A DNA stretch of 64,000 bases from Eumeta japonica (lineage: Eukaryota > Arthropoda > Insecta > Lepidoptera > Psychidae). The stretch's first letter is position 1. Each line of letters starts with the position of its first letter. Both the position numbers and the translations under genes were made by a program. The DNA lies in the NCBI GenBank assembly GCA_005406025.1, contig BGZK01000190.1, positions 558,001-622,000 on the forward strand, read 5' to 3'. Positions 1 to 64,000 of the stretch are shown one piece after another. Under the pieces are notes generated by a model. It saw only the letters and a program-made list of their open reading frames with translations. It was not told the origin of the DNA and made no database searches.

Positions 1-617
1 TGGTAATAGTTTTTTCGATCTACAATAAGTTTTATTTGAGTAATTTAAAACTGTAATAAGATTTCTCAGTAATCTCTTTCATAGATAAGGAAGTCTATTA
101 CTGTTAAGAAGCAATTCAGTAATTTATTTTAGCCTGTGTGCAAAACAAAAGATATATTGATTTGTAATAAAAAAAACTTTTAATTACACAATAATGTGTG
201 ATATGAGCACAATATTTAAAGGAATTTTTTCTTATACATTAATTGTACAAATTCAATTAGGTTTTAAGCCATAACGATGTATAAGAAAAGGTTGGTCTAG
301 TTTAGTCTGTCCAGGAATAAAAATTATGTAGGACAAATACGCAAAAGAAGCTTAGCTACAGTACAACGCACGAAACTTTGCCGCTGTGAAGTTCGTCACG
401 AAAGCGTCGCAATGACGTAAAATAGGAGCGCAGCGAGGAAGAAGGGTAGGAGAACGTAATACCTGCACAGTACATCATCCGCAGCCGATTCAAAGCGGCA
501 ACATTTCTTACGTTGTACTGTACTTATAGTCCAAAACCTGGTTACATCCACTGCAAGAATTATTGGACCTGCTGTACAAATAATTCTCTCACTTTTGACC
601 ATTTGACAAACACTAAC
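1..617 (-). other. Intron of CCT7 running off the left edge
   Basis: The sequence left of the last visible CCT7 exon begins, on the minus strand, with a GTTAGT donor at 612-617 and holds no further CCT7 coding sequence. It carries one MITE copy (359-520) and otherwise AT-rich sequence in which I see nothing. Confidence 0.6.
359..520. mobile_element. MITE family 1, copy a
   Basis: A 162 bp element with terminal inverted repeats: it opens CAGTACAACGCACGAAACTT and closes with a diverged reverse complement ending GTTGTACTG. A TA dinucleotide sits on each side (357-358, 521-522), as expected for a Tc1/mariner-type target duplication. Relatives lie near 1750, 9195, 33191 and 41641. There is no coding capacity. 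Confidence 0.8.
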
Positions 618-3600
618 CGGTGAATATGTTGTATCTCTCTCCTCCGACCTGCTTCTCAGTGAAATGGGCGCAGGACCCTAGGGCTCCGGCAGCGTCCAGT
701 TCCCTAGTGGTGGAGAGTACGGCGCCGCCGCAGGCGCGCTGCGTACGCCGCATGTCCTCCTCCGGTACTCGGCCGGCGCAGAACATATCGCTGAAACGAA
801 TTAAGAGGGTAAAATAAAGCTAAATCAAATTGAAGTTTTGTGAATGGTGATAAGCTATTTTAACAAAACTCTTATTATTTTATTTAAATTGACAAAAATG
901 AAAAAGATACAAACTCATATTTTATATTATATATCCTTGTACTATTAATTAAGTTTAACAAGATGCATCAATAACGACAGAAAAAAAAATAATTTAGCAT
1001 GTTGGAAAGTATAAATAATGTAAATATTTTGTATGCGGTTTTAATTATTTTTAGGATATATTTAGATATATAAATTGCTATTTTTCTATAAATTAATTCA
1101 CAATCCAGGATTTATTTGCAAGGTCTCCCCCGACTGTCAAAAAGTACATTTTTCCCAATTCAATTTAAGGCGCATTGATAGAAAACATCCCGACACATTG
1201 AAGAAATGCACCTAATTAAAATTTTAATATGTGACATCAAGAAAAACATGATATTTCGACTGATGTGTGATCTGACAAAGAATGAAGAGAGAACACTATT
1301 AAAAAATAAGTCTATAAAACCTGTTCCGTGTCACTATTTGTTTGTAGGGCAGTAAATTGTTTCTATGATTTAAAAAAAACCAGACAATTGTTAAATTGTA
1401 AATTTATCATGTATGTACATATTTCATGCATCACGAATTTTTGAATTTTCCATACTAACATATTGACAAAATGTGGATTTTCCAAGAGTTAATTTTTTTT
1501 TTCACAAATTTATTTATATCAAAGTTTCGTAGATGTTCAATTTTCACAGCCAGGAGGTAAAAAATGTTTTTCAATTCATCAATTTATTCAGACTGGTTTA
1601 TCAGTATTACACTTATTTCACGGTCGATGCTTGCAATGCAATTCGTGATCACACAAAAATCCTTGCAAAATATTTTTTACTAAATTTAATGATTGTGATC
1701 AATGGAAGCATCTAAATATGTGACAAAATGGCCTGAATAATTTAACACATAAATCTCTGCCGCTGTGAACTTAGTCACAAAAGCGCCGCAATAGAGTAAA
1801 ATATAAACACGGGGGAAAAAAAGAATGGGTCAGGGAGCATTGAACCTACGCATTACATCATTTGCAGACAATGCAGAGCAACAGAGTTATGTGAGTTGTA
1901 CTGTAATTGCATTGATTTAGAAGCTTCAGTTCTTCCCACTTCCAAGAGACCTTGTATGTTATCTCTATTTGTTCCCGAGAAACATGTTCTCAACAGACCG
2001 ACAACAAAGTGTGATACTGTAAGGGTTCCATTATTATTTGATCGACAATCAACCATAACATTTTTGATTCAATCAAGTAGTAGAAATAAGATATTCCGAT
2101 GGCCCGTGTCACTCCAAAGAGTGAACGGTTTTCACAAAATCACTCACCGATCGGCGAAGTACTGGGTGGCGACGTCACCTATAGGCAGCTTGCTGAGCAC
2201 AACATTGGCGCCGCTAGCGTGCAGCGCCGCCAGCTTCTCGTAGAGGATCTGCCACTCGGCGTCCACGACTTTTTGATACTCCACCACGTTGTCCACTCGC
2301 ACCTATAGACAGGAGCCTTATTGATATTACTCGGTATTTGTGTAATGTGTATTACATAATTCATTTAGATCTATCTACATCATCAATACGATAACTTCAA
2401 GTTGTCTGGCACAGAATTCTCCATAAATAAACACTTGTGATGAACTGGCTTTTATTTCAAATTCCACACATGGAAGATGTGAATGGTCATTGGTGATTTA
2501 TAAACAAGTTCTTTTTCATATGGGATAAATCCTTTATATAGATAAAAATGTAAGCATATTAAAATAACAAATAAGTCAAAACTTAATTTATATAACTAAA
2601 TATCTTATGACATTAGGGTTTAAAAGCAAGACGTTTTGACCATAGTAAGTTCTAAACATGATTTCTGATGAACATAGGTGAGAATATTGAATTCAAATCA
2701 CTGATCAATTATTATCCTGATAACACCATCCTTCGACAAAGTGCAATTATTTTTTTAAAAAACAAAATAGGAATAAAGCATAGTCCGATGAATAACAAGT
2801 TCAGTATACCTCAGCATTGTCCCTTTCAGCTTTCAACTCCAACTCTATGTTCAGCAATGCGATCTTGCAGTTGTCATAGCTTTTGGGTTGCATCTCGAAA
2901 CCGGCATAAGAGAAGGTCTTCTTAAATGCCACACCGGCCACTAGGAAGGAGTCTTCGAGTGCGCCACCTGCCACTTTCTTGATGCCTGTTATTGATATAT
3001 CGGAGAGATTTTAAAGAACATATCAAAAAATTATTAATCCATTATCATTGACTTAACCCCTCTCTTTAAATATTTAGATAGGTTTAAAAATGATCTCAAA
3101 AAAAGTACATAAAACAAATCACAAACAAAAAGCTAACTAAATATTTTGAATAAAGTCAAATTGAAACTAAAACCAACCATAAATTTGCATATAGTTTATG
3201 ATATTTATATATCACAAACTATATAATAATAAAAACTATACATCTACCCTGGAGAAAATTTTGAAAAAAATATATGTTAAAGAGCATAGTAAGGGCTATT
3301 TATTAAAAAAAATTGTGTCTCTAAAAATATGTGAAATTTTAGCTTTTAAAATTTTGAATTTGTGATATTCCGATATATAAATTACTGCATACACTTCAAA
3401 AATACCTTACTTAATGCTTCTTTGGTGTATCTAGCATTTGTAAGTAAAATCACAAATAAATATGTTGTAGGAGAAAAAAAATTTTTTTTTTTTCAATATT
3501 TGAAAAATTGTCTTCTTTGATAATCTAGCACATTAAGAGGTGTGACAGCTTAGGGAAATGTTTCTCTTGAGATGGTGATTTCATCATCAAAATTTTCACA

Positions 3601-6600
3601 TAAATTTTCCCAGGGGCATCTGACCCACGCTTATACTGCTATACTCTTTATTAACAAGATTTTAAGTCAAATAAAACAATTTGCTCCATGGCTCTAAGAG
3701 TATGCCGAGCCGTCGGTCTAAAACCCTCATTGGGAATCAAAAAGGTTTTGGGACATTATGTATCTGTAGTGCTGTGGTAAAGATCGGACACAACTCTCCC
3801 TATTCTATTCAGACTTATAGCAAATGATGACCGTATTATATTGACTGACCAATCATTTCTAGCGGCAGTAGCGGGTAGTCCAGAGACATAACAGCGTCCA
3901 CCACCATCTTGCTGAAGAAGTCTTTCTGTCGGTGGATCAATTTTGATGACATGGCTGTCGCTGCACATTTCCTTAGCAATTCCCTAAATAAAAAGAAAAT
4001 ATTGCATAGAAAAATAAACAATTTGTTTTTTAAATACACCAGATGGTATTTTAATTTATCGCAACCTCATGTCTACTATCTATTAAAACCACACTGTCAT
4101 TTCAGCGAACAATTCAACATTTTAATCATTGGTTGTACAATCATTTCAACTTCATTTGTGCAGAAAATACCAGACTACTGCCCCCTCCATGAGTTTCAAA
4201 CAAAATACACAAATACCTCTGTTCATCAGGTGTGCGATTATCAATCTTGACTGCCAGATCTTTCACTTTGTCGACTGCTATCTTCGAAGCCGTGCGAACA
4301 GCGCGTACTATAATCCTAGGATGAACACCTGACCATAAGAAAAGACATGCATTTAATAATCATAATATTACAACAAACAAAGTATGTTCGTAAGCATTGA
4401 GAATTTCACAGACAACATATAGCGATTAAACAATGTAACACAAACACTTTGAAAACATCTACGCAACATACCTTCCTCCACAAACGGCTTCAATCTTTTC
4501 AGTACCTCCCCCGCTAAGAGCACCACCGATGTGGTACCATCACCGACCTGTGATAAAATACCTCCTTTATATGGATATGTTACTGTCATTGTTTTAATAT
4601 ACGTATACTATGCATGGTCTCATAATATAACATGGTCCACATGTAAACTTTCAGAAATTGGATCCGTTTGTTCTATAATCATGGACATATTTACATATAA
4701 CATGTAACATAGTCATAAATATGGTAACAATTAAGAAGCTCCAGCTCCTATTGATTTTGAGATAAAACCGAGTATTCTCACTCGTGCTATAAAAAGTGTG
4801 TCTAAGTTGTTTAGAAAGATACTGTTTCAATTGAAAACTAAACCCAAAATTTTTATCATCTCGAATGATATCATGGATTATAGAATTTCTTATTGATTCA
4901 AAATTAGATTTAAAACTCTAAACTTAATAGATTAATTAATAAAAATTTAATAGTATTGAAAAAGCATCATAAAAATAACATACATAATAAAAAATAACTA
5001 TAAAGTATTTGTAAGTCACAATATACATGATGATAGGTTATCACAAATCATAAAATTTTATTTATTTTATAAATCGTGACTTTAATTCTGGGACTTTGTG
5101 AAAATTCCGAGCTATCAATAATAGTTTTTTCAGCTCCACATAAATTTAACAAGAAATGATAATTGTATTTTCATCGAGCACTTACTTCGGCGTCTTGTGA
5201 CTTAGCAATATCGACCAGAGTCTTGGCGGCCGGATGGACGATGTCAAGTAACTGTGAAATACCAAAAAATTGGTTAACACCATATTTGTAGTATTTTTAA
5301 ATTATCCGATTAAGCATTCACAAATGAATGTTCGTATTGAAAAAAACTTATAGCATTGATAAAGGAAAAACTTTCACATGTTACACAATTCTTGGGGCCG
5401 GAATTTAAAAATGCTACCGTCCAAAAAGTTACCAATATTTGACTTCAATTCATAGATCTTAATAGAATTTATGTTGACTAGTGAATTTTTCTAGTGATTT
5501 TACTTAACACAATAATGAAAAAATGTGACCAGAACTTTCACTAAAATCCATTATGCAAACAAAGATTATCAAATCAATTTCCCGAATACAGTGGAATATC
5601 AATAATTCAACCCTCGTTAAGTAGAAATACTCAGTAAATCAAAAAAAATTGCATTGCTCTACTGCCAAAAACCCCCTAGTTGTGCCAAATCTTGAATTAT
5701 TTAGACTTTGTAACTCGAACAAGATGTTATCTCCCTAAGAGGTATTAATAGCACATATTTGTACTCCACAACTTGAATTTAAAAAAGCAGACTCCCATAT
5801 ACTGTTAGTACCATATATAATAATAATATAAACTCGCGCCTATTTCCCAGAAGGGTAGGCAGAGACTAGATTTATGCATATTTCTCTTGCCTCGGTGACA
5901 TCCATCAATGTCTTCATGCAAGCTCGTCGGTTAAGGGTGCTTAAAATTTGGCCCTTTTTTAATATGCCACCAGTATGGTCTGCATTGGATTTTCTAGGGC
6001 GACCCTTGCCAACCAATACCATATGATGATGTCTTAGTTGGGATTCCCTAAACAGCGCAATAAAATCTAAACTCACACTACATTCTTCCTTATGTTTGTT
6101 TATGTTCAAACTCATTTCTTGAAAATAAGTTTAATACTAAAAAACTAAAGCCAAATTCTTATTTAACTATAACTCTATGACTTATTAAATATAAATAATA
6201 TTCTCAAAAATTGCACTTTTTTAAGCCCACAATTTAACAATTAAATCCTTCGTATCTTGAAATGCCAGAAGTTGAAACTTATCAAAGTTTTTAGCATTTG
6301 CGTTGAGAATTGTATCGATATTTGATGATATAATTTAATATTACGAACGAGATATGAGACCGAAATAAATTTAAGACTCAAAATTCTCACATCAGCAAAC
6401 AAGCCATCGACTTATCGCCCTACATAATCAAAATTATATAGAAAATATGAGTAGTGTAAACTTCAATACCTTCATGATAGTCGCTCCGTCATTGGATATC
6501 ACAGCTTTGCCCTGGTGGTCGACAATGAGCTTGTCCATCCCACGTGGGCCCAGAGTTGTGCGTACCTGACAATAACGTTTGTTATTTGTAAGTAAAATTT

Positions 6601-8686
6601 ATATTCTTATATCGAAGCATAAATTGCATAAAGGGCACCTATATCTGTCAATATTGATCAGGTCAGAAAATTATACTGTCAAGCACCTGAACAGTTTTAT
6701 TTTCTTAACAACGAATTGCAAACTTTTTATAAACAGCACTAGCTTATTTAGAACAGTCAAATACCATATAACACACAAAACTCTCGACACTCTGAATTGA
6801 CCATGATGATGCAATCCACAGATACATGACTGCCTGATTGGCGCAGTGGTAGTGACCCTACCTGTCGCGCTGGGGTTGTGGGTTCGATTCCCGCACAAGA
6901 CAAACATTTATTTATTTGATTAAAAAATTAATGTTTGTCTTTGAGTCTGGATGTTTCTATGTATTATACGTATATATTTACAAAAAAAAAAGTATGTATG
7001 TAGTATATCAGCTGTCTGGTACCCATAGTACAAGCCTCGTTGCTTAGTTTGGGACCAGACGATGCTGTGTATATATGTCCGAAGATATTATTATTATTAT
7101 TATACAATACCCCCCACCGGTTCATCCTTTTCCCTACATTTCCTAATTTAAGCCATTGCCACGCTTTTGTAACTACCTTCACAGCGGCTGAGTTTCACGC
7201 GTTGTATTGCACATAATTTTATGGAGATGCCTATGAGAGCTAACTTCAAGTTATTTCCATAAATGAATTAAGATTAGAAACATATTCAATAAATTATTTT
7301 TATGTATAGCTCGATTCGCTTCAATGGTAAGCTCGATACCTACTACTTCAGGATTATTTGAAGTATACCGAGACTGGGCAAAACAAAACATCTAGTCTTT
7401 TCAAAGTAACGATGGATGGTTAACTTCTTTTTATTTCATGTAAGGTTTCAATTTTGGAGCTGAAAACCAAATCGGTTTATATCGACGCATTCCTGAGTTA
7501 TACCCATACAAAACATTTATTTGAAGAGTTTGAATTTCTACCTACCCCTATTGTGGATTGTGGGCTATTAATGAACACTGTCAGCAATGTACAGTACAAG
7601 CTACTTGATGTGTTTCCGATGCATAGAACAAATGCTTTAGTAGGACTTAGCTAGAAAGCCATTAGCCAAACGAATCAAAGCCATCATTGTTTATTGTTAG
7701 CTTATGGTTCGAAAACGTAGCCATTGAATTGAATTGAATAACTTCATATTAAACATAACAAAAATTGCTGCCTCATAAGGAACATTCATTCACATCAGTT
7801 CAAATTGCTTTGAGGAAAAATCTACAAATTACATTTTACAAGAAATAATTTATATAACTCGCAGATGTACCGTAGAATTTCCAAAAATCAATTCAAACTT
7901 ATCAGAAATTGGAACGAAAATATTTAATCATCGGCAATATATTAATGGAAATACACAGTGTTAAAATTATTTCCATTAACAGCATCAAAAAATCAATAAA
8001 AATTGTAGTTATATTTAGTTGATGCATATAATGTGCATTCCATACACAATTATATTATTAATTGTATTATGTAAAATGTATATTATGTAGAATTAACACA
8101 TACATGTAAGTAGATCATTTAACTAAGTACATATTAAAAAAAAATCTTACCGCATCAACAACGAGTTGGCAGGCATTTATATTTGATATTAACTGAGGTT
8201 TACCCTGTGACTGGTCTGTGCCCTCTTTCAGGAGCAAAATTTGAGGTTGCTAGAACAATAGTAAAGAAGTACATAACAGTTTTCTTACGACTTCATATAA
8301 GACAAAAAAGATCGATATCTGATCTTAAACCAAAATTGGAAAACTTGTACAACAATAAATAATATTAGGGATAAATTTATTCATAAAAACGATGAATGAG
8401 AATATCAAAATTAAGATAAATATAAGAGAAACTTCGAGATTATAACAAATAAAACACTGCTCTTGAGCCAAATATTATGCCATAAATCAAAAGATATGAA
8501 AATATAATTGTATTTAAGCTCAATGAAACAACCGAAAATTTAATTTCTATAATCTCTGAAAGTAAATAAGTAACGACTAAAATATATATTCATTATAGAA
8601 ATTTCATCACAAAATTATCCGTTACTTATGATATATATGCGAAAAAAGATAATGATTTTTAAGAAAAACATTGATTTATTTACCAT
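618..8686 (-). CDS. CCT7: T-complex protein 1 subunit eta (CCT-eta), 5' ten coding exons, 3' part outside window
   Basis: Encodes a subunit of the cytosolic TRiC/CCT chaperonin, which folds actin, tubulin and other proteins using ATP. Exons, in transcript order on the minus strand: 8684-8686 (ATG only), 8151-8249, 6470-6565, 5186-5251, 4472-4547, 4217-4328, 3850-3983, 2810-2985, 2148-2302 and 618-790. All junctions are GT-AG and keep frame, giving about 363 residues of a protein usually near 540. Recognisable stretches include [66 protein letters not shown] (ATP-site GDGTT), [39 protein letters not shown] and [11 protein letters not shown]. The last visible exon stops at a GTTAGT donor, so the C-terminal third, including the catalytic Asp region, lies to the left. 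Introns hold MITEs, a LINE tail and a SINE. Identity is certain; the one-codon first exon rests on the donor directly after ATG and on frame. Confidence 0.96.
1749..1903. mobile_element. MITE family 1, copy b (left end worn)
   Basis: The core GCCGCTGTGAACTTAGTCAC and the right end GTTGTACTG followed by TA match copy a. The left terminal repeat has decayed. It lies in the CCT7 intron between the exons at 618-790 and 2148-2302. Confidence 0.7.
5589..5800. mobile_element. Pogo-like MITE family 2, left part only
   Basis: Begins TA-CAGTGGAATATCAATAATT and follows the first ~200 bp of the complete copies at 37787-38265 and 51791-52241, including GACTTTGTAACTCGAACAAG. The right half is missing; the sequence runs into a LINE fragment at about 5812. 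It sits in a CCT7 intron. Confidence 0.7.
5812..6115 (-). pseudogene. 3' end of a non-LTR retrotransposon (RT C-terminal tail)
   Basis: On the minus strand a 91-codon frame contains [19 protein letters not shown], then [17 protein letters not shown] and a terminal LVSAYPSGK. This is the C-terminal tail often seen in lepidopteran LINE endonuclease-reverse transcriptases. After the stop comes a short 3' region and an ATT/ATA-rich tail (5812-5833). Related tails lie at 60701 and 63721. The fragment is 5'-truncated, as is usual for LINEs, and is unrelated to the host CCT7 gene around it. The exact LINE clade cannot be told from this piece. Confidence 0.7.
6829..7103 (+). mobile_element. tRNA-derived SINE
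   Basis: The head carries RNA polymerase III boxes: A-box-like TGGCGCAGTGG at 6839-6849 and B-box GGTTCGATTCC at 6881-6891. A tRNA-unrelated body follows, with TATCAGCTGTCTGGTACCCA and TTAGTTTGGGACCAGACGAT, and then an (ATT)n tail ending near 7103. I know this layout as a common lepidopteran SINE. It is not a tRNA gene: no cloverleaf closes around the boxes. It sits in a CCT7 intron on the opposite strand. Confidence 0.85.
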
Positions 8687-9775
8687 CTTGATTTATATTC
8701 GCAAATTTAGTCACTACATATGACAGTGATGACTTTAGTCAGTGTTGTCAAACTCAAAGTGAATTCGCTTTAAATCTTAACAGCAATTTCAGATTGAAGA
8801 ATTCCACCGAATCAGGTGGTCGTAGTAGATAACACATGAATTTCTCCTTAAATGTTCCTGGACAAGGCTTAATATTTAAATACAAAATCATTTTGTTTAA
8901 TCGTTCTTATTAAAATTTAAAATCTAAATTATTGTTAATGTTTAATGTTTTAAAATTCCTAGCAGTGATTCTTTAACAGTCTATGGTATATTATATTATA
9001 CAACGTTGTCCATCTCCATTAAATGAAAATGTGTGTCATGAAATAATTAAAATTTTCAATACCCATATTTGGCCACAAAAACTGACTTAAGTGATTGGTC
9101 TATCACTAAAGATTATGTGTTACATATTATTGATAATTAAAATATCTAAAAATCTCAAATAAAGTAATTATTTTAAATAAATAAGAAATTTTTGCAGTAC
9201 AACGCTCGAAATTGTGTCGCTTTGAATTGTCTGCGAATGATGCAATCCGTAGGTTCAACTCGCTTCGACCATTCTTTTTTTCCCTTGCGTTCTCATTTTA
9301 AGGCATTATGTAAAATAGGCATATTTTTGTGAATAACTTCGAAACGGCAGAGTTTTGCATGTTGCACTGTATTTTCTAAAATCTTCTAAGACAATTCCTT
9401 GAAATCAGGAAAGAACTTATGATTTAGCAATACAGTATCATATTGTGATCTTGTGATTGTTAATATTAGAAAAAGAAATAATAAAAGGGTAACTATTTAG
9501 TACTCTAAAACAAAACAAAAATTTTGTTATATTATATTGGCATACTATATTAAGTTTGCCCGGACGATTTTACAGCATTAAATGAATTTATGTGTAGAGA
9601 TGTATTGATAAAATATAAAATTTAGAGTGGTAACATTATTTATAATAAAAACTATAAACGTCAGTCACTTAATAATTCTGTTGTGTTGTGTTCCGTAGTG
9701 AACAGCACCTTTTTTTATTTAAGATATAGTTTCAGTTACGTAATTAGGGATCCTGTTTGTGCCTTGGTAGCGAAA
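8687..9775. promoter_or_regulatory. Spacer between the divergent CCT7 and ZAD-locus start codons
   Basis: About 1.1 kb separates the minus-strand CCT7 ATG (8684-8686) from the plus-strand ZAD-locus ATG (9776). It must contain both 5' UTRs and probably both promoters. No TATA box or initiator stands out. A MITE copy occupies 9195-9369, so sequence shared by the two promoters would have to lie on either side of it. Confidence 0.45.
9195..9369. mobile_element. MITE family 1, copy c (reverse orientation)
   Basis: Opens with CAGTACAACGCTCGAAATTG and closes GTTGCACTG followed by TA. Between the ends it carries the family core in the opposite orientation to copy a. It lies in the spacer between CCT7 and the ZAD locus. 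Confidence 0.7.
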
Positions 9776-9961
9776 ATGAATCGACAAATAGACGTAAGAG
9801 CATTAGTGTCCCACATAGTATCCGGTGATGGTATGGACCGATGCAGAATTTGTATGGGTGACACAGCAGAGGGGCAGGTCTTCCTTAGCGATACTGTTAT
9901 GCTGGAAGACGACAGGCCTATAACATTGTCCGAATTGCTGGAGACGGTTACAGGCATTGAG
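9776..9961 (+). CDS. ZAD zinc-finger locus, shared first coding exon (first half of ZAD)
   Basis: Encodes 62 residues ending at a GTGAGA donor after codon GAG (phase 0). Residues 23-26 are CRIC, the first Cys pair of a zinc-finger-associated domain (ZAD), followed by the helix-forming LSELLETVTGIE. The ZAD is an arthropod N-terminal domain that binds one zinc through four Cys and mediates dimerisation of C2H2 transcription factors. The second Cys pair is absent here and appears at the start of each of three downstream exons (13005, 14720, 17646), all with phase-0 acceptors. I chose the ATG at 9776 (AAAATGA context); the frame is open to an ATG at 9683, which would add 31 residues. No other first-half ZAD was found before the second or third array, so this exon is probably shared. 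Confidence 0.85.
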
Positions 9962-10213
9962 GTGAGAAAAAAATTTATAACATGCCTTGCATTTTAAAAT
10001 GAATACTCTGCGAGGAACGGAACGGCTCGAATCGTTTCTTTCCCGCCGAACGTTAAACAAGATGGCTGCTATTATATTACAACTATAATAATTGTATATT
10101 TAATTATTTTATTAATTAGTTTGTCAAATAATCCTCTATAAATTTGAACACATCCCTAATTGATCAATAGGTTATGAGTAATTTAATTTGTTGTATTTAA
10201 AATCACACATATA

Positions 10214-12743
10214 AGGTAAAAGCACTAATGCTGGACACTTTATGGACAAATCAAACTTCATTGTCAAAAATCAAATGTACTTTTAAAAGACTGACGTATT
10301 TTTAACTAAAAATTACATTCTTCTTAGGTTTGCCGTAGATACTAAAAGATGACAGCATCAAAAATCAAATCAACCAAAAGTAGACATCACTATTATATGT
10401 TTTATCAAAACAAATCAACAAAAAATACATTAAAATGAAAACCGAGCACAGCTTGTGCTTTAAAATTAGTAATTAAGTAACAAATTATAATCAAATCAAA
10501 TAACATAAAAAAATAATTGTCAGAAAATCAATATTTAGCCATATTGTTTGTTAAAAGTGTCTCATTAGTTTTCGACATTTTAAGCACTTTAAACTAGGTA
10601 TTCAAAACTTAATCGTAATTAAGTAATGTCACACCAAATGACCCGTTAACATTTAATTGAAAATTAAATTTATACTTGCAACCTGCAACAATCATTTTTA
10701 GAGCATTGAGAACCTTTACTATTTGAGATTCACTTACAATACCAATATCCTTCTCATTTTCTTTTTAAATACAGTTTTGGTTTTATCACAGCTTACCATT
10801 GTCATAACTTCAATCTCTTTGTCTGATATTTTTTTGGACAACGCTAAGAAACTTATGAAACTTCTTTTTTCCAGGAAGGTTAATAATTACATAATCACCA
10901 GGCATGATCTTATTTTCGTTATGGTAATTTTTTTCATCCGTATATAAATCTTCATCTTCATTGTCAATCTCACGACCGTTAGTTAGATCATCTAAGCTAT
11001 CTCCAGATTGTATCCATTCCTCTTCAGTACTTGAGTCACTATAGATATCAGTCTTATTAGTTTTCTTTTTCTCAACCTTTTGACTTTTCTTAGCTACTTT
11101 CTGAACAGCCTTAACTTTTCTTTCTCCTTCGTTATTCTGTTTTTTTCTTCTTTCTTTCTTCTAATTTCTTTTTTCATTTTTTCCATTTCATTCTTTTTTC
11201 TTTCCTTATTTTCATAATATTGTAGCCATTGCGTGGACGACTCAACAGAGGGTATTTTTTCTTTCTTCCTTTTTTTAGAATTATCTTTACGTGTTGCCAT
11301 AACAAAGCTCTTTTAAAGGCACTGGGATTGATTTCACACATATTATGCGAGAGATTTTGTGGAAATTGTGACGTGAAAGGCATTATCAGGGGATCTGTAC
11401 TGATAGTCATACTGTCAGTATTATTTTCTGTTATTTTAACTGGTGTTTTAAAATTCTCAGCAAGATTGTCCAATGTAATATTGCCTTCATTTGGATCTGA
11501 ATATAAGCTGTTATTTTGAGGTATTTCATTTTGTATGATTAGGCCATCATCTTGGTTGTTTACTGTTGCATCAGTATTGTTGTCATTTATAAGTATGGGT
11601 GCTGTTTCAGAGGCACTTTCGGGTTCCAGATTATCCAACGTAATATTACCTTCATTTAGATCTAAAGATGTCGTTATAGATGCTCTGGAGGCCGTTAAAT
11701 TTTGTGGTTGCCTTGATATAATATCAGGGTGACACTTTAAAAAACTGTTGTACCATCTCTTCCCGGATCTACTGTTCTTGAAGGGGTTGTTAATCTTGAG
11801 ATCATCAACTATTCCCTTAACGCTATCTTGTAAATTATCTTTTTCTATTGGGAACCCTTTTGACCATAGCTTTTATCCATGTTATGAGTATTTTTTCTAT
11901 ATCTTCAATCACATAACAGCTTCTTTCCATTTTACGTTTAATAGGTACCTTTCCCTTAACTTTGTCAAGTAGAGTTACCTGCAGAACACCAAATTTCTTC
12001 GCCGCAGTAGCTGTCGGAACACCCTGCCTGCATTCTTTTATCACTGCTTCCATATCGGCTTCGGAGTATCTAAACATCTCTCCCTTTACTGGTGGCATTG
12101 TGCTTGAACCTTACTCTGAAATTAATGGTTACTAATAGTTGACATCTAGTATACCCTAATAGTTGACACTGTCTTATTATAGTTAGGCTAGTGTAAAACA
12201 AACGAAACTCAGACATGAACCTTATTTTTACAACATAAGGCTGAATTTGCATTAAAATAAGCTAACAAATACAGTTCGATGTAACTTTAGTAGAAGACAC
12301 ATGTGTCATCTTTTAGGTTTTGATTAATTTCTGGTACTAATAGTAAACACTACTTAAAAATTGTACAAAAACAAGCCAAAACAACAAGCTAATGGTCCTA
12401 ATAAGTCAATAAGTTCATATATTTATAATATTGAAACCAACAATAGACAATAATAATATATATATGACAAAATCATACCTATTCAAAAGTCACTTGCCTT
12501 AAAAAAAACATTAAGAATTACGCTCCTAATGTCAACCTGCTCACATTGTTTATGTCAACTAACTCCATTTTGAAATTTGCTTCTTACAATGTACGCAAGC
12601 TTTTGAGCATGTATTATGGATGACGCTAGGTGTCTTTAACATCAGGAGCAATATTATATAAATAATTAGTTTTCATAGTAGAAAAGATGTTTTTAGAAAA
12701 TGTCATCTTTTAGTTCAATGTCGAGGCATTAGTGCTTTTACCT
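10214..12743 (-). mobile_element. Pogo/Tigger-like DNA transposon in the first intron of the ZAD locus
   Basis: A 2.5 kb element bounded by inverted repeats AGGTAAAAGCACTAATG (10214 onward and, reverse-complemented, up to 12743). TA flanks each side (10212-10213, 12744-12745). Inside, on the minus strand, is a broken transposase gene with an N-terminal HTH_psq domain. The TA target site, the terminal repeats and the Psq/CENPB-type DNA-binding region point to the pogo branch of Tc1/mariner. Confidence 0.85.
10810..12098 (-). pseudogene. Degenerate pogo-like transposase (Psq HTH + CENPB-type HTH, catalytic core missing)
   Basis: It starts at an ATG at 12096-12098. The first ~45 residues form a Psq-type helix-turn-helix (YSEADMEAVIKECRQGVPTA, then AAKKFGV). 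A frameshift near 11855-11865 moves the reading to another frame, which carries a CENPB-type segment (GKRWYNSFLKCHPDIISRQP). The text then passes directly to an acidic/Asn-rich and Lys/Glu-rich C-terminal region (SAFKRALLWQ, TQWLQYYENKERKK, PGDYVIINLPGKKKF), with a further frame change near 11280 and a last stop at 10810. No DDE catalytic domain lies between, so the copy is internally deleted and cannot be active. Confidence 0.8.
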
Positions 12744-13004
12744 TAATGTATATTATACTGTAATAGAATTTAGAAAGTGGGTATAGTTGTGGATGGATTA
12801 GAGTAATCATATCATGCTATATGATGTTTAGTACATAATGATACAACCTTATTTTTGTAAATTATGAACACAAGATTGAACCGTCTTCGTAGTTTGAGGG
12901 TATGTTTTAAATATTCATAATAATAGGTATTATCATGAAAAAAATAATTGAAAAACAATGGATGTAAGAAAATTGTGGCGGTTTGACTATAGCCATGGTT
13001 ACAG

Positions 13005-14411
13005 GTGGGCGTCCAAGATTTGCTGCCAGGAGCAGTCTGCTCGGATTGTGTTGGTACAGCAATGAGAGCAGCGGAATTTCAGGACTTTTGTCGAGAATCA
13101 ATTTCAATGTGGCATAGAACCTTGAGCAACCTTCAAAATTTACCACTGGCTAGAACTTTGAGAAAAGGCACTAAAGGCATTTTTGCTATTATGCGGAATG
13201 ATAATGTCCAAATAGTAAATGATCAAACTGGCGAGCTTCAGAATGAAAAAGAGGCTGCTGTACGCCTTGAAGCACGACTTTATCAAATCAAGTATGGTGG
13301 TTATAGAAATGAATTGATACGTCAAGGAAAACGTTGCAAATGCCCTGATTGCGGGAAACAGTTCTTCTATGCCTATCATCTCTATCACCATTTGAGTCAA
13401 GGTGATGTCGACCACTGGGCATGTCCATTCTGTGCTGAAATAATGTCACGAGATATGCTTGTTGACCATTTATCTGTAGCCCATAATAGAATACCTCATC
13501 CCTGTAGAAATTGTCCAGCAATATTAAAATCGAAAGAAGGGCTTACTCATCACAACCAAAAATGCCATGCATCTGCAGGTAGGTCCTGTCATCATTGTGG
13601 TCGTGCTTTTGTATCTGAGAAAGCTTTTCAGGCTCATATTTTAATACATGGGAAGAAAAATTGCCCCGGTTGTGAGAAATATTTTGCAAATCAAAGCTGT
13701 TACATTTATCATATAAATAATTGCAAAAAATTGCCTATAGGTGTGATAAGGGAAAGAAATATAACAAAATCAGCTGAATATGCATGCTACTGTGACATAT
13801 GCAAAAAGAAATTTTCTAATAAGAAAAGTCTAACAGCCCACATGCGACATATTCATTTGAAGAATATGCTCCGTACTTGTCCTCATTGCCCAAAAACAAT
13901 GCCATCAGCATATTTGAACCAGCATCTCAAATCGCATAAAATAATAAAAGAATTCATCTGTAATCACTGTGGATTAAGCCTAAAAACCAGATTGGGACAC
14001 CTGCAGCATCTTCGATTGCATACTGGCGAGAAGCCATACCTTTGTAAAATTTGTGGTGAAGCCTTCTCCAGTTCTTCTAGGCGATCAGAGCACATGAAGA
14101 AGCACAAAGGTCCAGATGAAACATTTTTGAAGCATGCCTGTCCATATTGTCCTGCTAAATTCAGGCTTCCATATAGATTAAGAGGCCATGTCGCAGCTGT
14201 GCATAAATCGCACAAATACGAAGGGGAAATGTACCAGTGCAGTGATTGCAATGCACTTTTTATCAGTCTTAAAAGTTTATTAATACATTGCAGAAAATAC
14301 AAACATGTGACTGTACCCAATAGAATCGGTGACTCTGAATATCAACCTGTGCCATATAATAAAACATTTAATCAATCAGTGTCCAATGACAATGTGCTTG
14401 AGATTGATTAA
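13005..14411 (+). CDS. ZAD locus, alternative last exon A: second ZAD half + ~11 zinc fingers
   Basis: The acceptor TTACAG ends at 13004 and the exon continues in phase 0 from the shared exon. Joined, they give about 530 residues. It opens VGVQDLLPGAVCSDCV, supplying the second Cys pair and closing the ZAD. A linker of ~95 residues follows, then about eleven C2H2-type fingers (CPDC, CPFC, CRNC, CHHC, CPGC, CDIC, CPHC, CNHC, CKIC, CPYC, CSDC). The fifth finger ends in Cys rather than His (CPGCEKYFANQSCYIYHINNC-type), as it also does in arrays B and C. One classical HTGEKPY linker precedes finger nine. The exon ends at TAA 14409-14411. Probable role: nuclear sequence-specific DNA binding; target unknown. 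There is no in-frame ATG at the exon start, so it depends on splicing. Confidence 0.88.
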   Translation: MGVQDLLPGAVCSDCVGTAMRAAEFQDFCRESISMWHRTLSNLQNLPLARTLRKGTKGIFAIMRNDNVQIVNDQTGELQNEKEAAVRLEARLYQIKYGGYRNELIRQGKRCKCPDCGKQFFYAYHLYHHLSQGDVDHWACPFCAEIMSRDMLVDHLSVAHNRIPHPCRNCPAILKSKEGLTHHNQKCHASAGRSCHHCGRAFVSEKAFQAHILIHGKKNCPGCEKYFANQSCYIYHINNCKKLPIGVIRERNITKSAEYACYCDICKKKFSNKKSLTAHMRHIHLKNMLRTCPHCPKTMPSAYLNQHLKSHKIIKEFICNHCGLSLKTRLGHLQHLRLHTGEKPYLCKICGEAFSSSSRRSEHMKKHKGPDETFLKHACPYCPAKFRLPYRLRGHVAAVHKSHKYEGEMYQCSDCNALFISLKSLLIHCRKYKHVTVPNRIGDSEYQPVPYNKTFNQSVSNDNVLEID

Positions 14412-14475
14412 GTTCTAATGCAGTATTAAATATTTCTAAGTATACACACCTTTAAAATGTTTGATTTTAATTAAT

Positions 14476-14481
14476 AATAAA
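14476..14481 (+). promoter_or_regulatory. Poly(A) signal after exon A
   Basis: AATAAA lies 65 bp beyond the stop of exon A and before the acceptor of exon B, as expected if exon A is an alternative last exon with its own 3' end. Confidence 0.55.
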
Positions 14482-14719
14482 CTTTGATTGATTTGTTCCT
14501 AGTCAGAATTATATGTAAGTGATGCAGAACTCCGAATGGTGTCACTTCGGCATATGAGAAAAGATGTAAGGAAAGCCTTTATTAAATTGATAATACTTTT
14601 TTTGTTTATGACATTAGTTTTAATTTCCAAAAAGAGCAAGGAATATAGTCAGCTACAAGTACAGTAATTGACTAGCAAATTAACAGCAGAAGCCGCTGAC
14701 AACAGCCCATTGTTTCTAG

Positions 14720-16039
14720 GTGGAGGCTGAGGCGATGTTACCGCCGAGTGTGTGCTCCGGTTGCTCCGCTCAAGCCGTCGCTGCGGGCACTTTCGCACAG
14801 ACCTGTCGCCGTTCGGCGAGTCGTTGGACTCAAATTGTTGATCGTCTCTACAGCTTGGATGAATTAGCTCGGCCTGGAGTACAAACCATTTATGCCTTAC
14901 TCAAAGAAGAAGATTTGGTGCTACTTAGGGATTCAAAACCTGCGCCTTCAAACAAGACCACGGCTGTTCAAAGGTTAAACAAGGTCATTCCTAAATCTCG
15001 CCTGCAAAACCAACGAGATCCGACAGGTTTTGTATGCCCAGAATGCGATATGAGCTTTTCTACCATATATAGTTTAAACCGTCATCTGCGTGAAACTACT
15101 TTGCGTGCATGTGGTCATTGTAATCGAATCTTGGATAAGAGTGACTTGATGAAACATTTTAGTGAACACGGGCTAACACCACATGTATGTCTTCGCTGCA
15201 ATGATGTGTTTGATGATCGTCACCAATTGCTCAAGCACCTTCGATTAAATCATGGCCCTGGATCCCGAGCTTGTCGAGAATGCGGGCGAAAATTCAAAGA
15301 TTCTCTGGCTTTGAGTAAACATGCTGAGTGTCATGGAGTCCGAGAATGTAAAGGTTGCGGCAGGGTATTCATAGGACGTAAATGCTATGTTTACCATCGA
15401 AGTCATTGTGACAAATTAAAAGCGGCATTCATTGAATACATATGCGATGATTGTGGAAAAATTTATAGCTCCAAAATGGCACTTATTATGCACATGAAAC
15501 TAGCTCATCTGTATGGATGGCAAGTGCAATGTTCCACATGTGGGAAAAGGCTACAAAGCACGGCTCAGTTAAAAGAGCATGAGAACACTCATAACCGAGT
15601 ATACCGGTATACCTGCGAGTATTGCGGCTTGAAGATGAGTACCCGAAGGGGTTACCAGAAGCATGTTGCTGTCCACGTTGTAGGCAAGCCTCATGCATGC
15701 CCACATTGTGATTTCAGAACTAACGTTTCTTCTCTCCTAGTAAAACATTTGAAAGTACGCCATGACGAAAGTAAAGAGTATGTTTGCGAATTATGCACAG
15801 TCAGGTTTAACCAGGTGTCACATTTGAGATGTCACATGATGACGAAGCATACCGAGAGCACATTCATATGCCCCACTTGTAACAAAAACTTCCCATCGAG
15901 GAAGAAAATGCTGGATCACCAAAAGGAGCACAGCTTGGTGAGATCTCGAAGAAATGCCGTAGTCGTCAGGAAGGTGTCTATGAAACCGGTAGAAATGGAA
16001 ATAGTTCAGGAAGAAACTATCAATGCCTTTAGTGAATAA
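14720..16039 (+). CDS. ZAD locus, alternative last exon B: second ZAD half + ~11 zinc fingers
   Basis: The acceptor TTTCTAG ends at 14719; reading continues in phase 0 and opens VEAEAMLPPSVCSGCS, aligning without gaps with the openings of exons A and C. With the shared exon the product would be about 501 residues. About eleven fingers follow a linker of ~85 residues (CPEC, CGHC, CLRC, CREC, CKGC, CDDC, CSTC, CEYC, CPHC, CELC, CPTC), and the fifth again ends in Cys (SCYVYHRSHC-like). The linker between fingers eight and nine is VVGKPHA rather than the TGEKP type seen in A and C, so B is the most diverged of the three. The C-terminal tail after the last finger is basic, then acidic. No ZAD first half was found between exons A and B. 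Confidence 0.88.
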   Translation: MEAEAMLPPSVCSGCSAQAVAAGTFAQTCRRSASRWTQIVDRLYSLDELARPGVQTIYALLKEEDLVLLRDSKPAPSNKTTAVQRLNKVIPKSRLQNQRDPTGFVCPECDMSFSTIYSLNRHLRETTLRACGHCNRILDKSDLMKHFSEHGLTPHVCLRCNDVFDDRHQLLKHLRLNHGPGSRACRECGRKFKDSLALSKHAECHGVRECKGCGRVFIGRKCYVYHRSHCDKLKAAFIEYICDDCGKIYSSKMALIMHMKLAHLYGWQVQCSTCGKRLQSTAQLKEHENTHNRVYRYTCEYCGLKMSTRRGYQKHVAVHVVGKPHACPHCDFRTNVSSLLVKHLKVRHDESKEYVCELCTVRFNQVSHLRCHMMTKHTESTFICPTCNKNFPSRKKMLDHQKEHSLVRSRRNAVVVRKVSMKPVEMEIVQEETINAFSE

Positions 16040-16208
16040 ATCTTTTTTGTGACGTACATAGATTAGTTAAGAAGATACAATACAAAGACTCCTCTCTATT
16101 CTGCTTTCAAAACAATATAAATCTTACTTTAACTATATCAATGTAACTTTCCAATTTTCATTTCTATAATATATCTTTGTTTTATTAGTAGTTATATGTA
16201 ACCGAAGC

Positions 16209-16214
16209 AATAAA
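16209..16214 (+). promoter_or_regulatory. Poly(A) signal after exon B
   Basis: AATAAA lies 170 bp beyond the stop of exon B. A second AATAAA (16035-16040) overlaps the stop codon and is too early to be the main signal. Confidence 0.5.
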
Positions 16215-17265
16215 AGATTACAAATGAAAATTACTTTATCCGATTACTTGATTTTTTCTTTTCATAGCTAAATTTTATACTGAAGGAATTCAATAAAATG
16301 AGCTATTATGAGTAGCTTTTTTCACTAATTTTAGGAACATCAGAAATTAACATAATTTATTATTATTTAAAACAATCATAGGGCATATTTTTTTTAATTT
16401 GCACACCATCTTACCCAATTTCCTCTTTATATGGATTGAAATGTTCAACAATGACTACAATTAGATCACATTATAATCAATTGCTATTTTTCAATATTAA
16501 TTGCAGTGTAATTATTAGAGGTGAAGTATTTTTGAATAGAACAAAGGTGATAGAAAAGAAAAAAGTGATAAAGATTTTATTATTTATATAGTAAATAATT
16601 ACACGTACTGTCGTGTAGAAGACCTTTTTTTTGGTTATCTAACTTCATAAAATTAAGTAAAGTTGTAAAGTTTTTCGAGGTATTTTTTAACGCTTCCTGG
16701 TAAAATGTTTCAATTGTCGAGATTCTAAAAGCTGGTAATAGCTTACAGCTATATTCGGTGATTACAGAAGATAACAAATTGAAACTGCAAAAATTGGACA
16801 ATATGAGGTTCACCATTATCGTGACATAATAGTACTGAAGATTAGTGATAAGGAGCTATTTTTTTTTTTTGATTTTGCCATCATTTTTCCCACTTCTCTG
16901 TGTATATACTTTTTACCAATATATTATGGGTTTTGACATCTACATGGGCGCAGCTACCCTACTGCTAATTTTCACCTAATATTGGAAAATTGCATGTTAT
17001 CTCACACAACAATTCCAGTTCATAAATTTTGATTTCTGACTGAATCCAACAATATAAACTTTGAGCCACTTTTCATTCTGCAGATCAGTTAACTTGAAAA
17101 TAACCTTTTTCCTGTTTTTAATTTTACCGATTTACTGGAAATAGGTTACTGTTGCAGGTATGCTTATATCAAATTTTAATCATATTGCTGCCTTTTGCAA
17201 CCATTTTTAAATAAAAGTACTTAATGTTTCACTCTCAAATCTTACAAGTAATATTTGAAGTCTTA
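16215..17265. other. Spacer between exons B and C
   Basis: About 1 kb of AT-rich sequence. I looked for a ZAD first half (a C-x2-C pair before a donor) that would make array C an independent gene and found none. Confidence 0.4.
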
Positions 17266-17425
17266 GGGTCGTATTAATAAACATCACTCAAGTGATGCGC
17301 CATCTCAAGAAGTAACCTGGGAGTGAAACAAATATTGTTTTCTATAGTGAACTACTATAACTGTCTTGTTCTTTCGACTCTCAATTTGGAATGCCGCATT
17401 TAAGTGTGCTTTATTAATATGACCC
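17266..17425. mobile_element. Harbinger-type MITE
   Basis: A 160 bp element with ends GGGTCGTATTAATAAACA and TTTATTAATATGACCC (inverted) and a TTA on each side (17263-17265, 17426-17428). A 3-bp TTA/TWA target duplication is the mark of PIF/Harbinger elements. It lies about 220 bp before the acceptor of exon C. Confidence 0.75.
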
Positions 17426-17645
17426 TTAGTAGCCAATAGATCATAAAGCAGATCAGTACAATTGAATTTATTATAATAGTAATGAAATAAATATAATTTT
17501 TTTTTTCATATAGCTAGCACCAAGAATCCATATATGATAAAGAAGAAATGAGTGGTCTCTTCTCAAATAGATTACAAATCTTCTATGTACATATAGTTTA
17601 AACAAAATTGGAAAAACAGGTATTGACTGTATGCGACATTTTCAG

Positions 17646-18897
17646 ATGAGAATGGAGCGATTGTGCCCCGAAGGGGTTTGCGTCACGTGCGTCACTGCCG
17701 CCATATCTGCTCAGCAATTTAAGTGCTTAATACAAGAGTCACATAAACAATGGAGCAAGGCACTTTCCAATTTAGAGCAAATACCGAATAATGTGCCCAG
17801 CCCTTCTAAAGCTCTGTGCGCTTTTATCAGAGGAATAGATGTCAGTGTGCATATTTTTAAGGATTATCGAAACAAAAATGCAAATTTTACTGTTGAAGAT
17901 GTGAAATCAAGGATCATCGAAGATCTCGATGTAGGTAGGATTAAAAGGAAATTAAAAACGATACGTTCATCGGTTCCAAATGTCAGGAGTGACTGTCCAG
18001 ATTGTGGCAAGCACTTCTCAAGCCCATACTATTTAAATATACATTTGAGGAATAGTGGGCAGAAGGAAGCTTGTCTCGTATGTGGCTTAGTCTTTTTCCG
18101 TGGTAAAGAAATTAAAGAACATTTGGCATCTGAACACAATGAAATCGTTTATTCCTGCAAAGATTGCCCACAATTTTTTTCCATGGAATCAGATCTGAAA
18201 AGACATCAAAAGGAAGCCCATAATCCTAACGTTTTCAGTTGCTCCGACTGCGGTCGAGTATTTCCAAGAAAGTCATCTTTCGAAGTACATTCTCAAATGC
18301 ACGCCGTCAGAACCTGCAGAAGTTGCGGTTCTCAATTCACGAACAGGAGCTGTTACCGTCAACATCGTTCTGTATGCGAGCCCGATGCGAAGCCTCCCAG
18401 ATTTATAGTACCAAAAAAGAAACGTTCAAATTTAAGAGATCTGGCGGTTTACACCTGCGACTACTGTAGTAAGACTTATACATCGAGGCCACAATTGAAA
18501 AACCATATAATCTGGATCCATATGGACGTTAGGCCGCACCAATGTCAGTGGTGTGGTAAAAGATTTTACACGTCTGCAAGGTTGGCAGAGCATACAGTAG
18601 TACACACGCGAGAGAGAAACTTCGGTTGTGACATCTGTGGAGCTAGATTGGTTTCCAAGATGGCTGCTATTTATCACAGAAGGAGGCACACAGGTGAGAA
18701 GCCATATGAGTGTGCCGATTGCGGGGAGAAATTTATATCGTCTTCTAGAAGAACAGAACATGCGAAAAAGAAGGCATGGCTATGGAAAAAGGTTTCCTTG
18801 TAACTTATGTTCAGCGACATTTGTTAGAACCCATGAATTGAGAAAGCATGTCGAAAAAACACATTGTATGAAATTCAAAAACGAAGAAAAGTCATGA
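17646..18897 (+). CDS. ZAD locus, alternative last exon C: second ZAD half + 10 zinc fingers, frameshifted near its end
   Basis: The acceptor CATTTTCAG ends at 17645, phase 0, and the exon opens MRMERLCPEGVCVTCV, matching the spacing of exons A and B. The body is a linker and then fingers (CPDC, CLVC, CKDC, CSDC, CRSC, CDYC, CQWC, CDIC, CADC), with the fifth ending in Cys and a HTGEKPY linker before finger nine. In the ninth finger, at an A5 run (18765-18769), the frame breaks. The open frame ends at TAA 18801-18803, while the adjacent frame continues with a tenth finger (CNLCSATFVRTHELRKH) to TGA 18895-18897. One surplus base in that A run would explain both. This is either an assembly error or a truncating allele. 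The exon is closest in sequence to exon A (SSSRRSEH against SSSRRTEH). Confidence 0.85.
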
Positions 18898-20310
18898 GAC
18901 AATAACTTGTTGTTTTTCAAATGGACATAAATTCACACCTACCTCCCAGAGCTGTAATCAGAAACCGCAGATCTAGACCCTTCCATCACACAATTATGCT
19001 TTATTCCAACACATTTATTTTACTGCATTTTTTCCAGCCAAATCATGTAACATACTTTTTTCTTCTATATACCCCTTCTATTATCTCTTGTTTTGAAGCA
19101 AACGAAATGAAGAAATTCAAAGATTTTAAAGGTTCATTAGTAAAAAACATGATCACATAAGTATAAAAATTTGATCATTTTGCACAGTATTATGTCCATA
19201 CAAGAGACGTCAATATGCACGTGATATATTAACATTATAACATATATTTGGTCTATTGTATGTAACACAAACTAAAGAAATACATAGTTTTCCTAGATTG
19301 TGGTAGAAAATGAAATAGTAATTAATATAGTGGACTGGTAGATCACATACAGAAAAAAATTTGCTTAAAAAACAATTCGTATAAAATTGCAATTAATTAT
19401 CTAACGTCTTATTGTGTGTGTGTTTGCATATGCATGTGTGTTCATGTGTTCTTTTTTTATTAACTGCTACATAATTTATTGTTCAAATTTTATTTTGTTT
19501 TGTTAAGTAGCTTATATATTTTAATATGCATAAAGAACGAAAATATCTTTCAGCGCCCTTTACCACCTAGCAAATAGAGCGGCCTCCTCTCGCTCTGGCC
19601 TAGGGCCTCGGTGATTATTGGAAAGATATTCATTTTTCGTGCAAACCGAATGGTAATTTTTATGCTCCTGCTCATCAGGCCTATGTGTTTATTTTTTTCA
19701 TTTTAAAGCATCCATATATTTAAGTGACAGGTTCATTTGAAAATGTGGGCCACCAACGCACGCCTTTTTTGTAGGTAAATGAAAAAAATGGGTGTCCTAC
19801 ATTTATTTATCTTCCAACTAGTAGCGTGTAGACTTCAATATTTAATCGACAAAATAACGGCCAAGTAAATATGATGTAATTTACAGTATAGGTCATAGAT
19901 GTCGCTATTGCAAGTAGGTGACAATGAGTACTGTTAATGAGTTCACATAATGATTTAAATAACAATGCGCCAGCGAGATTCTTCATTAAAATCATTATAT
20001 GATAATGTATATAATACAAAAAAGTAAATGCATATACAGATATCACATCCGAAAAGCACAAATTCTCCATAATGGTTAACTTCTACTGTAAATGTAAATT
20101 TAACCTTCTGTAGACTATTATGTTTCGCATTTGGTCATAAATCTGAACGTAATATTAAAAAATGAATAATGTATGTGTAAAATTGTAAACGTGATTTGTA
20201 TAACTTTTCGTGTCAGAGAAGATATTAATAACGTATTTATTCAACTTTCGTATGAAAAGCCGTAAAGTCAAAAAAATTATTAGTATGCAGACATTTAAAA
20301 AATAATTTTG
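18898..20310. other. AT-rich intergenic stretch
   Basis: No coding sequence recognised. It holds a short TG-rich run (19412-19450) and a local GC-richer patch near 19550-19615. No clear poly(A) signal for exon C was found in the first 300 bp. Confidence 0.4.
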
Positions 20311-22092
20311 CCTAAGAAACCATAATTATTGAAGTAGCTGTTTCTGAAAATAATAGCTTAAAACACCTGCGTAGAAATGTCGTACTGACAGCCTTAGGAC
20401 AGCTAACGTATTTACTGGGCCGCCACGTGGCCGGCCACCCGATTGCGCTCGCGCTTGCAGGCTGGCCGAGCATTTATTATGGTTGTGTCTATGTTATTTT
20501 ACTTTACTTATAAGTATATTTTCAATTATATATTTTTCTTGTATTTACTTTCGCGGTTATTCTAAAAAAAGACAATATTTGCGAAAAGATGCATAATAAA
20601 AATCCACCTGTATACTAATAAATTTATTTTTTGTTTTAAATAATATATATGTACATATATAGAGCTATTGGCGGCGGCTCCACCCGTATGGACATAACAT
20701 TTTTTTTTTTTTTTTGGACTGGATTTGTCTAAAACCCGTTCTCAGTGAATGTCTACATTCCGAAGAGAACCATGCCAACTTCAAGGCAATCAGACTTATA
20801 GTTTCGGAGATCTTATGACTAGTCAGTCAGTGATATTTCGCTTATATATAACCATGAGAGAATAGGCAAATATTAAAAGATTGGTAGATTTTCATAGAAT
20901 TTCGCGCCCGGTGATGAGGGGAAATCTTGTCTATTCGGCGAGACTCGTCTTCACTCCAACATATCTTCCCAAAGGGTCAGCGCGCGTGCCGAAAATCGTG
21001 TAGTGACCCCGCACATGGTCCACTTTACTCTTTTCCACTTCCGTTATTAGCTTGTATTATGAATCCCGCAAGAGCCCGCGTTTTATTGTATTCCGGTCTG
21101 CGCGTTTGCGCACCGAACCGCCCGAAGGCTATTCCCTCAAAAGCATGCCATCGGTAAAGAGACCATGAATTTAAAAAATTGGTAGTTGGGCGAGGCATAC
21201 GAAAACAGGTAAGTCTTTAATATTTTTGGATTCTACATAATTGTGAGATTTGGTATAAATTAGACCCGCAAAATCTGTACCCACGCGAAAGATGAGCGAA
21301 CAGCTAAAACCCGATCTTTAGGTAAGACTCCCATCATGAGTATTTAATCGCCTACACGGAATGCAAAGAAATAGGTCAGTTAACAGCGCGCCCCCCCTTA
21401 TGGAAATGCCTATTGATAGTTATTTAGCGTATTTCGAGCGATGAACGGTCCTATGTTGGGATATTCGACGGACCCGTATTTTATTTAGAACCACGCACCA
21501 CCTAAATATTCTAAGTTTGTCCACAAATTCTAATAACAATAACCAACAAAAAAGCGAGAGTTACGAAAGGGTGTTTTTAATAATGGGATTTTTCATTTTT
21601 TACTTTATTTTTCATTCCGCTGAAACTGATCAAAACCAAAAGTACGTATACACGGCACACAGGATACTTTTTTTTATTTTTAAAGTTATACTTCGCCCCA
21701 AGTGATAGTGAATTTTTATCGACACGAAAACTACAGTAGAAAATTCTCACAAGCTATTTCAAACAACAAATAACTGATGTGCCAATTTGATTTGCCACTA
21801 TATGATGCTTCTAATTATAAGAAATTGATATTAATTTGTAAGTACCTCGTCGTCGATTGGTAAAGTAACTATAACAAAAATATATAATTGGAAATATATT
21901 TCTAAATAATATAGACACAACCCTAATAAATGCTCGGCCAGCGGGCGCGATCGGCTGGCCGGCCGCGCGGCGCGCTGCGGCGCAGTACCTACGCGTCGGC
22001 TTTTCTAAGATTGTCAGTGCGGCATTTCTGTGTAGACGTTTCAAGCTATTATTCTCAAAAACAGCTGCTTCAGTGACTATGGTTTCTTTAAC
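20311..22092. repeat. Large inverted repeat with ~250 bp arms, possibly one mobile element
   Basis: The arm at about 20311-20575 matches, in reverse complement, the arm at about 21845-22092. Shared landmarks are AAGAAACCATA, GCTGGCCGAGCATTTATTA, GGTTGTGTCTAT and TTCCAATTATATATTTT-like text. Each arm has a GC-rich core (GGCCGGCC-centred) inside AT-rich sequence. The arms have diverged by substitutions and small gaps, so they are not recent. The ~1.27 kb between them contains a T16 run (20701-20716), GTCAGTCAGTGA near 20823 and an AACAGGTAAGTC donor-like site near 21208. No transposase was recognised. A third single copy lies at about 27165-27300. Confidence 0.65.
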
Positions 22093-22390
22093 TAAATTGT
22101 TTTATAAGGGTAGGTGATTATTAATATTTGCAAAAAGATGCACTGATCTCGATGAAACGATACATCTGCGTATTCAGCAAGTCACCAATTCTTTTTAAAT
22201 ATTTTTTTTTTTGTTTATTTGTCCTGTTTATTTAAAATATATTTTCTGTGTCCTTCCTACCCCCGCATTACATCCTGTCACCGAATAAAAGACCATACGC
22301 CCAGACAGACATACCCCTTGCCTTGTTGATTTCTTACCCTCCCTACTTCCCCTCTTGGGTACCCCCCACCGTCACTTATGTCGCTGGTAG

Positions 22391-22629
22391 GTGGTTCTAA
22401 AATTTCGAAATTGAGCTCGTTTGAATCGGCATTAGAAGAGGAAATTTTTGACCTCAATCAATTTTACAAATTCAGTCGTGTTGCTGACATAAAGGGAAGT
22501 GAATTAGCTAATTCAACAGTGACATCAATCGGCGAGTCTTGTTTAGCTGAATGCAAAATGGAAGATAGTAACAAAATAACCTTCACATATTCCAATTTTT
22601 CATTTGATGACTGTTGTAATTCCAAATAA
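22391..22629 (+). CDS. Unrecognised open frame, possible exon
   Basis: An open frame ending at TAA 22627-22629 encodes an acidic, Ser-rich segment with ESALEEEIFDLNQFYKFSRV. A GGTAG acceptor-like site sits at its start; the frame is also open to an ATG at 22378. I do not recognise the product. Composition is compatible with coding, but the length (about 80 codons) is also compatible with chance. It lies between the large inverted repeat and a LINE remnant, so a transposon origin is possible. Confidence 0.25.
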
Positions 22630-23594
22630 GAAGTTAAAATTATTACACTTTGTATAAGAACATAAATATTTTTTTAAATTTTCAAACTTTAGTTTACAAA
22701 CTTTATCAACCGTATTGACTATTCCACTCCAGTCCTTTTATTATTTTATTGTAATTCGTTATTTGCATGCACTTATAAAGATTTTTTAATTGCGCCAAAG
22801 AAGTATAACTATTTTTTATATGAATTTTAAGAGGCAAACGAGCGTGCGAGTCGTCAGACAGGTGGTGACAACCGCTCATGGACGCCACAGCTCCAGAGTA
22901 GTCAATAGTTTATTGCCAGGTTTTCTAAAAAGAACATATATGATCTCTTCTTGAAGACCCCTTGTCGTTGGCGATTGCCAACATGAACGTCGGTAGATTA
23001 TTCTAGATTTTTGTCATACGTGGAAGAAAGCTGCGTATGAAGCGTACGGTGGTAGAACACCAGCCAACCAGATGGTGATAATGGTATATCCGATCAGCGA
23101 AACTATGATCGAATTCAATGACATGAAATGAGATTGTATAATTCTTCGGAGATTTTTCTATCTTCTCCATGGTAAGTGGGTTACACTGAAAGTTTCTCGA
23201 GCTGGCCATTTGTCAAATGAATTTTAAAAATGTAATTCTTGGAAAGCGGATTACGTTTTAGTTTGCTTGGTTATCGTCAATGTTTTTTAATTGTGACATC
23301 ATTTTTAAAATTGTCGAAATTACAATAAATTTAACAAAAGAAAACTCTGGGAGGTGTTTAGGAATGTTACATACTCAAAAAGAAAACAGTATGACGTTTC
23401 ATTAACACTGATTTCGGAGGAGAACCACACTGACTGCCTTTCAAAAATAAATACTTTTTTGATATAAATAAAAGTTTGGCTGAGAGATTAAAAAAAATCA
23501 TTTTTTCCACATCAATTCGCCCCCAATAAAAACAGAACAAGCACACCCCTTTGTCTTTACCCTACGAATAATAACGAAGTGGAGCGTATAACAA

Positions 23595-24466
23595 TTGGAC
23601 TCCGCTACCGGATTTAATGATATACCCAGCTTGTTTATTGAACAGTTAAAGAATATCTGGACGCCTATTATCACATATTTATGTAATCTTGGTTTGATCA
23701 GGGTATCTTTCCACAGATTTTTAAAACTGTTATTATTAAACCAATCTATAAGGATGGGAACCGAGACTGTACTAATAATAATAGGCCTATTTTTATTTTG
23801 TCGGCATTATCAAAGATCTTTAAAAAGCTAATGAATAAGCGACTGATGTCATTCTTAAAATCCAACAATTGTCTAGCTGGTGAACACTTTAGTTTTAGAG
23901 TTGTTATATCAACTGATGATGGTGAACTGGAACTGAAACATCATTGTGGCGAGTCTAGACTTAAACAAAAAAAAATTATTAGAAGACTGGATGATGCTGG
24001 AGTCGGGGGCTTATTTCTTAAGCTATTGAGAAGTAGGCCTGACTATCTAACAAATCGTTCTCAACGAGTGAGTATCGGAGATTAGTTAAGTGATGAACTG
24101 CCGGTGACTTATGGTGTTCCTCGAGGTAGTATTCTTGGCCCTACACTATTTTTCGTCTATATTAGCGAGTTGTATCAGTTAAAGCTCAACCATGGCAGAA
24201 TATTGTCCATCGCAGATGACACTGCATTGGTATTCACCAGCAACACGTGGGAAGAAACATGCCCATTCCCAGGTTGGTATTCAACAAGATCACTTATTAT
24301 TAATTTAAGTCGAGAGAATATTTGCTCCATAATTTTTTACAATTATCGCTGTGACTTAAGTCAGCAAAAAAGTTGCCAGATACTTCGATTAGGAAATGAA
24401 GCTCAATCTCGTAGCTTTGTGTATTCCTGGTTCAGTGCATTCAGCCATGCAAGCGATGACAAATAA
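23595..24466 (+). pseudogene. Broken non-LTR retrotransposon reverse transcriptase (Jockey-like)
   Basis: Pieces of a reverse transcriptase appear in order across three frames: SALSKIFKKLMNKRLMSFLK, then DYLTNRSQRVSIGD, then TYGVPRGSILGPTLFFVYIS and SIADDTALVF. The last is the catalytic block, with the Asp pair kept and the usual Tyr/Phe replaced by Ala before it as in Jockey/CR1-type FADD/YADD variants. At least two frame breaks and a stop near 24085 make it inactive. Upstream endonuclease sequence was not found. Confidence 0.8.
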
Positions 24467-24687
24467 TAAATTTATCATAAACATTATATGTGGTTTTATT
24501 AATGAAAATCCATAAATAGTCAGAATTGCCGCATATATGTGACAAAGCAAACACGAAGATGTTACATCGCTACATAAACGTACGTACGTATTTCGATGTA
24601 CGTTTCATGCCAACTAGGCATATCCTTAGGAAAATGTAGACAGTCACATCCATCTGGGCAAAAGGACTATTAAAAACAACCTATAGG

Positions 24688-24746
24688 TGCACTCCCAACC
24701 ACCTCATAGGTATGGCATGCTGTCAAATGAGGTGGTTGGAAGCGCA
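24688..24746. repeat. Hairpin: 20 bp arms, 19 nt loop
   Basis: 24688-24707 (TGCACTCCCAACCACCTCAT) pairs with 24727-24746 at 18 of 20 positions around a 19-nt loop. No flanking target duplication was seen. It could be a worn MITE core or a small structured RNA. Confidence 0.6.
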
Positions 24747-25215
24747 TTCATTGGATAGAGATTCGTTATGGAAGAACAGATTCGAGGGTCAGCCGTAAGT
24801 TGCATGCTGCAAGCTTAAGCATGTTGCAGGCAAGCGTCCAATTGCAATAATAATCGTTATTCATCTGTAATGACTCGAAAAAAATTGGTAATAGAACTCA
24901 CCTGTCAAAAATTCAAGAAACAAAACGCGCATATCTTTTCAATTGAAAACTGATAAATATTCACCAACTTGTCATTTGAGCGTAGGTCGAACATGACGTT
25001 TTCCAAAGAGTCATCTTTATATACATCGGTACCATTTATACTTATGTAAAAGTTGTAAATAAGGCAATTCCTTCATGTTTGTAAATCTTTTTTTTTTTTA
25101 CGAAATATCACATATTAGTTGCAAGATGAATTTCACTCAAATTTGTGAAAAAAATTAATATTGTACTATTTCAAGCTATGATAAAAGATCATGTTTTACC
25201 TTGTTACACACGCAG

Positions 25216-25760
25216 GTTTTATTGTCAATAAGAAAGTGTAATTACTTTACAACTATTTTAAATACTAGAAATAATACGCAAGTAGAAATAGATTATGTCT
25301 TTATTATTGGATTTAAAGCTTATTTGTATTCTGTAGATATGATGAAAAAACTTAAACCGTGCAAAAATCCTGTGATTATTTTACAACCTGCCACCATTCA
25401 CAGTCTGCCTGTATTGCCCCAACCTATTATTTCCGAACGTGGTCATAGTAAAAAAAAAAACTAAATAGCATATTGTACCTACAGTTAGTCGAGTCTATCA
25501 CGAATTCGACATACGGGTCGCTTTCATCATTTCAATGCCGTGAACGTTCAAAAACATTTGTGCGGTATATTGGAAGAGTGCGGACGTCATGGACAATAAC
25601 TGACTCGGATAAGTCTTCTACATTGACTGCATTTAAAACGGGAAAAGGGATAAATAACGAGAAAAGTTTGGCAACATCTGTTGCTAAAAGTGAAATATTT
25701 AATGAAAAATTAATAGAAGGAACATCGGACATAATTTCTGAAAAGAAAGATGATCCATAG
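25216..25760 (+). CDS. Unrecognised coding exon split by an A11 homopolymer frameshift
   Basis: The frame is open from a CACACGCAG acceptor-like site at 25215. It reads VLLSIRKCNYFTTILNTRNN and VEIDYVFIIGFKAYLYSVDM, then KPCKNPVIILQPATIHSLPV, and ends just after an A11 run (25450-25460). In the neighbouring frame, from the same A run, reading continues without a stop (LQLVESITNSTYGSLSSF, then FVRYIGRVRTSWTITDSD) to TAG 25758-25760. The two halves therefore join if one base in the run is gained or lost. AATAAA follows near 25857. Together this resembles the last exon of a real gene of about 180 residues in this exon. I do not recognise the family, and upstream exons were not found. Confidence 0.4.
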
Positions 25761-26107
25761 TAGAGTTTTTCATTGATCATCTCACAAACAAAGCTTCATC
25801 TCTACTCATTCGATTAAAGAAATGACATCATATTTAAATGTTATATTTAACTATTAAATAAAAAATAATTACTAGTAATTATTATTATTTTAAGTAGGAC
25901 CGCGAAAAGTTAGTGCGACAAGTTGCGGTAGGGATGTTCGGACCCAAGCGGGCGGGTGATTGAATAGCACCGACGTGTGACACACACGCACACACACATA
26001 CACATCAATATGAATTTTTGTAGCTATTAATTACATCCAAAAAATACCGTGACAGTTTTACAGGGAAGTCGGACTCCTACGATATCGTCACGGTATAAGA
26101 AGACGTG

Positions 26108-26123
26108 CCGTGGACGTCCACGG
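26108..26123. repeat. Perfect 16-bp palindrome, with a second imperfect copy ~90 bp away
   Basis: CCGTGGACGTCCACGG reads the same on both strands. A near copy, CCGCGGATGTCCACGG, lies at about 26202-26217. The sequence between them is AT-richer. Confidence 0.6.
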
Positions 26124-27164
26124 TACAACATTATCGTCGACGGAAATTTAAAAGCATCTTCATATATTCCCGCACATTTGATTTCCCTGTATTGTCGTTG
26201 TGCCGCGGATGTCCACGGTGATACAGTAATACCTCGAACTTATGCGATAAGTGGGACCGAGCGCTATCCGTGTAAATTGAATTCGCGTGAATGGGGTACA
26301 ATTGTACAAAAAACATACTTTGTATGTTTGATTGGGACCGGAGATTAAATAAAACAATAATTTAGGAAATGAATGTGTAACTAATTGTAGATAATATGAC
26401 AAATTATATTATAATAAACTGTGTAAACACAATCTGAAGTTATTTTGATGTAGAAGGTTTCATAAAATCTAACAAAGTCGTCTGACGAGTTAATGATTTT
26501 TTTCTTCTCCCGTAATATCTCCTCGTAGCATGTTAGTAATTTTTTTTATTCCTTGTAACAGAAATGCGCTCTTCTTTGGAGTCTATGCTTTCCAAAATTG
26601 TTAACCCTTTTCCTATTGAACTGAGGGCTACTGTCAAGTTTCCAACTGTTATTTGATCTTCTAATTGAACAAACGCCGCTCAACCTTAACTGCGCGGCGT
26701 TCACACAAAAGACGAATAGACGAGAAAATTAAAAAAATCGTGTAACTCCGAATTCGCATAAGTCGGGGTTGTATCGTCACAATAAAAATTATAAAAGCGT
26801 CCATTGCATAAATAAATTAATTCGGGTTTTGGAGACTTATTTTTGGGACATATTTAAAAATTTGTCCATTACAACTCTTGATGTATAAAATGGAAGTGCT
26901 CCTTACAAGACACACAAATTTATGTTTTTTGCATTAATAAATTACACTATTAAAAAGACAATATCTTTTGTGAAAAAGTCTTAGACTAATATACTTTCAT
27001 ATGTTTAAAGACAGATTTATGTTACTATAGAAAAAAACATTTTTTAATAAATCTCTAAACTATCTAATACGATAATGTTCATCTTTTTATTGCACTCACA
27101 CACATATACAGGATGGGATCGATCATGCATCTTTCCGCAAATATTCATAATCTCGTTTTTTAAA

Positions 27165-27300
27165 ACAACTTTTCCGAAGTAACTACAACAAAAATGTATC
27201 ATTGAAAACATGCTTATAAATAATATAAAACAATTATGACACGATATAATACCTTACACGACCTTAATAAATGTTCGACCAACCGACATGGTGAGCGCCG
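27165..27300. repeat. Third copy of the large inverted-repeat arm
   Basis: AAGTAACTACAACAAAAATG, then TTAATAAATGTTCGACCAAC, follows the right arm at 21845-22000 in the same orientation with many substitutions. This shows that the arm is an interspersed repeat and not unique to the inverted pair. Confidence 0.55.
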
Positions 27301-28688
27301 TTCTGGACGCTGCTCTGCGAAGCGTGCCCCGGGCACGTAACAACCCGAATTCCCGCCCCTACGCTCGGGCTATGCGATGTATTATAATTTTTAAAGAATT
27401 TGTCTAGTCACTTACCTACAAATTAAACTCGATATTATCAATGACGTAAACGTGGTCGAGGTATTATGACATAAATCTCTGGTGTTCCACTAATTAAGCT
27501 GTACATCAAAACTCACTAAACAAACAAGGCAAATTAGGGTAAATCATCGCGTAAACGATAGGTACTTTACGCAACTTTCGGACGCAGCAATGTCACTTCT
27601 GCAAACCCCCAACAATATATCATGTTTGCATATTCGATAATAGTGAAAAGCATTGTTATTAAACAATTAAATATTAATTATACACAATCTTAGTTTCAAA
27701 AACGCCAATATCGTAAACGTATCACTATAACAAAATATCTAAACCTCTAAAGCCACGTGTCTGGTCGTTAAACGCGCGCTTCACTGACGCCTACATGTGT
27801 TGTGTCTCTGATGATGAGGTGGGCGGATTTGGTGGGGAGGGGGAGAGACGCATCGTGCACGCATCATCTAAGTATTTGTCGCATGAGATTACACGTTCAT
27901 GTTTTGATTTTTTTTTTCTCAGGGACGGCTAGTTCAATGATAATGGATATATTCTTTTAACTAGTGTACGATTTTTTAAAATAATTAACTAGAGAAATAT
28001 ATTAAATAAATTTAATTATTCAATATTATCGGTATGCAATTTAACTAGGCAATCTATTTAAGACGTGTCAGTGTGTATTATCTGTCATTTATTTCTTATC
28101 ACTAATAAATAATTGATGAGGGTACTAAATGCGAAAATCGAGGATGCTCTACCCTTATCTCCGATTTCATATACAAGTACTCGAATCTGTTTAATTATTA
28201 AGCCATTAAGAGTCACGTAAATCATAAATAAAAAGTATAAAATTTACTTGTAGTGTTAAACCTTTCTTAAGAACGAATGTCACAAATAACAGTTATCTTT
28301 GTTGACATTTCACTCGTCTCTAATTTGTTAATAAATGTGAAATACTTACCTAAATCCGTATGTATGTAGATGTGTGTGTGTGTGTGTGTGCGCAATAAAA
28401 AGATGATAAATATCGAATGTTTTGTTTTTCATTATGAAATGTTTTTTTCTATAGTAACGTTAAACTGAAAAATATATTTTTCAATCATAGAACTTTACGC
28501 TTTATGGTCAGGTTGTAAGTCTTTTGAGCAATTTCGGAACTCATAAGACTCACTGTTTAAATTACTCTATGCTTTTAAGTTTATAAGTCGTTAAATCAAG
28601 ATGACAAATTGACAATTTCGTTCAACTAATTTTAGGAGTTGGTGGCTATTTCCTTTTCAAATTTTTCAATTAGTGAATATCCCTCGAA

Positions 28689-31600
28689 ATGTCTTTCAAA
28701 AGGGATTTAAAGCAATTGTTAAAACCGTATTACTGGGTGAATATATTATTGAGCACCTGCTATGTATTTTGCAAACGCACACCTATAATATGTAGCATGC
28801 TCTTCCCTAGCTCTGATTGCGAATTGGACAGTAGGGAAACCGAAATTTTGTTCTTCCTGATAATAGTCGTTATGCTCAGGACAAGGAAAGCCGGTAGCGT
28901 GACCATGGTCAATTATTTGTCATCGTCCTTCGTCTACACCAAGATAGCCAACTTGGTGTTGTGGTTGTACGCAGATATTAGGTAAGTCTGTACTGGGTGT
29001 CCATCTCATTGATTTATATTACCAAAATGAATATAGATTTTGACAGGGACTGCCCGAGGTATTGTAATTGAACTTTTTTTTGAAACGGCAAAATCTAGCA
29101 CAATAATGTTCACCTTCTTCTGAATGCTTTATTTGGAAACCTTTGCTAAAATAAAAACTAGAGGTGCGGTCAGAGAAGGCCTGTGAGAAACTAAGTTTTT
29201 TTTTTTATAAATAAATAATTCAAAGTAATGAACGAAATCAAAGAGTTTCATTTAGTATTTTAAGACAAATGGATACAACATAATTAATCATAAATTATAT
29301 ATAAAAAAAAAATTAAGTAATAAATTTCAAGCAAGAGAGAGAAAGTCACATGGAAGGGGCATAAGGCTTCTTTAATATGGTTGCCACCAGTCAACTCATA
29401 CCACAAGCCGTGTTAAGAAACTTTGTTACAATATATACATAATGAGAATATAAAAGAATACATTTACAATTATAAATCATTTGTATCAGTTAGGCACATA
29501 TATTACTAGTTGTGGTTTTGTAATTCTTAGTAAAAAATTGTGACTAAACTGCATATATTTTTACATTAAAAATGTAATAAATCAAAATTAGTGATATCAC
29601 TGCATTGTGCACTTGGATTTATTTTTTTGCATTGCATCTTTATGCATCATATTTTAGTACATATTAGGAAAGTACAACCCAATGATTTTCCCGCCATCTG
29701 TTATGATTAAATTAAATTTGCCTTTTTTTATGACTTAATGACATTTTATTTTTCTTAAACTGAAGGAATACTTCTGACCTGCTTATTATTTTTTTCAACG
29801 AATTCAATCAATTTTACTCGTTAATTTGAGCCCGAGTGATAACTTGTTTCATTGATGTATAGAAGAAACCATTCTTATAGTAAAGTCATGTTGTACCTCT
29901 TAAAGGCAGGAACACTTCAATTACATAATCATACTTGTCTGTGATTAGTGCTTTGAAATCAATGAGCAATTCTGGTTAGAAATTTGTATGTAAGTTGATC
30001 TGTAAATTTTCTAGTAAATAGTTGCATACTTCGACAAATTTATTAACATGAACATTCGTAGTTGCAATATGAATATAAATATGGCATACGCTAACACCCA
30101 TTAATCAAAATAGTAGGAAGAGACCACAAATTATTCACATATTTTGAAAAGATTAAACAAAATTTATGTGACTGATTAAAATATTAAATGCATTTTTATG
30201 TTTTCAGATTGGGTCTAATTTATGGAGTGTTATTTGTACTCTTTGCTTTGATATTACCCGAGCCTACTTACACTGGACCCGAACACGTCACCTATTTTCG
30301 TGGTCTCCAGACTTTAGACGAGGAATTGAAAAAAAGGAGACAGGACACGTGGGTGATGTGTTTATATGCCGCCTGGCACCCGGCTTGTGTCAACTTTGCT
30401 CCAATTTTTGCGGAATTGTCTGCTCATTACCATTTAGAAAATTTGAAGTTTGGAAAACTTGATGTTGGAAGGTTGGTACTGGTTGTCATTCTTAAATTAA
30501 CAATTTATTTAAACATCGTAATTTTGGAAATACATTATTATATAAAATATTTTGAATATCACATATTACACAAATGTCATATATTTTATTTTAATTCTTG
30601 TACTTAGTAAATTCACTATTTTAAGTTATATAGTAAAGTTTAGCAGGTTTCAGAAATATGTAACAAAATTTTCAGGTACCCCGATGCAGCGACCCGATTC
30701 AGGGTTCAAGATGGGCCAACGAGCAGACAGTTGCCCACGCTGATACTGCTTAAAGATGGAGAAGAGAAGGTAAGAAGACCGGATGCGGACCACAACGGGA
30801 AATTGAAAAGGTAAGACCTTCCATATAATTTGAGCGAGTTTTAAGAAGTCAGTGTGTTGTTGGTCAGCAGCCGATGAATGAGTTTTATTTGTTGATAAAA
30901 TTAAATTACAAAAATAAATTCAATATTATAAAATTAGAACAGTAAGTACTACATAGTATTGTAAGAGAAATAAAATAAAAATTGCATCCTTGCACTTAAT
31001 GTTGTATAATAAAATTTTCCTATATTTATTTGACACTTTTTGATATAACTTTTTCTGTAAAACAATGCACAAACATGACATCGCACGACATGAATCGTTC
31101 AAGTCGTTCAATGATTTCACAATTACTAACACAGGATTTTTGTATATTAAGATTTATTTTCTTAATTTTCAATTAATAATTCATAGATTATAAAAACTAG
31201 TTATTACACACTTTTTTTTTTTACTGTATATACGTTCACAATTCACAAACATATCCTTCAGGTCATCCTCATTAGTATGCTTAAATCCATACTTATTCAC
31301 GTGTCCATATTCTTGTTCACCAAGTCTCGCTATTCGTGCACAGACAATAAGATCCTTTTCAACTTTTTGGACATTATTTTCAACACGAGTCACATGCAGA
31401 CCACCTATCTCTAGAACATCTATGAAAGCAAGAGAGAAGAGTTGTCATCATTGTGTCGGTGGACACTAGGTGTTAGGTGCTAGGTGACATAAACTAAAAA
31501 CTAGAATACTGGTATGATGTACATTTTGTGTGTTTGAATAATTTAAATTTTTGCATATTTCAATTTAATCACATAATGCAATATTGTGATGTATTGAACG

Positions 31601-32176
31601 TAGATTGGTTGATCGAACGAGAAAATGAGGGGAGCAGTGGACATCTCCACAAGTGACACACGGGGACCGGCCGCCATTCTGAACTGATATGTGGCATTGA
31701 TTTGTTGTATAATTAATTAATGTCAAGAAACCATACAAAAACACCACAGACATCTTTACTACAAATTAATTTTGAATTTCTATTTGCAACACTAGATTCA
31801 GTTTCATGTTTATGTCACAAGTATTCATCGAGATTCTAGAAGTAAACATCACATCCGTATCATAAGTTTTTAGTTATGTTCCTAAAAAATAAGACTAATA
31901 TATGCACCTATACGATCTGAATTTTTCAACCACAATATCCGTCCATTTGTGTGATTGTCAATACAGGAACACCAACACCACCAAATTTTGTGTGTACATT
32001 TTGGCTTATTCTCCGTTAATAAAGCCGCATGTGTGATAAGCGTTAAATATGAAATTGGATTACCCAGATTCCTGTTCTCTTCGGACAACATCAAGGCAGC
32101 TTTCGACATGGAAGGGCTGTACCAAGAGTGTAAGCAGAGACTCGCAGACAAGAATAGCAAAAACAAAACAGAGTAG
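28689..32176 (+). CDS. TMX2: Thioredoxin-related transmembrane protein 2 (TMX2), complete
   Basis: TMX2 is an ER-membrane protein of the protein disulfide isomerase family, linked to redox and calcium control at ER-mitochondria contacts. Exons: 28689-28981, 30208-30471, 30676-30810 and 32068-32176, all GT-AG and in frame, giving 266 residues (human is 296). The N-terminal half has membrane segments (residues ~18-32, 51-63 and 100-116). The family signature reads KIANLVLWLYADIRLGLIYG, then YTGPEHVTYFRGLQTLDEEL, and the thioredoxin-like domain runs from about residue 135. The active-site position reads WHPAC, so only the second Cys remains; human TMX2 has SNDC there, also with one Cys. FGKLDVGRYPDAATRF and QLPTLILLKDGEEKVRRPDA follow. 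The C-terminus KNKTE fits a KxKxx ER-retrieval signal. The start ATG has AAATG context. Confidence 0.95.
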
Positions 32177-32719
32177 TTTAAAAAAATTCCATCACGAGGA
32201 AGACTTCTCGAATCTCCTTAATTCATTGATAGTTCACTAGAAGATGTTTTATATAACTTTTGAAAAGATTGAATACTCAAATCTGAATTCAATTGCAATT
32301 TCTTCAGGAATTGTTGCCATTTTAAGAATAATGATATTATTTATGCTCTATGATATTATTTATGATATTACATTCTGGTAGGTTGTTTGAAACACTTCTT
32401 TTTCTCATTTTGATAATGCATTTCTTTTAATGATGAATGTCAATTATACATTGTAGCTAGCAAAGGTTAAATGTTATAAAACATTTGATGTTTATGTCTG
32501 TATTTATTTCTGTAATTTTATTGTTCATTATATCAGCAATACGCTATAATGAAATATGAATTTAAAAAAATGAAAACTTTTTATTTTAAATTTTAGTTTA
32601 TACTTAAAGCTGGCTACATACATTCATTTTTCTAATGCGGAACACCATTTCAGAATATTATGAGCCCAGTGCAGACGTTAGTTTTTTTTCATTTGGAATA
32701 TAAACTGCCAGTGCGATAG

Positions 32720-32920
32720 AGATATAGTTCTGAACGCACGAATTGGATTTTTGTTGTCAACGAAGAAGAAAAAGAAGTGTTAGTATTGAGCACATCCATC
32801 AAATACTCGGAGAACTATAACAGTTCATTTTATCTGACGAGAGCAAAATTACAAGCACGCGCAGACAAATTCTTTGATTTCTACAGGATGCCAATAAAAT
32901 ATTTTGACGAACGAAATTAA
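32720..32920 (+). CDS. Unrecognised open frame, possible terminal exon
   Basis: After an in-frame TAG and an AG at 32718-32719, a 66-codon frame reads RTNWIFVVNEEEKEVLVLST, then YLTRAKLQARADKFFDFYRM, and ends KYFDERN with TAA 32918-32920. Charge pattern and lack of low-complexity text suggest real coding sequence rather than chance. The family is not recognised. No ATG begins it, so it would need splicing from an exon I did not find, or it is a relic of a transposon or a pseudogene. It lies between TMX2 and a MITE. Confidence 0.3.
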   Translation, partial: RYSSERTNWIFVVNEEEKEVLVLSTSIKYSENYNSSFYLTRAKLQARADKFFDFYRMPIKYFDERN

Positions 32921-33190
32921 GAAGACGTATGCATGAATGTATGAATGTGCATACATTTTGTATGTGCCGTTTCGCAGCATTGCATTCTATATGTTTTCCC
33001 AATGGTTTCTCCTAACGCGCGGGCTGGCTTTGAAAACACGTACAGGATATTTTCCGTTCGGAAAAAATACAAACTTTTGTGGTTGTCAATGCATTTTGTA
33101 TTGTTTTGAAGCATTCGAGAACCTGAATTCAGAAAACAAATGTATGCAGTTAGCCTAAAGCACCACAGTAGTTAATACTAATAATGTGTA

Positions 33191-33349
33191 TAGTACAACC
33201 TATGAAACTGCTGCTGTGAAGTTAGTTGCAAAAGTGCCGCAATGGCATAAAATAGGAACACGGGGAGAAGAAAGGGTCAGGGAGCATTGTATCTGCGCAT
33301 GATTTTATTCGGACGCAATTCGGAGTGGCAGTTTTATCTGTTGTATTGC
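33191..33349. mobile_element. MITE family 1, copy d
   Basis: Carries TAGTACAACCTATGAAACTG at the left, the core GCTGTGAAGTTAGTTGCAAA and a worn right end TTGTATTG. It is homologous to the copies at 359 and 41641. Confidence 0.65.
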
Positions 33350-33599
33350 GAATTGATGATATTCAATTAGAATTATTGTAAAATTTAAACTACCAAAGAA
33401 TATTTGTCGATGGAGTACTAGACACTCGTATAGTTTAGTTTTACCAAGACAATATTTCGCACAAGAAACAAAGCGTGAAAGCAACTCTAAGTACACAATT
33501 AGACTTACATAGTACAAATACCTTTCTGGTGTCAGTTTTCGATCGTCCAACTGCAGAGGCATACCTTACTGCAATCATTTTATTTCAGACTGAGTGGTT

Positions 33600-33800
33600 T
33601 GAATCTAAGTCCCCTACGCCAATTTATCAATGGCTTAACATGCTCCCGAGGCACTTTAGTGAAGCGAGCGGTCTCACTTAAGTTAAAAAAAAAAACTTAT
33701 TGATCAATTTGTCTATGATCAGGATCAAACTGGTACCTCCCGGTTTGAAGAAGACATCCTTGACCACTAAGCCAACATCACTACCATTCTAATACTTCTC
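33600..33800 (-). mobile_element. tRNA-derived SINE fragment
   Basis: On the minus strand, TTGGCTTAGTGGTCAAGGA (A-box-like) is followed by GGTACCAGTTTGATCCTG (B-box-like) about 40 bp later. A T-rich run and a tail across 33600-33690 follow. No cloverleaf closes, so it is a SINE head rather than a tRNA gene. Confidence 0.55.
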
Positions 33801-33959
33801 TGCTGTTATCGAATACAACTCTATTGTCCTAGTACAATGATAGATCTAACAAGTCTCAAATTTAATAAAGCAAAATTACACCCTATTGAAAGTATGCCTT
33901 AAGGTTTAAATCCTTTAAAAGATTACAGAACTACTATATTATTACTACAATTAATTATA

Positions 33960-34200
33960 CATCATTCCTATGTAATACTTCTAGTAGGGCCTAAACAGTT
34001 TAATCCTTAGCATGGGTGAATTGGCCATGTTTTTGAGTTGAATGAATCCGCTCGCTTTATGACTCGGAGCATCTTAATCCATCGTCTTGAACCTTGCATC
34101 GGTGTACAGTCGTCAGCAGCCCTCGCACACATTGGGCCAGCGTGGATGGCTTAAGATCCAAGGCCCTCATTCTGATATGAAAAGATTGTGCGAGAGTACT
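33960..34200 (-). repeat. SINE-like fragment
   Basis: The text CATCCACGCTGGCCCAATGT on the minus strand is of a kind repeated in lepidopteran tRNA-derived SINE bodies. The boundaries are unclear. Confidence 0.35.
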
Positions 34201-34920
34201 TCTCGTCAGTAGAATACATAAAAACCTAACATGGCTACATTCAATGCAGGTATATATGTCCAGTCACACACACAAGTCAGAACAGAGACAAATTAAATAT
34301 ACTTTGTGTGTAAATTTTTTGGCGAAAGTCGTGTCACAAGCGACTAGAAACTAAACGTATTGCTGCAATTGCTTAGTAGGACCGAGAACAGTTTAGGTGC
34401 TGTACACATGTGATGTCCGGAGTTTATTATTTAGGCCGGGGCAAATATCACATGGATTGTGGTGCACCTGCGAAGCGTTTCGGATAATTTAAATATAAGA
34501 TTTTCAGATGATTTGTAAGTAATTTATATAAAAATATTCAATTAATTGTATAAATTGGTAGAATTCACAAGATTCCATACAAGTTGTTTACTTCAGCAAG
34601 TACAGATTTGTAAACTCTGGGTAGGGTGCATGGTCATTTGTCTTTGGGAGTCATGTTCCCATGTGAGTTGAGGGTTAGATGTGATTTTGTGAAAATTGGT
34701 ATGATCCATAAAGTGTATGCATTATACAGTATTTAAATCCAGCTCTAGTCTTTTTAGTTTTTACAGTTGATATTTAGGAATTTTCAAGAATCATCTAAGA
34801 AAAATAAAATTCTCAATTTTTATATATTTAAAAATATATTTAGATTTTTTATTAATTACATTGATGAATTTTCTGTTTTGATATTATAATGTTACTAGTA
34901 TATAATTTTTTTTATATAAT

Positions 34921-34975
34921 TTCATTGTGGTATTTGATTTATGACAGAGGTCCATAAATCAGATACCACAATGAA
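34921..34975. repeat. Near-perfect hairpin, 23 bp arms and 9 nt loop
   Basis: 34921-34943 pairs with 34953-34975 at 22 of 23 positions around the loop ACAGAGGTC. The surrounding sequence is AT-rich and unstructured. It is shorter than a typical animal pre-miRNA, so I make no functional claim. Confidence 0.75.
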
Positions 34976-35800
34976 GTTAATTTTTATTCTAAATTAATAA
35001 AATGTTTGTAATCTTACAATTTTATCACATTACTAATGTATTTTCAACTGCCATTAGTTTAATAAGTTCAAATATTTCCTATTCTTAAGTTAATTGATAA
35101 TTATTTAGTAACTCTGATATTGATATATTTTATCGCAACATTTTGTGATTTAGGTCTTGAAAGCTTGATGTAGTGTTATTTGTAGTTTTAAAGACAATAT
35201 GGTTGTTTATAAATAAATTAATTTATTTAAAAATAAACTTTTCTTGTGCCCTAATGAATTGTGAATAAAATAATACATTTTCAAAAGCTTACATTTAATG
35301 ACTAGATAATATGTACATAAGTATTTAATTTACAGATTACAAAGTATAAAATATTGAAAAAAATACCCTCCACTTTTAAAAATAGGTACTAAATATCTAA
35401 TATTTTGTCTTATTATTTAATTACAAGAAGGCAAAGGCTTTGTAATATACTGCCCTATATAAAATATTACAAATTCTGTAGTGAGATTTTTTGCATATTA
35501 CATACAATTTACAAGATTTCTGTATATGCAAAGGCTCTAAGCCTTTTCAATTTTGATAATTTTCAATCAGTTTTCAAAATCAATGTTTCTCGTTCAAACT
35601 ATAAATAAAAATATACAACTTTAAACCATTTAATAGTCACGAATACAAACATTTTATTTGATATGAAAACCGCTGAGACAAACTGCACATCGCACGCTTA
35701 TTCAAAAGCTTTTAATAGTCTTAAATTCATGAATCCCATTATGATTCTTTTCTATATAATAATAATATTTTCTTTATTTACTTTTCTACGTAAATTATAG

Positions 35801-35995
35801 AACAAAAATTTCAAATACGGCATCGAGTATGCTAAGCAGTTTGAGGAAACGCGGCTTCGTGTCGTCTTCATTCCTCTTGCTATGAGAGTTCTCTTTTCGG
35901 CTCTTCGATTCGGCGTCTGGAAAGCCAAAATTGAAGAAAAAATGCGGAATGCTGAAGTGGTGTTCAATGATATGGTAGATATCGGTAAAGTTTGA
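35801..35995 (+). CDS. Unrecognised terminal coding exon with acceptor and poly(A) signal
   Basis: TTTTCTACGTAAATTATAG ends at 35800. From there a 64-residue frame with no ATG start reads NKNFKYGIEYAKQFEETRLR, VVFIPLAMRVLFSALRFGVW and KAKIEEKMRNAEVVFNDMVD, ending IGKV with TGA 35993-35995. AATAAA follows at 36038-36043. The acceptor, the phase-0 frame, the amphipathic/basic text and the well-placed poly(A) signal make a last exon likely. The middle segment is hydrophobic. I do not recognise the protein and did not find the upstream exons in the 3.6 kb since TMX2; they may be very short or this may be a relic. It converges on the UPF0669 gene from the other strand. Confidence 0.5.
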   Translation, partial: NKNFKYGIEYAKQFEETRLRVVFIPLAMRVLFSALRFGVWKAKIEEKMRNAEVVFNDMVDIGKV

Positions 35996-36037
35996 CTACC
36001 ATATAAGTTAACAAAAGGAGATGTGTCGATATATTAA

Positions 36038-36043
36038 AATAAA
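36038..36043 (+). promoter_or_regulatory. Poly(A) signal for the exon ending at 35995
   Basis: AATAAA 43 bp beyond the stop codon. Confidence 0.5.
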
Positions 36044-37007
36044 CGTGATTGGTCTTCTTGTTTTGTATTCCTCATGTGAGTTTTGTATATCAACATATTA
36101 TTTTTCTTATATATGCTTACTTTTTTAAACGTTTTACTGTTTAAGAATGTTTGAATTTTGGTAAATTGAAAGAAAGTCATATATTTGATGCATTGTACAT
36201 TCCTCAATATGTGGACTAATGCAAACTGATTTGATAGTAAAGCCTATCACACGGTTAATGATCATATCAATGGGTATGGCTAAAAATTGAGAGAACCAGG
36301 GGCAGTAAATTAGGATAAAGGTCATTCTTGAAAGACATCCCGGACATCTTCATACCCAGCGAGCGGCACAACTACCTCTCTATTTATTCGTCTAGTTGGA
36401 TTTCATGATTTTTAATGTAAATTCTCAGAACCAGAGAGCTTATAATGGTTTTTCACATGTTATTTTTTCGGAATGGTTCAATAGATTTTGTTATTTAAAG
36501 AAAAAGTGTTTTTAACACTTATTTAAGGTATTTAATATAAACAACCAAGGCTGATAAAAAGATATTTCATGTGAAATTTCGATTTAAAAGTATAAATCAC
36601 TATATAGAATGTTACACAATTTAATGTCAATTCAAAAGTCAGTTGGTCCCTTTGCTTTACTTTCATGCATCAATCAAACATATTTAAAATGAATGTAGTT
36701 AATTTCCTCGTGAAAGTACACAGAATACTTATTCTAACTCACAAACGGTGAAGTCATGTACAAAAGCAGGTATTTATAGATATGCACATTTTACTTATGT
36801 AAAATATTTGAAGTATGAAGTTACTTATCAAAATGATGTTTCGACAATTAATTTTGATGAAGTCGTAATAGACAATATGGTCTGGGCAAAAAATAATAAC
36901 AATATATAAATTATGTAGTAGATAAACATAACATCATTTTTCTTATTTATTTCAATGAATAGAAATTTTACTATCGAAAGAAAAAAAAAAGGCCTTTTAA
37001 TTTATAC

Positions 37008-40000
37008 CTGCGTATTTTTCATTCATTGGACTAGACAACGGTAGCTCCGAGTATTCCAGCTGGGATACGTCCAGAAAGACTTGGATGCTGTAGTCGGACA
37101 CAGCACTGGACCAGTAGCCGAACACGCCGATGCCTAAGAAAACAATACTTACAATTACATCAAAGTATTCTTCAGCAAATACATTCAAAGAAACACTTTC
37201 TAGGCTAGAAATACACTACAATAAAAATATAACAAGCAAGCAAACAGTGAACCCTTCATACTATAAGTGGAAATGGTATATTCGCTGGCATTTTCACTAA
37301 ATTAACTAATTATTTTTGAAAACCTAAAATTTCTTTTAACAAAATATGAACGATGAAGGTAGTTATTAATTACATTGGGAGAGTTATATCTAGAGTGAAA
37401 CAGATACGTGTCGAATATCCACTTCTATATCACATAAGGACTTCTGCATCACAGACAATAGAAATGGCATCTATATTATAGGCTTTATAAAAACAGCTGT
37501 TGTCATTTTGCAAAATTCTAGATCTATATAATAATTTGTTATGTCCTAACCATTTTGGCACTTAGTTTCTCGATAAGTATGTCAAAACATCATATCATTA
37601 CACACGTTAGTGATTGTTGATCTTGTAAATATGATGAATAAATTATTTGTGTGCAGATTAATTATGAATTTTTATTAATACTGTAGAAATATAATTTCAT
37701 GAGTACAAGCATTCGCTAGTTTTACTACACTAAAGCATTTTATAGCCTAGTTATTAGCTAGATATATTACGATGCAACTGTTATTACAGTGGAATCTCAA
37801 TAACTTGAATCTCGTTAAGTTGAAATCCTCAGTAAGTCAAAAAAAATTGACATAAATACGTGGTATCTCGAATTATTTAGACTTTGTAACTCGAACAAAA
37901 TGTTATTTCCCTGCGAAGTATTGATAATACATATTTATACTCTATAACTCGAATTTCAAAAAGGAAACTCCGTAAGTCATAGTTGGTAAAATATAATGAC
38001 GTCTTACTTGGAATTCCTCGAAATAATAGCAATAAATTCCAAAACGTATGTTCGGGTTCGGGGCTTCTAATCTATTGTTTTTGTCTTGTACACGCGCAGT
38101 GAATGAATACATTCATGAAACTTTCTAAGTAACACAGCTGTGAACATTACGTTTGTTCCTTGTCGACACACTCATATATATCTCGAAGTTCTTGTTAAGT
38201 CGAAAACTCGTTAACTCAAATTTTTTTGCATTTCCCTTGACATTCGAGTTATTGAGATTCCACTGTAGTTGATATAGTCTAAGTTAATTTACATTGCCAT
38301 TGTCAATAAAAAAAAGATTGAAAAAAGAAATTGTCTTAATAAGAACAAATTACACTAAACTGATCATACCTATGGGCCGAGGAAAATCTGAAGGGATCGG
38401 CACCATATCAGAACCGCAAGTCGCTGAACTGAAATTGTTACGATCAATTTCATAGCTTGGTCTGAAAACAAAAAAATTCATAATAAATTATTAAAAAAAG
38501 CATTGACCGAAAATGAGAGAAATCCCATTATAATACAAAATACAGTGTAAACTCTTCGTTATTAAACTCTAAAGGGTTTGTACATTTATTTTACCTATAA
38601 AGTTTTTATTATATAAAATTTATATAAAAGCAGTGAATTTGCAAAAAAAGAAAACACAGCTATAAAAATACGTGCCTATATTTATTAATTTTAATAACTA
38701 TATATACTCAGTTTAAACCTTTATTTCTGTAAGGACGGGGCTTTATTTTAACCTTTAGAAAAATTTGTTGACCCTTCAATAAGTTGATAATAAACTTTTT
38801 ATTTGGGTTTATATACATAATGTGTGGTCTCCATTAACATCCTTAATATCAGTGCTATGGTAAGACTTTATTATAAAGAGTTTAGATTGTAGTTAAATTA
38901 AACGTTGAACAAACAAAAGTACTGGAACATTTAAAATAATAGTAATGAAATAGCCTTGAATTCACGTTCACGTTTCACGTATAACTATAAAAAAGTTAAG
39001 AAACTCGTCCAAACATACACCTTATGCTTAACGAGCATAAGAGTTAAATTATTTTTTACTGTGATTCATAAACTAAACCTACCATCCAAATTGCATTACT
39101 AATTCCAGTAGTTTCTGTTATTTGTTGATAACTAAATCAGTCAATCATTATTTCTCTTATAATATAATAAACAAGACAAAACTCTAGTAATGAATAGAAA
39201 TGAATAAACAGATTCACCAAGGGAAAATTGTTCAATCCGAAAATTGAAAAATATCACCATAAATGTGTAATTGTTTCACGGTAATTTTTTAATCAACCTG
39301 ACCTGTTTTATTCTTGACTGTCACTAAAGTAGAATTTAGTACTGTATTTATTTTATATTAAAAAAACCAGGATACTTTTCTATGAAACGCTAAAGAAACT
39401 GTTGGTTTAGGATAGGTAAATGACAATACGACCAATGTGTAGAGTGAATGAGGAGTCAGACATAAGGTCGTGTTTGTAATTCCCCACACGGGGTGGATAT
39501 TAAGGTTAACATTTTAATGGTCCCCTGGACAAAGATATGTATTATAATAGACATACCCCCCGTCCTGCCCTCTCCCACTTGAGACTAAATTCCTGGTATA
39601 AGATACTATACTTATACCATAAGTATTGTATCTTGCTGAACTGTATTCCTTACATTAGATATATTCACATTCTGTTGACATTATTGAATGTCATATATAT
39701 ATATATATACATTGGTATAAAATTAATAAAAAAACAAATGTAAGCTGTTGTTGTTCCATCTTCGTATTGATCATGTAGGATACCACGTAAATCCGTTTGT
39801 TATCTATTCATCACACATAAATATGCTCAACAAATATGCTTCTGAAATGTCAGAAAATATTGGAGTGTATCAGAACAACAAAACATCCTGGTTGCCACCT
39901 TCGAATCAGTGATGCATTATTGACGCTTTCTCACAACAGCGACACATTTACCTTGGATTATCCGATATGTAGAGGTCGGCGTCGCCGCTCAACGACGTGA

Positions 40001-40184
40001 GTTCCACGAGCAGCGGCCCCGCGTGCCCCAATTGCCAATAGGAAAAATTGCCACAGCCCACAGCGCCGACGACGGTGTCTAGAAGTATTTTGTCGCTCTC
40101 TAGTTGTACGTAACCCGACAGGAAAGAAGATATCGTCGATATGGAGATTATGCCGAGCAAAACTAGAATGAATTCCCTTCGCAT
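37008..40184 (-). CDS. UPF0669 family protein (C6orf120-like), three exons; C-terminal exon not resolved
   Basis: Exons on the minus strand: 39952-40184, 38370-38461 and 37008-37133, all in frame with GT-AG sites, giving about 149 residues. The first ~24 residues form a signal peptide (MRREFILVLLGIISISTISS). I chose this ATG because it places the signal at the N-terminus; an upstream in-frame ATG at 40268 would add 28 residues. The body matches human C6orf120, a secreted glycoprotein: GCGNFSYWQLGHAGPLLVEL, SLSGDADLYISDNPRPSYEI, SATCGSDMVPIPSDFPRPIG and GVFGYWSSAVSDYSIQVFLD. The third exon ends at a GTATAAA donor with one base of a split codon left over. A last exon should lie to the left. A phase-compatible candidate reads to a TGA near 36324, but its acceptor lacks a pyrimidine tract. 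Confidence 0.88.
37787..38265. mobile_element. Pogo-like MITE family 2, complete copy
   Basis: A 479 bp element opening CAGTGGAATCTCAATAACTT and closing with the reverse complement, TCGAGTTATTGAGATTCCACTG, with TA on each side (37785-37786, 38266-38267). It lies inside the UPF0669 intron between its second and third coding exons. There is no open frame of note. Siblings lie at 5589 and 51791. Confidence 0.85.
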
Positions 40185-41005
40185 CGCTGAAATTTGTGCG
40201 AGAGAAAATTTTAACTCATCGTTGGACGTTGACACCGACCTCAAGGTGACAGTGGCCGTCAACGACAACCGTCAATGACAGCTGTCAAAATTTTTATTTG
40301 ACGTTATTGAAGCGTATATTCTGATTTAATATTGCGATAATAATCACCAATCTATTGAGAAATTAATTAACATTGAACCCATAGATTAATATGGATATGA
40401 TTCAACTAACTTGAACTGATGTCGACTTTAAGTCCCGATAAAAAATTGACGAATCGTAGCCCATAAAAAATAATTTGCTATCTTGCAATATCTAGTTCAG
40501 AATTTGTTTTAAGTGGAATAATGATATTTCAATATGTCATATGTATGACTACAAAAAATAAGGAGAATATGAATTTATAAAAAATAAATACTGCATACTT
40601 TCTCAAATAAATAAATTCTTAAATAAAGTGATAAAAATAACGTTAATTAATATATTTTCATGATGTAATTATACTTTCTTATCAACACTAAAAAGCAGGC
40701 AAATAACGGAATAAAATAATATTATTTCTTTTAATAGAAATATATATAACTGAATTCTCACAAATTCTGAAAAAAATTCCATTAACTAATACGAGGAGCG
40801 ATAAGTTTTGTGCATAAATTGATTTTTATAAATATCTAAAAAACTGATTTAATAAAAACGTTTCTAATATACACAATGTGTAGTGATAGGTCTGTCGTTA
40901 AGAGTATTATTTTCGAAACAGAAAATATGGGGTTCAGTCTTGACAATGGGCAAATTTATAGTTACCGTTATGATAAGTTTATATTTTCAAGAATTTGAAA
41001 ATATA

Positions 41006-41042
41006 TAGTGAGTAACCTAATTTGAAATTAGGCTACTCACTA
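41006..41042. repeat. Palindrome, 18 bp arms and 1 nt loop
   Basis: 41006-41023 pairs with 41025-41042 at 17 of 18 positions (TAGTGAGTAACCTAATTT and its reverse complement). The near-zero loop suggests a DNA palindrome rather than an RNA hairpin. Confidence 0.65.
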
Positions 41043-41442
41043 CCTGACTGGTAATACGTCAAGCCATCATTGCGTTGGTGGCAGTGGTAGTGATTAACTT
41101 CCAACGCGTACTGGGCTAGAGAGAAGTGCTTAATACCGAACCTCCTTAGTTTTAAAATATTATAGAAGAGTACACCTGAACAGTGGGATAATTGAAAACT
41201 GATATAATTCGTCACAAAAATATGACTCCGTAGGCCTATTCCATCTATATTGTATGTAGTATTTATGTGCATGTGTGAAGTTTTCACGACCTTACATTTG
41301 GTATGCACAGTTCTGCGATCTTTTTAATTCAGGTTGAAGAGCTTCAACCTAATAAGCTCTCACGTTTGCTCAGTACGGGTTAGGAGTTACTAAATATAGT
41401 AGTCAACGTGCTCTCTTCAGTAAGAAAAAGTTTGACTTTTAA

Positions 41443-41545
41443 ATTAAATCCCATTAGTCAATCTGCTCGTGATCGGAATTGAACTCAATACCTTCCGATT
41501 CGATGTCAATACTGTTGGCGACTGGTGCACCATCGCTCTATCTGT
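41443..41545 (-). mobile_element. tRNA-derived SINE fragment
   Basis: On the minus strand, ATGGTGCACCAGTCGCC is followed by GAGTTCAATTCCGATCACGA, an A-box and B-box arrangement like the fragment at 33600-33800. The copy is heavily worn. Confidence 0.45.
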
Positions 41546-41640
41546 ATTAGATAATGGTCACTCACATTTCATTAAAAAAACAGGCAATTGACACTTACGC
41601 ACAGAGGGCTACATACTACCACATAACTTTTAACAACTAC

Positions 41641-41796
41641 CTCGGAACTTTTCCGCTGTGAAGTTAGTCACTAAAGTGTTGCAATGGCGTAAAATAGGAA
41701 CGCGGCGGAGAAGAAGGAAGGGCCGGGAAGCATAACACCTGCGCAGTACATCATTCACAGCCAATTTAGAGCGTCAAAGTTTCGTGTGTTGTACTG
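41641..41796. mobile_element. MITE family 1, copy e
   Basis: The core CCGCTGTGAAGTTAGTCACT and the right end AAAGTTTCGTGTGTTGTACTG, followed by TA, match copy a. The left terminus is worn. Confidence 0.7.
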
Positions 41797-41799
41797 TAT

Positions 41800-44700
41800 T
41801 CACTTAATCTTGTGTATTTCCCAGAAAAAAATTATTCATTCGGTTCGGGGTTCTAAATATACCAGTTCGACTCTTACTTGGGTGGTTTTATTATATGTTG
41901 TTTTACTTTTGGGTTTATTTTAATGTACTTTAGAGTTTGCATTAGAGTCAAAGCAAGTTTGACGCTTGTGTATTATACTTTTTATGATAAAGAAAAGACA
42001 CAAGAAAAGTGAACGTTTTTTTTGTTCTTTACTTTTTATCTTCGTTAGAATATCTGCCTTTGTATTTAATATGATATATATATATATATTATTCAGATAT
42101 TTCACGCAGCACATGTTATCTGAAAATGTTAAATGGCTACCCCCTTCTACGGTTAAAGAAATACAGCCCTATAAAGATAGGACTGATAGACTGACAGGCG
42201 TATGGATAGACGGATAGCACAGGTTTATTAACAGGGTTCCGTCAGTAACTTATGGCAGCAGTACTCTTAAAATGTGTATGTACATAACGTTAATAAATTA
42301 TAATAAGTTGTTTGAAAAAAACCGCTCACAAAATAAAAATATTGAAGTGCTCCATTGGGCAGACCACATCGCTCATAAAGCAAAAGACCGTTGAAGAAGA
42401 TTCTCGAGCGACGACCCCGATAGAAGAAGCACTTGGACTGCAAATGGCGCAAGTGATTGTAAATGATTGTAATAATGTTATAATAATTGATGCCATGAAA
42501 TTTCTTTTTTTAGATACAAATATATTACCTAAAAAATACTTAGTTGAGAAACATTTTTAAGTTTAGTGCTTTGAACAGTTTTATGCAACAATATTCATAT
42601 TAGATAAAATTTAATGTTTTTATTTATTAACTTATCAAGTTATAGACTAAAATCTTCACACCTCATCGCATCTGCTAAGATCATCAATTGGTTAAGTCTT
42701 AAGTTTATAGTTTATACAACGTACATAATTGATTGTATAACTGATTCATTGTTATAGCCTCAATTTTGCAAATATTTTAGGAATCTCCGCTATTAAAGTA
42801 CACAATTTGACTTTTTCAATATATGTATGTATATAATTAACAACAAGCAGACCTTGCTTATGTAAATATTTCACAGTTATCTAAGATATAAACTTTAGAT
42901 GAGGATCTAGACAGTGATTATATTAATAATTTATTCAATATTCACGCGTGTAAACGCTCAAACTGCATCTATAACACACTCATAAAATTTTTTGGCACTA
43001 GGAATGAAAAAAGTTTTCTTAGTTTACTGTACGTAAGGATCATGTTGATAATCAAAGACAAACTTTTTTTTGTTCTTAGCCAGTATTTCTTTAATATTAT
43101 TATTAGTCTTAATAATAACATAATAAGGGATCTATGGTCAAAAAAAAGGGTAGGGAGCTAGAGCAGGTAGCGTTCTCTATAGCCTCCCTCGACTCGAAGG
43201 GCGGCGACAAAAAATAGTGGGTCCATCAGCTGTTTTCCATCTGAATTAACATTTCTACGCATTCCCCGTAACCTGTTCCTACGCAGATGGTCCACTTTTA
43301 TATTTTTTTGTCAGAAAACAGAGCAAAGAAACCGTTATTCTGGTTCATATGGTGATAGTATTGAAGCAACATGGGTAATAAATATGCAAGTTGTGTTCAA
43401 GTGAAAATATTCCTGAATTTATTTTAATGATAAATTAGAAGAATATAAAATATTTTGTATATCGACACGACTGATCGAAATCGAAAGATTGATTTTTGTG
43501 TTGATAACTCCGATTCGATATTGTTGTTCTGAATAACCATCTAGCGTTTTGTATTGACCCCGGGAAAAAAAATCACATGACCTTTAAAATATCTATCCTC
43601 GGATAGATATTATGTGATTAAGAGTTAAAAATAAAAAGAGTGCTAAAATTGCTTTTCTTCGCACATTCAATTATTCGGATTCTCGATTATCCGAATGCCT
43701 TACGACAACAATCGGCCCGGTTAATAAATCCCCGATAATTGAAAACGACTTTTTAGTGAAACCTAAAACCTAAATAATCATTTTTTAAAGTTTTGCCCGT
43801 CTGTGTGTTGTGCTATCGCGCAAAAATTACCGAGCGGATTACGATGACAGCTTCTCATTGAATATATAAAATTTTACCAGTTCGGTGGATCGGACACGTA
43901 TTTACAAATTAAACCATACCGAGTCTAATTTTATGATCCTAGCGAACGAAATCACCGGTATGACACTACAGGATAAATATAATTTACTAAGATATAGCGT
44001 AAGAATTATTGACATTAAAAAAAAACCAGTCCACTCTAAAAAAAAATTCCTATACAAAACATATTTGAGTATATTAAAATGAATTGTGAACGTTTCTAAA
44101 ACAAAAAAAAACATACCTAAAACATGGCTGACTGTACTCATTATGGGGTTCCGAAGCCATCATTACAAGGAAATGCACTACAAATGAAAAAAGTACGTTG
44201 TTACCCTTTTTCTATTTTTCTCGCACAGAATATATAAGCGCTTTAAGCGCCTATAACTAGAAAAACGAGTAGGTATGTCGACTATCACTATTAAACTGGT
44301 GTAAACTAAAGTGTGTCAGCAAAAGAGCGTATCTTCATGGCACTTACGTCCTTTTGTTGAATAGCGCAGTTTCTCGGCAGTAACTCAAAAACAGTATATT
44401 CGATCATGTTCAATAAATATTAACCGTTACCTTCGTTATTTTATTCATATTTTTTGGATACACGATTTTGAAAATAAAGGGGGGACGACACAATTTCTAC
44501 AACTTTCGAAGCGATTACTTCCGAAATTATACACGCGATCAGGAAAATCGCTCAGAAACCTTAAGGTGTTTTTAAAAGAACTTTCGAAATATGTATCACT
44601 TGTTGATAATTGCAGAAAAAAAAAATTTTCAGCTTCTGTTATATGTATGTGTGCCCCCCACCCACAAATATTCATTTTTGATATTTAACTACCAAACTAA

Positions 44701-46500
44701 GAAGCGGCTTATACAAACCATCTACAATCTACACTATAAATTTCATCAATATATATATCTTATAGTTTTTGAATAAAATGGCTGTGACATACGAACGGAC
44801 ATGACGAAACTATAAGGGTTCCGTTTTTGCCATTTTGACTTGAAACCCTAAAAATCTGCCTTGACAGACAGTCAAACGCATATAAAAAACCATCACATCA
44901 TTTTTCTGGAACATATTGTTACACCGTACTCTCACGTTTTTACGGTTCCGTAGCAAAACCAAGGAATGCTTATAGTTTCCCTATCCCTTATACTCATTAA
45001 AAACCTTTATAATTATAGTAACGCCACGTCCGTCGGTCCGTCTGTCTGTCTATCTGTATCTTCGTATCTGTATGTCCACGGCTTACGTCAAACATTTTAG
45101 TACTAGAAAAACTACAACTCGGTACAATTATACATATTAATCTTTAGGGCTCCGTTTGCGTTTCTTGGATATGTGAAAAAAATCTAGGCAATAATAGTGC
45201 ATTTAAAAAATGTAGTTGGCGAAATAAAAAGCAAAATTTCGCACGAATTACATTGAAAGTTATCTATATGGTTTAGGAGCAATGTATAATTATAGGAAAT
45301 ATAGAATCATGACGTCTTCAATACCCGTTCTGTGTGGGTCGATTTTAGATTCCATTAGCCGTTAAACCGTGAACTGAATTATAGGTCCGCATATTGTGAC
45401 GAACAACTACGGAATCCTACGTTACGCGCGGCTCGACATGCACTTGGCCGGCTTTTTATAACTATTTTGTAATTGTTAGATTATGAAAAAATTAAAGCTA
45501 AATATTACTGTTTTCAAGCCTATTAAAGATTCACTAACGCAGAATGGAATTTATTTTAAGGTTTTTTTTGTCCGTTTTGTAAATTTGATATTTTTTATAT
45601 TTAATCTAATATTTATTTTTTATAAATTTCAAATATTAAACCAGAAATTCTTATGTATATCTAAGTATTAAATGCAATTACAGATTGAAATGACCTTAAA
45701 AAAACTTTATTTAATCAAATAGTACTTAGGTAGATTTAATAAATTTATCATTAAAAAAAATACAATTATTAACATTATTATTATTACTAGAACTTAGTAC
45801 ACTGGCGCTTATTAAATGGATTGGGTAATATTATACAATAGTCATTAATATTTATTACAATAAATAATTATATATACGAAAACAATTAAACAGGTCTTTT
45901 TCTTTCCCACTATCTGATTTAATTTTTACGCAAAGTGATAAGTAACTAAATGATTTCCTACAATTTGGTAAAAATCACAGTAAAAAGGAAATTAAATTGA
46001 AAGACGATATCGGTCCGATATTTATTACGATAACTGTGTATTATTTAAATCCATTGAGTCATTTACATTTTAATTGATTTATTTTGCACGATAAATCAAT
46101 TAAACTATAAACTACAAAAAAATAACATATTTCGAAATATGTATGTTACGAAATATATTATTTCTGTAATTATGTTATAAAATAACATATTGCAGAAATA
46201 ACATATTTCGTTATTAACTTTGCCCCCGTGACTTCGTCACGTGGATGTTATTGTTTAAAATCACCTTTAAATAATTTTCGTAAGCTGATTTCGATGAAAT
46301 AAATATAGTCCCAAGCTCACATTACCTGTGAAAATCTTACGTAATTTATTCTCGTACCGATTTTGGAGATTAATCTGTTTAAACAGTTTTTCAAAATAAT
46401 CCTATTTTTTCCTATCACACTCCTAACCGGCTACTATCACTGTTTGATAAATATTTTCAGTGTACAGACACGGTGGATCTAACTTATATATATGTATATA
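41800..46500. other. Gene-poor repeat-rich stretch
   Basis: No protein gene recognised. A frame at 42312-42560 is open but unidentifiable. Several GGTTCCG-type repeat pieces (about 42231, 44690-44855, 44944, 45148) and a LINE-tail-like piece (about 46215-46330, GCCCCCGTGACTTCGTCACG) are present. Confidence 0.4.
44690..44855 (+). repeat. Interspersed repeat with a GGGTTCCG terminal hairpin, copy 1
   Basis: ACTATAAATTTCATCAATAT, then ACATGACGAAACTATAAGGG and GGTTCCGTTTTTGCCATTTT, match 60265-60421 in the same orientation. The end can fold (AGGGTTCCG against a worn CGGAACCCT). The class was not determined. Confidence 0.6.
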
Positions 46501-46520
46501 ATTCATTTATATAAATGAAT

Positions 46521-46521
<1 letters not shown>

Positions 46522-46596
<75 letters not shown>

Positions 46597-46597
46597 T

Positions 46598-46672
<75 letters not shown>

Positions 46673-46678
46673 TGTATA
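46522..46678. repeat. Compound microsatellite forming a long palindrome
   Basis: A (CA)n run of about 70 bp passes into (CATA)n, then (TA)n, then (TATG)n. The CATA and TATG blocks are mutual reverse complements around the TA centre near 46635, so the block can extrude as a long hairpin. Confidence 0.9.
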
Positions 46679-46985
46679 AATGAATTCTATATATATAAAA
46701 GAATTTGCTAATTCTTCTTTTTATAAGCTTTGTACCTAGCATCTACCTAGATGTTTTATCTTGCACATTAAATTAAAAGTGACAATGCTATTACATGTCG
46801 CCTATCGAGCCCCAGATACGAGAAACTCAAAACATCCTGAAATCCGACCAATTGAATACTTAGTATCGTCTAGTGTGCATCAACCTAAAAATAACACCAT
46901 CTCATCGGGCCGTGTAATATGCAACCCAAATACGTATTTATGAAGGCTTCAGCCATAAAGGCGTGTTTATTAACTCTGTGTTATG

Positions 46986-47081
46986 TACGTAATCCAACAT
47001 GGCGGATCGTGTTCGCGTGTATAAACAAACTTATCAGCTTGCATCAAAATAGAATCCGCCATGTTGTAATCCGACTACGTA
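46986..47081. repeat. Short inverted-repeat unit with ATGGCGGAT arms
   Basis: CAACATGGCGGAT (46995-47007) pairs perfectly with 47054-47066, and TACGTA-type ends lie outside. The arms contain GCCATGTT, a match to the YY1/Pho core GCCATNTT, in opposite orientations. It could be a small MITE. Confidence 0.6.
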
Positions 47082-47099
47082 GAGTTTCCTTGGAAACTG

Positions 47100-48900
47100 A
47101 ATTAAAACGGTGAATTACAAATACAGTTTGTATTTGTTCGGGTTATATTCGTATTCAGCTTGTTTTCGTGGAGTTTTTTTACGGTCACGCACTCACGAGG
47201 CCTAAATGTAAAGCTAGTTATATACAATCTGAATTTTGTAAGTTTACATAATAAAGTTGTGAATTATATATCACAATTTTTAAAATAATGGACATTTAAT
47301 TCAATTTTCTTTTTGATTTAAAAAATAATGACTACGCAACTCATAATTATAGTAAATTCACGATTGTTGTGACCAAAAACTGTGCCTCTATTCATTTTAT
47401 ATTTATTATTTTCTATTAAAATAAAAATCATAAAATATTCACCCTTGAAGTCCTGAAAAGGCATTTTTTAATGTTTTCTCTAAAAATATGTATTTTTATA
47501 CACAAAGTAGGCGTATATATACATTATGTATACACAAAGTAGGCGTTTTCTGTTGGCTTTGATGGGCATAAATTAGATTTTGGCAGTAATTTATTTTATA
47601 GTTTAATAATTTACTCAAGGTTGCTACTTAATGTTTTTGTAAAAGTTATATTATATGTAAAATTTTATTACAATTTCGTAATAAAGTTTTACATAAATAC
47701 ATAATATAAAATGTAATATAATAAATTTTTATTACAAAATTCGAGCAAGATTGTAAGACAAACATTCAAAACGAAATATGCTTTTACGTATGTAGAAGAG
47801 TTATACGACATTAATGTACACGAATATCTATATACATATTTGTTACAAATATCAGAAAAGATGCACAGAAAAGTTGTAGTGTATTCTCATGCATTCATGC
47901 ATACATACATATGCAAATAATGTGAAGTGAATATTATAAAATTGTTGATCATCGTAATTTATCTAAATTTAATATCTGTCAATTCAATAAATTCAACATG
48001 AATCGTATAATAAAAAAATAAGTGCGTTTTATTTCTTATAACTTCAAATTCACCCATTTGATCAATTTCAAAATTCGATCACACCTAAAATGACGAATTA
48101 CATCGATTGACACAAAAAAATCAAAATAGTTTATCAATAATTTAAAAGTAATCGTTATTCAAAAATTGAAATGAAAGGCCTTTTCATTATTTCATCGAAA
48201 TGTATCTAAGCGACTTATAGATGATTATAAATGCAAAAACCTAAAAATACATTTAACCGAATATACTGGGACTCAGATTTATATTAATATTGAGCTTTCT
48301 GATGGCTCTCCGAACTTAAAAGTAACAGAAAATATACCATAATTAGTAGGTTAAACATTTCCTATAATTTTTTTATTAAAAAAATTTTTTTTTCTGTAAA
48401 TGGATATATAGATAAGATTGTAGATTCTAAACTAAAATCGTTCTATATGTAATATAATGTGTTTTTATTGAAGTGACGTGATTAATATATGCTTAGGAGT
48501 ACATCAAATACATGAAGAGCACAGACAATATTAATTAAACTGTAAAACAGTAAACGTGAACTTAACTCATTATTCCCGTTTTCTGTATATTCGATCCCTT
48601 TACACTATTAGGTCTTAATAGACGTTTCTTTTCTTCACTAATATATTTAAGTCTTTTGGATGGAAAGTAGTTTTAATTCTACTTGATTTTCAAAAACATG
48701 TATACTTTTGTCTATAGTTACAATAATTTTGAATATTATCAGGAATAAAACGAAGATGTATTAAAACTATAAAGTTAGCAACGACCATAATAACTTTTCT
48801 AATAATATGATAAATTATAAAAGGGTATAATAATTCTGTCATATAGTGTATAGAAAGCTTTACATCCCCTCCTCCATTCATACTACGTAGTGCGCAGTCG
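47100..48900. other. AT-rich spacer left of the PNRC-like gene
   Basis: No gene seen. A short direct repeat of ACACAAAGTAGGCGT lies near 47500 and 47531. Confidence 0.4.
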
Positions 48901-48909
48901 CCATGGCCG

Positions 48910-48917
48910 TATATAAA
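48910..48917 (+). promoter_or_regulatory. TATA box candidate for the PNRC-like gene
   Basis: TATATAAA stands at the border between AT-rich flank and the CG-rich block that begins here. Transcription would start near 48940-48950 and give a 5' UTR of about 350 bases up to the ATG at 49291. Confidence 0.5.
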
Positions 48918-49290
48918 CCGTGGACGGTGCTAATGTCACGTAGTTGAACTCGAGAGGAGGAGATGCTAATGATGGAGAGGCGGCGTTCATATTGTGCTCA
49001 ACAAATTAACAATCATTGGAGCTAGCAGTGACCCGCAGAGTCGCCCAGTGGTAGTGCAGTGTATAATAATTTTATTGTGAACGTGAGTGTTTTGAGTGCC
49101 AGCGAGCAGTCGTCATCATCAACGGCGACAGTCGACTTCCTTTGTTTCGCTCGGCGGCCACCATCTTGCAGAGAGCGACCCAATCGACCGCCTATCGTAT
49201 CATCGACATAGTAATATATAATATATTATATCATAGTGTACTATTATTATTATTCTCATACGAGAACGTGAATACGAGAGGAGACGCCGC

Positions 49291-49641
49291 ATGACTGCGA
49301 ACACCGAAAGTGCGGCGCACCGGGAGCGCAGGCACCGCCACATCGCGACCCCCCAGCGAAGTGTGTCGAGTGGCGACGAGATGAATTCGTGCGCGCAGCA
49401 ACACCAGCAGGCGCAGGCCCGCGTCGCTGCCCGTCGGCGGAGCGCCCTCGGGACTCGACGATGTCGCGAGGAGCGCTATGCCGCCAGCAAGTGGGGCGCC
49501 GCGCCCGCAGCGGCCGCACTGCCGCCGCCGCCCACGCATTGGTGGCGTACCGGCGCCGGCCCGGTTGACGGCCGCTGTCGGCCCGAGCCCGACCGCGCGC
49601 TGCCGCTCAAGCTGCTACTCAATGTGAGCGCATCGGCGTAG
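49291..49641 (+). CDS. PNRC/Edc1-like mRNA-decapping cofactor, single-exon
   Basis: Encodes 116 residues. The C-terminal half reads ERYAASKWGAAPAAAALPPP, then PPTHWW, and ends ALPLKLLLNVSASA. This follows the layout of vertebrate PNRC1/PNRC2: a YAGAKF-type decapping activation motif, a short spacer, LPKPPSHW and a C-terminal LKTLLKVQV. In that family the proline-rich motif docks on the DCP1 EVH1 domain and the YAG motif stimulates DCP2; PNRC2 also links UPF1 to decapping. Here the activation motif is YAASKW, with Ala for Gly and Trp for Phe. The N-terminal half is basic and Gln-rich without a recognisable domain. The ATG at 49291 follows GCCGC; a second in-frame ATG at 49381 is possible. Coding sequence is very GC-rich, unlike its flanks. 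I recognised it by motif order only. Confidence 0.75.
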   Translation: MTANTESAAHRERRHRHIATPQRSVSSGDEMNSCAQQHQQAQARVAARRRSALGTRRCREERYAASKWGAAPAAAALPPPPTHWWRTGAGPVDGRCRPEPDRALPLKLLLNVSASA

Positions 49642-50674
49642 GCCTTCGTGCGCCCCTGTCACCGGCGTGCGGCTGGCCCCCGGCGCCTTCCCTCGTGCTC
49701 ACCATATTGTTTCGTACGCGATACGCGTTTTATGAAAACGCGACGGGCGCGGGGTTGGCGCCGGCGCGCCCGCCGCGCGAATCGTTCCGGTGTTAGGTAT
49801 TATTTTGTGAAAATTTTAGTGTATAAGAACAGTCGAGGCCGCGGGCGAGGGCCACCGGGCCGCGCGCGCCTCCGCCGCGCAAAATTCACACAAAAATTAC
49901 AAAAAAATGCGGCGGAGCGCGCGCGGCCCGGAACGGCGGCGTTTATATTGTGTCCGCGCCGCCGGCCTCTGGCCGCCGTTGGCCGTCGCCGCCCCCCAGG
50001 CGCGACAGCGGGCCCGGCGCGGCGCCCTAGGTAGAGCGAGCGCGTTTGATGCATGCGAGAATGAATGAATGTGTGTGTGTCTGAGAAGTAGAGTAATGAT
50101 CTCAGCTGCGGGGCCCCGCGGCCGCCACGAGCTACTGTGATGTACAAAACGAGAGTATATTTGGATTTTTACAAGTTTTTATAATTAGTTGACGTTAAGT
50201 GTAAGCGGCCGGAGTGCTGTCCGCGCCGGCCGCCGCCCTTGCCGCTCCTGTCCCGTCCTTTTCCTTCTTCCCTCCCATCCCAGGACTTTCGGGTCCGCCA
50301 AATGATTCTGAAGTTTCAGACGTACGTCACACTGTTCCTTACTCTTCCGAGTGGAACCTTTTTTATTTCAGTACTTCAAGAGAAAATGAGAACGTTCAAG
50401 ATATGGATATGGAATGAGAACTTCACGATTTTCTGGAATAATGTCGGTTAGTAGATGTTTAGATCAGATGTGTAAATAATTTACACCACATTCTTAATAA
50501 CTACATATTTATCTAGATGCAGATTCCTTTAGGCAACTACTAGGCTCCGTCCTTGGTCAGTCAGACAGTAGGAACGGCTAATGGTGGCACAAAGAAAAAG
50601 CGGCTGGTACTACATAGCATAGACTGCCAAAACTGCTGATCCGCCTCTGTACTTGTCCATTGGATCATGTTAGA
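49642..50674 (+). other. Probable 3' UTR of the PNRC-like gene, GC-rich then AT-rich
   Basis: Extremely GC-rich text to about 50030, with long chance open frames on both strands, then AT-richer sequence to AATAAA at 50675. A CATCCCAG acceptor-like site near 50281 is followed by an open frame to about 50450 that I cannot identify. It may be an alternative exon or chance. Confidence 0.4.
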
Positions 50675-50680
50675 AATAAA
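50675..50680 (+). promoter_or_regulatory. Poly(A) signal for the PNRC-like gene
   Basis: AATAAA followed by a T-rich stretch. It is the first clear signal after the stop at 49641, implying a long 3' UTR of about 1 kb. Confidence 0.45.
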
Positions 50681-51790
50681 GTTTTAATTTTTTTTACACC
50701 AATTTTTTCAAATAAAATGGCAAGAAACAGAGTTATGTTGGCTCTCCTACTGTCAGTTCAGAAATGACTCACTACCACCACAATCGTGAGATTTCTGGTG
50801 GACATCAGAAATCTTATTAGCAAAAATCTGATACATCCACTATAAGAATAATCCATAATATTTTTCAAACATTTGTTTACTTCTGACAATAACTAACCAT
50901 ACAAGTTATCACAATCTGTAAATAATAAAACACTAATTAACTTTATTACATGTGTAATATTTAAAGTAATCAATTTATCATTAAGTTGTAATGTTTTTTT
51001 CATGTTTGTAAACAAACTTTAATATCTATTTAGAACAAGTCAGAACATACTAGCTAAATAACAATGAATTGATAACCTAATAATCTCTCGCTTCATAAAG
51101 AGACGAAGCCATCTTCGGCTATGTAAGGGCTCTCAGGCACACATAGAATCAGTCCTAGTGCGCACAAAGTCTAATTCCTTAAGCACAGTCAGGCACTTTG
51201 GGCACACGTATTTCGGGCCTTTGGATACACTTTGTTTTTTGGGTACGCAGAATTTGGTACCTTTTTGAAAATCCGAATAGTATGAGTTATACAACAATGT
51301 AATTTCGGAGGCCACATCCGGTACTGGGGCCTCTGATCCATGGAAAAAAACTGAACTGATAAGAACTCCGGGATTCGGAGTCCAGTAAAAGTTTTATATT
51401 TGCAGGCCATTGTACACGTCTGAGAGTACAAACCCTATCAGGAGGTGCTTTAGTGTAGGAATAACAGTTATACTATCGGTGCATTACTAGTATATGTCTT
51501 TTTTTTTGTTTTTATGTTGGATATTCGATATTTTCAGAAGTAGTTATGTATGCAACAATAAACAGGATCTTCAAAATTCTGCTCTACATTTTTGCTAAGT
51601 CAATATAAATATTACCATCACTCTAATATTTGTCACGAAACAATTGGCCTCTGTAAGTGTCCCATCGACAGAATGGCTGCTTTCTCATAAAATCTATCAA
51701 AAGCATTGGAAAAAATATTAAATGATACAGTATCATATATCACTATAGTCTAGATCAGATTAACAATACCTTTATTTCGATTTTCATATA

Positions 51791-52241
51791 CAGTGGAATC
51801 TCAATAACTCGAACCTCGTTAAGTTGAAATCTTCAGTAAGTCGACGCGGTATCTCGAATTATTTAGACTTTGTAACTCGAACAAGATGTTATTTCCCTAC
51901 GAAGTATTGATAATACATATTTATACTCTATAACTCGAACTACAAAAAGGAGACTCCGTAAGTTGTATTTGGTAAAATATAGTGACGTCTTACTTGGAAT
52001 TCCCCGAAATAATAGCAATAATTTCCAAAATTAATGTGCCAGTTAGCTTCTAATCTATCGTTTTTGTCTTGTACAGTGCAATGAATGACTACATTCATGA
52101 AACTTTCTAAGTAACACAGCTGTGAACGTTGTTTGTTCCTTGTTGACACGCTCACATGTATCTCAAAGTTTTAAGTCAAAAACTCGTTAACTCTATTTTT
52201 TTTGTATTACCCTTGACATTCGATTTATTGAGATTCTGCTG
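51791..52241. mobile_element. Pogo-like MITE family 2, second complete copy
   Basis: A 451 bp element that opens CAGTGGAATCTCAATAACTC and closes ATTGAGATTCTGCTG, with TA on each side (51789-51790, 52242-52243). It is collinear with 37787-38265 apart from small deletions. Confidence 0.85.
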
Positions 52242-52243
52242 TA

Positions 52244-55200
52244 TAGCCAAGTTTTATCTCAATCGAATCTTGCATCTAGTTGTAATATGCAATTGTACAT
52301 ACATTTGAGGAGAGTTAAAACATAGACCGCAATATCCTTGAATCACTTTTTTCATGATTTAAAAAAACTTGATTAAAAGTTGACTTTTCTTTTACAGATG
52401 TATGGTAATGAGCATCCCTCTATTTTGCATTACACAGATATTTTAATAACTAAATGTGGATATGTCAGATCAAAGGTTTTGATCAGATAACCCGAATTTA
52501 TTGTTTTTGATCAGACCAAAATGTTCTATTTTTGGTCTCATTTAAGAGGATGCGAATGGAGCTATACTTTGATGTCATAAAAAATAACGTATATTTTATA
52601 TGATTTTTACATTATAATCTCTAAATAAAAAAAAATAATTTAAAAAATAAGACGTATTTAACAGTTTTTGATTAAACCATCGCATTAACTTTTTTTAAAG
52701 CTGTATTTAGCGGTTTTTGTTCGGATCTGTTGTTGGTGTCCTATGTATATCGATGTTATAAATCGATATTTACATAATAAAAAAACAAAGCAAAGTGGAT
52801 ATATCCATGTTTGTTACGAGCATCCTCATTTAGAAGGCTGTTTTCCTGTTATCTGTAGAGCCGAAATAACGTCTATGCATTATTGCATGTGGACGTGGCT
52901 GTTACCATAGATCAATTGTCACTATAAATTTCTCTCAGATTATACGTGCATATAGCAACTTTCCAATCGTCTAGAAGACTTGTTTAGTGCGACTTGTTTA
53001 GCTTTCTGAATAATCAAATACTAATTTAGTCAATTTCGACTGTAAACAATTTCGACCTTTAAAAAATTTAGATAATCATATTTTATGTTCGCAAGATGTA
53101 ATTAAGTGCAATAATATGGAGGGTCGCTCTTAAACATTTGCCGTTTTAAGAATTCGGAATGGTGCATGTAAAGGTAGTTACTATATTTAACATGGGAAAA
53201 GTGCGAGTTGAACTTGAATAGGGAGCGTACTTATGATGAATATCCTAGTTTGTTTGTGGTAACTAAAATACAACGATGAGTTTGTACACACAATATTTGA
53301 GAGATTTATGATTTTATTTTCTGTAATCTATTACAACTGCTTTTTTTTTTTTTTGCAAAATTTTAGTACTAGTTTTTCAAAATTGGAGGTAATGGTGGAA
53401 TAGTTAATATTCATCTATTTTATTGAATAACTAAACCTATTTAGTTTAAAATTAATTTATAATTTAAAAATAAATAGTTACAAAAATATATTTGAGACTC
53501 ATCAAATCTTATCATTTCATGTTATATGGTACAGTTTACAGAACTTTTTTTTAGTTTTCTAATGTGATAATCATTTTGGTATTTGCACTTGATTGTTTTA
53601 AATAATAGTAGATGCTTTAGTGTTTATTTCTTTTTAATTTTTACTTCTTTTTTTAAAAAAAAACAAAGAAATCAGGTTCCAATGAGGCTGGAGCTCGCTC
53701 ATCATTTATGTCATTTCTTCCTGACAGTAATTTGTTATTAATAAATTTGAAAAATAATATTATCTATTATCTTAAAATCTAAATTTTAATGGTTGCCATT
53801 CATTATGTTTCGAGTACTCTTACAATTGCCTTTAGCAAAAAATTGCATGATTTGAAAACAAAATATCTCTTTAGTAATGAAATGGTCATGCTTCATTTGG
53901 TTCCTTGGGCTTCTTTCATTTTTTAATGTAATACTCTTTTTTTTTTTTTAATTTTTCCATATTCTATATTTTTCCTATATTTATCAATTCATATAAAGAT
54001 AAATACATAATAAATCATAGATTTCAATTATATTAAATTAATGGGAGTGAAAATTAAAATTCCTTTTTTCTCCTTACGGTCTTTCTTGATATGGTCTCTG
54101 TGTGAAGGAGGCCATTGATTTAAGTCCATACTGATATACTGTTGTGTTTTTCCAACATCGTTAACAGTCAGCTTGTTGGACTTCTCATGTGGTTTTTGGT
54201 ATTCCAATTCGAGTCTTTGTCCAATATTTCTTTACAGACGCTAGGTTTGTGTGGTTAATTTTTTCAGGTACTCGATATCAGAACTGTGCTGATTTTTTAA
54301 AGTTGTTGAAAATGAGTCAGTTTGCAGTTCTGATCCAAGCACATCATAAACATTTAAAAAGATAACATAATGGCTTACACTAATGCTTTAGTAAAATTAA
54401 TTATGTGCCCGATTTAATTAAAAAAATACGTCATAACATTTAAAGAATTTACAGTTTTTGGATTTTTGGTTTAATTACCACTTGTTCGTGAGTCAGTTAT
54501 CCCTTAAGAAGAATGAGCAGAAACTTGAGAATTAGTTCTTTTCAAACCAAAATTATATAGAGATACAATTATATATAAAACTATAGCAATATTCATTATG
54601 TATGTCTATGTACCATGTATAGAAACTAGTAGTCTTTAGGGTTCCACAGCTAGAGAATAGAAAAAATCCTTATTGCTGAATCAACAATGTCTGTCAGTCC
54701 ATCCATCACATCTATATACCTATCTCGTAAACAATAGAAGGGCAGCTAATCAAATATTTTATAGTGAACAGCATAAATCCTGGTATATAATAAAACTATC
54801 GAAGAGTTGAGATAGGCCGTAAGGGTTTATAACCAATGACCTTAAAGAATTAAACAAAAAAAAACTGGTAATTGATTCTTTTTTTTTTTGTTTAAGAATC
54901 ATGTGTCACTTTGAATAATTTTTGTATGTCTGGGATATTTTTTATACACTTAGTACAGAATCCCGCATAAACCAGATCAGCCTTGGTCGTTTTTGTCATC
55001 TGCAATTACTGACAATGATTCATCACGCAGAGCGCCAATTAGAACAAACTAGTTTTCCAACTAGAACAAACCGATTTAATCCATAAATGCACCTGCTGTC
55101 AGCAGAAATACAGTATTGTCGCTAGAAAGCCGTCTGTTTATTAACCCATATAAATGTATTTATTTCGTTTTTATAAATTTATTGAAAAGTAGATTTTTTT

Positions 55201-55677
55201 ATTATTTATTAATAAAGTAGAAACATGTACACAACAAGCATCGTCAGGTGTACTGGGTTTGATTGAGCACTTTCATTACTGTAAGGAAACCTTTCACGTT
55301 CATGGCATTATACATCAAGACGTCACATTATCCAACTAGTGAGTATGCCCTAATTGCCACGCCGGGGAGGCCGAATTGCGATCGCAGTACTCGCCGCTAG
55401 CATGATATTTAAAATTAAAAATCTTTATTGTGATGTATGTTTATGTATGACTAGCCGCGCGCGGTCAACGACTTGTCCTGCGGTTTTGTAGGTTTATTTT
55501 TGAATCATTAACGCCCCTGCAATGCATTTTGGAAGTCCAACACTCAAGTAAAACTTAGCCTATCGACAAACTCGATGTATTCTTTACATGTATACAAAAT
55601 TTCATTTTGATCGGATGTATAGGTCAATAGTTATAAGAGAACTAAACGAAACAACCAAAAAAACCTCTGTAGATTTA
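52244..55677. other. AT-rich stretch without recognised genes
   Basis: No coding sequence seen on either strand. Long T runs (for example 53341-53354) and a LINE-tail-like piece at about 55440-55670 (GACTAGCCGCGCGCGGTC, then ACAAAATTTCATTTTGATCG) are present. Confidence 0.4.
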
Positions 55678-55678
55678 T

Positions 55679-56045
55679 ACCGGGTGTAAAGGACAGCCCT
55701 TCGCAAACTGATAGGGTGCATTCAGACCTTTATTTTGAATCAAAATCCACTGGAAATTTTCTCAGGAAAAAAAATTTTTTTTTTCAGTTAAAACTACTTT
55801 ATTTCTATGTAAAATCACATTTTCCGTACGCAGCATTCCATTTTTGTAAATAAAACGGGTAAAATAAAAAAAGCAGCAATGGGTCTTTAAAAATGGTAGC
55901 GACACATTGCGTAGGAGGTGATAAAACAAATCAGTTTTCTTGGATTCCCTTAACTTTCCTGAAACAATTTCATGCGCGGGTCATCTTAGTATAATATACT
56001 GAGTTCATTCTATCAGTTTGCAGAAGGCTGTCCCTTACACCCGGT
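55679..56045. mobile_element. MITE with ACCGGGTGT termini
   Basis: A 367 bp element opening ACCGGGTGTAAAGGACAGCC and closing with the reverse complement, GGCTGTCCCTTACACCCGGT. The inverted repeats extend over about 38 bp with few mismatches. TAT/ATA flanks make the exact ends ambiguous by two or three bases. There is no open frame. Confidence 0.85.
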
Positions 56046-56536
56046 ATATTAGTATAGATGTATGTTAACTTATATCGAAGGTGGTCGCTTTGACCACGGA
56101 CAAATTGCCCGATAAGTTTTTAACTCAGAATCAGATTAAACCATTAGTTACGTAGACACAGCAAACATTTTAACGCGATGAATATCATTGCGTCGCTTGT
56201 CGGATCCTTCAGAAAAAAATATCTTTTATAACTTAAACCTCACATTTGACGATTGTACTTCTCTGTACCATGGGTTCCATGTTCCATCTGCATGTATATC
56301 TTTTTAGCACTTAAAATCTTAAATATGTTTAATAATTGTCGGTGGTTCACGACGTTGATGATATGCACACATACATATCTATACTTACTTCCTTTCATAC
56401 AGACGGCTCTCGTGTAACACTGTCTGTAAACCCAATTATAGAGATGAACAAATAAAAAGTTCTGTGCCTCCGAGAGCACGTTGAACCTTCGAGCCGGCCA
56501 GCCGGAGCTCGGCGCCGAAGAGCCCTCACCCGACCT

Positions 56537-56657
56537 GCGGGCCGAGCATGACGCCCTAGACAAGAGTTTATAGGGCTATCCTTGTCGCGTCAAGGTAACG
56601 AGCGATAGGGACAGTTCTATACAGAGACTCTCGTCTAGGGCGTCATGCTAGGCCCGC
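56537..56657. mobile_element. Short palindromic MITE, copy 1
   Basis: 121 bp with about 31-bp inverted ends: GCGGGCCGAGCATGACGCCC opposite GGGCGTCATGCTAGGCCCGC. The ends make up half of the element. A diverged sibling lies at 63370-63493. Confidence 0.75.
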
Positions 56658-56887
56658 TGAAATAGAAGCGCTAAAAGCGTGGGCCCGAATCGACAACACG
56701 TTTGCCGCAGTCGGCGATAATTCATATTGTTTTGACGCTTGCAGCTGTGCAAAGTTGAGTGACCTCTAAATGTGTTTGTATGCCGATAAAACGGATCGCA
56801 GCTGGTGTTACGCAAATCATTATGTTGACGATGTCGTCACTCTAATCATACCGCCTTATCGCCCGACTTCACTTGTCTGCCTGTACG

Positions 56888-57117
56888 CAGTGGCGCAGCT
56901 AGCCCGGGTGTCACCCGCGGCGGATTTGAAGTGACACCCTAACAATTGAAACTTGTCAAGTCGAAGAAAAACTGTAATGATAAACAATGTTATATATTTC
57001 GTTGTGCTTTTTTTGTGAATCGTCAAAATTTGCGGTCGGATGAATTCGGGTGTCGCCCCTAAATGGGCGGCACCCGGTGCGGGCCGCCTCCGCCGCCCGC
57101 CCCTAGCTACGCCACTG
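56888..57117. mobile_element. hAT-type MITE with 8-bp target duplication
   Basis: 230 bp, CAGTGGCGCAGCTAG at the left and CTAGCTACGCCACTG at the right. It is flanked by CCTGTACG (56880-56887) and CCTGTTCG (57118-57125), an 8-bp duplication with one mismatch. CAGTGGCG-type ends and an 8-bp duplication are typical of hAT elements. GC-rich subterminal blocks (GGTGTCACCC, GGTGTCGCCC) are notable. Confidence 0.9.
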
Positions 57118-57125
57118 CCTGTTCG

Positions 57126-58378
57126 TCTATTTGTCTATCGTTAAATAATATATCGGCAACTATGTATCACATTATGGTAGTTTACGTACTTAATTATATT
57201 GTCAGTTAACTATTTTTGAAGTAAAACTTCTTTAGGCGCGACTTGGAGTTAGTTACTCTCTAAAAGAAATTTACTTCATCTTTTATTAGAACGGAAGTAG
57301 CGTCAATATTTATATTCCGTTTCCACATTTGTTAGTTTGAATTTCGAATTCGTCGAATATTCAAATTCGAACTGATCAATATTCGAAAGCGACAACTTAA
57401 CGTAAGCATCTAGTACGCTTATTGATATTATGTTATTAATAACTGGCTGTTTCCTAGCGGCTTCGCTCGGGTGGAAATAGAAAGAATTCCTTAATTTTTT
57501 TTTTATACGGAGCGATCTCTCTTTCAACAAAATCCCGAATCGTGTCTATATTGTTGAATTTTAAAAATAACTCGTTTAGTTAGTTGTAATACCGACTCAA
57601 CACGAGACAAAAAAGTTTTACTTCAATTGCGTGTGAACGTTACATGCAGTCGCAATTTTTTTTCCAACAACAATTAATCATCTCATACAAATGCTTCTAA
57701 ATTCCGATTTATCACCTTTCTTTTTTCATTCACACAACGTTTTTGGCGTGATAACGTCTTATAAATCGATGAACGTCGACTCATTGTCGCGTTCCGTCTG
57801 AGCCGAGCGAGCGAGAGCGCGGGACGACAGAGAGGCACGACCGGCCTGAGCGTTCGGCTTGAGACGCATCTATCTCTTTACTGTATAATTTAAGTAGAAA
57901 AATATTTGAATTAACGAGTGCAAATAAATGTTAATTTATCGAAAACATTGTCATTTTCAATTAACTCCTTTATATTATACAAAATAATGATAATCCAGTC
58001 ATAATAATTCAATTCAATTCATAAAAGAATGCAATTTTTCATCAATGTTTTTTTTTATGACATTATCACGTAAAATTATCGTCCGTAAACCGACTTTGCA
58101 GACAACCAATTTTTACGACATCATGGGTTCATCCTCAATTCGATATTACCGGGTAAACCCACATTTTAAATTTTTATCTACTATCAAAATGTGTTTTTGT
58201 AGTTCCATATCCGAAGAATGCTGATGGGACCCTGTTAACAGGGCTCCGCTGTCTTTCCGTCCGTCTGTTATTAGCTGTGTATCTTTTGAACCGTAATAGA
58301 TAGACACTTGAATTTTTAACTGGATGTTTATTGTTATGGCCGCTATAAAAATAAATAAAATTAATCAAAAAAAAAAAT

Positions 58379-58416
<38 letters not shown>

Positions 58417-60264
58417 CTTCGAATTTCAGAAAATTCGAACGTTCCAATTCTTTTTCAGTGTTTTTTTGCTCGATTTTATAATAGCAATACACACAAACAT
58501 CTAACTAATATAACTGTACTGAATATCATTATGTAAGATAAAAACAATAAAAATCGGCCAAGGGTGAGTGAGATTTGTGCTAATTTGTTCCTACGCCTAA
58601 TACTTTATACACATCTTTACCCATAATCACATATTTCTATGGCAACTCTGTGTTTCGCATTAAACATTTTTTTTAATTATGTAGTTATACGCTACTATAT
58701 TATTATATTTATTGCTACGGAACCCTTCGTATGCCAGTTCCACTGGCACTTGGCAAGTTTTCAAGCAAATCTAATGACTTAAGTTTAGAAGAACTCGTCG
58801 ATACGTACTACTTCGAACTCGAGACCATCGACAAAGAGTCGAAGTGCCTGTGACAATGAATTGGGAATTTGAAAAAAGAAATATATTTATTTTTTTTTAT
58901 GTATTTTAAAACTTAATTATTAATTTTATTGATATGTTATTAGAAAAACGAAAAAAACAATTTTTTCAATTAATTATAAGCGATTAAAAATTGATAAAAT
59001 TTAAAAAAAAATCACGTGACTGTGAACGCGCCACGATTGGCCACCATACTTGTGACGTCATAATGTTATAGCAATTCCATAACAGTGCAGCGTTTACAGC
59101 TATTATAAGTAACTAATGGCAATATGAATATGAAATACTTACATCAAAGTGATCTTCACAACAAAAAGTTCGATTTTGTTTTAGGATTATCTCGGAGCAC
59201 TGCTTGAAACCATTTTTCGACGTTTCTCGTCTTGAGGAACATTTAAAACATTTTTCCGAGTTGTCTTTGTAGTATTTGTACATAATGGTACAAAACAAGA
59301 GCGGTAACTTTGAGATTTGACATTTTATATATTTTTGAGTATTTAACAATGACAGAATAAAATAAATCAAAACTCAAAAGCACTACACTTATTATCTCCG
59401 TATACTACTACGAGTGACAACTAACATTATGACGTCACACGCACTCGGATTTGTTCGGGAGTTGTCGGCGCGTCTTCGGTACTGGATTCAAAAATTAATT
59501 TTATTTTGATATAGGTTTTAATTATTGCAGAAAAAAAAATTAAAATTGTTTTGTTATAAAACTTATATATGATCTTTCCATTTTTCAAAAAAAAAATTTT
59601 TTTTCAAAAACCTAATTGTCTAATAAATAAATACTAAGCAAACAATTAATTTATACTAATATTACAAATGTGGGTGTCTCTATTTATCTGTTACGTTGTC
59701 ACACCTAAACCAGTGTACTGATTTTGATGAGATTTGGCACGAACATAGTTTGGCACCAGAAAACGAACATACGCTATTTTGTTTATGTTCGATTGACTGT
59801 TCATAAGATGTTTTTTTCATATCTCTAAAGTAGTTAAACTAATCTTAATGAACTTTAGATTATCAATAGAGTACACTATTTTGTAATATCTAAGCTACTG
59901 TTTGTTTATCTTTTTGTCCGTTTGTCTGCATGTCGGTATACTTATAACTCGACAACGATTCAACAAATTTGTTGAAATTTAAAAATCTGATTTATTTAAG
60001 AAAATAGACAATAAATAGTTTAATTTGTAACACAAGTTACTTTTTTGAATAATACTATTATTATTGTAGAAAAAGCGTGGGGTGCTTTGTGCTACATTTT
60101 TCGTACATAGAGCAACCCACTTTTTTTTCCACCATAAGACTAGTATTTTTCGTCGTTGTTCATTATTTTTTTCAGCTTATGTTAAGAATTATATTTCACT
60201 TTTTAGTTTGATATGTTTTAAAAGCGTGTTTTTTAATTTTTTTCTTAAACTATATTTATTTTTA
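57126..60264. other. Repeat-derived and AT-rich stretch
   Basis: No gene recognised. LINE-tail-like text occurs near 57440-57520 (CCTAGCGGCTTCGCTCGGGT) and 59640-59960. A (TA)n microsatellite lies at 58382-58410. Confidence 0.35.
58382..58410. repeat. (TA)n microsatellite
   Basis: About 14 uninterrupted TA units. Confidence 0.9.
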
Positions 60265-60421
60265 TTTAACTATAAACTAAGTAGCGGCTCACACAAGACA
60301 CCTACACTATAAATTTCATATATACACACCTTGTAGTTTTCGATTAAAATGCCTGTGATATACGGACGGACATGAAACTATAAGGGTTCCGTTTTTGGCA
60401 TTTTGGCTCGGAACCCTAAAA
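60265..60421 (+). repeat. Interspersed repeat with a GGGTTCCG terminal hairpin, copy 2
   Basis: Same text and orientation as 44690-44855. It ends AGGGTTCCG ... CGGAACCCT followed by AAAAA; here the terminal hairpin is intact. Confidence 0.65.
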
Positions 60422-60700
60422 ATGAGGAATCAATTGTATATCCACATGGGTGGGGCGGCGGGCAAACGCATACATTTTGCAAAGAAAAAAGTAATTAAAT
60501 AAGTCAATACAGTTTTGAGATTCTCGTTTATGTAATGCGTATACTTCTAGTAGGAACGCCTAGCGTTGAATTCGTTAAAAATAGATGCAATGCGTGCAAT
60601 TATTTTTATATGCACTTCGAAAAGTTCGCGTTGCCAGAGAAACGTCTAGGAGGAATTCGAAATGTCTCCTCGGCCGAGGAAAAAGCATTTGCTTAAAAAT

Positions 60701-60880
60701 ATATTAATAATATAAAATCACGCTTATTTCCCAGAAGGGTGGCCAGTGACTGTAGATTTCCATACGTTACGATCTTTGCATATCTCTCTTTCTTCGCTGA
60801 CATCTTTTAATGCAAGCTCGTCGGTTTTGGGTACTTCAAAATGCGCCCTTTTTTAATACCGTATTAAAAAACGTCAAAGT
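60701..60880 (-). mobile_element. LINE 3' tail fragment
   Basis: On the minus strand the text ends with the complement of CTTATTTCCCAGAAGGGTGG, then a TTA-rich tail, as in the fragment at 5812-6115. The coding part is too worn to read. Confidence 0.6.
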
Positions 60881-61326
60881 GCATGCCAGACAAGTGTATA
60901 GGGCTCTGTTTTGGTTATACGATAGCACGAATCTATGGTAAGAGTACGGTGCCATATTTAAAACACAAAACACGCGTAAAACTGTGTCTATGATTGTCAC
61001 AGAGAAATAATAGCAATTTGAATGGTACCGACTATAGTTAATGTATGACGTACACGTCCCTATAACTTATTCTGTTTGACACGAATAGGCGTCAGTAAGT
61101 TAAACTGTAAATTATTAGGGTTTGATTGAGTACGATTGTATTCTCGTTACTGGTTCAGTCTCAACCCTTCTTCCCTACCCTCTACTGACGCACTGCAAAC
61201 CTCCCGCCATCTAATTAAGGGCGCTATCAACCCTAACGACATCTGAAACCCACGCTTCGCTTTTGCCTTGAATGATATTGAAGTGTGGTTTAGTTTGCCT
61301 CGACTTAAAAATTTATCTGTCGTTTC

Positions 61327-61398
61327 GCATCGGGATCGAATCCTGTAACTTTCGGATCGACGACACACTCTCAACCGCCAGCTACCGGACCGCAGGTT
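61327..61398 (-). mobile_element. tRNA-derived SINE head
   Basis: On the minus strand, TAGCTGGCGGTTGAGAG (A-box) and GGATTCGATCC (B-box) lie about 40 bp apart. The rest of the SINE probably runs left to about 61150. No cloverleaf was found. Confidence 0.55.
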
Positions 61399-61689
61399 TT
61401 CTGTTTCGATGCACTCAAAGTGGAAATCTCCCCGGATGGTAGCCGGCCACGCGACCCGAAGACCGATCTATGCGGGAGTCTTGCCCACTGAAAACAGCCC
61501 TTGGCTCAAGGACCTCACAGGCTTTGCTGGGCGTCGAAGCGAAAACGAGCACTGTGTTCGGGGACCTCGCAACCCGTGGGCATTCATTTGAGTGACCTTT
61601 GACCGGGCGTACCGGTTCCAGTGGGTGAAAGTGATAATTTTTTGGTCGGTCTAAAATGCGTTATTTGACTCAACGAGTCTACGAGTCGC

Positions 61690-61810
61690 CCGGCGATTAG
61701 AAGCGTTGCCTTCGACCAGAGAAGTACCAAGTTCGATCCTGAAAGCACTAGGCCCGTGCCTCGAGGGGCACTCTGACCAACCTTCAAACAGCACTGAGCC
61801 AGCGAGGACG
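61690..61810 (+). mobile_element. tRNA-derived SINE head
   Basis: GGCGATTAGAAGCG and AAGTTCGATCCTG are A- and B-box-like and in the right order. It lies about 300 bp from a similar head in the opposite orientation. Confidence 0.5.
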
Positions 61811-61819
61811 GTTCGACGC

Positions 61820-62763
61820 CACAACGCGATATGCTATTAGATAAGATTATAGACGAATCAATATATTTGTATTCGATAAGCTTTTTTTACATTATTAACA
61901 GATAATGCGATTTTATTGTCGAATATTTCTGAAACATAAAAACATCCTTATAATTGCTGAAAAAAGGTAATACGTTAAAACCAAAGTTTGACACGTGTGC
62001 CACTGAAAGCAGAAAATTGAGAACATCTAAGACTCGCTCAAAATCATTTTCGCCGAATGTATTTATGGGGTGCTATTAGTTTGTATGCTGTAGATATTTA
62101 AACCACATATCTGATGGGAGAAGTAGCAGAAATAAGGTAGGAGAGACTTCAGATTGTAGAACAAAAAGAAATCTCATCTTTCAATTATATACATGGAGAG
62201 GTGCTTGCACAATTTCTTTCTTCTGAATTCATTATAAACTCGCACTGCTATTCCCATAAACACCAGCTCGTAAAAATTCATCAGAATCTATGGTCGGCAG
62301 AAAGATGGCGTAGCTGCGTCTAACCAAGTTCGAATTTAGGTTGATTAAAATTCCGTCGCTATAGCCGAAAGACTCGTATTAGCAAATAATGTGCATAATT
62401 TAACCAATCGGGATTGCCGAATCAATATTCAGGTAGGTTGTGACAACCGAAATGTTGGTTCGCTCAAAATCAACGATGCGAATTCGTTACATTATTCAAA
62501 CTTTTGGTTGATTTGACCGATTTTTTTTTGCATTATAATGTGTAACGTACGGGCAAACGAGATGTAATGAAATGGATTCCATATTTTACATTGACGAGGG
62601 ACCCCTAAAAATTGAAAACCCAATTTCACAGGAAGTGAACTGAATAATTTTGCATGGCTTTTGCCAGTCGTATCTTTATTTTTCAGTTTTACGTATGAGG
62701 TTTACGCTGTGATTGCAACGTAGGTGCTTTCGGCTTACTGATTTTTTTTTTCATATTGAGAAG
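61820..62763. other. Unremarkable intergenic stretch
   Basis: I see no gene, repeat of known class or strong structure here. Confidence 0.4.
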
Positions 62764-63278
62764 CAGTGGCTTAGCGTGCCTTGGAGGGGCCCTAAATCAA
62801 AATTACTTGGGGGCCCAAATGAAGGGTAAATATTTCTCACAAAAGAAAACAAAAATGCTTGTATTGAATTAAAATAAATATTTATTGATTACAAATTATC
62901 ACTTTCTTTTAGAAATTGACCTAGCCAAACAATTCAAATTAAATATACACTTTTCTTGTTTTCTCTTCGGCAAATTGATTTATAAAATCATCTATAGCTG
63001 AAGACGATTTCAGTTTTTCTAAAATTTCTGCCTCTAAAGACAATAGTGACAAGTCCGATAGCCGTTTCTGTCCCATCGAAGAATTAAGGTAATTTTTTTT
63101 CGGAAAAAAAGATATTGCCTTTTTTGACTTTTGTCATTTCTGAAGTGAAAACTCTTAAAGCATGTATGATAGTTTTTTTTTCCGGGAAGCACAAATTAAG
63201 TGACATTGTCGATAACATTTTAATCATTTTTGCTTACACACGTTAGGGGCCTCTGTAGCCCGGGAGCCCGTATCACTG
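62764..63278 (-). mobile_element. hAT element remnant with ZMYM1-like transposase C-terminus
   Basis: The left end CAGTGGCTTAGCGTGCC and a right end reading TATCACTG are hAT-like and weakly inverted to each other. On the minus strand, frames carry TIIHALRVFTSEMTKVKK, then GQKRLSDLSLLSLEAEIL and IDDFINQFAEEKTRKVYI, ending at the stop 62939-62941. This is the hAT C-terminal dimerisation tail found in zinc-finger MYM-type-1-like transposases. A frame break lies near 63095. The rest of the transposase is gone. No matching 8-bp target duplication was found. Confidence 0.7.
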
Positions 63279-63369
63279 ATCGGCACCACCGATGCTGCAC
63301 TAATACGGCTGACGGCGGTAGCTGTTGAGAAGCTTGTACCTAGACCTCTAAGTTGGTCCAGTATGAGTT

Positions 63370-63493
63370 GCGGGTCTAACACGACGCCCTGGATAATCTA
63401 TGTATATGGTTGTCCTTGCCGCGCGAAAAGTAATGAAGGAAAAGGGCGGTCCCATAAAGAGTGACCTCGGTTAGGGCTTCACGCTAGGCTCGC
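63370..63493. mobile_element. Short palindromic MITE, copy 2
   Basis: 124 bp, GCGGGTCTAACACGACGCCC opposite GGGCTTCACGCTAGGCTCGC. It is diverged from copy 1 at 56537-56657 but has the same length and layout. Confidence 0.65.
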
Positions 63494-63720
63494 TGGGGAC
63501 TGCTATTAAGCGGTGACAACGTCCATGACGAACGGCTAAGCGTACCCTGTAGATTATGTAACGAATAGTTTTATTATCTTGCACACACGTACATTTCCAG
63601 ACTTATGTAGATCTTATGCAGACCACATTGGTGGCATAATAAAGAAATAACAAACTTTGAACTTACGAGATTTATGGACGTCGGTAGAGCAAAAAACGTG
63701 TCTAAGGATCGGCATCATAT

Positions 63721-63785
63721 GTAGATCTGTGGTCTCTGCCTACCGTTCAGGGAAATAAGCGCGAGTTGAAAAAAAAAATAATACA
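63721..63785 (+). mobile_element. LINE 3' tail fragment
   Basis: TCTCTGCCTACCGTTCAGGG, then AAATAAGCGCGAGTTGAAAA, is the plus-strand counterpart of the LINE 3' end seen at 5812. It ends in an A-rich tail. Confidence 0.6.
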
Positions 63786-64000
63786 TAAAGGTAGATATGA
63801 TTGTTAAAGATAAACGCAACATAAATATTACATGCGACGGGGGAGACACGGATCGTATTTATTTAAAATTCTCTCTCGAATATTCCAAGGAGTGCCTCTC
63901 GACCGCCAGAGACAAATACCGCGTATTGGCATAACGCGGCCTTGTAGCCGCGTGCGAACGAAAAAAAAATACTGCATATATTTCGTTACAACAGCCGCGT

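What the first reader, a model, noticed from the sequence alone, without database searches (positions are those of the whole stretch)
9776..18897. One ZAD half-exon feeding three alternative last exons, each with its own ZAD half and finger array
Seen: a 62-codon exon holds the first Cys pair of a ZAD and ends in phase 0. Three tandem exons, each behind an acceptor, open with gap-free equivalents (VGVQDLLPGAVCSDC, VEAEAMLPPSVCSGC, MRMERLCPEGVCVTC) in phase 0, and each continues into a full finger array. No second copy of the first half was found. Known: ZADs dimerise, and lola and mod(mdg4) use one shared BTB exon with many alternative zinc-finger ends. Inferred: here the dimerisation domain itself is cut, so isoform choice would swap half of the dimer interface together with the DNA-binding array, which could make partner choice isoform-specific. 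I know of no described locus with this arrangement, but I could not search.
Basis: partly seen in the sequence, partly recalled or inferred. Interest (0 to 1): 0.88.

Follow-up and report, generated by a model that had tools for sequence, protein, structure and literature searches.

The report
Split dimerisation domain with swappable halves
In moths and butterflies, one gene appears to splice a single shared half of a protein-pairing domain onto one of several alternative exons, each bringing its own second half and its own DNA-reading zinc fingers, so that one gene would make several different transcription factors.

Summary
A 62-codon exon (E1, 9776-9961, phase 0) holds the first Cys pair of a ZAD. 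Three downstream exons (A 13005, B 14720, C 17646) each open in phase 0 with the second Cys pair and run on into a C2H2 array. E1 joined to the first 48 codons of A, B or C scores 41.2, 36.7 and 40.3 bits for Pfam zf-AD (cut-off 28); E1 alone 12.2; five decoy joins at most 21.6. The window has one E1 and three second halves.

The locus is from a bagworm (Eumeta). Databases hold 26 other proteins with this E1, from 15 named lepidopteran species and one unnamed source. In all 12 within-species comparisons (8 species) E1 is identical (62/62) and proteins part at codon 63 or 64; 19 of the 26 are labelled isoforms X1-X4. Four exon types form clades; this window has A, B and C. DNA-contact residues are kept within types A, C and D and differ between types.

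So a shared half-ZAD with alternative last exons is real and conserved as gene structure. Isoform-specific dimer partners are plausible but untested. Ten paper searches showed no description. Exon C has a one-base frame break.

The parts
9776..9961 (+). E1: shared first coding exon, 62 codons, first ZAD Cys pair (CRIC), ends in phase 0 with donor GTGAGA at 9962
   Evidence: 62/62 identical between proteins of one species in 8 other species; the only E1 found in the window
9962..13004 (+). first intron up to exon A; holds a degenerate DNA transposon (about 10212-12745)
13005..14411 (+). exon A: ZAD second half plus C2H2 array, stop at 14409-14411, AATAAA at 14476
   Evidence: groups with 9 type-A orthologues at 100/99
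14720..16039 (+). exon B: ZAD second half plus C2H2 array, AATAAA at 16209
   Evidence: split from the other 31 rows together with 5 type-B orthologues at 100/99 (unrooted)
17646..18803 (+). exon C: ZAD second half plus C2H2 array; in-frame stop at 18803 after a one-base frame break near 18760-18775
   Evidence: inside the type-C clade of 14 rows at 100/100
18766..18897 (+). last finger and tail of array C, in another frame than the rest of exon C
   Evidence: tblastn frame 1, 69.7% identity to P0034 over 33 residues

Best explanation
This is one ZAD-C2H2 transcription-factor gene of Lepidoptera with a constant/variable layout. The E1 donor is spliced in cis to one of several tandem terminal exons, each ending in its own stop and 3' end. 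E1 supplies the first zinc-binding Cys pair and the short helix of the ZAD; the chosen exon supplies the second Cys pair, the long stem helix and a whole finger array. Each isoform is therefore a complete ZAD protein with its own DNA specificity and its own half of the dimer surface. Shown here: anatomy, one E1 in the window, domain completion, conservation of the join and of four exon types across Lepidoptera at the protein level. Inferred: cis splicing, terminal-exon choice linked to 3' end formation, expression in this species. Inferred and less certain (about 0.4): the swapped half gives isoforms different dimer preferences.
For: Joined domains pass zf-AD, halves and five decoy joins fail. 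One E1 and three second halves in 64 kb. The gap from stop A (14411) to acceptor B (14720) is 308 bases and holds no E1-like half. 26 E1 proteins from 15 named species plus one unnamed source: 12 of 12 within-species pairs identical over 62/62 residues, first mismatch at codon 63 or 64. 19 of the 26 are labelled isoform X1-X4 by their source; in each of the 8 species with two or more types the labelled ones have the same longest-contig length, e.g. Ostrinia X2 (D), X3 (A), X4 (B), 331,870 bases. P0013 (source tag lgn) encodes E1+C without interruption on a contig of only 1,709 bases, which looks like a spliced transcript. Seven of 17 type-C proteins without E1 read intron-like residues ending in Q directly before the conserved junction, as expected of genomic ORFs with an in-phase AG acceptor. 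Four clades of second exons. The profile of the joined domain finds four PDB sequences at E<=0.1 (E 0.0024-0.018): 1pzw (named Grauzone) and 7pok, 7po9, 6fp5, which I recognise as ZADs from recall.
Against: No RNA from Eumeta was seen. The X labels are gene models whose read support I could not inspect. Manduca type A (P0012) is an unlabelled protein on a contig of another length than types B and D, though its E1 is identical. 17 of 19 type-C hits lack E1; I read these as unspliced genomic ORFs, and none has zf-AD in the precomputed column. Exon C has a frame break and no AATAAA/ATTAAA until 19985. The deposited Eumeta model (P0001) fuses E1, part of A, and B. AlphaFold confidence in the E1 half is low (block means about 36-65). 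The ZAD second half is not strongly type-conserved. D was not found in the window. A decoy join can reach 21.6 bits, so a weak ZAD score alone would mean little.
Confidence: 0.85

Rival explanations
1. Lola-like mixing (a rival to the functional half only): the shared half and the common fold let all isoforms dimerise with each other, so splicing changes only the DNA-binding array and gives combinatorial heterodimers.
For: Lola isoforms with a shared BTB heterodimerise in yeast two-hybrid (PMC5127561, passages). Finger contact residues of A, C and D are far more type-specific than the ZAD second half. In 25 aligned orthologues of all four types the second Cys pair and a Pro before it are invariant and a Trp in the helix nearly so.
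Against: Pita, Zw5 and ZIPIC ZADs are reported to form only homodimers (PMC7983404, passages). Between-type identity of the second half is about 0.29.
Confidence: 0.4
2. B and C are separate genes that have, or had, their own promoters and first ZAD halves; E1 belongs to A only.
For: Exon C starts with an in-frame ATG, and its frame is open upstream to 17571. Tandem clusters of whole ZAD-C2H2 genes are described in flies (PMC9810180, sections 8 and 9). 17 of 19 type-C hits lack E1.
Against: No second E1 in 64 kb; 308 bases between A and B; E1+B, E1+C and E1+D proteins in other species with E1 identical to that of their sister isoform.
Confidence: 0.05
3. One long protein: E1, A and B are parts of a single reading frame, as in the deposited Eumeta model P0001.
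For: P0001 is the deposited 842-aa model.
Against: A has its own stop and an AATAAA 65 bases later. The model drops a stretch of A that 9 of 9 type-A orthologues keep. In the other species E1 joins straight to B, C or D.
Confidence: 0.03
4. In this species only A (perhaps B) works; C is decaying and the layout is a relic.
For: One-base frame break in C; no D exon found in the window; B on a long branch.
Against: Over the rest of C contact residues match other species at 0.70, and the last finger still reads at 69.7% identity in the shifted frame, so the break is recent or an assembly error in an A run.
Confidence: 0.12
5. The exons are joined in trans between separate pre-mRNAs, as reported for lola and mod(mdg4), rather than in cis.
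For: Precedent recalled for lola and mod(mdg4); a lola trans-splicing paper is in the reference list of PMC5127561.
Against: All exons lie on one strand within about 9 kb, so cis splicing suffices; nothing here points to trans.
Confidence: 0.06

Closest known systems
lola and mod(mdg4) (Drosophila BTB loci)
   Same: Common N-terminal region with a dimerisation domain, many alternative C-terminal ends with different zinc fingers (lola: PMC5127561, passages; mod(mdg4) recalled).
   Different: There the BTB is complete in the common part; here the ZAD is cut and the second half travels with each finger array.
Dscam (arthropod)
   Same: Alternative exons encode half of a binding domain (N-terminal half of Ig2 and of Ig3); parts of Ig2 and Ig3 form the epitope for homophilic specificity (PMC6851185, passages).
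   Different: Internal mutually exclusive exons in a surface receptor; here terminal exons in a DNA-binding protein, with the finger array in the same exon.
cucoid of culicine mosquitoes
   Same: ZAD-C2H2 gene with alternative 3' ends used in development (PMC6783274, passages; PMC9810180, passages and section 8).
   Different: The shorter isoforms described lack the last finger(s) of one array; I saw no swap of the ZAD. PMC9810180 reports a single-copy cucoid orthologue in Bombyx; whether the present gene is related to it was not tested.
Kipferl (CG2678, Drosophila)
   Same: ZAD-C2H2 gene whose two annotated isoforms carry one or two finger arrays; ZAD dimerises (PMC9531945, passages).
   Different: The passages describe one ZAD and differing numbers of arrays, not alternative ZAD halves.
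Drosophila ZAD-C2H2 clusters (M1BP, Odj and others)
   Same: Tandem duplication of ZAD-C2H2 units (PMC9810180, section 9).
   Different: Whole genes were duplicated there; here only the second exon.
KRAB zinc-finger genes
   Same: N-terminal domain split over exons, fingers mostly in one exon, alternative splicing of the domain part (PMC5509000, passages).
   Different: That passage describes KRAB A alone or A plus B in front of one array, not a choice among arrays.

Membership tests
ZAD-C2H2 proteins (PF07776) | zf-AD profile match over the gathering score | tested here: met
   36.3, 31.8 and 35.7 bits against 28 for E1+A, E1+B, E1+C; decoy joins at most 21.6
ZAD-C2H2 proteins (PF07776) | two Cys pairs about 50 residues apart | tested here: met
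   C23/C26 and C74/C77 invariant in the 25 orthologues aligned (25 of 26; P0019 was left out of that alignment) and in the three window joins
ZAD-C2H2 proteins (PF07776) | C2H2 array C-terminal to the ZAD | tested here: met
   zf-C2H2 matches in A, B and C; 9, 9 and 7 motif matches (one in A overlaps another; C read up to 18764)
ZAD-C2H2 proteins (PF07776) | ZAD dimerises | not testable with these tools
   needs an assay; only monomer folds were predicted
lola/mod(mdg4)-type loci | one constant 5' part and several alternative terminal exons with different finger arrays | tested here: met
   anatomy and shared E1 among proteins of 8 species
lola/mod(mdg4)-type loci | constant part holds a complete dimerisation domain | tested here: not met
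   E1 holds half a ZAD: 12.2 bits alone, below cut-off
lola/mod(mdg4)-type loci | isoform mRNAs observed | tested here: inconclusive
   gene-model isoforms in other species and one 1,709-base contig; no RNA from this species
Dscam-type half-domain exons | mutually exclusive internal exons | tested here: not met
   A, B and C each end in a stop codon

The most novel reading that the evidence does not exclude
Splicing at this locus exchanges half of a dimer interface together with the DNA-binding array, so that a single gene makes three or four mutually private homodimers (A:A, B:B, C:C and, where present, D:D), each tying together only its own class of genomic sites: a set of orthogonal architectural factors from one promoter, kept since early ditrysian Lepidoptera.
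Probability: 0.35. Interest if true: 0.82.

Novelty: new variant of a known kind. Interest (0 to 1): 0.64.

Why it matters
The constant/variable transcription-factor loci I know keep the dimerisation domain whole. Here the domain itself is completed by the alternative exon, which makes it a natural domain-swap experiment: one constant half paired with up to four variable halves in many species. It allows a direct test of which part of a ZAD sets partner choice, and of how several DNA specificities evolve under one first exon. It also suggests that a set of differently named lepidopteran models (zinc finger protein 836, 260-like, 471-like, 85-like, 39 and so on) are isoforms of one orthologous gene.

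Tried and rejected
Own-genome search for other ZAD halves: the genome search did not complete, so uniqueness of E1 is known for the window only. Foldseek on the type-C model returned C2H2 arrays (CTCF, ZFP568 and others) in the 50 rows shown of 289 matches, no ZAD among them; its ZAD half is of low confidence, so I drew nothing from it and ran no VIA search. A single-sequence search of solved structures with E1+A gave at E<=1 two of the chains later found with the profile (6fp5, 7pok) and a cytochrome. A first BLAST classification failed through a bad command and was redone. The structural paper on ZAD homodimer specificity (Bonchuk 2021) and Zolotarev 2016 are not held; what I say of ZAD dimers comes from passages of PMC5509000, PMC7983404, PMC9531945 and PMC11229372. 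PMC7655104 and PMC9917889 were opened for passages and gave nothing on this layout. Considered and rejected: chance CxxC pairs (decoy joins fail); a fused A-B protein; separate genes. Whether the split is older than Lepidoptera was not tested: all three protein searches used lepidopteran queries. The hits with a named organism are all Lepidoptera (orders recalled); the lgn hits name none.
Full report
What is there. E1 (9776-9961) begins at the first ATG of its open frame and ends in phase 0 before GTGAGA. Exons A (13005-14411), B (14720-16039) and C (17646-18803) follow on the same strand, each behind an AG and each in phase 0. E1 carries CRIC; A, B and C have CSDC, CSGC and CVTC at codons 12-15 of the exon. 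Only the joins are ZADs by Pfam: 36.3, 31.8, 35.7 bits in full length (cut-off 28; E1 read into its intron 15.8), 41.2, 36.7, 40.3 with the first 48 codons, against 12.2 for E1 alone and 13.5, 20.0, no match, 21.6 and 16.2 for five decoy joins. A, B and C alone give no zf-AD match at E<=0.01. A profile of 13 joined domains (3 from the window, 10 from database proteins) finds four PDB sequences at E<=0.1: 7pok, 7po9, 6fp5 and 1pzw (Grauzone); I recognise the first three as ZADs from recall.

One E1, three second halves. tblastn at E<=0.1 with the first 62 residues of 44 proteins (27 of them true E1) hits 9776-9961 with the 27; the remaining hits come from the 17 queries that are not E1 and fall on A, B and C, plus two weak ones at 37.9-38.0 and 51.9-52.0 kb. 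43 second halves hit only A, B and C. From stop A to acceptor B there are 308 bases, with no E1-like sequence.

Whose locus. A database protein from a deposited Eumeta genome (P0001) matches E1 at 62 of 62 residues and holds B to its end. Eumeta is a bagworm moth (Psychidae, Tineoidea, Ditrysia). P0001 is a model that fuses E1, a shortened A, and B; the type-A proteins of nine other species keep the stretch that it drops, so I take it as a prediction error.

Other Lepidoptera. Search with E1 of the window gave 15 proteins of 28 candidates at E<=0.001; with E1 of P0008, 23 of 43; with residues 63-330 of E1+C, 19 of 303 at E<=1e-25. Each stands for a cluster at 90% identity. Leaving out P0001, 26 proteins carry E1, from 15 named species and one unnamed source. 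They fall into A (9), B (5), C (5) and D (7). Eight of the 15 named species show two or three types: Manduca ABD, Ostrinia ABD, Papilio AD, Amyelois AD, Anticarsia BD, Achroia AB, Plodia CD, Cydia fagiglandana BC. In all 12 within-species pairs E1 is identical (62 of 62) and the first mismatch is codon 63 or 64, where the window has its splice junction; behind it identity over residues 63-110 drops to 0.21-0.35. Source names of the 26 isoform X1 to X4, and in each of the eight species the labelled ones have the same longest-contig length; Manduca type A (P0012) is unlabelled and on a contig of another length. I cannot see the RNA behind those models. P0013 is E1+C without a break on a contig of 1,709 bases, which I read as a transcript; its source tag (lgn) names no organism.

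Against. Seventeen of the 19 hits lack E1. They look like ORFs called on unspliced DNA: 7 of the 17 (P0028, P0029, P0032, P0034, P0040, P0041, P0042) read intron-like residues and then Q directly before the conserved junction, and the rest start at or inside the exon. None has zf-AD in the precomputed column.

Tree. 37 second exons (A 10, B 6, C 14, D 7, the three of the window included). Nine of the 17 E1-less type-C proteins were not used: P0027, which is the window's own, and P0030, P0033, P0035, P0036, P0038, P0039, P0043, P0044. A with W_A 100/99; C with W_C 100/100; D 100/100; W_B and the five B rows are split from the other 31 rows at 100/99 (unrooted). P0019 (B) is a long branch. So A, B and C probably arose before Eumeta parted from the other families sampled; D groups with C (98/92), so it was probably lost in Eumeta or lies outside the window.

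Constraint. E1 is 0.79 identical between species (mean, 17 sources, Eumeta and the unnamed one included). ZAD second halves are 0.42 (A), 0.30 (B), 0.46 (C), 0.40 (D) within type and 0.29 between types (C there only from proteins with E1 and the window). Residues of the finger helices that contact DNA (positions -1, 2, 3, 6, a recalled rule) are 0.66, 0.35, 0.71 and 0.66 identical within A, B, C, D and 0.27, 0.16, 0.25, 0.33 between types; in A, C and D they are more conserved than the finger scaffold (0.58, 0.67, 0.55), in B not (0.35 against 0.39). Eumeta against its type: A 0.56, B 0.30, C 0.70 (rows A 10, B 6, C 16, D 7; seven partial or redundant type-C proteins left out). So A, C and D have kept distinct DNA-contact sets; B drifts fast. 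The case for type-specific dimer surfaces is weaker than the case for type-specific DNA binding.

Where the cut lies. Models of P0012 (A) and P0018 (C) place a short helix at 51-59, the exon junction at 62/63 in the following loop, and a long helix from 75 to 106 or 111 (block pLDDT about 36-65 in the E1 half and 66-90 in the helix). This fits the described ZAD: an N-terminal globule around zinc, a long stem helix, an antiparallel dimer (PMC5509000, passages). Deleting its ZAD cost Kipferl its ChIP signal genome-wide (PMC9531945, passages), and Pita, Zw5 and ZIPIC ZADs are said to form only homodimers (PMC7983404, passages). By that analogy each splice choice would build a working dimeriser; whether isoforms mix is open.

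Frame break in C. The exon's frame ends at 18803, and the last finger goes on in another frame from 18766 to 18897. Of 21 other type-C proteins 20 keep this finger in frame; P0044 stops before it. Assembly error or real loss cannot be told here.

Known or new. Ten paper searches (of these 7, 10, 35, 57 and 67 were aimed at this question) in an open-licence library showed no description of a ZAD or other transcription-factor dimerisation domain cut in this way. I saw the listings, and passages or sections of ten papers; many journals are not held. Lola shares the layout with a whole BTB; Dscam shares half-domain exons; cucoid and Kipferl share isoforms with differing finger sets of a ZAD gene. 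The combination is what appears new, hence a new variant of a known kind.

Noticed in passing
window 10212-12745: Intron 1 holds a degenerate DNA transposon with perfect 20-nt terminal inverted repeats and minus-strand ORF pieces; the 232-aa piece has no Pfam match at E<=0.01, and the other piece looks pogo/pipsqueak-like by eye only.
   Followed up: partly
window 18760-18775: One-base frame break near a run of A in exon C; the last finger continues in another frame.
   Followed up: partly
window 23687-24466 +: Two adjoining open frames that look reverse-transcriptase-like; the second has RVT_1 at 16.1 bits, below the cut-off of 29.6, the first no Pfam match at E<=0.01. Probably a retrotransposon remnant.
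   Followed up: no
window 30188-30604 +: Open frame with a weak thioredoxin match (21.8 bits, cut-off 23.5); looks like the first exon of a TMX-type gene (name recalled).
   Followed up: no
P0004 (Tuta absoluta): The cluster bears two gene names on two contigs (g752, g10901), so E1+C may be duplicated in Tuta or split by haplotype.
   Followed up: no
P0005, P0010, P0019, P0020, P0023 and exon B: Type B changes much faster than A, C and D, in the ZAD half and in the DNA-contact residues alike.
   Followed up: partly
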